A DNA stretch of 31,085 bases. It comes from a virus. Below are positions 1-31,085 of the stretch, one piece after another; position 1 is the stretch's first letter, and each line of letters starts with the position of its first letter. Under the pieces are notes generated by a model that was not told the origin of the DNA, did no database searches, and was given only the letters and a program-made list of their open reading frames with translations. The DNA lies in IMG/VR virus record IMGVR_UViG_3300046529_000513, positions 1 through 31,085 of that record. One strand, 5' to 3'. Made by a program: the position numbers and the translations under genes.

Positions 1-170
1 GCGTACCGGGCGACGATCTCCTCCTGCTTCTTCAGCCGTGCCGACCAGTGGGCGGCGCAGCGCGGGAAGGACTTGCCCGTGCCGGACAGCGGGTCACGGA
101 ACTCCACGGGGCCGCTGCACGCGCCCGTGTTGTCTTCCAGGCACTCCAGCTCTTCGGGCTGCTCGCTCAT
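1..170 (-). CDS. Small Cys/His protein, C-terminus cut by the window edge
   Basis: The first 56 residues are visible; the gene runs off the left edge. The start is ATG at 170, preceded by GAGGAG. The visible part has Cys at 10 and 18 and a CAAHW segment near 38-42, followed by a basic Lys-Lys stretch, which is consistent with a small zinc-binding fold of the kind common among short actinophage proteins. No catalytic motif is visible. It is the last gene of the left-hand cluster in transcription order and begins 17 bases after the preceding gene. The function is not known. Confidence 0.7.
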   Translation of the reverse strand, partial: MSEQPEELECLEDNTGACSGPVEFRDPLSGTGKSFPRCAAHWSARLKKQEEIVARY

Positions 171-187
171 GTCGTGCTCCTCGTGTG

Positions 188-538
188 TCAGACGCTGAGT
201 TCCAGGGAGTCCGGCGAGGTCGGCGCGGGCTCCTTCGGGCGGAAGTGCTCGACGACGTCCCTCGCCCACTTCGGGATGTCGTCGTTCTCCAGGCTGTAGG
301 AGGTCAGGTGCTCGACCTGTCCCGGCGTGCCGTCCTGCTTCAGCAGGACCCCGATGACCGGCAGGGACGCGGCCTTCCACTCGCCGTTGCTCGGCCAGTA
401 GGTCAGGTGGAACCGGATGACCTTCATCTCCTTGTCCTTGGCCCGTCCCGAGTAGGCCCCGGTGGGGATGGTCGGGCCGTCCTCGACGGGGACGAAGACC
501 TCGCGGCGGGTGGCCCAGTTGGTGGGGACGATCTTCAT
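188..538 (-). CDS. Hypothetical protein, 116 aa
   Basis: Start ATG at 538 is chosen because AGGAGG lies eight bases upstream, inside a leader (CCAACCACCCC then CAGGAGG) that resembles those of the strongly promoted genes at 2289, 3894 and 5098. An in-frame extension upstream has no ribosome site and would run into the next gene. The protein is mixed alpha/beta in character, rich in Lys and Glu, without Cys and without a membrane segment. I do not recognise the family. The good ribosome site suggests it is well translated. Confidence 0.72.
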   Translation of the reverse strand: MKIVPTNWATRREVFVPVEDGPTIPTGAYSGRAKDKEMKVIRFHLTYWPSNGEWKAASLPVIGVLLKQDGTPGQVEHLTSYSLENDDIPKWARDVVEHFRPKEPAPTSPDSLELSV

Positions 539-569
539 GGTGGTGTCCTCCTGGTGGTGGGGTGGTTGG

Positions 570-698
570 TCAGTGCTGGGGAGCTGCGGTGTCGTCCTTG
601 GGGGCCCAGTAGTGGCCGGTGTAGACGTGGGCCGGGTAACCGTCCTGCTGGACCTTCTTGAGGTGCCCCTGGTAGGTGGTGGCACGGCACTTGCACAC
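570..698 (-). CDS. Hypothetical protein, 42 aa, GTG start
   Basis: A short frame beginning GTG TGC AAG TGC at 698, preceded by GAGGAGG, and ending in TGA at 570. The protein starts with Cys-Lys-Cys and contains several His, Tyr and Trp residues, so it could bind a metal or a nucleic acid. It fills the space between the genes at 538 and 701 exactly, with two bases separating it from the upstream stop. The family is not recognised. The call rests on the ribosome site, the tight packing and GC-rich third positions. Confidence 0.55.
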   Translation of the reverse strand: MCKCRATTYQGHLKKVQQDGYPAHVYTGHYWAPKDDTAAPQH

Positions 699-700
699 GG

Positions 701-1105
701 TCAGTCCTCCTCGTCGATGAGTTCGATGATGTCCGTGACGGACAGCACGCGGGTGGCGGCGTTGTGGCGGGCGTTGGCCTGCACCTGGACGATGCCGCCG
801 TTCTCCACGCGGGAGGTGCGCAGCCAGTCCAGGATGCGCTTGCGCACGGTCTCGGTGGCCTCCAGGAACTTCTCGGTGCCGACCTGCTCCAGGGTGCCGT
901 TGGCGATGTCGTGGATCTCCAGGAACGACAGGGCGACGGCCTCGGCGTGGGTGACGGCGTCCAGGACGTGCGGGGAGGACATGGAGCTGCCGACGTTGAG
1001 CGGGAGGCGCAGCAGGTCGGCGTAGTTCGCGCGGGCCTTGTTGGCGCCGTCCACGGCTCCGGTGACGGCCTTCTCGATGTACTTGGCGGTCGCGTTGGCG
1101 TCCAC
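701..1105 (-). CDS. Hypothetical helical protein, 134 aa
   Basis: Start GTG at 1105 follows CAGGAG nine bases upstream; the upstream gene stops at 1111. The protein is mostly helical and acidic at its C-terminus (ends IDEED), has no Cys, no membrane segment and no nucleotide-binding loop. Codon third positions are strongly G/C. I cannot assign a family. Confidence 0.72.
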   Translation of the reverse strand: MDANATAKYIEKAVTGAVDGANKARANYADLLRLPLNVGSSMSSPHVLDAVTHAEAVALSFLEIHDIANGTLEQVGTEKFLEATETVRKRILDWLRTSRVENGGIVQVQANARHNAATRVLSVTDIIELIDEED

Positions 1106-1110
1106 GGTGG

Positions 1111-1257
1111 CTACTCCTGGTCTCGTATGGCTGCGTGCTTGGCAGTCTTGCGGGTTCGCTGCTTGCGGGGGCGGGAATCGTGTCCTCCGGCCGCTCCGCT
1201 GCGCCGACGCTCCTGGACGGCGCGGACGTGCTCGGGGGTCTGCTGCTGGTCGTTCAC
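1111..1257 (-). CDS. Small very basic protein, 48 aa, GTG start
   Basis: Frame from GTG at 1257 to TAG at 1111, with CGGAGG placed six to seven bases before the start. The protein is rich in Gln at the N-terminus, then Arg and Lys (RPRKQRTRKTAKH), so nucleic-acid binding is plausible but unproven. The ribosome site sits just past a hairpin (1271-1311) that follows the upstream gene, so this gene depends either on read-through of that hairpin or on an undetected start point. Too short to be placed in a family. Confidence 0.5.
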   Translation of the reverse strand: MNDQQQTPEHVRAVQERRRSGAAGGHDSRPRKQRTRKTAKHAAIRDQE

Positions 1258-1270
1258 GGGTGCCTCCGGG

Positions 1271-1311
1271 GCCGTAGGGAAGATTCCAGGTTATGGGTTC
1301 TCCCCTACGGC
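1271..1311 (-). terminator. Hairpin between the 320-aa and 48-aa genes
   Basis: Inverted arms GCCGTAGGG and CCCTACGGC (9 bp, loop 23 bases) begin 16 bases after the stop at 1327. There is no U-run, because the ribosome site of the next gene follows directly. It may be a weak terminator or a structure that controls translation of the gene starting at 1257. Confidence 0.45.
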
Positions 1312-1326
1312 TTCCGAGTTACGGCT

Positions 1327-2289
1327 TCACTTGACGCGGTTCGGGTTGCGCGTGTCCTTCGCCCACTCGCGCTCGATCTTGCGCTGCTTCGCCTGGGCCT
1401 TCTTCTCGTGGGTCTCGAAGACCTCCTGGAAGGTCAGGCCCTTCTTGTTGGCGATGGCCCGGAGCAGGTACCAGGCGTGGCGGGTGTTCTCCATCTGCCG
1501 CTGGGCGTAGGACCTGTGCTCGAAGTAGTGGGCCCACTCCGGGTCGTTCTCGCGCGCCTGGTCCAGCAGGACCTCCAGCAGGGCGTCGGTCGCGGCGACC
1601 TCGGCGGTACGAAGGGTCTTGCAGACGTCCCAGGAGTCGTGGTCCTTGCCCGCGTACAGCTTCTCGCCCTCGGGGGTGGTGATGCTCTTGTCGGCCGCCT
1701 CCCGGGCCTTGCGGGTCCGCTCCGCCTCGCGCTCCTCGCGGGCCTGCTGGGCCTCGCGCTCCTCCGGCGTGAACATCTTGGTGTCCTTGGCGTTCACCGG
1801 GGCCGAGGGGTAGCAGGTGGTGCAGGCGCGCTTCCCGGCATCGGCGACGATCTCGGCCTCCGGCTTGCCGGAGTACTCGACCAGCCAGGCGAACTGCGTG
1901 CGGTACTCGCCGTGGTGGCAGGTGGAGCAGTTCTGGCCGTTGTGGGCGTGGCCGTCGCTGCTCTTGGCCAGGAACACTCGGGCCCAGCCGCCGCGACGGA
2001 CGTACTCGTTCTCGTAGGGGAGGGACTTCTTCTCCAGCTCGGCCAGCTCGGCCTTGTACGCCTCGATGTTCCCCTTGAGCAGGTTGAGCTGTTCCACCAG
2101 CTCGATGCCGTCGAGGACGGTGCGGTACTGCGGCAGCCGGAAGCCGTTCCTGATCTTCTCGATGATCACGAAGGTCTCGGCCTCGGCGCGCTGGTAGCCA
2201 GCGATGCGCAGCTCGACGGCCTGCTGCTCGGCCCACATGTCGGAGAGGACGGTGTCGATCTCGACGGGGGTAGCGGTGGTGAGGTTCAC
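1327..2289 (-). CDS. Hypothetical protein with paired CxxC motifs, 320 aa
   Basis: Start GTG at 2289 follows AGGAGG with seven bases of spacing in a leader shared with two other genes, 42 bases downstream of a strong promoter. The N-terminal third is helical. Two Cys pairs, CSTC near residue 101 and CTTC near 134, with nearby His residues suggest one zinc-binding site holding a mid-domain together. A charged helical stretch (Glu/Arg-rich, about residues 150-175) follows, and the C-terminus is basic. No enzymatic motif is visible. The dedicated promoter and leader suggest an abundant, probably early product; this is inference. Confidence 0.75.
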   Translation of the reverse strand: MNLTTATPVEIDTVLSDMWAEQQAVELRIAGYQRAEAETFVIIEKIRNGFRLPQYRTVLDGIELVEQLNLLKGNIEAYKAELAELEKKSLPYENEYVRRGGWARVFLAKSSDGHAHNGQNCSTCHHGEYRTQFAWLVEYSGKPEAEIVADAGKRACTTCYPSAPVNAKDTKMFTPEEREAQQAREEREAERTRKAREAADKSITTPEGEKLYAGKDHDSWDVCKTLRTAEVAATDALLEVLLDQARENDPEWAHYFEHRSYAQRQMENTRHAWYLLRAIANKKGLTFQEVFETHEKKAQAKQRKIEREWAKDTRNPNRVK

Positions 2290-2331
2290 CTGGGGCCTCC
2301 TGTTTCGGGGCGGTTGTTGCTGACAGGTAAG

Positions 2332-2360
2332 ACTCTATGAGGGCGGCTACGCCTTGTCAA
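2332..2360 (-). promoter_or_regulatory. Sigma-70-type promoter for the 320-aa gene
   Basis: On the minus strand TTGACA (2360-2355), a 17-base spacer and TAGAGT (2337-2332). ATTACGG stands directly upstream of the -35, as at the promoters at 3.9 and 5.1 kb. The -35 lies within the last codons of the upstream gene. The transcript would carry a leader containing ACCTGTCAG, CAACCGCCCC and CAGGAGG before the GTG at 2289. Confidence 0.8.
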
Positions 2361-2682
2361 CCGTAATCGGCGAACCGCTTGCGTCGATGTACTGCTCGAT
2401 GTCGTACCCCATGTCCAGGGAGTTGCGGCGCTTCTTGCCGATGGCCTTGATGCGCAGGTCCAGGCGGGTGGACCAGTCGGCCACGTCGGCCGGGGAGAAC
2501 GGGCCGATCTTGCACTGGCGCAGCCACAGGATGGGGTCGAAGCGGTCGCCCGTGCCGGTGAGGGCGTCGGCGATGTTGAAGGCGATGTTGCGGCGGGCGT
2601 TGATGTCCTGGTCGTCGGAGTCGGCGAGGGCGGCGGACAGGGTCTCGTAGTCGCTGCGGGACATGCTGCGGGGCGCGGGCAT
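2347..2682 (-). CDS. Hypothetical protein, 111 aa
   Basis: ATG at 2682 follows AGGAGGAG with seven to eight bases of spacing. The protein is helical with mixed charge and a single Cys. No family is recognised. Its last codons encode TVDKA and at the same time carry the -35 box of the next promoter, so the 3' end is doubly constrained. A strong inverted repeat (2723-2769) separates it from the gene upstream, and no separate promoter was found between the two. Confidence 0.7.
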   Translation of the reverse strand: MPAPRSMSRSDYETLSAALADSDDQDINARRNIAFNIADALTGTGDRFDPILWLRQCKIGPFSPADVADWSTRLDLRIKAIGKKRRNSLDMGYDIEQYIDASGSPITVDKA

Positions 2683-2722
2683 GGTGGGCTCCTCCTGGTG
2701 CGGGGATTGATGGTCGCGGGAA

Positions 2723-2769
2723 GCGTACGGGCCGCCCGGCTCAGGTGTCGAGTCGGACGGCCCGTACGC
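2723..2769 (-). terminator. Strong hairpin, probable terminator
   Basis: Perfect 12-bp arms GCGTACGGGCCG and CGGCCCGTACGC separated by 23 bases, located just after the stop at 2786. On the minus strand it is followed by TTCCCG and not by a long U-run, so termination may be partial. This would let some transcription continue into the gene at 2682. Confidence 0.6.
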
Positions 2770-2785
2770 AGGGGGTGCGCAAGGA

Positions 2786-3016
2786 TCACGCGGCGGGGCG
2801 CCGCAGGTGGTAGAACTTGCCGCCGTGGACCTGGATGGTGTAGCGGGTGCCGTCCGAGGACTCGATCAGCCGGGCCTTGGGGTAGGCCGTCAGGGCCTGC
2901 CAGGCGTGGTCGGCGTCCACGGAGACCATCTCCGTGCCGTCGTAGGAGCGGCAGTCGGTGAAGTCGGCCTTGATGGCGGCGATCTTCTTCGTGGCGGTGC
3001 GGGCGACGGTGCGCAT
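2786..3016 (-). CDS. Hypothetical protein, 76 aa
   Basis: ATG at 3016 follows AGGAG with nine bases of spacing. The N-terminus is short and basic, the C-terminal half predicts beta strands (DGTRYTIQV) and ends in a basic segment. No membrane segment, one Cys. It lies 20 bases downstream of the DUF2786 gene and probably shares its transcript from the promoter at 3.95 kb. The family is not recognised. Confidence 0.68.
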   Translation of the reverse strand: MRTVARTATKKIAAIKADFTDCRSYDGTEMVSVDADHAWQALTAYPKARLIESSDGTRYTIQVHGGKFYHLRRPAA

Positions 3017-3036
3017 GCTGGTGATCTCCTAGGGTC

Positions 3037-3894
3037 TCAGGCGGCGAGGGGCGTGCGCTGACCACCGATGGCCTTGGCGCTGCCCAGACGGGCGGACCTG
3101 GCCGCGCTGTCCCCGGCGCTGCGGGCGGTGCTGCTGCGGGTGGTGGTGCTGGCGCCCTTCCAGGTGCCCCTGGCGGTGGACTTCGCGTTGAAGTAGTCGG
3201 AGACCTCCTTCTTCTTGTCGAAGAGGACGAGGGCAGCGGTCACCTCGATCTCGTACTCACGGCCGTCCACGCCCGTGCTGGGCACGCTGTAGGTCTTCTC
3301 CTTGGCGGCCTCCAGGGCCTCCCGGCGGGCCTCTTGCAGGCGGGCGGAGATGCGGCCGGTGAAGGCGTCGTAGAAGTTGGCGCGGGCGGTGCGGCCGTCC
3401 ATGGGCTTGTAGACCGTCTCGTAGTCCCACTCGCCCCAGTAGGCGTCCCAGACCTTCTTCTTGCCCCGGACCGTCTCCTTCTTGTACTCGCCGGTCTTCA
3501 GCCAGGCGTTGGCGGACTCGACCATCTGGAAGAGCAGGCTGGCGTACAGGACCTCGACGACCTCGATGTCCGACGGCATGCCGAACGCGATGACGAAGGT
3601 GCTGTTGTTCGCGATGTTGAGCCGGACGTCGTTGGCGTACGCGATGGCGTTGAACAGGTTGACCAGCCGCGCGTTGTTCTGCTTGCGGGCCTGGCCGATG
3701 GTGATCATCTTGTGGGTCGGCTGCTCGCGCTGCTCCTTCTTCGCGGTGTGCTGCCGGGCCACGGCGAGGTCGATGCTGCCGAGGGTGGCCAGGGACTGCG
3801 CCTTCTTCATGTAGGTCGCGGCTTCCTCGGGGGTCGAGGCGTTCTCGGCCTGGGCGAGGATCTTGGCCAGCTTGTCGAGCATGCGGTCAGCCAT
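3037..3894 (-). CDS. DUF2786-type protein, 285 aa
   Basis: The N-terminus (about residues 5-40) has the helical pattern of DUF2786: a Lys-Ile-Leu-Ala-x-Ala-Glu start, a Thr-Pro-Glu-Glu-Ala turn, then Lys-Ala-Gln-x-Leu. This domain occurs in many actinobacterial and phage proteins and its role is unknown. The central part is mixed alpha/beta with many aromatic residues. The last 45 residues are rich in Ser, Thr, Arg and Ala and are probably disordered and basic. ATG at 3894 follows AGGAGGAG in the shared leader, 42 bases after a promoter -10 box. Nucleic-acid binding is possible because of the tail, but this is not shown. Confidence 0.75.
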   Translation of the reverse strand: MADRMLDKLAKILAQAENASTPEEAATYMKKAQSLATLGSIDLAVARQHTAKKEQREQPTHKMITIGQARKQNNARLVNLFNAIAYANDVRLNIANNSTFVIAFGMPSDIEVVEVLYASLLFQMVESANAWLKTGEYKKETVRGKKKVWDAYWGEWDYETVYKPMDGRTARANFYDAFTGRISARLQEARREALEAAKEKTYSVPSTGVDGREYEIEVTAALVLFDKKKEVSDYFNAKSTARGTWKGASTTTRSSTARSAGDSAARSARLGSAKAIGGQRTPLAA

Positions 3895-3935
3895 CGTGGG
3901 CTCCTCCTGTTACGGGGGCGGTTGGTGTGAGGTAG

Positions 3936-3965
3936 ACGTTACGGGTTCACGAAACCCGTTGTCAA
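3936..3965 (-). promoter_or_regulatory. Promoter with a palindrome filling its spacer
   Basis: TTGACA (3965-3960) and TAACGT (3941-3936) on the minus strand with an 18-base spacer. The spacer is occupied by ACGGGTT-n5-AACCCGT (3941-3959), a perfect 7-bp inverted repeat touching the -10. ATAACG precedes the -35, as at the sister promoters. The repeat is placed where a repressor would block RNA polymerase. Confidence 0.75.
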
Positions 3966-4012
3966 GCGTTATTGCCAGATTACTTGCGGGACAGTGAGAG
4001 ACACGGGGCCTT

Positions 4013-4216
4013 TCAGTGACGCAGGTCTTCCACGGCGTCGCGGAATTCGGTGATCGTGGCGTTGCGGACGTAGGAGATGATCTCCCAGACGTTCACGTCG
4101 TCAGGCTGGAAGGGCTTCCCGTCCTCGGGGGCGATGGGCGCCGTACGCAATGCCTCGTTCATGAGGTGCGCGACCATGCGACGGATTCGGGCTTCACGCT
4201 TGGGCTCGATGGGCAT
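4013..4216 (-). CDS. Hypothetical helical protein, 67 aa
   Basis: ATG at 4216 follows GAGAGG five to six bases upstream. The protein is helical, basic at the start (KREARIRRM) and acidic near its end, with no Cys or membrane segment. It is the last gene of the three-gene unit beginning at 5098, nine bases after the metallohydrolase stop. The next 47 bases downstream contain no clear terminator, so transcription may continue through the promoter at 3.95 kb. Confidence 0.65.
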   Translation of the reverse strand: MPIEPKREARIRRMVAHLMNEALRTAPIAPEDGKPFQPDDVNVWEIISYVRNATITEFRDAVEDLRH

Positions 4217-4225
4217 GGGGACCTC

Positions 4226-4741
4226 TCAGGCGGCGACGAGGGCGCCGAAGGCGACGCCGTTACGGGCGAAGGCGTCGGTGAGCAGCAGACCGACCTCGTC
4301 GCCGACCAGTTCCTTGACCAGGTGCAGGTAGGTGGAGACGAACTGCACGCCGTGGACCTCTCCGCCCCGGGCGAGATGGTGGGCCAGCTCGTGGATGATG
4401 ACCATCTCGCGCATGGCCCAGGAGATCCCGCGCTGGTGCTCGGGGACGGCGATGACGTGGCGCATCGGCTCGTAGTGGGCGTGAGCGTCGCCCTTCCTGG
4501 CGCGGACGGTGACCGGCAGGGCGGCCCGGGTGGGCCAGGTGGCGCGTACCCAGTTCAGGCCGAGGACCTGGTCGATGTAGCGCTGGACGCCGTCGAGGTC
4601 GCCGAACTTGCGCTCGTCGGGCAGGACCAGGCCGGAGCCGTAGAAGTCGAAGGTGCGGGCGTCGGTCTTGGCGACGGTGGCCAGCACGTCCATGACGAGG
4701 TTTTCGGCGCTGTAGACCTTGGACTTCTGGTTGTCCCGCAC
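4226..4741 (-). CDS. TIGR04338-like putative zinc metallohydrolase, 171 aa
   Basis: The sequence HELAH at 117-121 followed by His130 in a HG-x-x-F context gives the HExxH plus third-ligand pattern expected for a zinc hydrolase. Overall length, the upstream Trp-Ala-x-x-Ser-like segment and the closing VGDEVGLLLTDAF helix match the actinobacterial family modelled as TIGR04338 (Rv0185-like), which also occurs in actinophages. The substrate is unknown. There is no signal peptide, so it would act in the cytoplasm. The start is GTG at 4741, with the upstream stop three bases away, so translation is probably coupled. Residues H117, E118, H121 and H130 all appear intact. Confidence 0.75.
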   Translation of the reverse strand: MRDNQKSKVYSAENLVMDVLATVAKTDARTFDFYGSGLVLPDERKFGDLDGVQRYIDQVLGLNWVRATWPTRAALPVTVRARKGDAHAHYEPMRHVIAVPEHQRGISWAMREMVIIHELAHHLARGGEVHGVQFVSTYLHLVKELVGDEVGLLLTDAFARNGVAFGALVAA

Positions 4742-4744
4742 GGC

Positions 4745-5098
4745 TCAGACCTCCTTGCCGGTGAGGGCGGCGAGGACCTTGCGCTTGGCCTCGGCGAGGC
4801 CGTGCTTGAAGCCCTCGGAGCGGATCACGGCGCCGATGCGCTCGGCTTCGCGGCGGGCGCTGCGCTCGGGCATGCCGCTGTCCTCCAGCCGGACGGCGAG
4901 GTCGTTGATCTCCAACTGGGCCGTGCGTCCGGCGACGCCGACGACGGGGCGGCCCTTGTCGCGGCCCGCGTTGTAGATGCCGTCCAGCGCGCGGCGCAGG
5001 TCGTCGATGTTCAGGTCCTCGCCCTGGCCTACGAGGTTGAACACCTCGGCGTACTTCTGCTCCAGGGCGAGGTATTCGCGGACGCTGTTGTCGGCCAT
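4745..5098 (-). CDS. Hypothetical protein, 117 aa, first gene of a promoter-led unit
   Basis: ATG at 5098 follows AGGAGGAG in the shared leader, with the promoter -10 box 46 bases upstream. The protein is helical and charged, with an N-terminal helix, a central glycine-rich turn (RPVVGVAGR) and a C-terminal basic helix. No Cys and no catalytic motif. It heads the unit that includes the metallohydrolase and the 67-aa gene. The family is not recognised. Confidence 0.72.
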   Translation of the reverse strand: MADNSVREYLALEQKYAEVFNLVGQGEDLNIDDLRRALDGIYNAGRDKGRPVVGVAGRTAQLEINDLAVRLEDSGMPERSARREAERIGAVIRSEGFKHGLAEAKRKVLAALTGKEV

Positions 5099-5143
5099 GG
5101 GGTGCTCCTCCTGCTGTGGGGGCGGTTGGTGTTGACAGGGAGA

Positions 5144-5171
5144 ACACTACTCCGAAAGCCGTAACCGTCAA
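5144..5171 (-). promoter_or_regulatory. Promoter with three phased ATTACG-like boxes
   Basis: TTGACG (5171-5166), a 16-base spacer and TAGTGT (5149-5144). TTACG (CGTAA on the + strand) occurs three times with starts at 5160, 5174 and 5188, an exact 14-base period. One copy is inside the spacer, one sits just upstream of the -35, and one lies farther upstream. It stands directly downstream of a strong terminator, so it begins a new transcription unit. Confidence 0.75.
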
Positions 5172-5196
5172 GACGTAATCTGCGAGACGTAACGAA

Positions 5197-5235
5197 GAAA
5201 GCCGTGAGCTGCGTCACAGGCAGCTCACGGCTTTC
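5197..5235 (-). terminator. Strong intrinsic terminator
   Basis: Perfect 16-bp arms, GAAAGCCGTGAGCTGC and its complement, with a 7-base loop. On the minus strand the stem ends in CTTTC followed by TTCGTT. It begins 21 bases after the stop at 5257 and separates the 5.3-11 kb unit from the promoter at 5.15 kb. The A-rich and T-rich stem ends could make it work in both directions. Confidence 0.85.
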
Positions 5236-5256
5236 ATATGTTGACCAGGCGGTGGA

Positions 5257-5640
5257 TTACTTGGTAGACGTTGGTGTTTCCGTCACCGTCTCCACGGGGC
5301 ACGGAATCTTGACCTGCACGGAATGCGTATGTGCGAGCCCATTCACGGGTGCGTAAGGCGTGGCCGAGGACGTAGGTGCGGGTACGGCGGGCGAGGGCCC
5401 GATCAGGAGCGACACCTTACATGTGCCCGTATTCCGCTTAGCGGGCGCCTCGGCATACCGGGTGACTGTGGCAACAGGCTGCGGGTTGGAATCCCCCTCC
5501 GTTCCGGAAGAATCCGACCTGGAAACTCCGGTATTAAGCCCGGTGGAATCCTGCTCGGGGATCACGGAAAGTCCGATCGCAGGAATCGCGAGAATTCCGA
5601 TTGTGATGAGGGCGGCCTTTACTCGGCGGAATCTGTTCAT
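5257..5640 (-). CDS. Membrane-anchored or secreted protein, 127 aa
   Basis: ATG at 5640 overlaps the stop of the upstream gene (ATGA). After a basic N-terminus (MNRFRRVK) comes one hydrophobic segment at about residues 9-27, either a signal anchor or a signal peptide. The rest is a Ser/Thr/Pro-rich, probably exposed region with two Cys, at about 74 and 116, that could pair outside the membrane. There is no lipobox. No good ribosome site precedes it, so translational coupling is likely. Residues 35-37 are encoded by the CTTAATACC word. Codon use is less G/C-biased than in the left cluster. Function unknown; a cell-surface or superinfection role is only a guess. Confidence 0.65.
   Translation of the reverse strand: MNRFRRVKAALITIGILAIPAIGLSVIPEQDSTGLNTGVSRSDSSGTEGDSNPQPVATVTRYAEAPAKRNTGTCKVSLLIGPSPAVPAPTSSATPYAPVNGLAHTHSVQVKIPCPVETVTETPTSTK
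5530..5538 (-). repeat. CTTAATACC word, copy 1
   Basis: Codons 35-37 of the membrane-anchored protein. This is the leftmost copy. Confidence 0.9.
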
Positions 5641-5786
5641 ACCAGCACCGTACCGTAGCCCTCGCAGGGGACACAGTCCGCTCCGTCGCGGTCCTCCCCC
5701 GTGCCGTAGCAGCGCTTGCACTCGACCTCTTCTGCCGTGCTCTCGCCGCTTTCGGCGAAAGACACTGCATGCACGTGCGTGTCCAT
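5637..5786 (-). CDS. DnaJ-type zinc-finger mini-protein, 49 aa
   Basis: Frame from ATG at 5786 to a TGA that overlaps the next start by four bases. Residues 23-44 carry CKRCYGTG and then CVPCEGYG, the two halves of a DnaJ-type CxxCxGxG zinc centre; only one pair of halves is present, where DnaJ itself has two zinc sites. Such single centres occur in small phage proteins and are thought to fold around one zinc ion. No clear ribosome site lies at the usual distance (GGAAGG is 17 bases away), so the exact start is uncertain and GTG at 5774 is an alternative. Confidence 0.6.
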   Translation of the reverse strand: MDTHVHAVSFAESGESTAEEVECKRCYGTGEDRDGADCVPCEGYGTVLV

Positions 5787-5798
5787 GAGAAGTACTAA

Positions 5799-7337
5799 CT
5801 AACCTTCCTGGTTGTAGAGAGTTGGTACATCGACGATTTCCGCGTCGATGAATCCGCTGCCGGACTCGATCATCCGGTCCGCCGACACGGGGTTGTCGAA
5901 GGCGGTCATCTGCTGCCCTGCGTCTTTTCCGAACAGACGGCTGATCATACCGGCCTGCGCACCGTTCCCCTTAGCCTCCAGTTTCACGGAGAAGGAGTCC
6001 TGCTCCAGTTCGGTCTTCACCTTCACCAGTTTCTGGAGCCGGTCGATCTCACCGGAGAGGTTCGGATCCGCGTAACCGCCGGTCATATCCTCGACCATCT
6101 TCATGAAGAGGACCCGCTGCGCCTGCATCTCAATGAGCGAATTCTGGAGCGCGCCCATCTGCTGCTTGCTCTTCACCTCGACCGGGATGTCGTACGCGCA
6201 GTTGGCATCCTTGTCGAAGGCCGGGCACTTCGAGGAGAGGAAGCAGGACGAGCAGACCCGCATGGACTGCGAGCGGACGGTGACCAGCGGGACGTCGCGC
6301 TCCTTGTTCACGCCGTCGTCGGGGTCGGTGTAGACCTCCTTCTCCTGCACCACGCCGATCACCGGCAAGTTGGTACGCGGGCGGTCCCGGCGAGGGGTGG
6401 GAGTTGCTACGGCGTTGACCACTTCTCCGGTCGTCGTATCAACTGTGCCCCCCTGCGTTTGAGAGAAAGCGGAGAGTATCCCTGAAGCGGAAGTAGTAAC
6501 TGCTTCGGTCTCGGGCGCACGGTGCTGCTCGATGGAGGCCGCCAACTGCTGCCACGACCATATGGTGAACCGCAGGACCTCGTTGTTGTCCCCGTCCTCT
6601 ATCTTGTCCGGGTCGAAGCCCGCTTCCTGGAAAAGCGTGCGGTGCCGCTTACGCGCCTGGTCCTTGTATTTCTTCGGGTACCGCTTCAATTCCCGGCCGG
6701 TCCAGACGATGGTGTCACCGTACTGCGAGGGGGAAATCCAGGAGGTGGACGCGACGGAATCCCAGGTGACGGCAGCCATTTCCGCAGGCTTCGTCATTGC
6801 GACGCCGTGGAGCAGGGTTCCGTATTTCCGGGTGATCTCGTTGAGAACGGGAGAGAGATTCCGTCCGTCCAAATCCGTCTGGGTAATTCCGACACGCTTA
6901 TACCGCTGAGCGAGGCGGTCGAGTTCATCGACGCCCCATTCCGCGTGCCAGATAGGAAGGAACTTGTCCTCCGGCAGATCCTCCCAGAAATCCTCGCGCC
7001 GGGCCTCTATCCACTCGCGCCCGAGAACGACCGCGTCGAACTCGGACACCATATTAAGCGAGTCGATATTCTGCTGGACGAACGCCTCGTAATGAGCGGC
7101 GATCTCCTTGAGTTCACCGACCGAGTACGCGTCGTCCTCGGCCTTGTTCACGGTGTAGGCGCCGGAGTCGAGGAAGACCTTCTGGCCCTCCAGGTAGTGG
7201 TCCTCGATGAGCCACGGCCGGGAGAACTTGGTCCGCCTCCGCAGCCCCATGTAGGAGAGGGAGACGTTCTCGACGCCTTCCTCGGCCAGCATCTTGCGCC
7301 AGCCGGGAATCTCTGAACCGCCGAAGTACAGTTCCAC
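5799..7337 (-). CDS. TGT/DpdA-like TIM-barrel protein, 512 aa
   Basis: Start GTG at 7337 follows GGAG nine bases upstream. FLDSGAY at 55-61 resembles the (T)DSGGF substrate motif of tRNA-guanine transglycosylases, and HGVAMTKP at 177-184 followed by a WDSVASTSW segment at 192-200 resembles the corresponding loop of phage TGT-like and DpdA proteins. Those enzymes exchange guanine for a 7-deazaguanine in tRNA or DNA. The Asp I would expect in the last motif (SVDSTSW-like) is Ala196 here, although Asp193 is nearby. After a Thr-rich linker, CxxC-x5-C-x8-C at 362-380 could bind zinc or an Fe-S cluster; a helical tail follows. No deazaguanine synthesis genes lie in the window. The fold call is moderate; activity is uncertain. 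Confidence 0.5.
   Translation of the reverse strand: MELYFGGSEIPGWRKMLAEEGVENVSLSYMGLRRRTKFSRPWLIEDHYLEGQKVFLDSGAYTVNKAEDDAYSVGELKEIAAHYEAFVQQNIDSLNMVSEFDAVVLGREWIEARREDFWEDLPEDKFLPIWHAEWGVDELDRLAQRYKRVGITQTDLDGRNLSPVLNEITRKYGTLLHGVAMTKPAEMAAVTWDSVASTSWISPSQYGDTIVWTGRELKRYPKKYKDQARKRHRTLFQEAGFDPDKIEDGDNNEVLRFTIWSWQQLAASIEQHRAPETEAVTTSASGILSAFSQTQGGTVDTTTGEVVNAVATPTPRRDRPRTNLPVIGVVQEKEVYTDPDDGVNKERDVPLVTVRSQSMRVCSSCFLSSKCPAFDKDANCAYDIPVEVKSKQQMGALQNSLIEMQAQRVLFMKMVEDMTGGYADPNLSGEIDRLQKLVKVKTELEQDSFSVKLEAKGNGAQAGMISRLFGKDAGQQMTAFDNPVSADRMIESGSGFIDAEIVDVPTLYNQEG
7050..7058 (-). repeat. Degenerate word CTTAATATG
   Basis: Seven of nine bases match CTTAATACC; encodes Leu94-Asn95-Met96 of the TGT-like protein in the same frame as the exact copies. 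It may be a variant or chance. Confidence 0.4.
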
Positions 7338-7363
7338 GGGTTGTTTCTCCGAATCTGAGTTGG

Positions 7364-8155
7364 TTACTGCGGGGGCTTGACGAGGCTCTTCGGGAAGAGG
7401 CCGGGCTGGGTGACTCGGGGCTTGCGGGCCGGGGCCGGACCACCCTTCGACGGGGCGGCCTTGGCGGCCTGGCCGAACTGCTGCTGGGAGCGGACCGGGG
7501 CGACCTCGCTCGGGCCGAACAGGCCCCGCTGGGTGACGCGCTGCGGCTTCTTGGCGGCCGGGGCCACCGAGGTATTAAGCGGGGCTGCGGGAGCGGCCGA
7601 GGCGCCTTCCGGCTTGGGCCGGATACCGATCTTGCGGGCACCGCGCGAGCCGTCGGGGTTGTAGGTCGGGTAGGTGCGGATCTGGTGGCCCTGGCCGTGG
7701 TCACGCCACTCGGCCTGGCCGCCGGGCGCCGGGGACGGGCTGGCAGTCGAGTGGGCACCCGCGCCGAAGGTGTCGTTGTACGCGGCCCAGCCGCCGGACG
7801 CGGACGGCTTCTGCTGCGCCTGGATGGAGTTCATGCGCTGGTTGAAGGTGTGCAGCAGGTCGGTCGCGGCAGTGGAGTGCTCCGCGTGCCAGCCGTAGGA
7901 GTCCGAGACGTGGTCCTCGCCGACGCGCTTGATCTCCTCGCGGGCGGCCGGGGACGCCTGCGGGGCGGCGGCCTTGCTCTTCTGACCCTTGACGCGGATC
8001 TTGATGCGGGCATTGGCGGGCTGCTGGCCCTGCTTGGCGTTCTCCAGGTCGCCCAGGCGCTCCTCGACGGAGCGGTGGGAGCCGGGGAACTGGAGCGGGG
8101 AGAGCCAGCGCTCCTTGAACTTGCTGGTGATCGCGTGGATGCCTTCGACGCTCAT
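7364..8155 (-). CDS. Ala/Pro/Gln-rich protein with two QxGLF peptides, 263 aa
   Basis: ATG at 8155 overlaps the upstream stop (ATGA). The N-terminal 110 residues are charged and partly helical; the rest is Pro/Ala/Gly/Gln-rich and probably disordered. Two near-identical peptides, RVTQRGLF at 206-213 and RVTQPGLF at 247-254, end this tail. Each contains Q-x-x-L-F, the form of the bacterial sliding-clamp (DnaN) binding pentapeptide. Residues 193-195 are encoded by the CTTAATACC word. No enzyme motif is visible. A role as a clamp-binding or scaffold protein is inference; an internal virion protein is an alternative. Confidence 0.62.
   Translation of the reverse strand: MSVEGIHAITSKFKERWLSPLQFPGSHRSVEERLGDLENAKQGQQPANARIKIRVKGQKSKAAAPQASPAAREEIKRVGEDHVSDSYGWHAEHSTAATDLLHTFNQRMNSIQAQQKPSASGGWAAYNDTFGAGAHSTASPSPAPGGQAEWRDHGQGHQIRTYPTYNPDGSRGARKIGIRPKPEGASAAPAAPLNTSVAPAAKKPQRVTQRGLFGPSEVAPVRSQQQFGQAAKAAPSKGGPAPARKPRVTQPGLFPKSLVKPPQ
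7571..7579 (-). repeat. CTTAATACC word, copy 2
   Basis: Codons 193-195 of the Ala/Pro-rich protein, in its disordered tail and followed by TCGG. Confidence 0.9.
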
Positions 8156-8442
8156 GGTCGTGTGTCCCTTCGGACGAAGTAGAGGTAGCGGTGCGCGGCG
8201 AGGAGGGAAAGGAGGAAGCCGACGTTGATCCAGGACCGGCCGGAGGAGGGCGAGGTCCAGAAGACGGCGCAGAAGGAGGCGACGTTGGCGCTGTAGAGGA
8301 ACAGGGCTGCGGACAGCCACTTCTCTGCGGCGCCGAGCTGTCGCCAGACGGGGATGGTGGCCCGCAGGAGCAGGGCCGAGAACGCGGCGCCGACGAGGGC
8401 GTTGAGGATGCGGGTGACGGTGATCACCAGGGCGACGGTCAC
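8152..8442 (-). CDS. Small membrane protein, 96 aa, three hydrophobic segments
   Basis: GTG at 8442 overlaps the upstream stop as GTGA, and the gene ends in an ATGA overlap with the next. Hydrophobic segments lie at about residues 2-27, 42-62 and 72-91, with basic residues between them and a basic C-terminus (RRDTRP). Size and topology would suit a holin, but the endolysin gene is over 3 kb away and other small membrane proteins exist in this window. Holin assignment is therefore only a possibility. Confidence 0.62.
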   Translation of the reverse strand: MTVALVITVTRILNALVGAAFSALLLRATIPVWRQLGAAEKWLSAALFLYSANVASFCAVFWTSPSSGRSWINVGFLLSLLAAHRYLYFVRRDTRP

Positions 8443-8933
8443 AGGATCTCCATGTGTGGTCTCGTGTCTTCTTCGCGTAGTGCTCGCTGCCGCTCCACCT
8501 CGCCGACCAGTTCGGACCAGGGGGTGACGCTCTCCTGGTAGTCCGGCCGGAACTTGGGGTTGGAGTAGTTCGGGTGCAGGTAGTTCAGGACACCGATGCC
8601 GTTCGCCATGAGGTAGGCGGCGACCTGGGGGTTGGGCTCGATGACCAGCTCGACGTTGCATCCGGCCTGCCGCAGCCGGGAGATCTGCTGGAGCCTTCGT
8701 GGGCCTTCGTCCTCGGAGTCCAGGACGTTGGCGGTGATCAGGTAGGGGTGCTTGTTGAAGCCGTTGACGCGCAGCCAGTGCTGGACCGGTGCGGCGTCGG
8801 TGTCGTCGGTGACCAGGGCGACCTTGTAGGTCTCCATCAGGCCCCAGTACAGGCGCTGGCCCTGGTGGATGACCGCGTCTCCGACTTCGCGCTGGAGTAC
8901 GCCCTCGATGACGATGGCGACGGTTGCAGTCAT
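8439..8933 (-). CDS. HAD-like protein lacking the nucleophile Asp, 164 aa
   Basis: The N-terminal strand and loop AIVIEGVL resembles HAD motif I (DxDGxL), but the first Asp is Ile and the second is Glu. KVALVTDDT near residues 37-45 resembles the motif II strand ending in Thr/Ser, and a Rossmann-like strand order continues (CNVELVIEPNP, then GIGVLNYLHP). In active HAD enzymes the first Asp forms the phospho-aspartate, so this protein is probably not a phosphatase. It may bind a ligand or another protein. ATG at 8933 follows a weak GGTG only; the upstream stop is seven bases away. Confidence 0.55.
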   Translation of the reverse strand: MTATVAIVIEGVLQREVGDAVIHQGQRLYWGLMETYKVALVTDDTDAAPVQHWLRVNGFNKHPYLITANVLDSEDEGPRRLQQISRLRQAGCNVELVIEPNPQVAAYLMANGIGVLNYLHPNYSNPKFRPDYQESVTPWSELVGEVERQRALREEDTRPHMEIL

Positions 8934-8940
8934 GGCGCCG

Positions 8941-9774
8941 TCACCCGTGCTCGTGCTCGTGGAGACCGGTGCGGTGCGCGGTCTCGTGGGCGTTGAAGGC
9001 GTGCTGCGGGTTCATGTTCGGGCTGTAGCCGTGGTGCTCGGCCAGGTGCGCGACGATGTCCTCGGGCGCCGTCTTCTTCTTGATCTTCGGCAACGTCTCG
9101 GCCTTGAACTGGTCCAGGTTGAGCACGTGCGCGCCGACGTGGGTGTCTCCCCGGCCGCGCGCTTCGGCGAGCCGGTGGTGCGCGTCGGCGACGTACGGTG
9201 TCCCGTTCTGGACGAGGACCTTGACGTGCGGGTGGTCGGGGTCGAGCGGGCCGGTGATGTACGAGTGGGAGCCGGTCTCGAACGCGGTCTGGCCGGTGTG
9301 CAGCGGCGAGCTGGTGCTGATGCTGGTGACCTTGGCGTGCTTGTTCCAGAACGCTTCGTTGCTGTCGCTCATCTGCGGGCCGTGCTTGACGTACCAGCGG
9401 TCACCGATCTTGGGGTCGACGACGTTGCCGTGGCCGTCCAGGTGCCCGAACTGCTGCGGGTTGTGCGGCGGGCCCATGACCATCTGCCCCTCGGCCTGGG
9501 GGTAGTTGGTGCGCTCCTCGTCGTGGATCAGATCGTGGTCGCGCGGCGAGCCGATGGCGGTGACCTTGGTGTGCATCCCGCCCGGGTGGGGAGCGGGATG
9601 CGGGATATTAAGTTTCCCTGGCGCGTAGCTCGTCTGGAGGTGCAGCGGAGTGTCCCGCGTCAGGTGGTACTGGGCGCGCAGCGCGGTCTGCTTCTGGTTC
9701 TGCGGGGACACGCGGCTGCCGAGCGGGACCGGCAGCGCGGTCTGCTCGAACTGTGGCCCGAGGGAGTTGGCCAT
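8941..9774 (-). CDS. ParB/sulfiredoxin-like domain protein, 277 aa
   Basis: ATG at 9774 overlaps the upstream stop (TAATG), with GGAGG six bases before. Residues 183-217 contain a strand, then TPYVADAHHRLAEARGRG: the D-x-HHR-x-x-A pattern of ParB/Srx-fold proteins, some of which are nucleases or nucleotide hydrolases. The N-terminal 180 residues are His/Pro/Gly-rich with no known domain, and the C-terminus is His-rich, ending HEHEHG. Leu55-Asn56-Ile57 is encoded by CTTAATATC, one base off the repeated word. The gene directly follows the nucleotidyltransferase-like gene, and the two may work together. DNA binding or nuclease activity is inference. Confidence 0.55.
   Translation of the reverse strand: MANSLGPQFEQTALPVPLGSRVSPQNQKQTALRAQYHLTRDTPLHLQTSYAPGKLNIPHPAPHPGGMHTKVTAIGSPRDHDLIHDEERTNYPQAEGQMVMGPPHNPQQFGHLDGHGNVVDPKIGDRWYVKHGPQMSDSNEAFWNKHAKVTSISTSSPLHTGQTAFETGSHSYITGPLDPDHPHVKVLVQNGTPYVADAHHRLAEARGRGDTHVGAHVLNLDQFKAETLPKIKKKTAPEDIVAHLAEHHGYSPNMNPQHAFNAHETAHRTGLHEHEHG
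9604..9612 (-). repeat. Variant word CTTAATATC
   Basis: One mismatch (ACC to ATC); codons 55-57 (Leu-Asn-Ile) of the ParB-like protein, on the same strand and in the same frame as the exact copies. Confidence 0.75.
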
Positions 9775-10766
9775 TACGACCTCCGGTAGGGGGTGTTCCA
9801 AAGAGCCGCCTTCGCGAGTGCGTTGGCGGCGTCATCGAGCGGAGCCCCGTAGAGGTCGGTCTCCTGCGCCTTGTGGGCCTCGACGTCCACTGTGGCCAGG
9901 GAGTTGAGTGCCTGGACCGTGCCTGCCTGCTTGTGTGCCTGCCAGCGGAAGTTGTAGTAGTCGCCGTAGCCGGACCCCCCGGGGCCGAATGCCTGCCTGC
10001 GGCCGAGGTGGATGTCGTCGAAGAGGGCCTTGGCCTGCTCGACGACGATCTTCTGGGAGGCGAGGGAGTTGTGCCAGGCGGCGGAGTTGGGTGAGGCGCT
10101 GGAGGCGGCCGAGCGCAGGTGGTTGTAGCGCTCGACGAGGGTGCGGGCGTGGTCTTCCTCGCGCTGCACGGCGCCCCACCAGTGCTTGGGGTACAGGCTG
10201 TGGGGGTCGGCGGGCAGGGACGGAGGCCGGATGTCCCAGCGGTCGCGGGTGAGGTTATAGGCGGCGTAAGGGTTGATTGCCGCGATGGACTGCGACGTCG
10301 TACCCGGGTTCAGGTAGTAGGTGACCTCGTATACCTGGCCGTGGAAATCGGTGGTCGCGGTGCGCGGCCACAGGTTCTTCTTCAGGTCCGAGTTCATCAG
10401 GTCGGAGAATTCCGCTTCGGAGATGCCCTGGTAGGTCGGGTTCATCTCGTAGAACTTCGGGAAGTCAATTCCGAAGAGGACGTCGAGGTCACCGTTTCCC
10501 CGGTCTCCGGCCCACTGGAAAGAGATACCGGATCCGGCGAGCCAGGCGGCCAGCCAGATGCGTACGCCCTGGTAGTGGCCGTCGAGGTAGGTATTAAGGA
10601 CGCCGAGAATGTGGTCGCGGACGTCCGGCTTGATGTGTTCGCCGTCGAAGATGTGCGGGTCGAGCCCTGCCTGGGGTGCGCTGAAATACCCGGAGGCGCC
10701 CGTGTGAATGTCGGGCTGCTGTCCCTGGGCTATTGCTCGATTGAGGTAGAACTCGTATCCGGCCAT
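9774..10766 (-). CDS. Nucleotidyltransferase-fold protein, 330 aa
   Basis: LAGSG at 76-80 followed 13 residues later by DLDVLF at 93-98 matches the hG[GS]...DhDh signature of the DNA polymerase beta-like nucleotidyltransferase superfamily. Asp93 and Asp95 would bind metal, and Glu147 in a beta-strand context could be the third acidic residue. Such proteins add nucleotides to RNA, proteins or small molecules; antitoxin MntA-type and aminoglycoside enzymes share the fold. The C-terminal 130 residues are helical and Ala-rich. ATG at 10766 has no clear ribosome site. A terminator-like hairpin lies 26 bases upstream. Codons 57-59 carry the CTTAATACC word. The substrate is unknown. Confidence 0.55.
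   Translation of the reverse strand: MAGYEFYLNRAIAQGQQPDIHTGASGYFSAPQAGLDPHIFDGEHIKPDVRDHILGVLNTYLDGHYQGVRIWLAAWLAGSGISFQWAGDRGNGDLDVLFGIDFPKFYEMNPTYQGISEAEFSDLMNSDLKKNLWPRTATTDFHGQVYEVTYYLNPGTTSQSIAAINPYAAYNLTRDRWDIRPPSLPADPHSLYPKHWWGAVQREEDHARTLVERYNHLRSAASSASPNSAAWHNSLASQKIVVEQAKALFDDIHLGRRQAFGPGGSGYGDYYNFRWQAHKQAGTVQALNSLATVDVEAHKAQETDLYGAPLDDAANALAKAALWNTPYRRS
10590..10598 (-). repeat. CTTAATACC word, copy 3
   Basis: Codons 57-59 of the nucleotidyltransferase-like protein, followed by TACC. Confidence 0.9.
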
Positions 10767-10791
10767 GGTTTCGATTCTAGCTGGAATAGGG

Positions 10792-10837
10792 AAAGCCCCC
10801 AGAATCCGATCCGATATGGAGGGAGACTGGGGGCTTT
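10792..10837 (-). terminator. Terminator-like hairpin after the 130-aa gene
   Basis: Perfect 11-bp arms AAAGCCCCCAG and CTGGGGGCTTT with a 24-base loop, 20 bases after the stop at 10857. The minus-strand stem ends in CTTT and then CCC. It separates the 130-aa gene from the nucleotidyltransferase-like gene. Confidence 0.75.
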
Positions 10838-10856
10838 ATAGTTGCTACTTACCCGT

Positions 10857-11249
10857 TTAGAGTTTCAGGCGGGATCGCAGCGCGGCTTCCTGCTGCTGCT
10901 GTTGCATGGCCTGGCCCATCATCATCATGGCCTGCTGGGTCCGGGAGGCCGTCTCCATGACTTCCAGGTCCTTCAGCACGACGGAGGCCGCACCGTAGAT
11001 GTCGTCCGGGGTGGCGCCGCGACGGGGGACGAACTGCTGGGTGAGGTCGGAGGTGGCCACGACCGCTCCGTCCAGGCCGACGGCGACGAGGAACGCCGTG
11101 GTGACGGGGGTGCCGACCTCGTCCTCGGAGGGCGGGTTGTCCTCGGCCATCTTGGCCAGGGCCTCGCGCTGCTCGGGGGTGAGGTCTTCGGTATTAAGCC
11201 CCTTGTCGGCGGTGGGGGTCGTCTGGCCGAGGATCGGGATGTTGGGCAT
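10857..11249 (-). CDS. Hypothetical protein, 130 aa, Met/Gln-rich tail
   Basis: ATG at 11249 follows TGGAG eight bases upstream. The N-terminal 48 residues are acidic and probably flexible; a central beta/alpha part (TTAFLVAVGLDGAVVATSDL) follows; the C-terminus has runs of Met and Gln (MMMMGQAMQQQQQ) and a helix. The family is not recognised. Residues 18-20 are encoded by the CTTAATACC word. A terminator-like hairpin follows it. The Met/Gln run could drive oligomerisation, which is inference. Confidence 0.68.
   Translation of the reverse strand: MPNIPILGQTTPTADKGLNTEDLTPEQREALAKMAEDNPPSEDEVGTPVTTAFLVAVGLDGAVVATSDLTQQFVPRRGATPDDIYGAASVVLKDLEVMETASRTQQAMMMMGQAMQQQQQEAALRSRLKL
11190..11198 (-). 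repeat. CTTAATACC word, copy 4
   Basis: Codons 18-20 of the 130-aa protein. Confidence 0.9.
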
Positions 11250-11278
11250 GCAGTGCTCCAGGTGTGGTTCGGGTGGGG

Positions 11279-11764
11279 TTACTTGTAGAGTCCGGCCTTC
11301 TCGCGGGCCGACTGGACCACGAGGGAGTGGACGGGGCAGAACTCGCAGAGGTAGCGGTCCTGGGCGGACTTGTACCTGGGGAGTCCGGCGGCCTTGCGTT
11401 CGGCTGCGGTGTCCGGGGTGAGCCGCTTGGAGGCGGTCTTGTAGTCGTTGCAGCCGGGGTTGCGCAGGTGCTTGGCCCAGCAGGCGTGGGCGTCTTCCTG
11501 GAAGGTGTTCTTGGCCGCGTAGAACGACGGGTCGAAGCCGGTGTGCCCGGTGGTCTCGCGGATCTTGGCGATGATCGAGTCGCGGGTGCTCGGGGAGTCC
11601 CAGTGCTTCTTCTCCACGCGCAGCATCGGGTGTGCGATGTGGTTGGGGTGCTTCTGGACCAGGGCTTCGAGGAGCCAGTCCCGGCTCGGGTCGCCCTCGT
11701 AGTCGGGCAGTTCCTCCAGGGATCCGCAGGTCTTACAGAGCAGGAGCCGTACGTGCTCGGACAT
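11279..11764 (-). CDS. Cys-rich hypothetical protein, 161 aa
   Basis: ATG at 11764 follows AGGAAGGA seven to eight bases upstream. CKTC at 10-13 begins the protein and CEFC lies near 139-142, with two more Cys in CWAKHLRNPGC near 95-105. Six Cys and several His are enough for one zinc site or an Fe-S cluster; the Cys spacing does not match WhiB. The central part is helical and charged. Similar Cys-bracketed proteins are common in actinophages without known function. It begins a unit after a long hairpin at 11805-11841. Confidence 0.68.
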   Translation of the reverse strand: MSEHVRLLLCKTCGSLEELPDYEGDPSRDWLLEALVQKHPNHIAHPMLRVEKKHWDSPSTRDSIIAKIRETTGHTGFDPSFYAAKNTFQEDAHACWAKHLRNPGCNDYKTASKRLTPDTAAERKAAGLPRYKSAQDRYLCEFCPVHSLVVQSAREKAGLYK

Positions 11765-11804
11765 GTTGTCCTTCCTCGGGGGGCTGTTCAGGGACCAAAC
11801 ATAG

Positions 11805-11841
11805 CATCCCCATTACGCCTTGGGAAGACGTAATGGGGATG
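11805..11841 (-). terminator. Long perfect hairpin after the endolysin gene
   Basis: Perfect 13-bp arms CATCCCCATTACG and CGTAATGGGGATG with an 11-base loop, 17 bases after the endolysin stop. It is followed on the minus strand by CTATGTTTGG, weakly U-rich. The arms contain ATTACG, the box found upstream of the -35 at the left promoters, and TATGTT downstream resembles a -10, so it could be an operator as well as a terminator. Confidence 0.65.
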
Positions 11842-11858
11842 ACGTAGTCGGGAAGGTG

Positions 11859-12839
11859 TTACTTGCCGGTGGCCAGGTAGCGGCCGAGCAGCACGTAGGA
11901 GTCACCGGCCGTGGCACCGAGGACGGAGACCTTCTTGCCGGAGACGGCCACCGTGCCGGACTTGGCGTGCGCGTAGCCCAGCGCGGTGTTGGCCGGGCCG
12001 CCGACCGCGACGACGACGTCACCGGCAGCCAGAGCGGCCTTGGCCACGTCCAGACGGCCGGTGGCGACAGCGCCCTTGGGCTGGAACGCATCGGTGGCCG
12101 CCGCAGCGGTCATGGAGTCGATGTTCTCGCCGAAGATCACCATCGTGTACGCCTTCGCAGGGGTTGGAGCAGGAGCGGGAGCGGGGGTCGGCTTGGGCGC
12201 CGGAGCGGGGGCCGGAGTCGGCTTGACGACAGCCTTGGCCGGGATGGCCAGGGCCTTCCAGGTATTAAGGTCGCCGTTCAGCAGGTTCTGGTCCAGGCCG
12301 CCGACGATGCCGTACTGGTGCAGGGTCCACGTCGCCCAGCCCGCCGTCAGCGGGTGCCCGGCCGGGTTGTTCGGGTCGGCCACCCACAGCGGGTAGGACC
12401 GCAGTTCGGTCTTCTGCGCCTCCGTGGCCACACCGAGCAGGCCGGTGAGGTACGAGGTGTACGTGTACAGCAGCGGGGACGCCTTCGTCTGCGCCTTCAC
12501 GTACTTCAGCCACGCCAGGGCGTAGTGCAGCCGCTGGCTCCAGGAGCCCTCGGAGGCTTCCAGGTCGAGCACCAGGACCTCACCGGCCTGCGCGCCAGCG
12601 GCGGACAGGAAGTGCTTGGCCTCGGTCACCGCGTCCTGGGTCGGGTGGGCGAAGTGGTAGTGGCCCAGGGGCTTCTTCGCCGCCCGGACCGCCTTGACGA
12701 TGCTCGCGTGCTTCGCGTCGCCCGTGTGCTCGCCCTCGGACGCCTTCGCGATGATGAAGGCGTTGTTCTTGCTGGCGATGGCCGACGCGATGTGCGCCGC
12801 GTCGTTGTTGTTGGAGAGGTCGACTCCGTGGAGGGACAC
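11859..12839 (-). CDS. GH25-type lysozyme endolysin, 326 aa
   Basis: GTG at 12839 is chosen because HGVDLSN, the first strand of the GH25 barrel, begins at residue 4, and the upstream gene ends two bases before. Asp7, and Asp92/Glu94 in VLVLDLEAS, are the acidic residues expected for muramidase activity, cutting MurNAc-GlcNAc bonds in peptidoglycan. WVADPN and the closing WTLHQY strands complete the domain by about residue 195. A Pro/Ala/Lys linker (about 206-230) joins a C-terminal domain of about 95 residues that probably binds the cell wall. There is no signal peptide, so a holin or other release is needed. Codons 191-193, at the end of the catalytic domain, carry the CTTAATACC word. Confidence 0.88.
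   Translation of the reverse strand: MSLHGVDLSNNNDAAHIASAIASKNNAFIIAKASEGEHTGDAKHASIVKAVRAAKKPLGHYHFAHPTQDAVTEAKHFLSAAGAQAGEVLVLDLEASEGSWSQRLHYALAWLKYVKAQTKASPLLYTYTSYLTGLLGVATEAQKTELRSYPLWVADPNNPAGHPLTAGWATWTLHQYGIVGGLDQNLLNGDLNTWKALAIPAKAVVKPTPAPAPAPKPTPAPAPAPTPAKAYTMVIFGENIDSMTAAAATDAFQPKGAVATGRLDVAKAALAAGDVVVAVGGPANTALGYAHAKSGTVAVSGKKVSVLGATAGDSYVLLGRYLATGK
12261..12269 (-). repeat. CTTAATACC word, copy 5
   Basis: Codons 191-193 of the endolysin, at the end of the catalytic domain just before the linker. Confidence 0.9.
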
Positions 12840-12840
12840 G

Positions 12841-13089
12841 TCAGAATCCTGCCTGCGCGGGTGGGGTCGGAATGAAGTTGGGGGTACGGACGGCACGGCC
12901 GTCGGGCCGGACCTTCTCCGGCTTCTCGTGGATGCCGTACCAGACGTCGTTGAGGTCCCCGCGAACGTGCGCGGTCTCGCTGTGCGTGACGCCGAGGCCG
13001 CCCCTGTCCCTGACGACCTTCTTGTATCGCCCGTCGGTGGCGCCCTCGTTGAGTTCAGCGTTCATCGAACGCGAGGGGGCGTAAGCCAT
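12841..13089 (-). CDS. Hypothetical basic protein, 82 aa
   Basis: ATG at 13089 overlaps the upstream stop as TAATG; the gene ends two bases before the endolysin start, so expression of the two is probably linked. It is hydrophilic and basic, with no Cys and no membrane segment, which argues against a holin despite the position. The family is not recognised. Confidence 0.66.
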   Translation of the reverse strand: MAYAPSRSMNAELNEGATDGRYKKVVRDRGGLGVTHSETAHVRGDLNDVWYGIHEKPEKVRPDGRAVRTPNFIPTPPAQAGF

Positions 13090-13253
13090 TACTTCGCTCG
13101 CTTTCCGTTGCCGTTAGCGCCACGGCGGTCGTTGAAGATGGCCAGCGGCCTCGCGGCTCCGGTAGAACCGTCCGAAACCGTGCGCTTGGAGTTGTCGGAC
13201 ATGCCTGGACGCCGCTTGTCGTCAGCGCGATGCGGCTTTCTGTGCTTGGACAT
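13089..13253 (-). CDS. Small basic protein, 54 aa
   Basis: Frame from ATG at 13253 to a TAA at 13089, with TAATG overlaps at both ends. The protein is very basic, starting MSKHRKPHR and ending GKRAK, and probably has little fixed structure; RNA or DNA binding is possible. It is called from its place between two overlapped genes. Confidence 0.6.
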   Translation of the reverse strand: MSKHRKPHRADDKRRPGMSDNSKRTVSDGSTGAARPLAIFNDRRGANGNGKRAK

Positions 13254-13552
13254 TATGAGCCCCCATTGGTGGACCTCGAACTACCAGAGTATCCGCCCTG
13301 ACTTCCCGTATAGAAGTTTGTCGAGGGCGAGGGATACACCTGGTCTACCTGGAGCACGTCCTCAATTCCGAGGGCCGTGTCTCTGTATCCGAACCTCGGA
13401 GGGAAAAGAGGCCGGACGACCGGGGGCGGTGCGCTCTGGAGTGCAATCACATCGCCCGGAATGTTGGCTACGCCGAGCGCATCCGTGAGAATCCGCTCAG
13501 GGAGGGAAGCCCACGGATGCGTCCGGTCATATACGGAATCCGCATTCTGCAT
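13253..13552 (-). CDS. Hypothetical protein, 99 aa
   Basis: ATG at 13552 follows the upstream stop by three bases; only a distant GAGG is present, so coupling is likely. The N-terminal half may fold (RTHPWASLPERIL), a Pro-rich segment follows, and the end is Gly/Ser-rich. Codon third positions are less G/C-rich than in the flanking genes. No family is recognised. Confidence 0.62.
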   Translation of the reverse strand: MQNADSVYDRTHPWASLPERILTDALGVANIPGDVIALQSAPPPVVRPLFPPRFGYRDTALGIEDVLQVDQVYPSPSTNFYTGSQGGYSGSSRSTNGGS

Positions 13553-13555
13553 GAT

Positions 13556-15310
13556 TTAGAACAGCCTCGGGTGTGCGGTCGCCCGCAGCGATTCGGCACT
13601 GGCAATGAACTGCTGGGACCGTCCGGCGTTGCCCTGGGCGTGAATGGCCGGGGTGGCAGGCTGCTGGGCCTTCTTGTGCGTCTCGAATTCCTTGTCCTTG
13701 CCCGGGGCCTCCCGGCGCATCTCCACCCACGGCATGGCCTGGGCGGCGGTGGACGGGTAGTCGTACGGCGTATCCAGGTGCTTCTGGACGTGCTGGGCCG
13801 CCATGCGCGTGATCTTGTCGTACTCGGTGTGACCCAGGCCGACCGGCGTGACCTTCGCACCCTCGGGACGCTTGCGGTTGATGACCGACTCGCCGCCCTC
13901 GAACTTGGCCTTTTCGCCGTTCCAGGTGCCGCCCGCGTTCTTGCCCTGCCAGTAGCCCAACTTCTCCGACCCGGCCGTCTTGCGGATGTTCGTCGAACGG
14001 CCGACGTTGACGTTGGGCTGGTTGTGGACCTCCGCCTGCGCCCAGGAGTCCTGCACCGTGGGGTGCTGGCTGGACAGGACGGCCAGGCGACGGGTGTGCG
14101 GGTCGGGGTTGTCCGGGTGGGACAGCGCCATCACGGCGGCCGGGTGCATGTCGCGCATCCGGACCATCCCGGGGCCGCTGTCCGTCGGGCCGCCGTGCGC
14201 CTCGATGTGCGCGGCGTGGGCGGCCGTCATGTGGAAGCGGTCGTCGTGGGTGTTGTGGAAGTCCAGCGGGACGTCGTGCCGGGAGGGCAGGTACTTCTGC
14301 TCCTGGTGCTCGGCCGGGCTCAGGCCGACCGTGTTCCGCTTGGTCTCCAGGTCCTCGTGCCGCTTGCGGCGGACCGCGTCGGTGGCCCGGAAGTCGATCT
14401 CGTCCTTGATCGCCGGGTCCTTGGAGTTGAACGCCAGACCGTTGTGGACGTAGGTGTTGACCTTCGGCGCTCCGGCGGGCGGGTTCAGTTCGTTGTTCGA
14501 CTTGCCTCGGATGCCCTCGATGCCTGACACGCGGTTCGGCCCGGCACGGCGGATGCCGTTCAGGTCGATGCCGGTATTAAGCCCCGGGAACTTCTTCTGG
14601 GTGTCGGTGCCGGTGATGTGCGAGATCGCGGCGGGGTGCAACTCGTTGAACCCGACCTCCCGGCCGATCTGGTGGTCGGGGAGGATGTCCGACGGCTTGG
14701 CGCCGCCCACGGTGTTGTCCTTGGCCAGTTTGGACCGCACGTGCTCCGCCAGCTCGGGCGTGATGTGGGTCTTGGCGTTGGTGTGCGTGGCCTGCGCGAT
14801 GGCACGGACGGCCGCGACCTCGTTGTCCGGGCTGTTGAGCGGGGACATCGAGCCGGAGGACACCGCAGCGTGCCTGAACGGGACGTCGGTGCCCTGGATC
14901 GCCTCGTGGATGTGCCGGTTGTGGTCGACGTACCAGGAGGCTCCAGGGGCCGCCGTCTCGCCCTTCATGCGGGTCGCCGGGTTGGGAGTCATCAGACGCC
15001 CGGCGATGCGCTCAGCGGCCTTGCCACGGGACTCGTTGACGCTCTTGAGGTGCGGCCGTACGGCCTTGTACATGTCGGCCGTCGACTGCGCCTTCTTGCG
15101 CACCGCCTCCGGCTTGCTCGCGTCGCTGGCCGTGGCCTGCGCGTTGTCCTGGTAGGACTTGGCACGCTTGGGGATGGAGCGTATGTGCTCCGAGCGCTTG
15201 GTGTTGGAGCGCTTGTCCTCGGCCGGAGTCAGGTCCTCGTTGAACAGCGGGCGCTTGTTCAGGAAGGACATGGAAGGCCCGGGGGTCTCTTCCTTCTTCG
15301 GTGCTGCCAT
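13556..15310 (-). CDS. Large hypothetical protein, 584 aa
   Basis: ATG at 15310 overlaps the stop of the 37-aa gene (TAATG). The N-terminal 110 residues are basic and helical, followed by a His-rich central region with repeated Asp-His, Glu-x-His and His-Pro-Ala-Ala segments, for example HPAAISH near 227 and HPAAVMAL in the second half. Two similar His-Pro-Ala-Ala blocks suggest an internal duplication. No membrane segment or known enzyme motif is visible. Its style is close to the ParB-like and Ala/Pro-rich proteins of the neighbouring unit, so all could be packaged internal proteins; that is inference. Codons 244-246 carry the CTTAATACC word. Confidence 0.72.
   Translation of the reverse strand: MAAPKKEETPGPSMSFLNKRPLFNEDLTPAEDKRSNTKRSEHIRSIPKRAKSYQDNAQATASDASKPEAVRKKAQSTADMYKAVRPHLKSVNESRGKAAERIAGRLMTPNPATRMKGETAAPGASWYVDHNRHIHEAIQGTDVPFRHAAVSSGSMSPLNSPDNEVAAVRAIAQATHTNAKTHITPELAEHVRSKLAKDNTVGGAKPSDILPDHQIGREVGFNELHPAAISHITGTDTQKKFPGLNTGIDLNGIRRAGPNRVSGIEGIRGKSNNELNPPAGAPKVNTYVHNGLAFNSKDPAIKDEIDFRATDAVRRKRHEDLETKRNTVGLSPAEHQEQKYLPSRHDVPLDFHNTHDDRFHMTAAHAAHIEAHGGPTDSGPGMVRMRDMHPAAVMALSHPDNPDPHTRRLAVLSSQHPTVQDSWAQAEVHNQPNVNVGRSTNIRKTAGSEKLGYWQGKNAGGTWNGEKAKFEGGESVINRKRPEGAKVTPVGLGHTEYDKITRMAAQHVQKHLDTPYDYPSTAAQAMPWVEMRREAPGKDKEFETHKKAQQPATPAIHAQGNAGRSQQFIASAESLRATAHPRLF
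14573..14581 (-). repeat. CTTAATACC word, copy 6
   Basis: Codons 244-246 of the 584-aa protein (Gly-Leu-Asn-Thr-Gly). Confidence 0.9.
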
Positions 15311-15423
15311 TACGACGAACCTGCTCCCTGGGTCTTCTGTGCGTCACGGACGGACTGCACTGGGCTCTTGGGGGTGGCCTTCTTGATCGCCTGGATCTGG
15401 CCCCGGAATTCCTGAGCGCGCAC
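15310..15423 (-). CDS. Very small basic protein, 37 aa, GTG start
   Basis: A short frame ending in TAA at 15310-15312 that overlaps the next start. GTG at 15423 has GGAGG five bases upstream and is preferred; an in-frame GTG at 15429 overlaps the upstream stop as GTGA and would give 39 residues. The peptide is basic and helical (RAQEFRGQIQAIKKATPK). It fills the gap between two coupled genes. Confidence 0.5.
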   Translation of the reverse strand: MRAQEFRGQIQAIKKATPKSPVQSVRDAQKTQGAGSS

Positions 15424-15425
15424 AC

Positions 15426-15983
15426 TCACCTCCACTGGTCGGGCGAGTTGTACGGCGACGCGGACGGCAGCAACTTCTTCATCCGCTGGCTGCGGATCGG
15501 GTCGATGTCGGCCATGACCTCGGAGATGCCGTACTTCTGCTGGAGGGCGCCCATCTCGGCCGGGGACAGCGCAGTGTTCTTGCCGCCGTGGGCCAGGCGC
15601 TCGGTGACGTTCCCGGACTGGGTCCACTTCAGGCCCTGGGACTCGTAGAGGAGACCGGCCTGCGGGTTGACCCCGCCGACGTCCGGCCAGAAGTAGTCGG
15701 AGCGGTCGATGACGTCGCCCTTGTGGACACCGCGCTGATAGCTGCGGTCGGTCAGGCGCTTCTGGACGCCTTCCATGACGCGGTCACGCCGTCTGTCGTT
15801 GATGGTGCCGAGGTAGCCGTCGGGGTACTCGGCTGCCGGGGTGCGGGCACCCATAGCAGCGCGCCGGGCGTCCAGCGGGTCACGGAAGGAGAGGCCGTCT
15901 GTTCCGGCTCCTCCGTTCGCGCGCACTGGAGCGCCCGGCTGTCCGATGGCGTACGGGGTGTTGTACGACCAGTTACTGGACAT
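15426..15983 (-). CDS. Hypothetical protein, 185 aa
   Basis: ATG at 15983 follows AGGCAG six to seven bases upstream. The N-terminus is Gly/Ala-rich, the central part is basic with many Arg and Asp, and the C-terminal half is helical. Aromatic segments such as DYFWPDVGG suggest a folded core. No Cys, no membrane segment and no recognised family. It belongs to the tightly packed run between the SpoVS-like gene and the endolysin. Confidence 0.68.
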   Translation of the reverse strand: MSSNWSYNTPYAIGQPGAPVRANGGAGTDGLSFRDPLDARRAAMGARTPAAEYPDGYLGTINDRRRDRVMEGVQKRLTDRSYQRGVHKGDVIDRSDYFWPDVGGVNPQAGLLYESQGLKWTQSGNVTERLAHGGKNTALSPAEMGALQQKYGISEVMADIDPIRSQRMKKLLPSASPYNSPDQWR

Positions 15984-15994
15984 GGCTGCCTACG

Positions 15995-16333
15995 TCACAT
16001 CCCCTGCCGGTACTGGCGGCGCAGGTAGAAGTCCCGGTTGCCGACGGCGCTCGGGACGGTCACGACGTTGCGCTGGACCACACCGGCCTCGGCCGCGTTG
16101 GCGGCGTAGAGGGTCGCGGTCGGCCGCAGGGAGGCGCCGTTGCGCTCCAGGATGTTGGGGCGGTGCTGGGCCGTAGCGGACTCAAGGAAGCCACCCTTGG
16201 CCTGGTTCTTCTTCGGCACGGACCGGCCCTTGATCGGCTTGGCCACGTTGGCGAGCCGGGAGGCGTCGGTGCCCATGGTCGGACGCAGCGACGGATTGTC
16301 CGTCGTCACGATGTCGCTCTTCTTCTTCGCCAC
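15995..16333 (-). CDS. Hypothetical basic protein, 112 aa, GTG start
   Basis: GTG at 16333 has AAGGAG seven bases upstream. The protein begins AKKKSD and stays basic throughout, with a Lys-rich central part and an Arg-rich C-terminus (YLRRQYRQ). It has no Cys. The family is not recognised; nucleic-acid binding or virion-internal location is possible. Confidence 0.66.
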   Translation of the reverse strand: MAKKKSDIVTTDNPSLRPTMGTDASRLANVAKPIKGRSVPKKNQAKGGFLESATAQHRPNILERNGASLRPTATLYAANAAEAGVVQRNVVTVPSAVGNRDFYLRRQYRQGM

Positions 16334-16343
16334 TGCTGGCTCC

Positions 16344-16622
16344 TTAGCCGCCGATGGTTCGGTAGGGGTTCTTGTCAATCCACAGCCGCTTGTCGTACGT
16401 CTGCGACGACGCACCGTTTGCCGACGGCGCGAAGCCACCGCCAATACGCTTGCGGTCGTAGTCCTCCGAGCCGAGGCCATTGGCGGAGCCGCGAACCTGG
16501 GTTTCGTCGAAGACAGACGTGGGCTGGAAACGCGCGACCGGCTGAAGATTTAGCGAGGGATACTTTGTCTCCATTGCGCCGGTCGAAAACGAGCCGTTGC
16601 GCCCGTCCGAAACACCATTCAT
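16344..16622 (-). CDS. Hypothetical protein, 92 aa
   Basis: ATG at 16622 follows GGAGG four bases upstream. The protein is Gly/Ser-rich and polar with scattered aromatic residues, and is probably extended in its first 40 residues. It contains Leu-Asn-Leu but not the CTTAATACC word. No family is recognised. It lies 56 bases downstream of the SpoVS-like gene. Confidence 0.64.
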   Translation of the reverse strand: MNGVSDGRNGSFSTGAMETKYPSLNLQPVARFQPTSVFDETQVRGSANGLGSEDYDRKRIGGGFAPSANGASSQTYDKRLWIDKNPYRTIGG

Positions 16623-16678
16623 TACGCCTCCACTGGATCAAACCAAGTGTAAAGACGGAAAGGCAGCGGATTAGAACC

Positions 16679-16978
16679 TCAGTGGACGAGGATCCGCAGC
16701 AGCAGGGCGGAGATATCTCCGGCGTCCTGTGTGGTGACCGTCGTGAATCCGGGTCGGCAGTCGAGCACGATTCCCCGGGGCGCCACGAAACTGTTGGCGA
16801 TGGCGATGGCCTTCATGGACTGGTTTACCGCTCCGGCTCCGATGGCCCGCAGCGTGACCCGCTTACCGTCGTAGACGGCGTGGGAAATGGCGCTGGCCAG
16901 GCTGGCGGCAGAAGACGAACTCTTGACGCGCAGGATGGCCTCGTTACTGGCCCCCTGGTCGTCGTACTGAACTCCCAT
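16679..16978 (-). CDS. SpoVS-family protein, 99 aa
   Basis: Residues 13-83 match SpoVS: a strand ILRVKSSSSAASLAS, then the hallmark IGAGAVNQSMKAIAIAN and a closing FVAPRGI, strand, and Thr-rich end. SpoVS has an Alba-like fold and binds nucleic acid; in Bacillus it affects sporulation and septation. ATG at 16978 has AGGAG eight bases upstream. A strong terminator (17053-17086) isolates it from the endonuclease VII gene, so it may have its own promoter in 16979-17052, where I see only weak boxes. Bacterial SpoVS is about 86 residues; the extra 13 here are mainly N-terminal. A role in altering host development is inference. Confidence 0.82.
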   Translation of the reverse strand: MGVQYDDQGASNEAILRVKSSSSAASLASAISHAVYDGKRVTLRAIGAGAVNQSMKAIAIANSFVAPRGIVLDCRPGFTTVTTQDAGDISALLLRILVH

Positions 16979-17052
16979 TGGTGACTCCTGTGTGTCCGAT
17001 TCTGATCACAATTCGAGAATACGGAGACGCAGGAATCTTGTGTTAATGACAA

Positions 17053-17086
17053 CAGGCCCCAGGGCGTCGTCTACACCTGGGGCCTG
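17053..17086 (-). terminator. Intrinsic terminator after the HNH gene
   Basis: Perfect 11-bp arms CAGGCCCCAGG and CCTGGGGCCTG with a 12-base loop, 16 bases after the stop at 17102. On the minus strand it is followed by TTGTCATTAA. It marks the end of the replication and nucleotide-metabolism unit. Confidence 0.85.
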
Positions 17087-17101
17087 CTGCGTGCGGAGTT
17101 G

Positions 17102-17509
17102 CTATTCAGTTGCGTACCAGCGGCCGAGTTCCTGCGCTGGTGGCTTTTCGAGGTAGACCTTGGCCCGGGAGAAGAACTCCGGATCGTCCCGTGCGTGGCC
17201 CAGAATGTCGTTGCACGGTCTGCACAGCAGGCCCCTCACGAGCAGCGTCTTGTGATCATGATCGACCGACAGGCGCCGGGTCGCCCCGGTGGCCCGGGTG
17301 CAGATGGCGCACTTCCCGCCCTGGGCCTCGTACAGGGTGGCGTAGTCACCTTCGCCGAGTCCGTACGTGGCCTGGACGCGCTTCTCGTGGGCGGCCCGGC
17401 TGCGCCGCTTCTTCTCCTCGCGCCAGTGCGTGGCGCACCGTGGCCCGGGATTGGGCGCTGGGCGTTTGCTCCCGGGCTCACAGTCCTTGCAGATCTTCGG
17501 GGCGGTCAC
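17102..17509 (-). CDS. Endonuclease VII-type HNH nuclease, 135 aa
   Basis: Zinc ligands Cys67, Cys70, Cys96 and Cys99 flank LSVDHDHKT at 80-88, with Asn100 following: the recombination endonuclease VII fold, in which DHDH carries the catalytic His and metal ligand. T4 endonuclease VII resolves branched DNA before packaging. A second Cys/His set (C7, C10, C25, H28) could bind another zinc. The length is close to that of other actinophage relatives and shorter than T4 gp49, which has an added dimerisation part. GTG at 17509 overlaps the upstream stop as GTGA. A homing-type HNH is the alternative, less likely because the gene is fully integrated in the operon. Confidence 0.83.
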   Translation of the reverse strand: MTAPKICKDCEPGSKRPAPNPGPRCATHWREEKKRRSRAAHEKRVQATYGLGEGDYATLYEAQGGKCAICTRATGATRRLSVDHDHKTLLVRGLLCRPCNDILGHARDDPEFFSRAKVYLEKPPAQELGRWYATE

Positions 17510-18108
17510 GCGAGGCGAAGGATCTCGCGGACCTTGGTATTAAGGTCCTCGATCGTCCCGTCGTTGACGATCGCGGCGTCGAACCACTCGGGCGGCAGTC
17601 CCTTGTCGGACTTGTGGTCGTTGACGGGACCGTATCCGGGCCGGTCGATCTTGATGAGCGTACCGAGGCGGGAGTCGATGGCGTGGTGCTCGTTGACGAA
17701 GCGGACGTCGGTGAAGACGTACTTCTTGCCCTCCTCCAACTTCTTGAACACCGAGTCGACCCACACGTTCTGGTCGATCATTTCCCGGCCGACCTCGGTG
17801 CCGAGGACCTGGAGCATCCGGCGGATCTCCTCGTACTGGCGCTTGGCCTCGTCCCAGCCGTGTCGGTCCACCAGGTCCTGGACTCGCTGGTCCTCGCCGT
17901 AGGGGTGGAAGAGGATGACCGGGTTGAGGACGTACAGGGCCTCGCGCAGGACGTCGGCGAAGGCGACGCGGGTGTAGCCGTACTGGGCCAGGATCTCGGC
18001 GACGGTGTCCTTACCGGCCCCGGCGAAGCCGTGGAGGCCGATGTACTGCGGGAGCCAGGACTCGATGATCTCGGTGTCGTGGTCGACGGGTGCGGTGGCG
18101 GCGTTCAC
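17506..18108 (-). CDS. Deoxynucleoside monophosphate kinase, 200 aa
   Basis: GFAGAGKDT at 27-35 is a P-loop, followed by the helix, AFADVLRE and FTDVRFVNE segments typical of phage dNMP kinases (T4 gp1 type), which phosphorylate dNMPs to dNDPs using ATP. GTG at 18108 overlaps the upstream stop as GTGA; a longer in-frame start has no ribosome site. The gene lies with ThyX and the class II reductase in the window and so fits dNTP supply. Codons 189-191 near the C-terminus carry the CTTAATACC word. Dephospho-CoA kinase-like proteins share this loop and are an alternative. Confidence 0.82.
   Translation of the reverse strand: MNAATAPVDHDTEIIESWLPQYIGLHGFAGAGKDTVAEILAQYGYTRVAFADVLREALYVLNPVILFHPYGEDQRVQDLVDRHGWDEAKRQYEEIRRMLQVLGTEVGREMIDQNVWVDSVFKKLEEGKKYVFTDVRFVNEHHAIDSRLGTLIKIDRPGYGPVNDHKSDKGLPPEWFDAAIVNDGTIEDLNTKVREILRLA
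17536..17544 (-). repeat. CTTAATACC word, copy 7
   Basis: Codons 189-191 of the dNMP kinase, near the C-terminus, followed by AAGG. Confidence 0.9.
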
Positions 18109-18470
18109 TTGTCTGCTCCGGGGGTCTTGGTGGTGAGGCTCTTCTTGATGTGGTCGGCGACGAGGGGGATATCCCACAGGGCCCGGCGGGCCTGGACGAC
18201 CGACTCGTTGCGCTTGGCCTCCAGGCGCTGGAGGGTGTTGAACTGGCCGTTCCAGCGGCCGGTCATCCAGTCGGTCTGCGCGAGCAGCGGGGTGACCGTC
18301 TCGACGAGCCGCAGGGCCTGCTTCTCGGTCTTGCGGAGCCGGTTGCGCTCCATGGCGAGTTCGTCGATCTTGCGGTCGAGTTGGGTGCGGAGGTTGATCA
18401 GGGCCCAGGCCATGAACATGAGGATGCCGACCCAGCCGACGATGACGGCGATGAGGAGGATGGTGTTCAT
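18105..18470 (-). CDS. Membrane-anchored coiled-coil protein, 121 aa
   Basis: ATG at 18470 overlaps the upstream stop (ATGA). One hydrophobic segment (about residues 3-26) is followed by a charged, heptad-like helix from 28 to 60. It has no Cys and ends in a Lys-rich segment. Such single-span coiled-coil proteins can be spanins, holin partners or membrane anchors for replication; actinobacteria lack a classical outer membrane, so a spanin is unlikely. Function unknown. Confidence 0.64.
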   Translation of the reverse strand: MNTILLIAVIVGWVGILMFMAWALINLRTQLDRKIDELAMERNRLRKTEKQALRLVETVTPLLAQTDWMTGRWNGQFNTLQRLEAKRNESVVQARRALWDIPLVADHIKKSLTTKTPGADK

Positions 18471-18628
18471 CGGTGCATCAGGCACCGGGCGGGCGTGTCT
18501 CCAGCGGTGGCGAACTTCCACATGCCGCACGGGGCGGACGTCCAGGACCAGATGGACAGGCTGATCAGGAGGGCCAGGAGGGTGAGGGCCACGATGGTCG
18601 TGGGGCGGTCGTCGTTTCGTCTGCTCAT
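18467..18628 (-). CDS. Small single-span membrane protein, 53 aa
   Basis: ATG at 18628 and the stop both overlap neighbours as ATGA. A basic N-terminus (MSRRNDDRP) precedes a hydrophobic segment at about 11-29, and two Cys (34 and 49) follow. It lies directly before the 121-aa membrane protein, so the two may form a complex; that is inference. Confidence 0.6.
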   Translation of the reverse strand: MSRRNDDRPTTIVALTLLALLISLSIWSWTSAPCGMWKFATAGDTPARCLMHR

Positions 18629-19332
18629 GGTGCGACCCTTCCGTTGTCGGCGAATGCCTGGTAGGTGAGCGGGAAGTGCTCGCCGAACGCGATCTCCATG
18701 TCCACCGCGACCTGCTCGATCTCCTGCTGGGGGAAGGAGGGGAACGTGGAGTGTTCGGCCTTGGTTCGCAGGCTCAGGAAGTGCATGAGGCTGCGCGGGT
18801 TGCAGGTGGCGTAGAAGGAGGTGAAGGTGCCGACCGGCAAGACGCTGCGGGCGACTTCCTTGGCCACACCGTCGGCGAGCATCAGGCGGTAGGCGGACCA
18901 TGCGGCGCTGTAGGCCAGGGTGTGCTGCCAGCGGGTGCTGGCGTACTGGTCCTGGGTGCCCTGGACGAAGGTGTACTCCCCCGCCTTGCCCTGCTGCACG
19001 AGCGGCCGGTCGCGGTCGGGCATGTAGAAGACGGGCTCCAACTCCCGGTATCTTCCGCTGGATTCGTTGTAACTCCAGCCAGCCCTGTGCCTCATGAACT
19101 CCCGGGCGACGAAGATCGGGGCCTCGATCATGAAGGACATCTGGCCGTGCTCGAAGGGGCTGCCGTGGCGGCCCTTCATCAGGTACCGGATGAGTCCGGC
19201 GGCCTCCTCGGTCCCCGCTGCTGCGGAGCCGACGGTGGAGACGCGGGCGGCCTGGCAGATCTTCGCGTCGGACCCGGCGATGTTGTCGGTGTCGAGGACG
19301 GCGGAGACGGTGGATCGGTAGGTGACGCTCAC
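18625..19332 (-). CDS. thyX: Flavin-dependent thymidylate synthase ThyX, 235 aa
   Basis: RHRAGWSYNESSGRY at 81-95 matches the ThyX signature RHRxxSxNExSxRY in its key residues (R81, H82, R83, S87, N89, E90, S92, R94, Y95). ThyX methylates dUMP to dTMP with methylene-tetrahydrofolate and FAD, as a homotetramer. The length fits the family. GTG at 19332 overlaps the upstream stop as GTGA. With the class II reductase and the dNMP kinase it makes a compact dTTP-supply set. No CTTAATACC word occurs in this gene. Confidence 0.95.
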   Translation of the reverse strand: MSVTYRSTVSAVLDTDNIAGSDAKICQAARVSTVGSAAAGTEEAAGLIRYLMKGRHGSPFEHGQMSFMIEAPIFVAREFMRHRAGWSYNESSGRYRELEPVFYMPDRDRPLVQQGKAGEYTFVQGTQDQYASTRWQHTLAYSAAWSAYRLMLADGVAKEVARSVLPVGTFTSFYATCNPRSLMHFLSLRTKAEHSTFPSFPQQEIEQVAVDMEIAFGEHFPLTYQAFADNGRVAP

Positions 19333-19991
19333 TTGGCGGCCACCGTGGACTTGGGCTGCTCGTCGTGCTTGAGGGTGGCCTTGAAGTAGGTCCCGGCCGC
19401 GTCGTGGAAGACGACGACTCCCTCGGGGTCCATGAAGCCGGGGGCGATGAAGGAGCCCTCGGACTCCAAGGTATTAAGCGCCTCTTCGACCGCGTAGTTC
19501 AGGTGCTTGCCGTCGATGACGGAGATGACCGGGACGACGGTGACCGCTTCCGGCGCGGGCTGCGCCTTGGGGAAGGTCTGGAGGAACTTCTCGGTGATCT
19601 CGGGGTCGCGCGGGTCGTACCACTTGGCGACGTTGAAGAGGGCGAAGCGCTTCTCGTCGAGGCCGTATCCGGCGTTGATGCCCTTGCCGAACCACTCGCC
19701 GTGGTGCTTGCCCTCGCCGAGGTTGACCAGGGACTGGGCGTTGTCCCAGACGAAGCGGGCGAAGCCGAAATTGTCGTCGTCGGGGGTGAGCCACCTGTTG
19801 CGGCTGCCCGCCCGGAGGACGTAGTGCTCGCCGTTGTGGATGACGACGACGCCGACTCCCTCGGGGTCGTTGAAGTCGTCGACCTTGGTGACCTCGATGA
19901 GTCCGTTCGAGCCGTGGATCTTCTCGGTGATCACGATGCGGCGGTGCAGGCGCGGGATCGGGCGGAACTTCGGGTACGCGATGACGGTCAT
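19329..19991 (-). CDS. ATP-dependent RNA ligase, 220 aa
   Basis: TEKIHGSNG at 22-30 is nucleotidyltransferase motif I (KxxG, with Lys24 as the AMP acceptor). GEWFGKGIN fits motif III, DPEGVVV near 188-194 motif IV, and FKATLK at 203-208 motif V. The order and short length resemble Rnl2-like phage RNA ligases. These repair nicked tRNA or other RNA after host cleavage. ATG at 19991 follows AAGGGG at some distance. No polynucleotide kinase or tRNA is in the window. Codons 172-174 carry the CTTAATACC word, between motifs III and IV. A DNA ligase is the less likely alternative, as there is no OB-fold domain. Confidence 0.8.
   Translation of the reverse strand: MTVIAYPKFRPIPRLHRRIVITEKIHGSNGLIEVTKVDDFNDPEGVGVVVIHNGEHYVLRAGSRNRWLTPDDDNFGFARFVWDNAQSLVNLGEGKHHGEWFGKGINAGYGLDEKRFALFNVAKWYDPRDPEITEKFLQTFPKAQPAPEAVTVVPVISVIDGKHLNYAVEEALNTLESEGSFIAPGFMDPEGVVVFHDAAGTYFKATLKHDEQPKSTVAAK
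19470..19478 (-). repeat. CTTAATACC word, copy 8
   Basis: Codons 172-174 of the RNA ligase, followed by TTGG. Confidence 0.9.
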
Positions 19992-19998
19992 GTGGTGG

Positions 19999-20424
19999 TC
20001 AGTCCCCTTCGTAGGACGAGTAAGCGCTGAGTGGTACTGCGAAGCGGGGTCCGTCGGGGGTCTCAACCTCTCCCCCGGCGGCGAGTGCTTCCTTCTTGGA
20101 GATACGAAACACCATCTCCCGACGGTTGTCAACGTACTCCAGCCAATCCGTTGACAACCTGATTAGGGGAATCTCGTAATCCAGGTCGTAGAGGACGTAG
20201 CCCTCCCACCGGACGGACTGCTCCGAGACCCCCACGTGCTGGTACAGCCGCAGCAGCCAGTCGAACTGACCCACCCTGAAGACATGCTCCCCCTGCCGCA
20301 GGAAGACAGGGTCACGGTGGTTGGACAGGCACGTGCGGGGCGCCCCGGCCCGGAAGGAGGGTCGCCACTCCCACGGCGGCCGGGGCTGCTCCATGCGCGT
20401 CACCTTGCGGCGTACGGTCCTCAC
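19999..20424 (-). CDS. Hypothetical protein, 141 aa
   Basis: GTG at 20424 overlaps the upstream stop as GTGA; an internal ATG at 20392 is a possible shorter start. The N-terminus is basic and Pro/Trp-rich. A strand-rich middle (EGYVLYDLDYEIPLIRL) and a Phe/Arg helical part (MVFRISKKEAL) follow. It has one Cys. The family is not recognised. It lies between the RNA ligase and the 169-aa gene, in the replication and repair unit. Confidence 0.68.
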   Translation of the reverse strand: MRTVRRKVTRMEQPRPPWEWRPSFRAGAPRTCLSNHRDPVFLRQGEHVFRVGQFDWLLRLYQHVGVSEQSVRWEGYVLYDLDYEIPLIRLSTDWLEYVDNRREMVFRISKKEALAAGGEVETPDGPRFAVPLSAYSSYEGD

Positions 20425-20930
20425 GCCTGCATCCGTCCGGCGCGGGCCTCGCGGTCACCACGGCCGACCCGGCGGGTCAGTTCGCGGCTCAGCAGGGTGT
20501 TGCGCAGTTCGGCGGAGGAGTGCAGGGCCTGGACCATCTTGCGGTAGGCGTAGGCGGCCGTCTTGGCCTCCTGGGCCTCGATGTACTCCGGGTCCTCGTA
20601 CGCCTTCGCCTTGGCCTGCGTCACTGTCTTCTGGCCCGCATTGCGGACGGCGGATAGGGCCTTATGTTGTTCGAGTGTGTCGACGCACGACTTTTCGTCC
20701 ACCTCCGCCGCTGCCAGTCGGCTGCCCGTGTACTCCACCCACGCTGTCGTCCTGGCGAACAGCGCCATCAGTTCGCCGTCGCCGAGTTCGGTGGGATCCG
20801 CTGGAAGTTCTGGCGCGTCGCCCTCCGGCTTCGGAGGCAGGAACAGGTCCTCCCGCTCCAGACGCTTCGTCGCCCTCTGGCTCGGGCTCAGGACTGCTTC
20901 CCAGCCCCTGCGTGCTACCGCTCTGGTCAT
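20421..20930 (-). CDS. Helical protein nested in the nuclease 3' end, 169 aa
   Basis: ATG at 20930 follows GGGAG about ten bases upstream. The first 89 codons overlap the 3' end of the Cas4-like nuclease in another frame. The C-terminal half is a long charged helix (about 85-155) with many Ala, Glu and Lys, and is the more convincing coding part; it follows a Pro/Glu/Asp-rich N-terminal segment. The helical part could oligomerise. No known family. Confidence 0.68.
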   Translation of the reverse strand: MTRAVARRGWEAVLSPSQRATKRLEREDLFLPPKPEGDAPELPADPTELGDGELMALFARTTAWVEYTGSRLAAAEVDEKSCVDTLEQHKALSAVRNAGQKTVTQAKAKAYEDPEYIEAQEAKTAAYAYRKMVQALHSSAELRNTLLSRELTRRVGRGDREARAGRMQA

Positions 20931-21843
20931 CTGTGGTGTTCTCCCAGCAGTGCGTGAAGAATGGGCATTCGGTCTTGCAGACCTTTTTGTCCTGGCCGCA
21001 GAAATCCGGCCGGGGCGGTGGCTTGCCCTTCTTCAGGGCGTATTTGATGTCGAGCGCGGACTCGAAAAGCGGCTCGGCGATCTCCGGGTTGTACTGGACG
21101 ACGAATTCCTTGTGGGCCTGCGTCGCCTTGTACTCGTAGAGGAATATGACCTTGTCGAAAGGCAATCCCATCTCCTGGCAGAGCCGCAGATAAATCTGGG
21201 TCTGGCGGATATGGCTGCCGAAGGGACGCCGCAGCGCCTTCCACAGGCCGTCCAGGTCGATTACGGTCTTGCCGTCCTCGGTCTTCACCGTGTACTCGCG
21301 CAGCAGTTCGGGCTGGTCGAAGCGGACGGTTCCGATGCCGACGGACTTGATCTCGATCAGGGCTTTCAGGTCCTCGATGGCGCCGTCCTCGTGCCCGGCG
21401 ATCAGGAACTCGGATTCGGCCTGGACGGGGACCTCGGCGTAGTCCAGGTAGACCGGGAGGGTCGCCATACTGGTGCGGTCGCGGCAGGACGGGCAGGTCT
21501 TGCGTCCGCCTGTGCCCATCTCCCAGTAATCGCACACCGGGCACTTCCACTTGCCCCACAGGCGGTCCATCTGCTGGAGCCACTTCTGCCACTTCGCGTG
21601 GATGCCGTGGCCCTCCTCGAAGACGGCCTCCAGTTGCGCGGAGAACGAGCGGCCCTTCTCGGGGGAAACCCCCGCCAGCCTGTAGTAGGTCTGACGGGGG
21701 CACCAGTCGCTCTTTGCCATCTCGCTGGGGTGGATGATGTCCTGCCGACGGTCGGTCGGCTTGCCGTGCTGGTCGAGCAGGTGCTTGTGGATGTCACCGA
21801 GGAGGACGGACCTACTCTTCTTCGACTCCGCCAGCGCTGCCAT
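20662..21843 (-). CDS. Cas4/RecB-like exonuclease with Fe-S cysteines, 393 aa
   Basis: PD-(D/E)XK core: His38 in HPSE, Asp153 in GHEDGAI, then EIK at 164-166, and QTQIY at 214-218 as the QxxxY motif. Cys48 together with Cys289, Cys293 and Cys299 in CKTECPFFTHC matches the four-Cys Fe-S site of Cas4/AddB-type nucleases. A zinc-ribbon insertion (CPVC 101-104, CPSC 117-120) is less usual. Such phage enzymes resect DNA ends for recombination. ATG at 21843 is the likely start, overlapping the WhiB gene by 32 bases; 21927 is in frame but lies far inside that gene. Beyond residue 304 the frame overlaps another gene and is Arg/Gly/Ser-rich. Confidence 0.82.
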   Translation of the reverse strand: MAALAESKKSRSVLLGDIHKHLLDQHGKPTDRRQDIIHPSEMAKSDWCPRQTYYRLAGVSPEKGRSFSAQLEAVFEEGHGIHAKWQKWLQQMDRLWGKWKCPVCDYWEMGTGGRKTCPSCRDRTSMATLPVYLDYAEVPVQAESEFLIAGHEDGAIEDLKALIEIKSVGIGTVRFDQPELLREYTVKTEDGKTVIDLDGLWKALRRPFGSHIRQTQIYLRLCQEMGLPFDKVIFLYEYKATQAHKEFVVQYNPEIAEPLFESALDIKYALKKGKPPPRPDFCGQDKKVCKTECPFFTHCWENTTDDQSGSTQGLGSSPEPEPEGDEASGAGGPVPASEAGGRRARTSSGSHRTRRRRTDGAVRQDDSVGGVHGQPTGSGGGGRKVVRRHTRTT

Positions 21844-22231
21844 CTTCCCCGTCGCCTTCGTCGTCGAGGTCTTCCGGCGCGACCCGGTCCGGCCAGACGC
21901 GGACGAGGTCTTCGCGGGTCGGGGCATTGTCGAAACTCCAGTCTTGCTTGGGGACGAACCTCCTGATGTAGGCCCGCTCCAGGACGGTGAGCCCGCCCCA
22001 GACGCCGTAGTGCTCGTTGTTGACCAGAGCGAATTGGAGACACTGTTCTCGCAGCGGACACACCCGGTCGGTATAGGTGCCGTTGCAGACGTGCTTGGCC
22101 TCGGTCTCCTCCCCGGTACCGTCTCCGAAGAAGTCGTCGTGGTCCCTGGTCGGCCGGAACTTCCGGCAGGCGGCTTCCTTGTCCGGGTTCCCTCCGCCGT
22201 CCCATTCGGGGGCGTTGAGGCGCAGGTGCAT
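21812..22231 (-). CDS. WhiB-family Fe-S regulator, 139 aa
   Basis: Cys22, Cys49, Cys58 and Cys64 with the GVWGG turn at 76-80 define a WhiB-like protein. These bind a [4Fe-4S] cluster and regulate transcription with the main sigma factor, and are confined to actinobacteria and their phages. Between the second and third Cys there are eight residues, where the family usually has two (CxxC), so the cluster site is expanded. The C-terminus is acidic (EDLDDEGDGEDG), not the usual basic AT-hook-like tail. ATG at 22231 overlaps the upstream stop as TAATG. Phage WhiB proteins, such as that of TM4, can act on host WhiB targets; the target here is not known. Confidence 0.85.
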   Translation of the reverse strand: MHLRLNAPEWDGGGNPDKEAACRKFRPTRDHDDFFGDGTGEETEAKHVCNGTYTDRVCPLREQCLQFALVNNEHYGVWGGLTVLERAYIRRFVPKQDWSFDNAPTREDLVRVWPDRVAPEDLDDEGDGEDGSAGGVEEE

Positions 22232-22575
22232 TACCACGACAGCACCTCGTCCGGGTCGGCGTCCGGAAACGCCTTGGTATTAAGCGTGAGGAATGTTTCC
22301 TCGCTCATCACGATCCAGGTCCTTCCGCTGTCCATCTGGATCCCGAAGAGCATTTCCCTGCCGTCGAGGAGGGCCTGTTTCTCTGCGGTCTGGAGTTCTG
22401 CGTCTTTCAGGGCGTACTGCTTCTTGCCGGTGACCTTGTATTCGACGGAGTACTCCGGGGTCCGTACGTCGTTCTTCCGGACCCAGCCGTTTCCGCTGCC
22501 CGCGTTAACCGTCCCGCCGAGGAGTGCCGCTCCCCGCCTCTCCTGCTTCTGTGACTTCTTCAGCATGTCCGCCAT
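22231..22575 (-). CDS. Hjc-like PD-(D/E)XK nuclease, 114 aa
   Basis: Asp36 and Glu45-Tyr46-Lys47 form a PD-ExK-like core after a KNDVRTP strand, with Glu12 as a possible first acidic residue. The helix after the core (QTAEKQALLDGREMLFGI) and the strand TWIVMS resemble archaeal Hjc resolvases and small phage nucleases. A Holliday-junction role would fit beside RecA and the Cas4-like nuclease. ATG at 22575 has GGAG seven to eight bases upstream and overlaps the preceding gene by 71 bases; Met4 (22566) is another start. Codons 98-100 carry the CTTAATACC word near the C-terminus. Confidence 0.58.
   Translation of the reverse strand: MADMLKKSQKQERRGAALLGGTVNAGSGNGWVRKNDVRTPEYSVEYKVTGKKQYALKDAELQTAEKQALLDGREMLFGIQMDSGRTWIVMSEETFLTLNTKAFPDADPDEVLSW
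22276..22284 (-). repeat. CTTAATACC word, copy 9
   Basis: Codons 98-100 of the Hjc-like protein, followed by AAGG. Confidence 0.9.
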
Positions 22576-22708
22576 AGGACTTCTCCAGGAGGTCGGTGAG
22601 GATGAGGAACTTCTTGTGGGAGCGGCCCTGGCGCCGGGAGTACCGGACGCCGAGGACCACTACGTAGAGGGCCGCGAAGGCCAGGAGGAGGGAGAGCAGG
22701 GCCACCAT
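22505..22708 (-). CDS. Small membrane protein, 67 aa
   Basis: ATG at 22708 overlaps the recombinase stop (TGATG). Hydrophobic segment at about residues 2-23, followed by basic residues (RYSRRQGRSHKK) and a helix. The 3' end overlaps the nuclease gene by 71 bases in another frame. Topology is N-out or a signal anchor; a partner is not known. Confidence 0.58.
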   Translation of the reverse strand: MVALLSLLLAFAALYVVVLGVRYSRRQGRSHKKFLILTDLLEKSYGGHAEEVTEAGEAGSGTPRRDG

Positions 22709-23910
22709 CAGGCGGCCTCGGTATTAAGCGCCTCGTCCTCGGCCTTGGGCCGTCGGGTGACCTTCTTGGTTCCGGCCGTCTCGGCAGCGTCCAGGTCCTC
22801 TTCGGAGATGGACCGCTCGTCGACCTTCTTGGAGGCGATGAGGATCTTCTCGTACAGGGTTTCCTGGAGGTCCAGGTCCTGGCGGATGTGGTCGAGCATG
22901 GGGTCCTTGCCCTGCCAGCGCAGGACCGGCTTGCCCTTGTCGTCGTACTCCCCGGTGTCGATCTGGAAGTAGGCGCCCTTGCGCTGGATGACGTCGAAGA
23001 GGATCCCCATGATCATGATCTCCTTCACGATGTCGTAGTCACCGCGAGCGAAGTTCAGGTACGGGGCGGAGCGGAAGTAGAAGTCGATCGTCGCGGTCTG
23101 CTGCGGGGCGGCCGACTTGTTCTTGATCGTCTTGACCTTGATGACCTGGCCGACGTTGACCTTGCCCTTGCCCGGCCGGGACTCCTGGATCCACTCGTCG
23201 CGCCGGACCTCGACGCGGGTGTAGAACGCATAGTTCTTGGCGTTGCCGCCCGGGGTCGTGGTCGGTGTGCCGTGGGGGCTGAACTTGCCGATGGCGTCAC
23301 GGAACTGGTTGATCACGATGCCGAGCAGCGGCCGGTCGTCTTCGTCCGTCATGGACCGCTTGGTGGCCGCCCCGCTCTTGCGGAAGAACTTGCCGGTGAG
23401 GCGGGCGCCGAGCGCCATGACGGCTTCGTCCATGTCCTTCTCGGACTCCTCGTCGGCGATGAGTGCCGGGTAGGAGTCGAGGACGATCATGTCGACGGAG
23501 CGGGACTCGGCGAAATCCAACATCGTCTGGTAGGCGAACTCCATGGCCTGCGTGGGGACCACCAGGACGCGCTCGTTGTCGACGCCCAGCGCGGTGGCCT
23601 GGTCGACGTCGTAGTGCTCTGCGGCGATCCACAGGGCGGTGAAGTTGGGGTCCTTCTTCTGGTTGGCCGCGACCGTCTTGAGGACGAGGGCGGTCTTGCC
23701 GTTGCTCTCCCGCCCGATCACCTCGACCCACTGGTTGCCGGGCCAGCCACCGCCGAGGGCGATGTCGAGGGAGAGGGAGCCGGAGGTGAAGCGCTTGGCC
23801 ACCCGCATCTCGGAGGCGAAACAGACCGCGCCCGGGTGCGCCTTGTTGATCTTTGCGATGAGCGCGAGGGCTTCCTTGCCGGGGCCGCCCGCGTTGGTAT
23901 TAAGTGCCAT
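22708..23910 (-). CDS. RecA-like recombinase, 400 aa
   Basis: GRESNGKT at 66-73 is the Walker A loop, MIVLDSYPAL at 141-150 Walker B with Asp145, and a TPTTTPGGNAK segment at 215-225 the L2 DNA-binding loop region, all as in RecA. The Lys/Arg-rich C-terminal domain is about 60 residues. RecA drives strand exchange on ssDNA, and would act with the ssDNA-binding protein and the Cas4- and Hjc-like nucleases. ATG at 23910 has GGAAG nine bases upstream; an upstream extension would cross the terminator-like hairpin. The gene carries two CTTAATACC words, at codons 3-5 and 395-397, close to each end. No promoter is clear in the 131 bases upstream. Confidence 0.87.
   Translation of the reverse strand: MALNTNAGGPGKEALALIAKINKAHPGAVCFASEMRVAKRFTSGSLSLDIALGGGWPGNQWVEVIGRESNGKTALVLKTVAANQKKDPNFTALWIAAEHYDVDQATALGVDNERVLVVPTQAMEFAYQTMLDFAESRSVDMIVLDSYPALIADEESEKDMDEAVMALGARLTGKFFRKSGAATKRSMTDEDDRPLLGIVINQFRDAIGKFSPHGTPTTTPGGNAKNYAFYTRVEVRRDEWIQESRPGKGKVNVGQVIKVKTIKNKSAAPQQTATIDFYFRSAPYLNFARGDYDIVKEIMIMGILFDVIQRKGAYFQIDTGEYDDKGKPVLRWQGKDPMLDHIRQDLDLQETLYEKILIASKKVDERSISEEDLDAAETAGTKKVTRRPKAEDEALNTEAA
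22720..22728 (-). repeat. CTTAATACC word, copy 10 (13-mer)
   Basis: Codons 395-397 of the recombinase; belongs to the set CTTAATACCGAGG (22716-22728). Confidence 0.9.
23896..23904 (-). repeat. CTTAATACC word, copy 11
   Basis: Codons 3-5 of the recombinase, directly after the start (ATG GCA CTT AAT ACC). This is the copy nearest to a start codon. Confidence 0.9.
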
Positions 23911-23956
23911 GTGTGTGGTGTCTTCCAATCCCGTAATGCCGAAGCCGTAAAGCAGA

Positions 23957-23997
23957 ACCGGTAGTCCCCATACCGTAATCGGTCGGGAACTACCGGT
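23957..23997 (-). terminator. Terminator-like hairpin after the ribonucleotide reductase
   Basis: Arms ACCGGTAGTCCCC and GGGAACTACCGGT (13 bp with one mismatch) with a 15-base loop, 45 bases after the stop at 24042. On the minus strand it is followed by TCTGCTTTACGG. The loop holds ATTACGG. Confidence 0.68.
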
Positions 23998-24041
23998 CCA
24001 GCCATGTATCAACTAGTCAGAGCAAGATCTTTTAACGAGTT

Positions 24042-26006
24042 TCAGGTGGTCACGAGGTCGACGACCTCACAGCCACCAGCCGACGAGCACGCAAGTTCCT
24101 GCGACCCCGTGGTCTGGTCGTAGGTCTCATAGAACGCGAGGTCCGTCCACTCGACCCGGTACTCCTTGGCCGCCAGCGCCTCGTACTCCTCCTGCGTGAT
24201 CTCCTCGTACGGCGCCTGGACGTACGTGTGCTCGCTGAAGGGCAGGAAGGAGACGCCGGAGATCTCGTCCAGGTGCTCCCACACCCACTCGCCGACCTGC
24301 TCCCACTCGTGCTCGCGGACGCTGATGGTCACCGACGGCTTGTGCTCGCACCAGTGCCGCTGGAACGCCAGCCACAGTTCCAGGTGCTCGATCGCACTCA
24401 CGTCGTCCCGCACGAGGGCCGTGGCGCCAGCCTTCTGCGGGAAGGTGAACACCCACGCGGAGGAGTTGTAGGAGTCCTCCTCCTTCGGCAGGCCCGCGTC
24501 ACTGAGCACGAACGCGATCGGGTCCTTCTTGTCCACCCGCACCCGCCGCTTGTAGAACTTCGCGTGCTTCTGGTGCAGGCCGGACTCACAGTCGACCAAC
24601 TGGGACACGGTGCCGCTGGGCTTGTTGCACGTGGTCGCAGCCGAGCGCGGGATACCGATGCGGTCGGCCTCCGCAGCGTTGGCATCGACGACCTCCCCGC
24701 GCAGGCCCTCCAGCAGCACCTCGGTGGCGCTGAGGTTGATCGTGCCGTTGGTCCAGCGGTTGCTGTAGACCCCCGTGAGGGAGACACCCAGCAACCGCTC
24801 CTCCTCCGCGTTCTTCTTCCACTCCTCGCGCAGGTACGGGTAGTCCGTCAGCGTGGACTGCCAGGTGCCGAGGACGGCCGCCAGGCGCACCTTGCGGGTC
24901 AGGTCCTGGGGGGTGTCGGTCTCCCGGACCACGACCTCGGAGAGGTTGCAGAAGGAGAACGGCCGCAGAATGATCTCGCTACAGGGGTTGGTCCCGTAGT
25001 CCGTGTCGGCCTCCCGCTTGCCGAACTTCGCTGCCTGCCGCTGCGCTGCGCCACGGTGGAAGATGCCGCGCTCACCGGAGCCGGACGCGACGAGGAAGTC
25101 CCACTCCTGGTTGAACTCCTCATAGCGCATGCCGTCGGTGTAGACGGCCGAGTTGTTCGACAGGGCGCGGTAGGGGTGCTCGACCCACCACTCCCCGCTC
25201 TTCGCCTCGGCCATCTCGCGGTCGTCCAGGTCGGACAGGGAGATCATCGCGGAGCGCCGTACACCACCGACGACCACGACGGATGCGATCTTGCAGGCGA
25301 TGTCGTGGACCTCGATCGGCCGGAACTTGCGACCGGCGGCCTGCTTGAACTTCTCGACCGTGAAGGCGAACAGTTCTTCCAGCGGACCCGGACCGGAGGC
25401 TCGCCCTCCGAAGGTATTAAGACGGGCGCCAGCCGGACGGACCTCGGACAGGTCCCAGTGGCAGTACTCGCCGTTCCACAGGGAGGTGAGCAGTGCACGG
25501 AAGGCCAGGCCCCAGCCCTCCTTGGAGTCGGCGACGGGGATGTAGACGGCATCGTTGAAGGTGATGGTCTCGGGGACGGCCGGGAGTTGGTCGGTGTACT
25601 TCCGCTCGACCGAGTAGCCGACGCCGGTTCCGTTCATCAGGACGTACAGCAGCTCGTCCAGAGCGCGGGCGTCCTTCAGCGGCAAGTAACTGCAATTGAA
25701 CCCGGCGATGTTCGAGCGGTCCAGGGCGGGACCGGCCGTCATGACCGCACGCATGGACGGCATGACCTCGTGGTTGAGGATGGCCGCGTGGATCTCGTCG
25801 ACCACGGCACGGTCGGGGGTGTAGTCGTGCTTGTCCTTCAACTGGCCGAGCATGAACGTCACGTAGCGGGCGACGGTCTCGGACCAGGTCTCGCGCCGGT
25901 TCTCGTCGTCGATCCAGCGGCTGTATCGCGATTTCGCGATGAAGGAGCGGTAGGGATCGGAGAGGTCGCCGGAGGGGGTGAGCAGGGAGGTCACCAGTAA
26001 TTCCAT
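24042..26006 (-). CDS. nrdJ: Class II (B12-dependent) ribonucleotide reductase, 654 aa
   Basis: NPCSE at 340-344 gives the catalytic loop (Asn340, thiyl Cys342, Glu344); Cys105 in FNCSYLP and Cys353 in FCNLSE are the redox pair, with the 11-residue spacing from Cys342 seen in the Lactobacillus leichmannii enzyme. The C-terminal CSSAGGCE provides the swinging thiols. NTPs are reduced using adenosylcobalamin, so the phage depends on host B12. No small subunit is needed. The protein is shorter than the bacterial monomer (about 740). ATG at 26006 lacks a clear ribosome site. GARLNTFGG at 193-201 is a conserved loop in which the CTTAATACC word is placed (196-198). Confidence 0.93.
   Translation of the reverse strand: MELLVTSLLTPSGDLSDPYRSFIAKSRYSRWIDDENRRETWSETVARYVTFMLGQLKDKHDYTPDRAVVDEIHAAILNHEVMPSMRAVMTAGPALDRSNIAGFNCSYLPLKDARALDELLYVLMNGTGVGYSVERKYTDQLPAVPETITFNDAVYIPVADSKEGWGLAFRALLTSLWNGEYCHWDLSEVRPAGARLNTFGGRASGPGPLEELFAFTVEKFKQAAGRKFRPIEVHDIACKIASVVVVGGVRRSAMISLSDLDDREMAEAKSGEWWVEHPYRALSNNSAVYTDGMRYEEFNQEWDFLVASGSGERGIFHRGAAQRQAAKFGKREADTDYGTNPCSEIILRPFSFCNLSEVVVRETDTPQDLTRKVRLAAVLGTWQSTLTDYPYLREEWKKNAEEERLLGVSLTGVYSNRWTNGTINLSATEVLLEGLRGEVVDANAAEADRIGIPRSAATTCNKPSGTVSQLVDCESGLHQKHAKFYKRRVRVDKKDPIAFVLSDAGLPKEEDSYNSSAWVFTFPQKAGATALVRDDVSAIEHLELWLAFQRHWCEHKPSVTISVREHEWEQVGEWVWEHLDEISGVSFLPFSEHTYVQAPYEEITQEEYEALAAKEYRVEWTDLAFYETYDQTTGSQELACSSAGGCEVVDLVTT
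25413..25421 (-). repeat. CTTAATACC word, copy 12
   Basis: Codons 196-198 of the ribonucleotide reductase, in a conserved loop. The residue after Leu is usually Lys, Arg or Asn in the family. Confidence 0.9.
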
Positions 26007-26037
26007 TCAGTAGTGGTGCGGCAGGGAGGAGTGGGCG

Positions 26038-26487
26038 CTAGACCGAGCCGTCGGCCCTGATGATGGCGCCCGGGTTGTAGTTGCTTCGGCCTCCCAGACC
26101 GCCCGAGGCGACCTGCTTGGCTGGGGTGGCGGGGCCGTCTCCTCCGCTGCCGGACGGGAGTCCAGCGGTGCTCTGCTGGAAGCGCGGGTTGTAGCCGCAC
26201 TCGTAGCACTGCGCCATCGCGTTCATCATGCCGACCGGGCGGAAGTAGTTCGTGCCCTGGCAGTCCGGGCAGTGGGTGTCCTGCTTGGCCACCATCGCTC
26301 GGGCCGGGGCCTTCTGCTGGGGTTCTGGCACTGTCTGCTGGACCGGCTGCTGCGGGGGGTAGGGCTGCTGTTGCGGGGAGGCCCACCATGGGCCACCGAT
26401 CTGCTGTTGCTGCTGGACCGGCGCCGGGGCCGGGGCCGGGGCGGCCGGTCGGGCCGCCCCCAGTTTGTTAGCCCAGAAGTTGGTCAC
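26038..26487 (-). CDS. Zinc-ribbon protein with Pro/Gln-rich linker, 149 aa
   Basis: GTG at 26487 has TGGAG nine bases upstream and overlaps the previous gene by 20 bases; an in-frame ATG at 26502 lacks a ribosome site. A Pro/Gln/Ala-rich segment from about 15 to 65 precedes CPDC and CYEC (near 73-96), a zinc ribbon with CxxC-x19-CxxC. A Gly-rich tail follows. Zinc ribbons of this type bind nucleic acid or proteins. It lies between the polymerase and the reductase. Function unknown. Confidence 0.68.
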   Translation of the reverse strand: MTNFWANKLGAARPAAPAPAPAPVQQQQQIGGPWWASPQQQPYPPQQPVQQTVPEPQQKAPARAMVAKQDTHCPDCQGTNYFRPVGMMNAMAQCYECGYNPRFQQSTAGLPSGSGGDGPATPAKQVASGGLGGRSNYNPGAIIRADGSV

Positions 26488-26935
26488 CGAACTGCACTCC
26501 ATCCGAATACGTGATGATTCCCATGTCGAGGAGATTGGCGAGGACCGCCACCACTCCGGCGCGGACGACGACGGAATGATGCCGCTGGAGAACTGCGGCG
26601 GTTTCCTCGTCCACGGAATTTCCGGAGTTAACCAGCATAGCCGAGGCAGTAATGCCGGAAACTAGCGGGATGAGCAGCGCTAGCATTTCCTTCAGCGGCG
26701 TGAGTTGTTCTATCCGGTCGTGGCTGGCCTCGTGCTCCATTTCGGAGACTTCCGCACTGTCGGGGCTGAGTCCCATGAGCGGGAGCAGTGCCTCGACCTC
26801 GCTGCACGGGACGATGTCCCAGGCCAGCCGCTTGGTGAGCATCTGCGGGGTGTAGAGGTCGACCTGGAGGTCGTCCTCCTCGGTATTAAGGATGTCGGGT
26901 ATGTCGTCGTCGTTCTTGCGGCTGAAGATGCCCAT
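26468..26935 (-). CDS. Hypothetical helical protein, 155 aa
   Basis: ATG at 26935 has GGAGG nine bases upstream, three bases after the polymerase stop. The N-terminal 25 residues are acidic; the rest is helical with two hydrophobic stretches (about 84-102 and 124-138) that could be buried helices or membrane segments. Third-position G/C is lower than in the flanking genes, which suggests a different history. Codons 16-18 carry the CTTAATACC word. Confidence 0.66.
   Translation of the reverse strand: MGIFSRKNDDDIPDILNTEEDDLQVDLYTPQMLTKRLAWDIVPCSEVEALLPLMGLSPDSAEVSEMEHEASHDRIEQLTPLKEMLALLIPLVSGITASAMLVNSGNSVDEETAAVLQRHHSVVVRAGVVAVLANLLDMGIITYSDGVQFGDQLLG
26882..26890 (-). repeat. CTTAATACC word, copy 13 (13-mer)
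   Basis: Codons 16-18 of the helical 155-aa protein (Ile-Leu-Asn-Thr-Glu); belongs to the set CTTAATACCGAGG (26878-26890). Confidence 0.9.
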
Positions 26936-28915
26936 TTACTTTGCCTCCGACCAGCGGTCCACGATCTTCACGTCCGACGAGAGTGGGACGCGCAGGAGTT
27001 TCTGGATTCCTTCGCCGAGCATGGCTTCCCGAACCAGGTCGGCGCATTCCTCGGCCCGGTCCTCCGGCGCGAGCGTCACGAGTTCGTCGTGCACGGAGAG
27101 GATCAGGCGCATTTCGTCCGGCAGTGCGCTGTTCAGCCGGATCATGGCCAGTTTGATCAGGTCGGCGGCGGATCCCTGGATGAGGGAGTTCACCGCCTGG
27201 CGCTCGGCTCCCATCCGCAGGCCGTTGTTCTGGCTGAGGATGAGCGGCAGGCGCCGCTTGCGGCCGAGCAGGGTGCGGATGTGTGCGGGCCGACGCGACC
27301 GGCACACTCGGATGACTTCTTCCTTGAAGCGGTAGATCTCCGGGAACATCTTCTGGTGCATCTCCATGAACCGCTTGGCGTCCTTGACGGAGATGCCTGC
27401 CATCGAGGCGACCTTGTCCGGGCCCGCGCCGTACACGACGGCGAAGTTGATGCCCTTGGCGACCTGGCGGAAGTCGATGCAGGTGCGGTCGCCTTCCTTG
27501 ACCCGCCGCATGAACTCCTGCGGGTCCACACCCATCAGCGCGGCAGCCGTCGCCGAGTGCGGGTCGACGCCGTTGTGGAACCCCTTGTAGAGGTCGCCAC
27601 GGCCGATGAAGTGCGCGAGCACGACGAGTTCGATCTGCCCGTAGTCCGCGACGACCAGCTTGTAGCCGGGCGGTGCGACGAACAGGCCACGGATCCGCTT
27701 GCCGAGGTCGGTGTCGGGCCGGGGGATGTTCTGGAGGTTGGGTTCGCGGCAGGAGAACCGGCCGGTCACCGTCCCGTACTGGACGAAGTCGGCGTGGATC
27801 CTGCCGTTGAAGATCCGGCACGGCTTCTTCGGGTCGTCCTCGACACCGAGGTACGCGATGGGGTAGTCGAGCAACTTGCTGACTTCCGCGTACTCCAGCA
27901 TCTTCTTGACGACCGGGTTGTTGGGGTGCTTCTCCAGGCTGTCGGAGTCGGTGCTGAAGTCCTTCCACTCCAGCGTCTGGCCCGCGTCGCGCTTCTTCTT
28001 GCCGCCGTCGGTGGGCTTCATCGGCTTGAGGCCCTGGCCGCCGTCGCTCTTGGGGGCGTACAGCACCTCGGCCTTCTGCGCCGGGGCGTTCAGGTTGAAC
28101 TGCTTGCCTGCGGCCCGGTAGATGTCGGCCTCGATGTCGACGAGCCGGACGGACATGTCCTGTACCAGCTCACGCATCGCGGCTTCGTCGACCGGTGCTC
28201 CGGTGATGCCCATGTCGAGCAGCACCCCAAGGACGTCCTCCTCCAGGCGCCGGACGTGGGTGAGGTTCTGCTCCTTGATCTGGTTCTGGTACCGCTTCCA
28301 GAGCAGCCACGTGTACTTCGCGTCCATGTACGCGTAGTGCGCGACCTTGGAGAAGGGGTGGGCCTCGACGCACTTGCCGACGTTCTCGGTGTCGTAGTCG
28401 ACCTTGTAGTAGCGCTTGATCAACTCCTTCAGGCCCTTTTGCTTCATGTTCTCGTCGAGGAGCCACTGAAGGACGATGGTGTCGCTGTACTCCGGCGGGC
28501 AGATCTCGCCCCAGTACTTCGCCGTGGAGATCAGGTCGAACGTGGCGTTATGCGCGATCTTGATCTTGTCTTCGGCGAAGAACAGCGGCCGGAGGATGGA
28601 GAAGACCTCGCTCGGGAGCATCTGCTCCGGCGGGGCGTCGTAGACGGCCGGGATGGCGTCGAACTTGTTGGTGAGCCGGTTCTTCTTGCGGGTGGCCTTG
28701 CTGATCAGGACGTCGCCGTTGGGGTGCCCGAAGGGGATGGCGTAGGCCATGCCGTCGGAGGCCAGGGAGAGCCAGTTGGCGACGTTCTGCGTCGGGACGC
28801 CTCGGTTGGGGCCGAAGGTCTCGATGTCGAATGCGAAGGCCGGACGCTCCATGAAGCGCTCGACCACGGTATTAAGTCGGTCGGGGGTGAGGATGACGGA
28901 GTTGCGGATCTTCAC
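26936..28915 (-). CDS. polA: Family A DNA polymerase with 3'-5' exonuclease, 659 aa
   Basis: Exonuclease: FDIET (Asp30, Glu32), HNATFD (Asp127) and YAYMD (Tyr194, Asp198), all intact, so proofreading is expected. Polymerase: motif A ADYGQIEL (Asp424, Glu429), motif B RQVAKGINF followed by YG (Arg483, Lys487, Phe491, Tyr495) and motif C SVHDEL (His609, Asp610). There is no 5'-nuclease domain. Motif A has Gly at the position usually Ser and Val where an Arg is usual after Leu. Length suits phage replicative polymerases. GTG at 28915 has GGAG. Codons 14-16 carry the CTTAATACC word. A terminator-like hairpin lies upstream. Confidence 0.95.
   Translation of the reverse strand: MKIRNSVILTPDRLNTVVERFMERPAFAFDIETFGPNRGVPTQNVANWLSLASDGMAYAIPFGHPNGDVLISKATRKKNRLTNKFDAIPAVYDAPPEQMLPSEVFSILRPLFFAEDKIKIAHNATFDLISTAKYWGEICPPEYSDTIVLQWLLDENMKQKGLKELIKRYYKVDYDTENVGKCVEAHPFSKVAHYAYMDAKYTWLLWKRYQNQIKEQNLTHVRRLEEDVLGVLLDMGITGAPVDEAAMRELVQDMSVRLVDIEADIYRAAGKQFNLNAPAQKAEVLYAPKSDGGQGLKPMKPTDGGKKKRDAGQTLEWKDFSTDSDSLEKHPNNPVVKKMLEYAEVSKLLDYPIAYLGVEDDPKKPCRIFNGRIHADFVQYGTVTGRFSCREPNLQNIPRPDTDLGKRIRGLFVAPPGYKLVVADYGQIELVVLAHFIGRGDLYKGFHNGVDPHSATAAALMGVDPQEFMRRVKEGDRTCIDFRQVAKGINFAVVYGAGPDKVASMAGISVKDAKRFMEMHQKMFPEIYRFKEEVIRVCRSRRPAHIRTLLGRKRRLPLILSQNNGLRMGAERQAVNSLIQGSAADLIKLAMIRLNSALPDEMRLILSVHDELVTLAPEDRAEECADLVREAMLGEGIQKLLRVPLSSDVKIVDRWSEAK
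28868..28876 (-). repeat. CTTAATACC word, copy 14
   Basis: Codons 14-16 of the DNA polymerase, upstream of the exonuclease domain, followed by GTGG. Confidence 0.9.
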
Positions 28916-28950
28916 AGCGGGCTCCGGTGGTGGTGGATGGGGAAGCTGAG

Positions 28951-28983
28951 GGGGAGGCCCCAGCGCTGTGCTGGAGCCTCCCC
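28951..28983 (-). terminator. Hairpin between the ssDNA-binding and polymerase genes
   Basis: Arms GGGGAGGCCCCAGC and GCTGGAGCCTCCCC (14 bp with one mismatch), 5-base loop, 11 bases after the stop at 28995. It is followed on the minus strand by CCTCAGCTTCCCC, with no U-run. It is very stable and probably reduces transcription into the polymerase gene. Confidence 0.65.
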
Positions 28984-28994
28984 GTCGGAGGCTG

Positions 28995-29810
28995 CTAGTC
29001 GTTCAGGATCTCGCGGACGATGACCTTGAGTTCCGTGCGCCGGGTGACCTGGAGGATGTCCTCGTCGTACGCCTTGGCGTCGAACGTCTCCAGGTCGTCC
29101 TCGCTCAGGGGCTCGATGTCCCAGTCGTCGAGGAGGTCACGCTCCTTGACCGGCGTGATGTAGTAGTTGGTCTTCTTGTTCTTGGTCTCCTTGCGGACGG
29201 AGAAGTAGAGGTCGTCGCGGTTGATCGGCGACGTCTTCTTGTCCTTGGCGTAGTTCTTCAGGATGTCCGCGACCATCGGGCCGACCTGCCAGACCTTGAC
29301 CTGCGGGTCCTCGGGGTCGGTGAAGTCGACGACGTTGAAGGAGACCTGCTGGCTGGGCTTGTCACCCGCGTCGTCGCACAGCGGGCACTTGCTCTCCAGG
29401 CAGGTGAAGGACTTCTTGCCGGAGCGCTCGATCCAGTGCTGGAGGAAGACCAGGAACGGCTCCTCGTCCAGGAACTTCACGATCACGGACTCGGTGGACG
29501 CCTTGAAGTTGTCGGGGAAGCCGGAGGACGCCTGCTTGGTCTTCTCGTACGATCCCCAGCCACGGCCGCCGACCTTCGGCGTGGGCTCGTCGTCCTCGTC
29601 GTCGTCCTCGTCACGCGCGGGGGCGCGGCGGGAGCGTCGGGAGGTGTCGGCCTCCTCGGTATTAAGGCTGCGGCGCGAGCCTCGGCGGGAGCCACGGGCC
29701 GGGGCCTCGTCCTCTTCCTCCGCGTAGCCCTGCTCGTCCTCGGGCTCGTCGGCCGGGGAGTACGCCTCGGTGTCGCGGGCGGTGCGGCGGCGGGTCAGGG
29801 TGCGGGGCAT
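28995..29810 (-). CDS. Probable zinc-containing ssDNA-binding protein, 271 aa
   Basis: The N-terminal 80 residues are Arg-, Glu- and Asp-rich and disordered. The folded part starts near 83; His125, Cys137, Cys142 and Cys145 (CLESKCPLC) give an HCCC zinc site as in T4 gp32-like proteins, and an OB-like strand pattern follows (FNVVDF, KVWQVG, LYFSVRKE, YYITPV). Gene order, before the polymerase, supports the role: coating ssDNA and recruiting replication proteins. The acidic segment is N-terminal here; in gp32 it is at the C-terminus. ATG at 29810 has AGGAGA. Codons 49-51 carry the CTTAATACC word in the disordered part. Confidence 0.6.
   Translation of the reverse strand: MPRTLTRRRTARDTEAYSPADEPEDEQGYAEEEDEAPARGSRRGSRRSLNTEEADTSRRSRRAPARDEDDDEDDEPTPKVGGRGWGSYEKTKQASSGFPDNFKASTESVIVKFLDEEPFLVFLQHWIERSGKKSFTCLESKCPLCDDAGDKPSQQVSFNVVDFTDPEDPQVKVWQVGPMVADILKNYAKDKKTSPINRDDLYFSVRKETKNKKTNYYITPVKERDLLDDWDIEPLSEDDLETFDAKAYDEDILQVTRRTELKVIVREILND
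29658..29666 (-). repeat. CTTAATACC word, copy 15 (13-mer)
   Basis: Codons 49-51 in the disordered N-terminus of the ssDNA-binding protein; belongs to the set CTTAATACCGAGG (29654-29666). Confidence 0.9.
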
Positions 29811-30047
29811 TCAGTTCTCCTGCTGGTAGAGGTGTACGTAAGAGGATGCTTCGCCCGTGTTGAGCCGGGCTTCCTCGATGTCGGCCGCGAGGGCCTTGGT
29901 GATCTGGTCGGTGGCGACCTTGTCCAGGTCGTCGAGGGTGCGTGCCTTGGGGAAGTCGTCGGTGGTGATGTCGACTTCGTAGCCGAACTCCACCCACTCG
30001 AAGTTCCCCATGGACACGTGGTGCTTCTGGCTCTTGACGATCCTCAC
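29811..30047 (-). CDS. Hypothetical protein, 78 aa, GTG start
   Basis: GTG at 30047 overlaps the upstream stop as GTGA; the gene ends directly at the start of the ssDNA-binding gene, so all three are coupled. It is mixed alpha/beta with acidic segments and no Cys. It contains Leu-Asn-Thr at 63-65 encoded CTC AAC ACG, not by the repeated word. The family is not recognised. Confidence 0.64.
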   Translation of the reverse strand: MRIVKSQKHHVSMGNFEWVEFGYEVDITTDDFPKARTLDDLDKVATDQITKALAADIEEARLNTGEASSYVHLYQQEN

Positions 30048-30514
30048 TCGTCGCCCGCCAGGGCCTTGAAGAGGGCGACGACGCGCTCGGTGAAGCGGGT
30101 GCCCTTGATGGGCTTCTGGTGGGACACGAGGACGCCTTCCTCGTGCGCGATGCGGACCATGCCCTCGACCTGCTCGCGGATGTACAGGCGGCGTCGGCCG
30201 CGTACGTCTCCGTCCTTGCCCGGGGACTGGTAGGTGCTCTTGGGAATGACTCCCTCGCGCTCCCACTTCCGGATGGTCACGGGCTGTCGTCCCAGCGCCT
30301 TGGCGAGGTCGCCGACGGTGAAGAACTCCGTCTCGACTCCGGCCACGACGTACTTACGGGGCTTGGCGTCCCATGCTCCGGGTTCGGCCGCCGACGCGGC
30401 GGCCTCGGTATTAAGGCGGTTGCGGTGACGTACCAGGGGGCGCGTCGAGCCGGGGTAGAACTGCTCACCGAGTTCGGCGAAGGACTGGTCGATGGTGTCT
30501 GCGACGGTGCTCAT
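30044..30514 (-). CDS. MerR-like helix-turn-helix protein, 156 aa
   Basis: ATG at 30514 has AGGAG eight bases upstream. Residues 64-90 (FFTVGDLAKALGRQPVTIRKWEREG) form a MerR/excisionase-type helix-turn-helix, followed by a basic wing with RGRRRLY at 105-111. The N-terminal 55 residues are probably flexible. Winged-helix MerR proteins bind DNA as dimers; no effector domain is present, and the C-terminus is helical. It could regulate phage genes or recognise a repeated site, but no target is shown. Codons 34-36 carry the CTTAATACC word. Confidence 0.78.
   Translation of the reverse strand: MSTVADTIDQSFAELGEQFYPGSTRPLVRHRNRLNTEAAASAAEPGAWDAKPRKYVVAGVETEFFTVGDLAKALGRQPVTIRKWEREGVIPKSTYQSPGKDGDVRGRRRLYIREQVEGMVRIAHEEGVLVSHQKPIKGTRFTERVVALFKALAGDE
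30407..30415 (-). repeat. CTTAATACC word, copy 16 (13-mer)
   Basis: Codons 34-36 of the MerR-like protein; belongs to the set CTTAATACCGAGG (30403-30415). This is the rightmost copy. Confidence 0.9.
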
Positions 30515-30529
30515 GTGGTGGGTCTCCTA

Positions 30530-31006
30530 TCAGCCGCGAATGGGCTTGAACGCGAAGGACTCGGTCTCGGTGAACAGTCCGTCCAGTTCCTCGTCGGTGA
30601 TGACGCCTTCCTGGTTGAGGACGTACAACTCGTCCTGGTCCAGGACCTCCTGGGTCACCTGCTTGAAGACCCGGTCGCGGATCCCCTTGGCGTTGACCAG
30701 GGTCTCGACGGCCTCTTCGTCCAGGTTCACGCTGACGCGGCGCTCACGCTTGACCTCGGTGAACTTCTGGCCGTTGACCTCGATGGGCGGGTCCAACTTC
30801 CAGAACTTGCTGCCCTTCTCGTCGATGTCGCCGTTGGCGTCCACGTGGACGCTGACCTCGTCGCGCAACTTGTTCTTGCGGGTGACGATCTCGGTCTCCT
30901 GGAACTTCAGGGCCAGGAACTGGCGGGTCTTCTCCCAGGGGGCGGCCTGGTTGAGGGAGATGGGGCGCTCGATGCGCTGGGTTGCTCGTCTCTGCACGGT
31001 AGCCAT
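30530..31006 (-). CDS. Hypothetical protein, 158 aa
   Basis: ATG at 31006 follows AAAGAGAG, a weak ribosome site at about nine bases. The protein is hydrophilic: a basic N-terminus (residues 1-13), a strand-rich central part containing DANGDIDEKG, and an acidic helical end before a basic tail. No Cys, no known motif. It is the first gene after the promoter at the right window edge and leads the replication gene set, so it may be early and abundant. Confidence 0.7.
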   Translation of the reverse strand: MATVQRRATQRIERPISLNQAAPWEKTRQFLALKFQETEIVTRKNKLRDEVSVHVDANGDIDEKGSKFWKLDPPIEVNGQKFTEVKRERRVSVNLDEEAVETLVNAKGIRDRVFKQVTQEVLDQDELYVLNQEGVITDEELDGLFTETESFAFKPIRG

Positions 31007-31055
31007 AGAGCGGGGCTCTCTTTCTACGGAGTAGTAGGTCGGTTGAGCAGGTCCG

Positions 31056-31084
31056 ACTCTACATTACGTCTTCGAGATTGTCCA
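31056..31084 (-). promoter_or_regulatory. Promoter at the right window edge
   Basis: TGGACA (31084-31079), a 17-base spacer and TAGAGT (31061-31056) on the minus strand. The -10 and spacer length equal those at 2.34 kb, and the leader has ACCTGCTCAACCG, like the other leaders. The -35 is one base off TTGACA. The upstream ATTACG box, if present, lies outside the window. It would serve the replication genes. Confidence 0.6.
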
Positions 31085-31085
31085 T

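Follow-up and report, generated by a model that had tools for sequence, protein, structure and literature searches.

SpoVS is a core gene of a family of large actinobacteriophages and adjoins a slot in which unrelated branched-DNA resolvases are exchanged

Introduction

The name SpoVS, which derives from sporulation, is about three decades old, and to our knowledge no molecular function of the protein has been described in that time. Proteins of the Alba type bind RNA as frequently as DNA. In Bacillus, spoVS mutants affect sporulation (PMC8510167), RNA binding is described for members of the Alba superfamily (PMC11621453), and virome papers have read viral spoVS as a sporulation gene by its name and category (PMC6172770, PMC8940887). 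For the control of phage genes by their leaders, T4 provides the closest described case: the Shine-Dalgarno sequences of genes e, soc, 49 and I-TevI lie in a leader helix, and in gene e, late promoters are embedded in the sequence for the 5' side of this inhibitory helix, which allows late transcripts to be translated (PMC3014915). The SpoVS family itself is known and the copy of phage BRock is already annotated; the core status, the resolvase slot occupied by four families and the leader switch reported here were not found in a limited search of open papers.

The locus studied here lies in a 31-kb viral record, referred to as the window; every credible gene in it is on the minus strand. Rather than influencing bacterial spore formation, its SpoVS protein probably assists the virus in managing viral DNA at a late stage of infection.

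Identity and predicted fold of the SpoVS protein

The gene under study has the following position:

16679..16978, minus strand: spoVS-like coding sequence, 99 amino acids, single Alba/SpoVS domain

Its start codon is the ATG at 16978-16976 on the minus strand, and the plus-strand reading of 16679-16978 is unrelated. The original prediction had assigned the product to SpoVS from the block IGAGAVNQSMKAIAIA, held to be diagnostic, and had named the lack of a SpoVS match in a profile search as the result that would speak against it. The block is present in the product of the minus-strand frame, and the Pfam profile PF04232 matched with an E-value of 3.9e-21 and 75 bits, as opposed to a curated cut-off of 24 bits, over profile positions 2-73 of 83 and thus nearly full length (E 1.3e-22 in the own-genome search). 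The PHROGs family phrog_35646, annotated as "sporulation protein", was matched with E 4.9e-34 and the crystal structure of Thermus SpoVS, at sequence level, with E 4e-9. The core AVNQxxKAIAIA, which belongs to the invariant positions of the alignment, is conserved. An AlphaFold2 model built with 17 phage homologues (pLDDT 89.3, pTM 0.78) has the order beta-alpha-beta-alpha-beta-beta. In Foldseek searches with this model, SpoVS structures ranked at the top (2eh1, E 3.8e-9), followed by archaeal Alba proteins, namely ssh10b (E 6e-4), Ph Alba and Sso Alba, with TM values of about 0.6; RNase P/MRP Rpp20/25 and an Alba-RNA complex were also matched. Because the two profile matches, the Thermus structure, the AlphaFold2 model and the Foldseek results agree, the family identity is secure, and the predicted Alba-like fold is consistent with the earlier suggestion that the phage uses SpoVS as a nucleic-acid protein.

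The firmicute-type neighbourhood ymdB-spoVS, an order which is common in bacterial members and is no requirement for family membership, is absent in the window, where the neighbours are a resolvase and phage genes. Two records named "Bacteriophage sp." (MT835471 and MT836246) are Clostridia-chromosome-like fragments carrying a ymdB-like gene, named from its sequence, followed by spoVS; they are probably mislabelled and were left out of the phage set.

Gene context and phage family

The genes surrounding spoVS are arranged as follows:

17506..18177, minus strand: deoxynucleoside monophosphate kinase, start of the open reading frame probably inside (phrog_139, E 5.6e-52)
17102..17509, minus strand: endonuclease VII, a branched-DNA resolvase, immediately upstream of spoVS (PF02945, E 3.1e-27; phrog_307, E 2e-63)
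16344..16622, minus strand: small conserved gene, first downstream neighbour, order conserved in relatives
15995..16333, minus strand: conserved downstream gene, GTG start likely at 16333, downstream of SpoVS in 83 of 95 distinct loci
15426..15983, minus strand: conserved family-marker gene used as an independent probe, accompanied by SpoVS in 6/6 cultured-phage records and 78/79 viral contigs

As previously proposed, spoVS stands beside phage replication genes, since a DNA-metabolism block lies directly upstream, which comprises endonuclease VII, the dNMP kinase, ThyX, an RNA ligase, a Cas4-like exonuclease, UvsX/RecA, RNR and the DNA polymerase. An SSB-like gene of the window was assigned from its match to the annotated SSB of phage LuckySocke. 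Downstream of SpoVS follow uncharacterised genes and then a GH25-type endolysin; for the first of them (16344..16622), no family match was found in the Pfam and PHROGs profiles. Similar genes recur in this order in IMG/VR contigs with lengths reaching 110 kb, and the relatives among cultured phages are BRock, LuckySocke, Alone3, GiJojo and pSt2308, all of them Streptomyces phages with genomes of 112-116 kb. These relatives support a Streptomyces or actinobacterial origin of the phage, in agreement with the earlier view of a probable Streptomyces phage.

Several other genes of the window deserve mention in their own right. A WhiB-like regulator at 21812-22237 (minus strand), conserved in BRock and LuckySocke, is the second gene of this phage with a sporulation-related name beside SpoVS. 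A second Holliday-junction resolvase (phrog_2002) is encoded at 22231-22575 (minus strand) in addition to endonuclease VII, and the same family is also found upstream of SpoVS in the gut phage MT835482. A queuine tRNA-ribosyltransferase-like protein is encoded at 5799-7337 (minus strand; phrog_887, E 2e-78), and BRock gp36 is annotated with the same function. Phage TGT-like proteins are sometimes DpdA enzymes of 7-deazaguanine DNA modification.

Core status in the phage family and distribution in hosts

SpoVS is a core gene of an actinophage family of about 105-116 kb of the BRock/LuckySocke type, in which it is vertically kept. When IMG/VR loci were collected through the marker gene 15426-15983, 78 of 79 contained SpoVS upstream on the same strand; the search covered the best 80 of 545 confirmed relatives, so that rarer losses could escape. 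All six INPHARED records with the marker also contain SpoVS. In the sole exception among the 79 loci, the next gene directly follows RuvC, SpoVS seemingly having been lost from between them; because this phage does without SpoVS while retaining RuvC, SpoVS is not strictly essential. Among 13 distant relatives, SpoVS shows 51-72% identity as opposed to 46-56% for the DNA polymerase and is the more conserved of the two in 12 cases and equal in one. Within the window clade, the dN/dS of spoVS is about 0.15, compared to 0.22-0.57 for three neighbouring genes.

PF04232 was matched in 3 of 394 Streptomyces genomes, one of which had been chosen as the centre of the set because of its match, and all three copies lie in related prophages in the phage order RuvC-SpoVS. 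At class level, 2 of 395 genomes exceeded the PF04232 cut-off, both with copies in phage gene order. A host origin of spoVS was rejected, as Streptomyces and its class are nearly devoid of SpoVS outside prophages; six matches below the cut-off, in long open reading frames, were judged to be due to chance. The same phage gene order was found in a prophage of Terracoccus, a genus of the Intrasporangiaceae, and SpoVS also occurs in a Bacteroides phage; we know of no sporulation in either host. A viral auxiliary gene would be expected to occur patchily, as an accessory gene, and to have a close homologue in the host, whereas SpoVS is present in nearly all family loci and the host genus lacks it outside prophages. 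The presence of the gene in this phage, initially considered unexpected, is thus the rule within its family. In the SpoVS tree, the phage-family copies form almost one single group, and its 94 columns are too short to place the origin of these copies.

A resolvase slot with four exchanged families

A branched-DNA resolvase was found directly upstream in 92 of 95 distinct SpoVS loci: RuvC in 64, endonuclease VII in 14, a PD-(D/E)XK protein in 13 and RusA in one. These loci represent distinct SpoVS sequences of one phage family, which are related to each other and were partly found through SpoVS itself. The upstream gene of LuckySocke, BRock and GiJojo is annotated as RuvC-like resolvase, in contrast to endonuclease VII in the window; loci lacking both carry a PD-(D/E)XK protein, which falls into phrog_244 (Holliday junction resolvase) and matches Pfam PDDEXK_15 weakly, or in a single case RusA. 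The distance between resolvase and SpoVS is mostly within about 150 bases and reaches about 850 bases in a few loci (L175, L178).

Four unrelated resolvase families have been swapped repeatedly in this slot. Mapped onto the tree of a neighbouring gene, the resolvase type switches at least 9 times, and the SpoVS tree, which is poorly resolved, gives 16 switches, with adjacency to SpoVS kept on both, and endonuclease VII and PD-(D/E)XK are both found among phages whose SpoVS proteins are at least 88% identical. Two remote gut/Bacteroides phages also carry a Holliday-junction-type nuclease directly upstream of SpoVS. The exchange of four unrelated families in one conserved slot is a striking non-orthologous replacement.

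The intergenic hairpin and the spoVS leader

The region between the endonuclease VII gene and spoVS contains the following elements:

17050..17089, minus strand: strong GC-rich, terminator-like hairpin
17041-17046, minus strand: TTAACA, 19 nt further upstream of TATTCT, conserved as TTAACA-N19-TATTCT
17016..17021, minus strand: -10-like TATTCT, located in the leader hairpin's 5' half, TATTCTC invariant in all clade relatives
16983..17037, minus strand: leader hairpin pairing the Shine-Dalgarno sequence, arms 17037-17030 (GATTCCTG) and 16990-16983 (CAGGAGTC), inner CTCCG/CGGA helix
16985..16989, minus strand: Shine-Dalgarno sequence AGGAG of spoVS, invariant in 15 relatives

The earlier reading of a strong terminator isolating spoVS holds in so far as the strong hairpin is real and lies upstream of the gene (arms 17050-17063 and 17076-17089, 93% complementary; folding z -6.9), but a long U-tract is absent and a simple terminator scan of the region did not flag it. 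A hairpin is found at the equivalent place in the window clade and in all distant phages that were folded, with unrelated sequence in the distant ones. Elsewhere in the window, an inverted repeat with perfect 16-bp arms around a 7-nt loop lies between genes at 5197-5235 and is probably another terminator.

In the window clade, 88.6% of the cells of the leader hairpin are paired and show compensatory changes, compared to 26-46% in slid controls, and its covariation score was reached by none of 500 shuffles. A second subclade of quite different sequence forms the same Shine-Dalgarno hairpin (2 of 2000 shuffles), the leader sequences being wholly divergent between subclades. RNAalifold's own covariation term was small in alignment A3, because the pairs that vary most are out of register from one subclade to another; the count over the named structure and the second subclade are the better tests. 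For the window, the calculated cost of opening the Shine-Dalgarno sequence is 12.6 kcal/mol in the read-through RNA as opposed to 0.7-2.0 kcal/mol in RNA starting after the -10 element. Across the family, with the start codons of distant relatives picked by rule, this cost is at least 5 kcal/mol in 44 of 94 loci, compared to 110 of 940 shuffles and 33 of 210 control gene starts, and a leader shortened to 33 nt leaves only 5 of 94 loci at this level. In the cultured phages BRock, LuckySocke and GiJojo, hairpin and -10 element are both present, but the Shine-Dalgarno sequence shows little locking. A generic test for strong hairpins at -140 to -25 gave 53 of 94 loci below -15 kcal/mol versus 24% of shuffles, which is weaker than hoped, because in distant relatives only one of the two, either the Shine-Dalgarno hairpin or the terminator, is conserved.

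Of the 94 loci, 85 have a -10-like TANNNT between -34 and -57, compared to 10-19 of 94 in equal background windows, and the element has the perfect form TGTATAAT in several distant phages. The window has a single copy of the combination TTAACA-N17-21-TATTCT, none of the relatives of about 100 kb has more than one, and in the sequences listed it is the spoVS leader site. A sigma-70 scan of the region called no promoter, since the spacer of TTAACA-N19-TATTCT does not fit the limits of the scan. The candidate CCGTATTCTC was rejected as a general phage promoter motif, as it is not enriched in the window when two mismatches are allowed. In two cultured phages (L035, L036), a TACAAT element upstream of SpoVS lies within a short palindrome, CGGAT...ATCCG, which is perhaps an operator.

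Proposed role and alternative explanations

We propose, with a rough probability of 0.5, that SpoVS is a late, core, Alba-type nucleic-acid-architecture protein which joins the resolvase in acting on phage DNA. The analysis establishes the family identity, the predicted fold, the distribution with its core status, the linkage to the exchanged resolvases and the anatomy of the leader with its covariation and -10 position; from these we infer that SpoVS binds DNA, is expressed late and acts jointly with the resolvase. Ahead of packaging, a SpoVS dimer or tetramer would coat the replicated, branched DNA of the phage or organise it, and the branched DNA bound by it would be the same substrate that the neighbouring resolvase cuts. 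The hairpin downstream of the DNA-metabolism genes would block read-through and probably delay spoVS expression, while residual read-through RNA would trap the Shine-Dalgarno sequence in the leader hairpin. The putative promoter inside the 5' half of this hairpin would yield short transcripts with a free Shine-Dalgarno sequence, which may open the downstream block including the lysis gene. As SpoVS is located at the end of the DNA-metabolism block, its adjacency to the resolvase could also reflect module order.

That the two genes adjoin merely because the border of two modules runs between them, with an unrelated function of SpoVS, appears rather improbable to us. The hairpin and the putative promoter between resolvase and SpoVS, which would therefore belong to different transcription units, agree with such a passive arrangement, but it accounts poorly for the retention of adjacency through at least 9 resolvase swaps and for its recurrence in remote gut phages. 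SpoVS might instead bind RNA and stabilise or silence phage or host mRNA, or autoregulate via its own structured leader. RNA binders of the Alba superfamily (PMC11621453), the Foldseek matches to Rpp20/25 and the Alba-RNA complex, the conserved and structured leader and the RNA ligase encoded by the phage all fit this role, which we nevertheless consider unlikely: the constant partner of SpoVS is a DNA-junction nuclease and no RNA enzyme, and the complete divergence of the leader sequences between subclades would restrict autoregulation to recognition of structure. This RNA-binding role and the passive arrangement are the two foremost alternatives.

The original prediction also raised a role in host development, in which SpoVS would mimic or disturb sporulation or septation factors and delay or steer Streptomyces differentiation. 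This reading draws on the sporulation effects of Bacillus spoVS mutants (PMC8510167), the classification of spoVS as an auxiliary or host-takeover gene in viromics papers and PHROGs, and the WhiB-like regulator on the same phage. However, Streptomyces has no native SpoVS, the Terracoccus prophage and Bacteroides phage copies belong to hosts in which we know of no sporulation, and core status, slow evolution and linkage to the resolvase do not suit an accessory moron. Since SpoVS is core in the phages, nearly absent from Streptomyces and tracks the resolvase rather than a host developmental gene, we regard this role as quite improbable and among the least supported readings. It is very unlikely that SpoVS is a structural or packaged virion protein, such as an internal component that is bound to the DNA and injected along with it, with virion proteins encoded by the downstream late block; SpoVS does head a conserved uncharacterised block reaching up to the endolysin and has a late-type leader, but the head and tail genes annotated in BRock are far away in the genome and the downstream genes have no virion match.

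A more specific, tentative form of our preferred reading, the joint action of SpoVS with the resolvase on phage DNA, is a two-part late DNA-maturation module in which SpoVS presents branched DNA to whichever resolvase of the RuvC, endonuclease VII, PD-(D/E)XK or RusA type currently occupies the slot, independently of its fold. If true, SpoVS proteins in general would gain a molecular function in branched-DNA handling. The resolvase linkage offers a direct, testable hypothesis for the function of SpoVS, and describing phage SpoVS as a resolvase-tied core gene corrects an annotation used in ecological inference.

Comparison with known systems

The SpoVS proteins of Bacillus and Thermus (PF04232) share with the phage protein the whole-length domain, the AVNQxxKAIAIA motif and the Alba-like fold, which is predicted for the latter, and Thermus 2EH1 has 38% identity to it in the structural match. 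They differ in that the protein described here is encoded by a phage core gene which adjoins a resolvase instead of ymdB, in phages whose host lacks SpoVS. With the archaeal chromatin protein Alba (Sso10b/ssh10b), the predicted fold is shared at a sequence identity of only 12-20%. The closest annotated counterpart is phrog_35646 with BRock gp51, which belongs to the same protein family and the same phage family; its PHROGs category "moron/host takeover" is unsupported by the core, syntenic distribution of SpoVS.

The leaders of T4 genes e, soc, 49 and I-TevI resemble that of spoVS in that a conserved helix sequesters the Shine-Dalgarno sequence; this is so in the window clade, and family-wide 44 of 94 loci show strong locking. 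The late promoter of T4 gene e in the DNA of the 5' strand may have its counterpart in the -10-like element in the 5' arm of the spoVS hairpin. However, this element is of the host type (TATTCT/TATAAT) and not the T4 late motif, and the spoVS switch is predicted rather than measured. A further difference concerns T4 gene 49, as the spoVS leader would control the gene next to endonuclease VII and not endonuclease VII itself.
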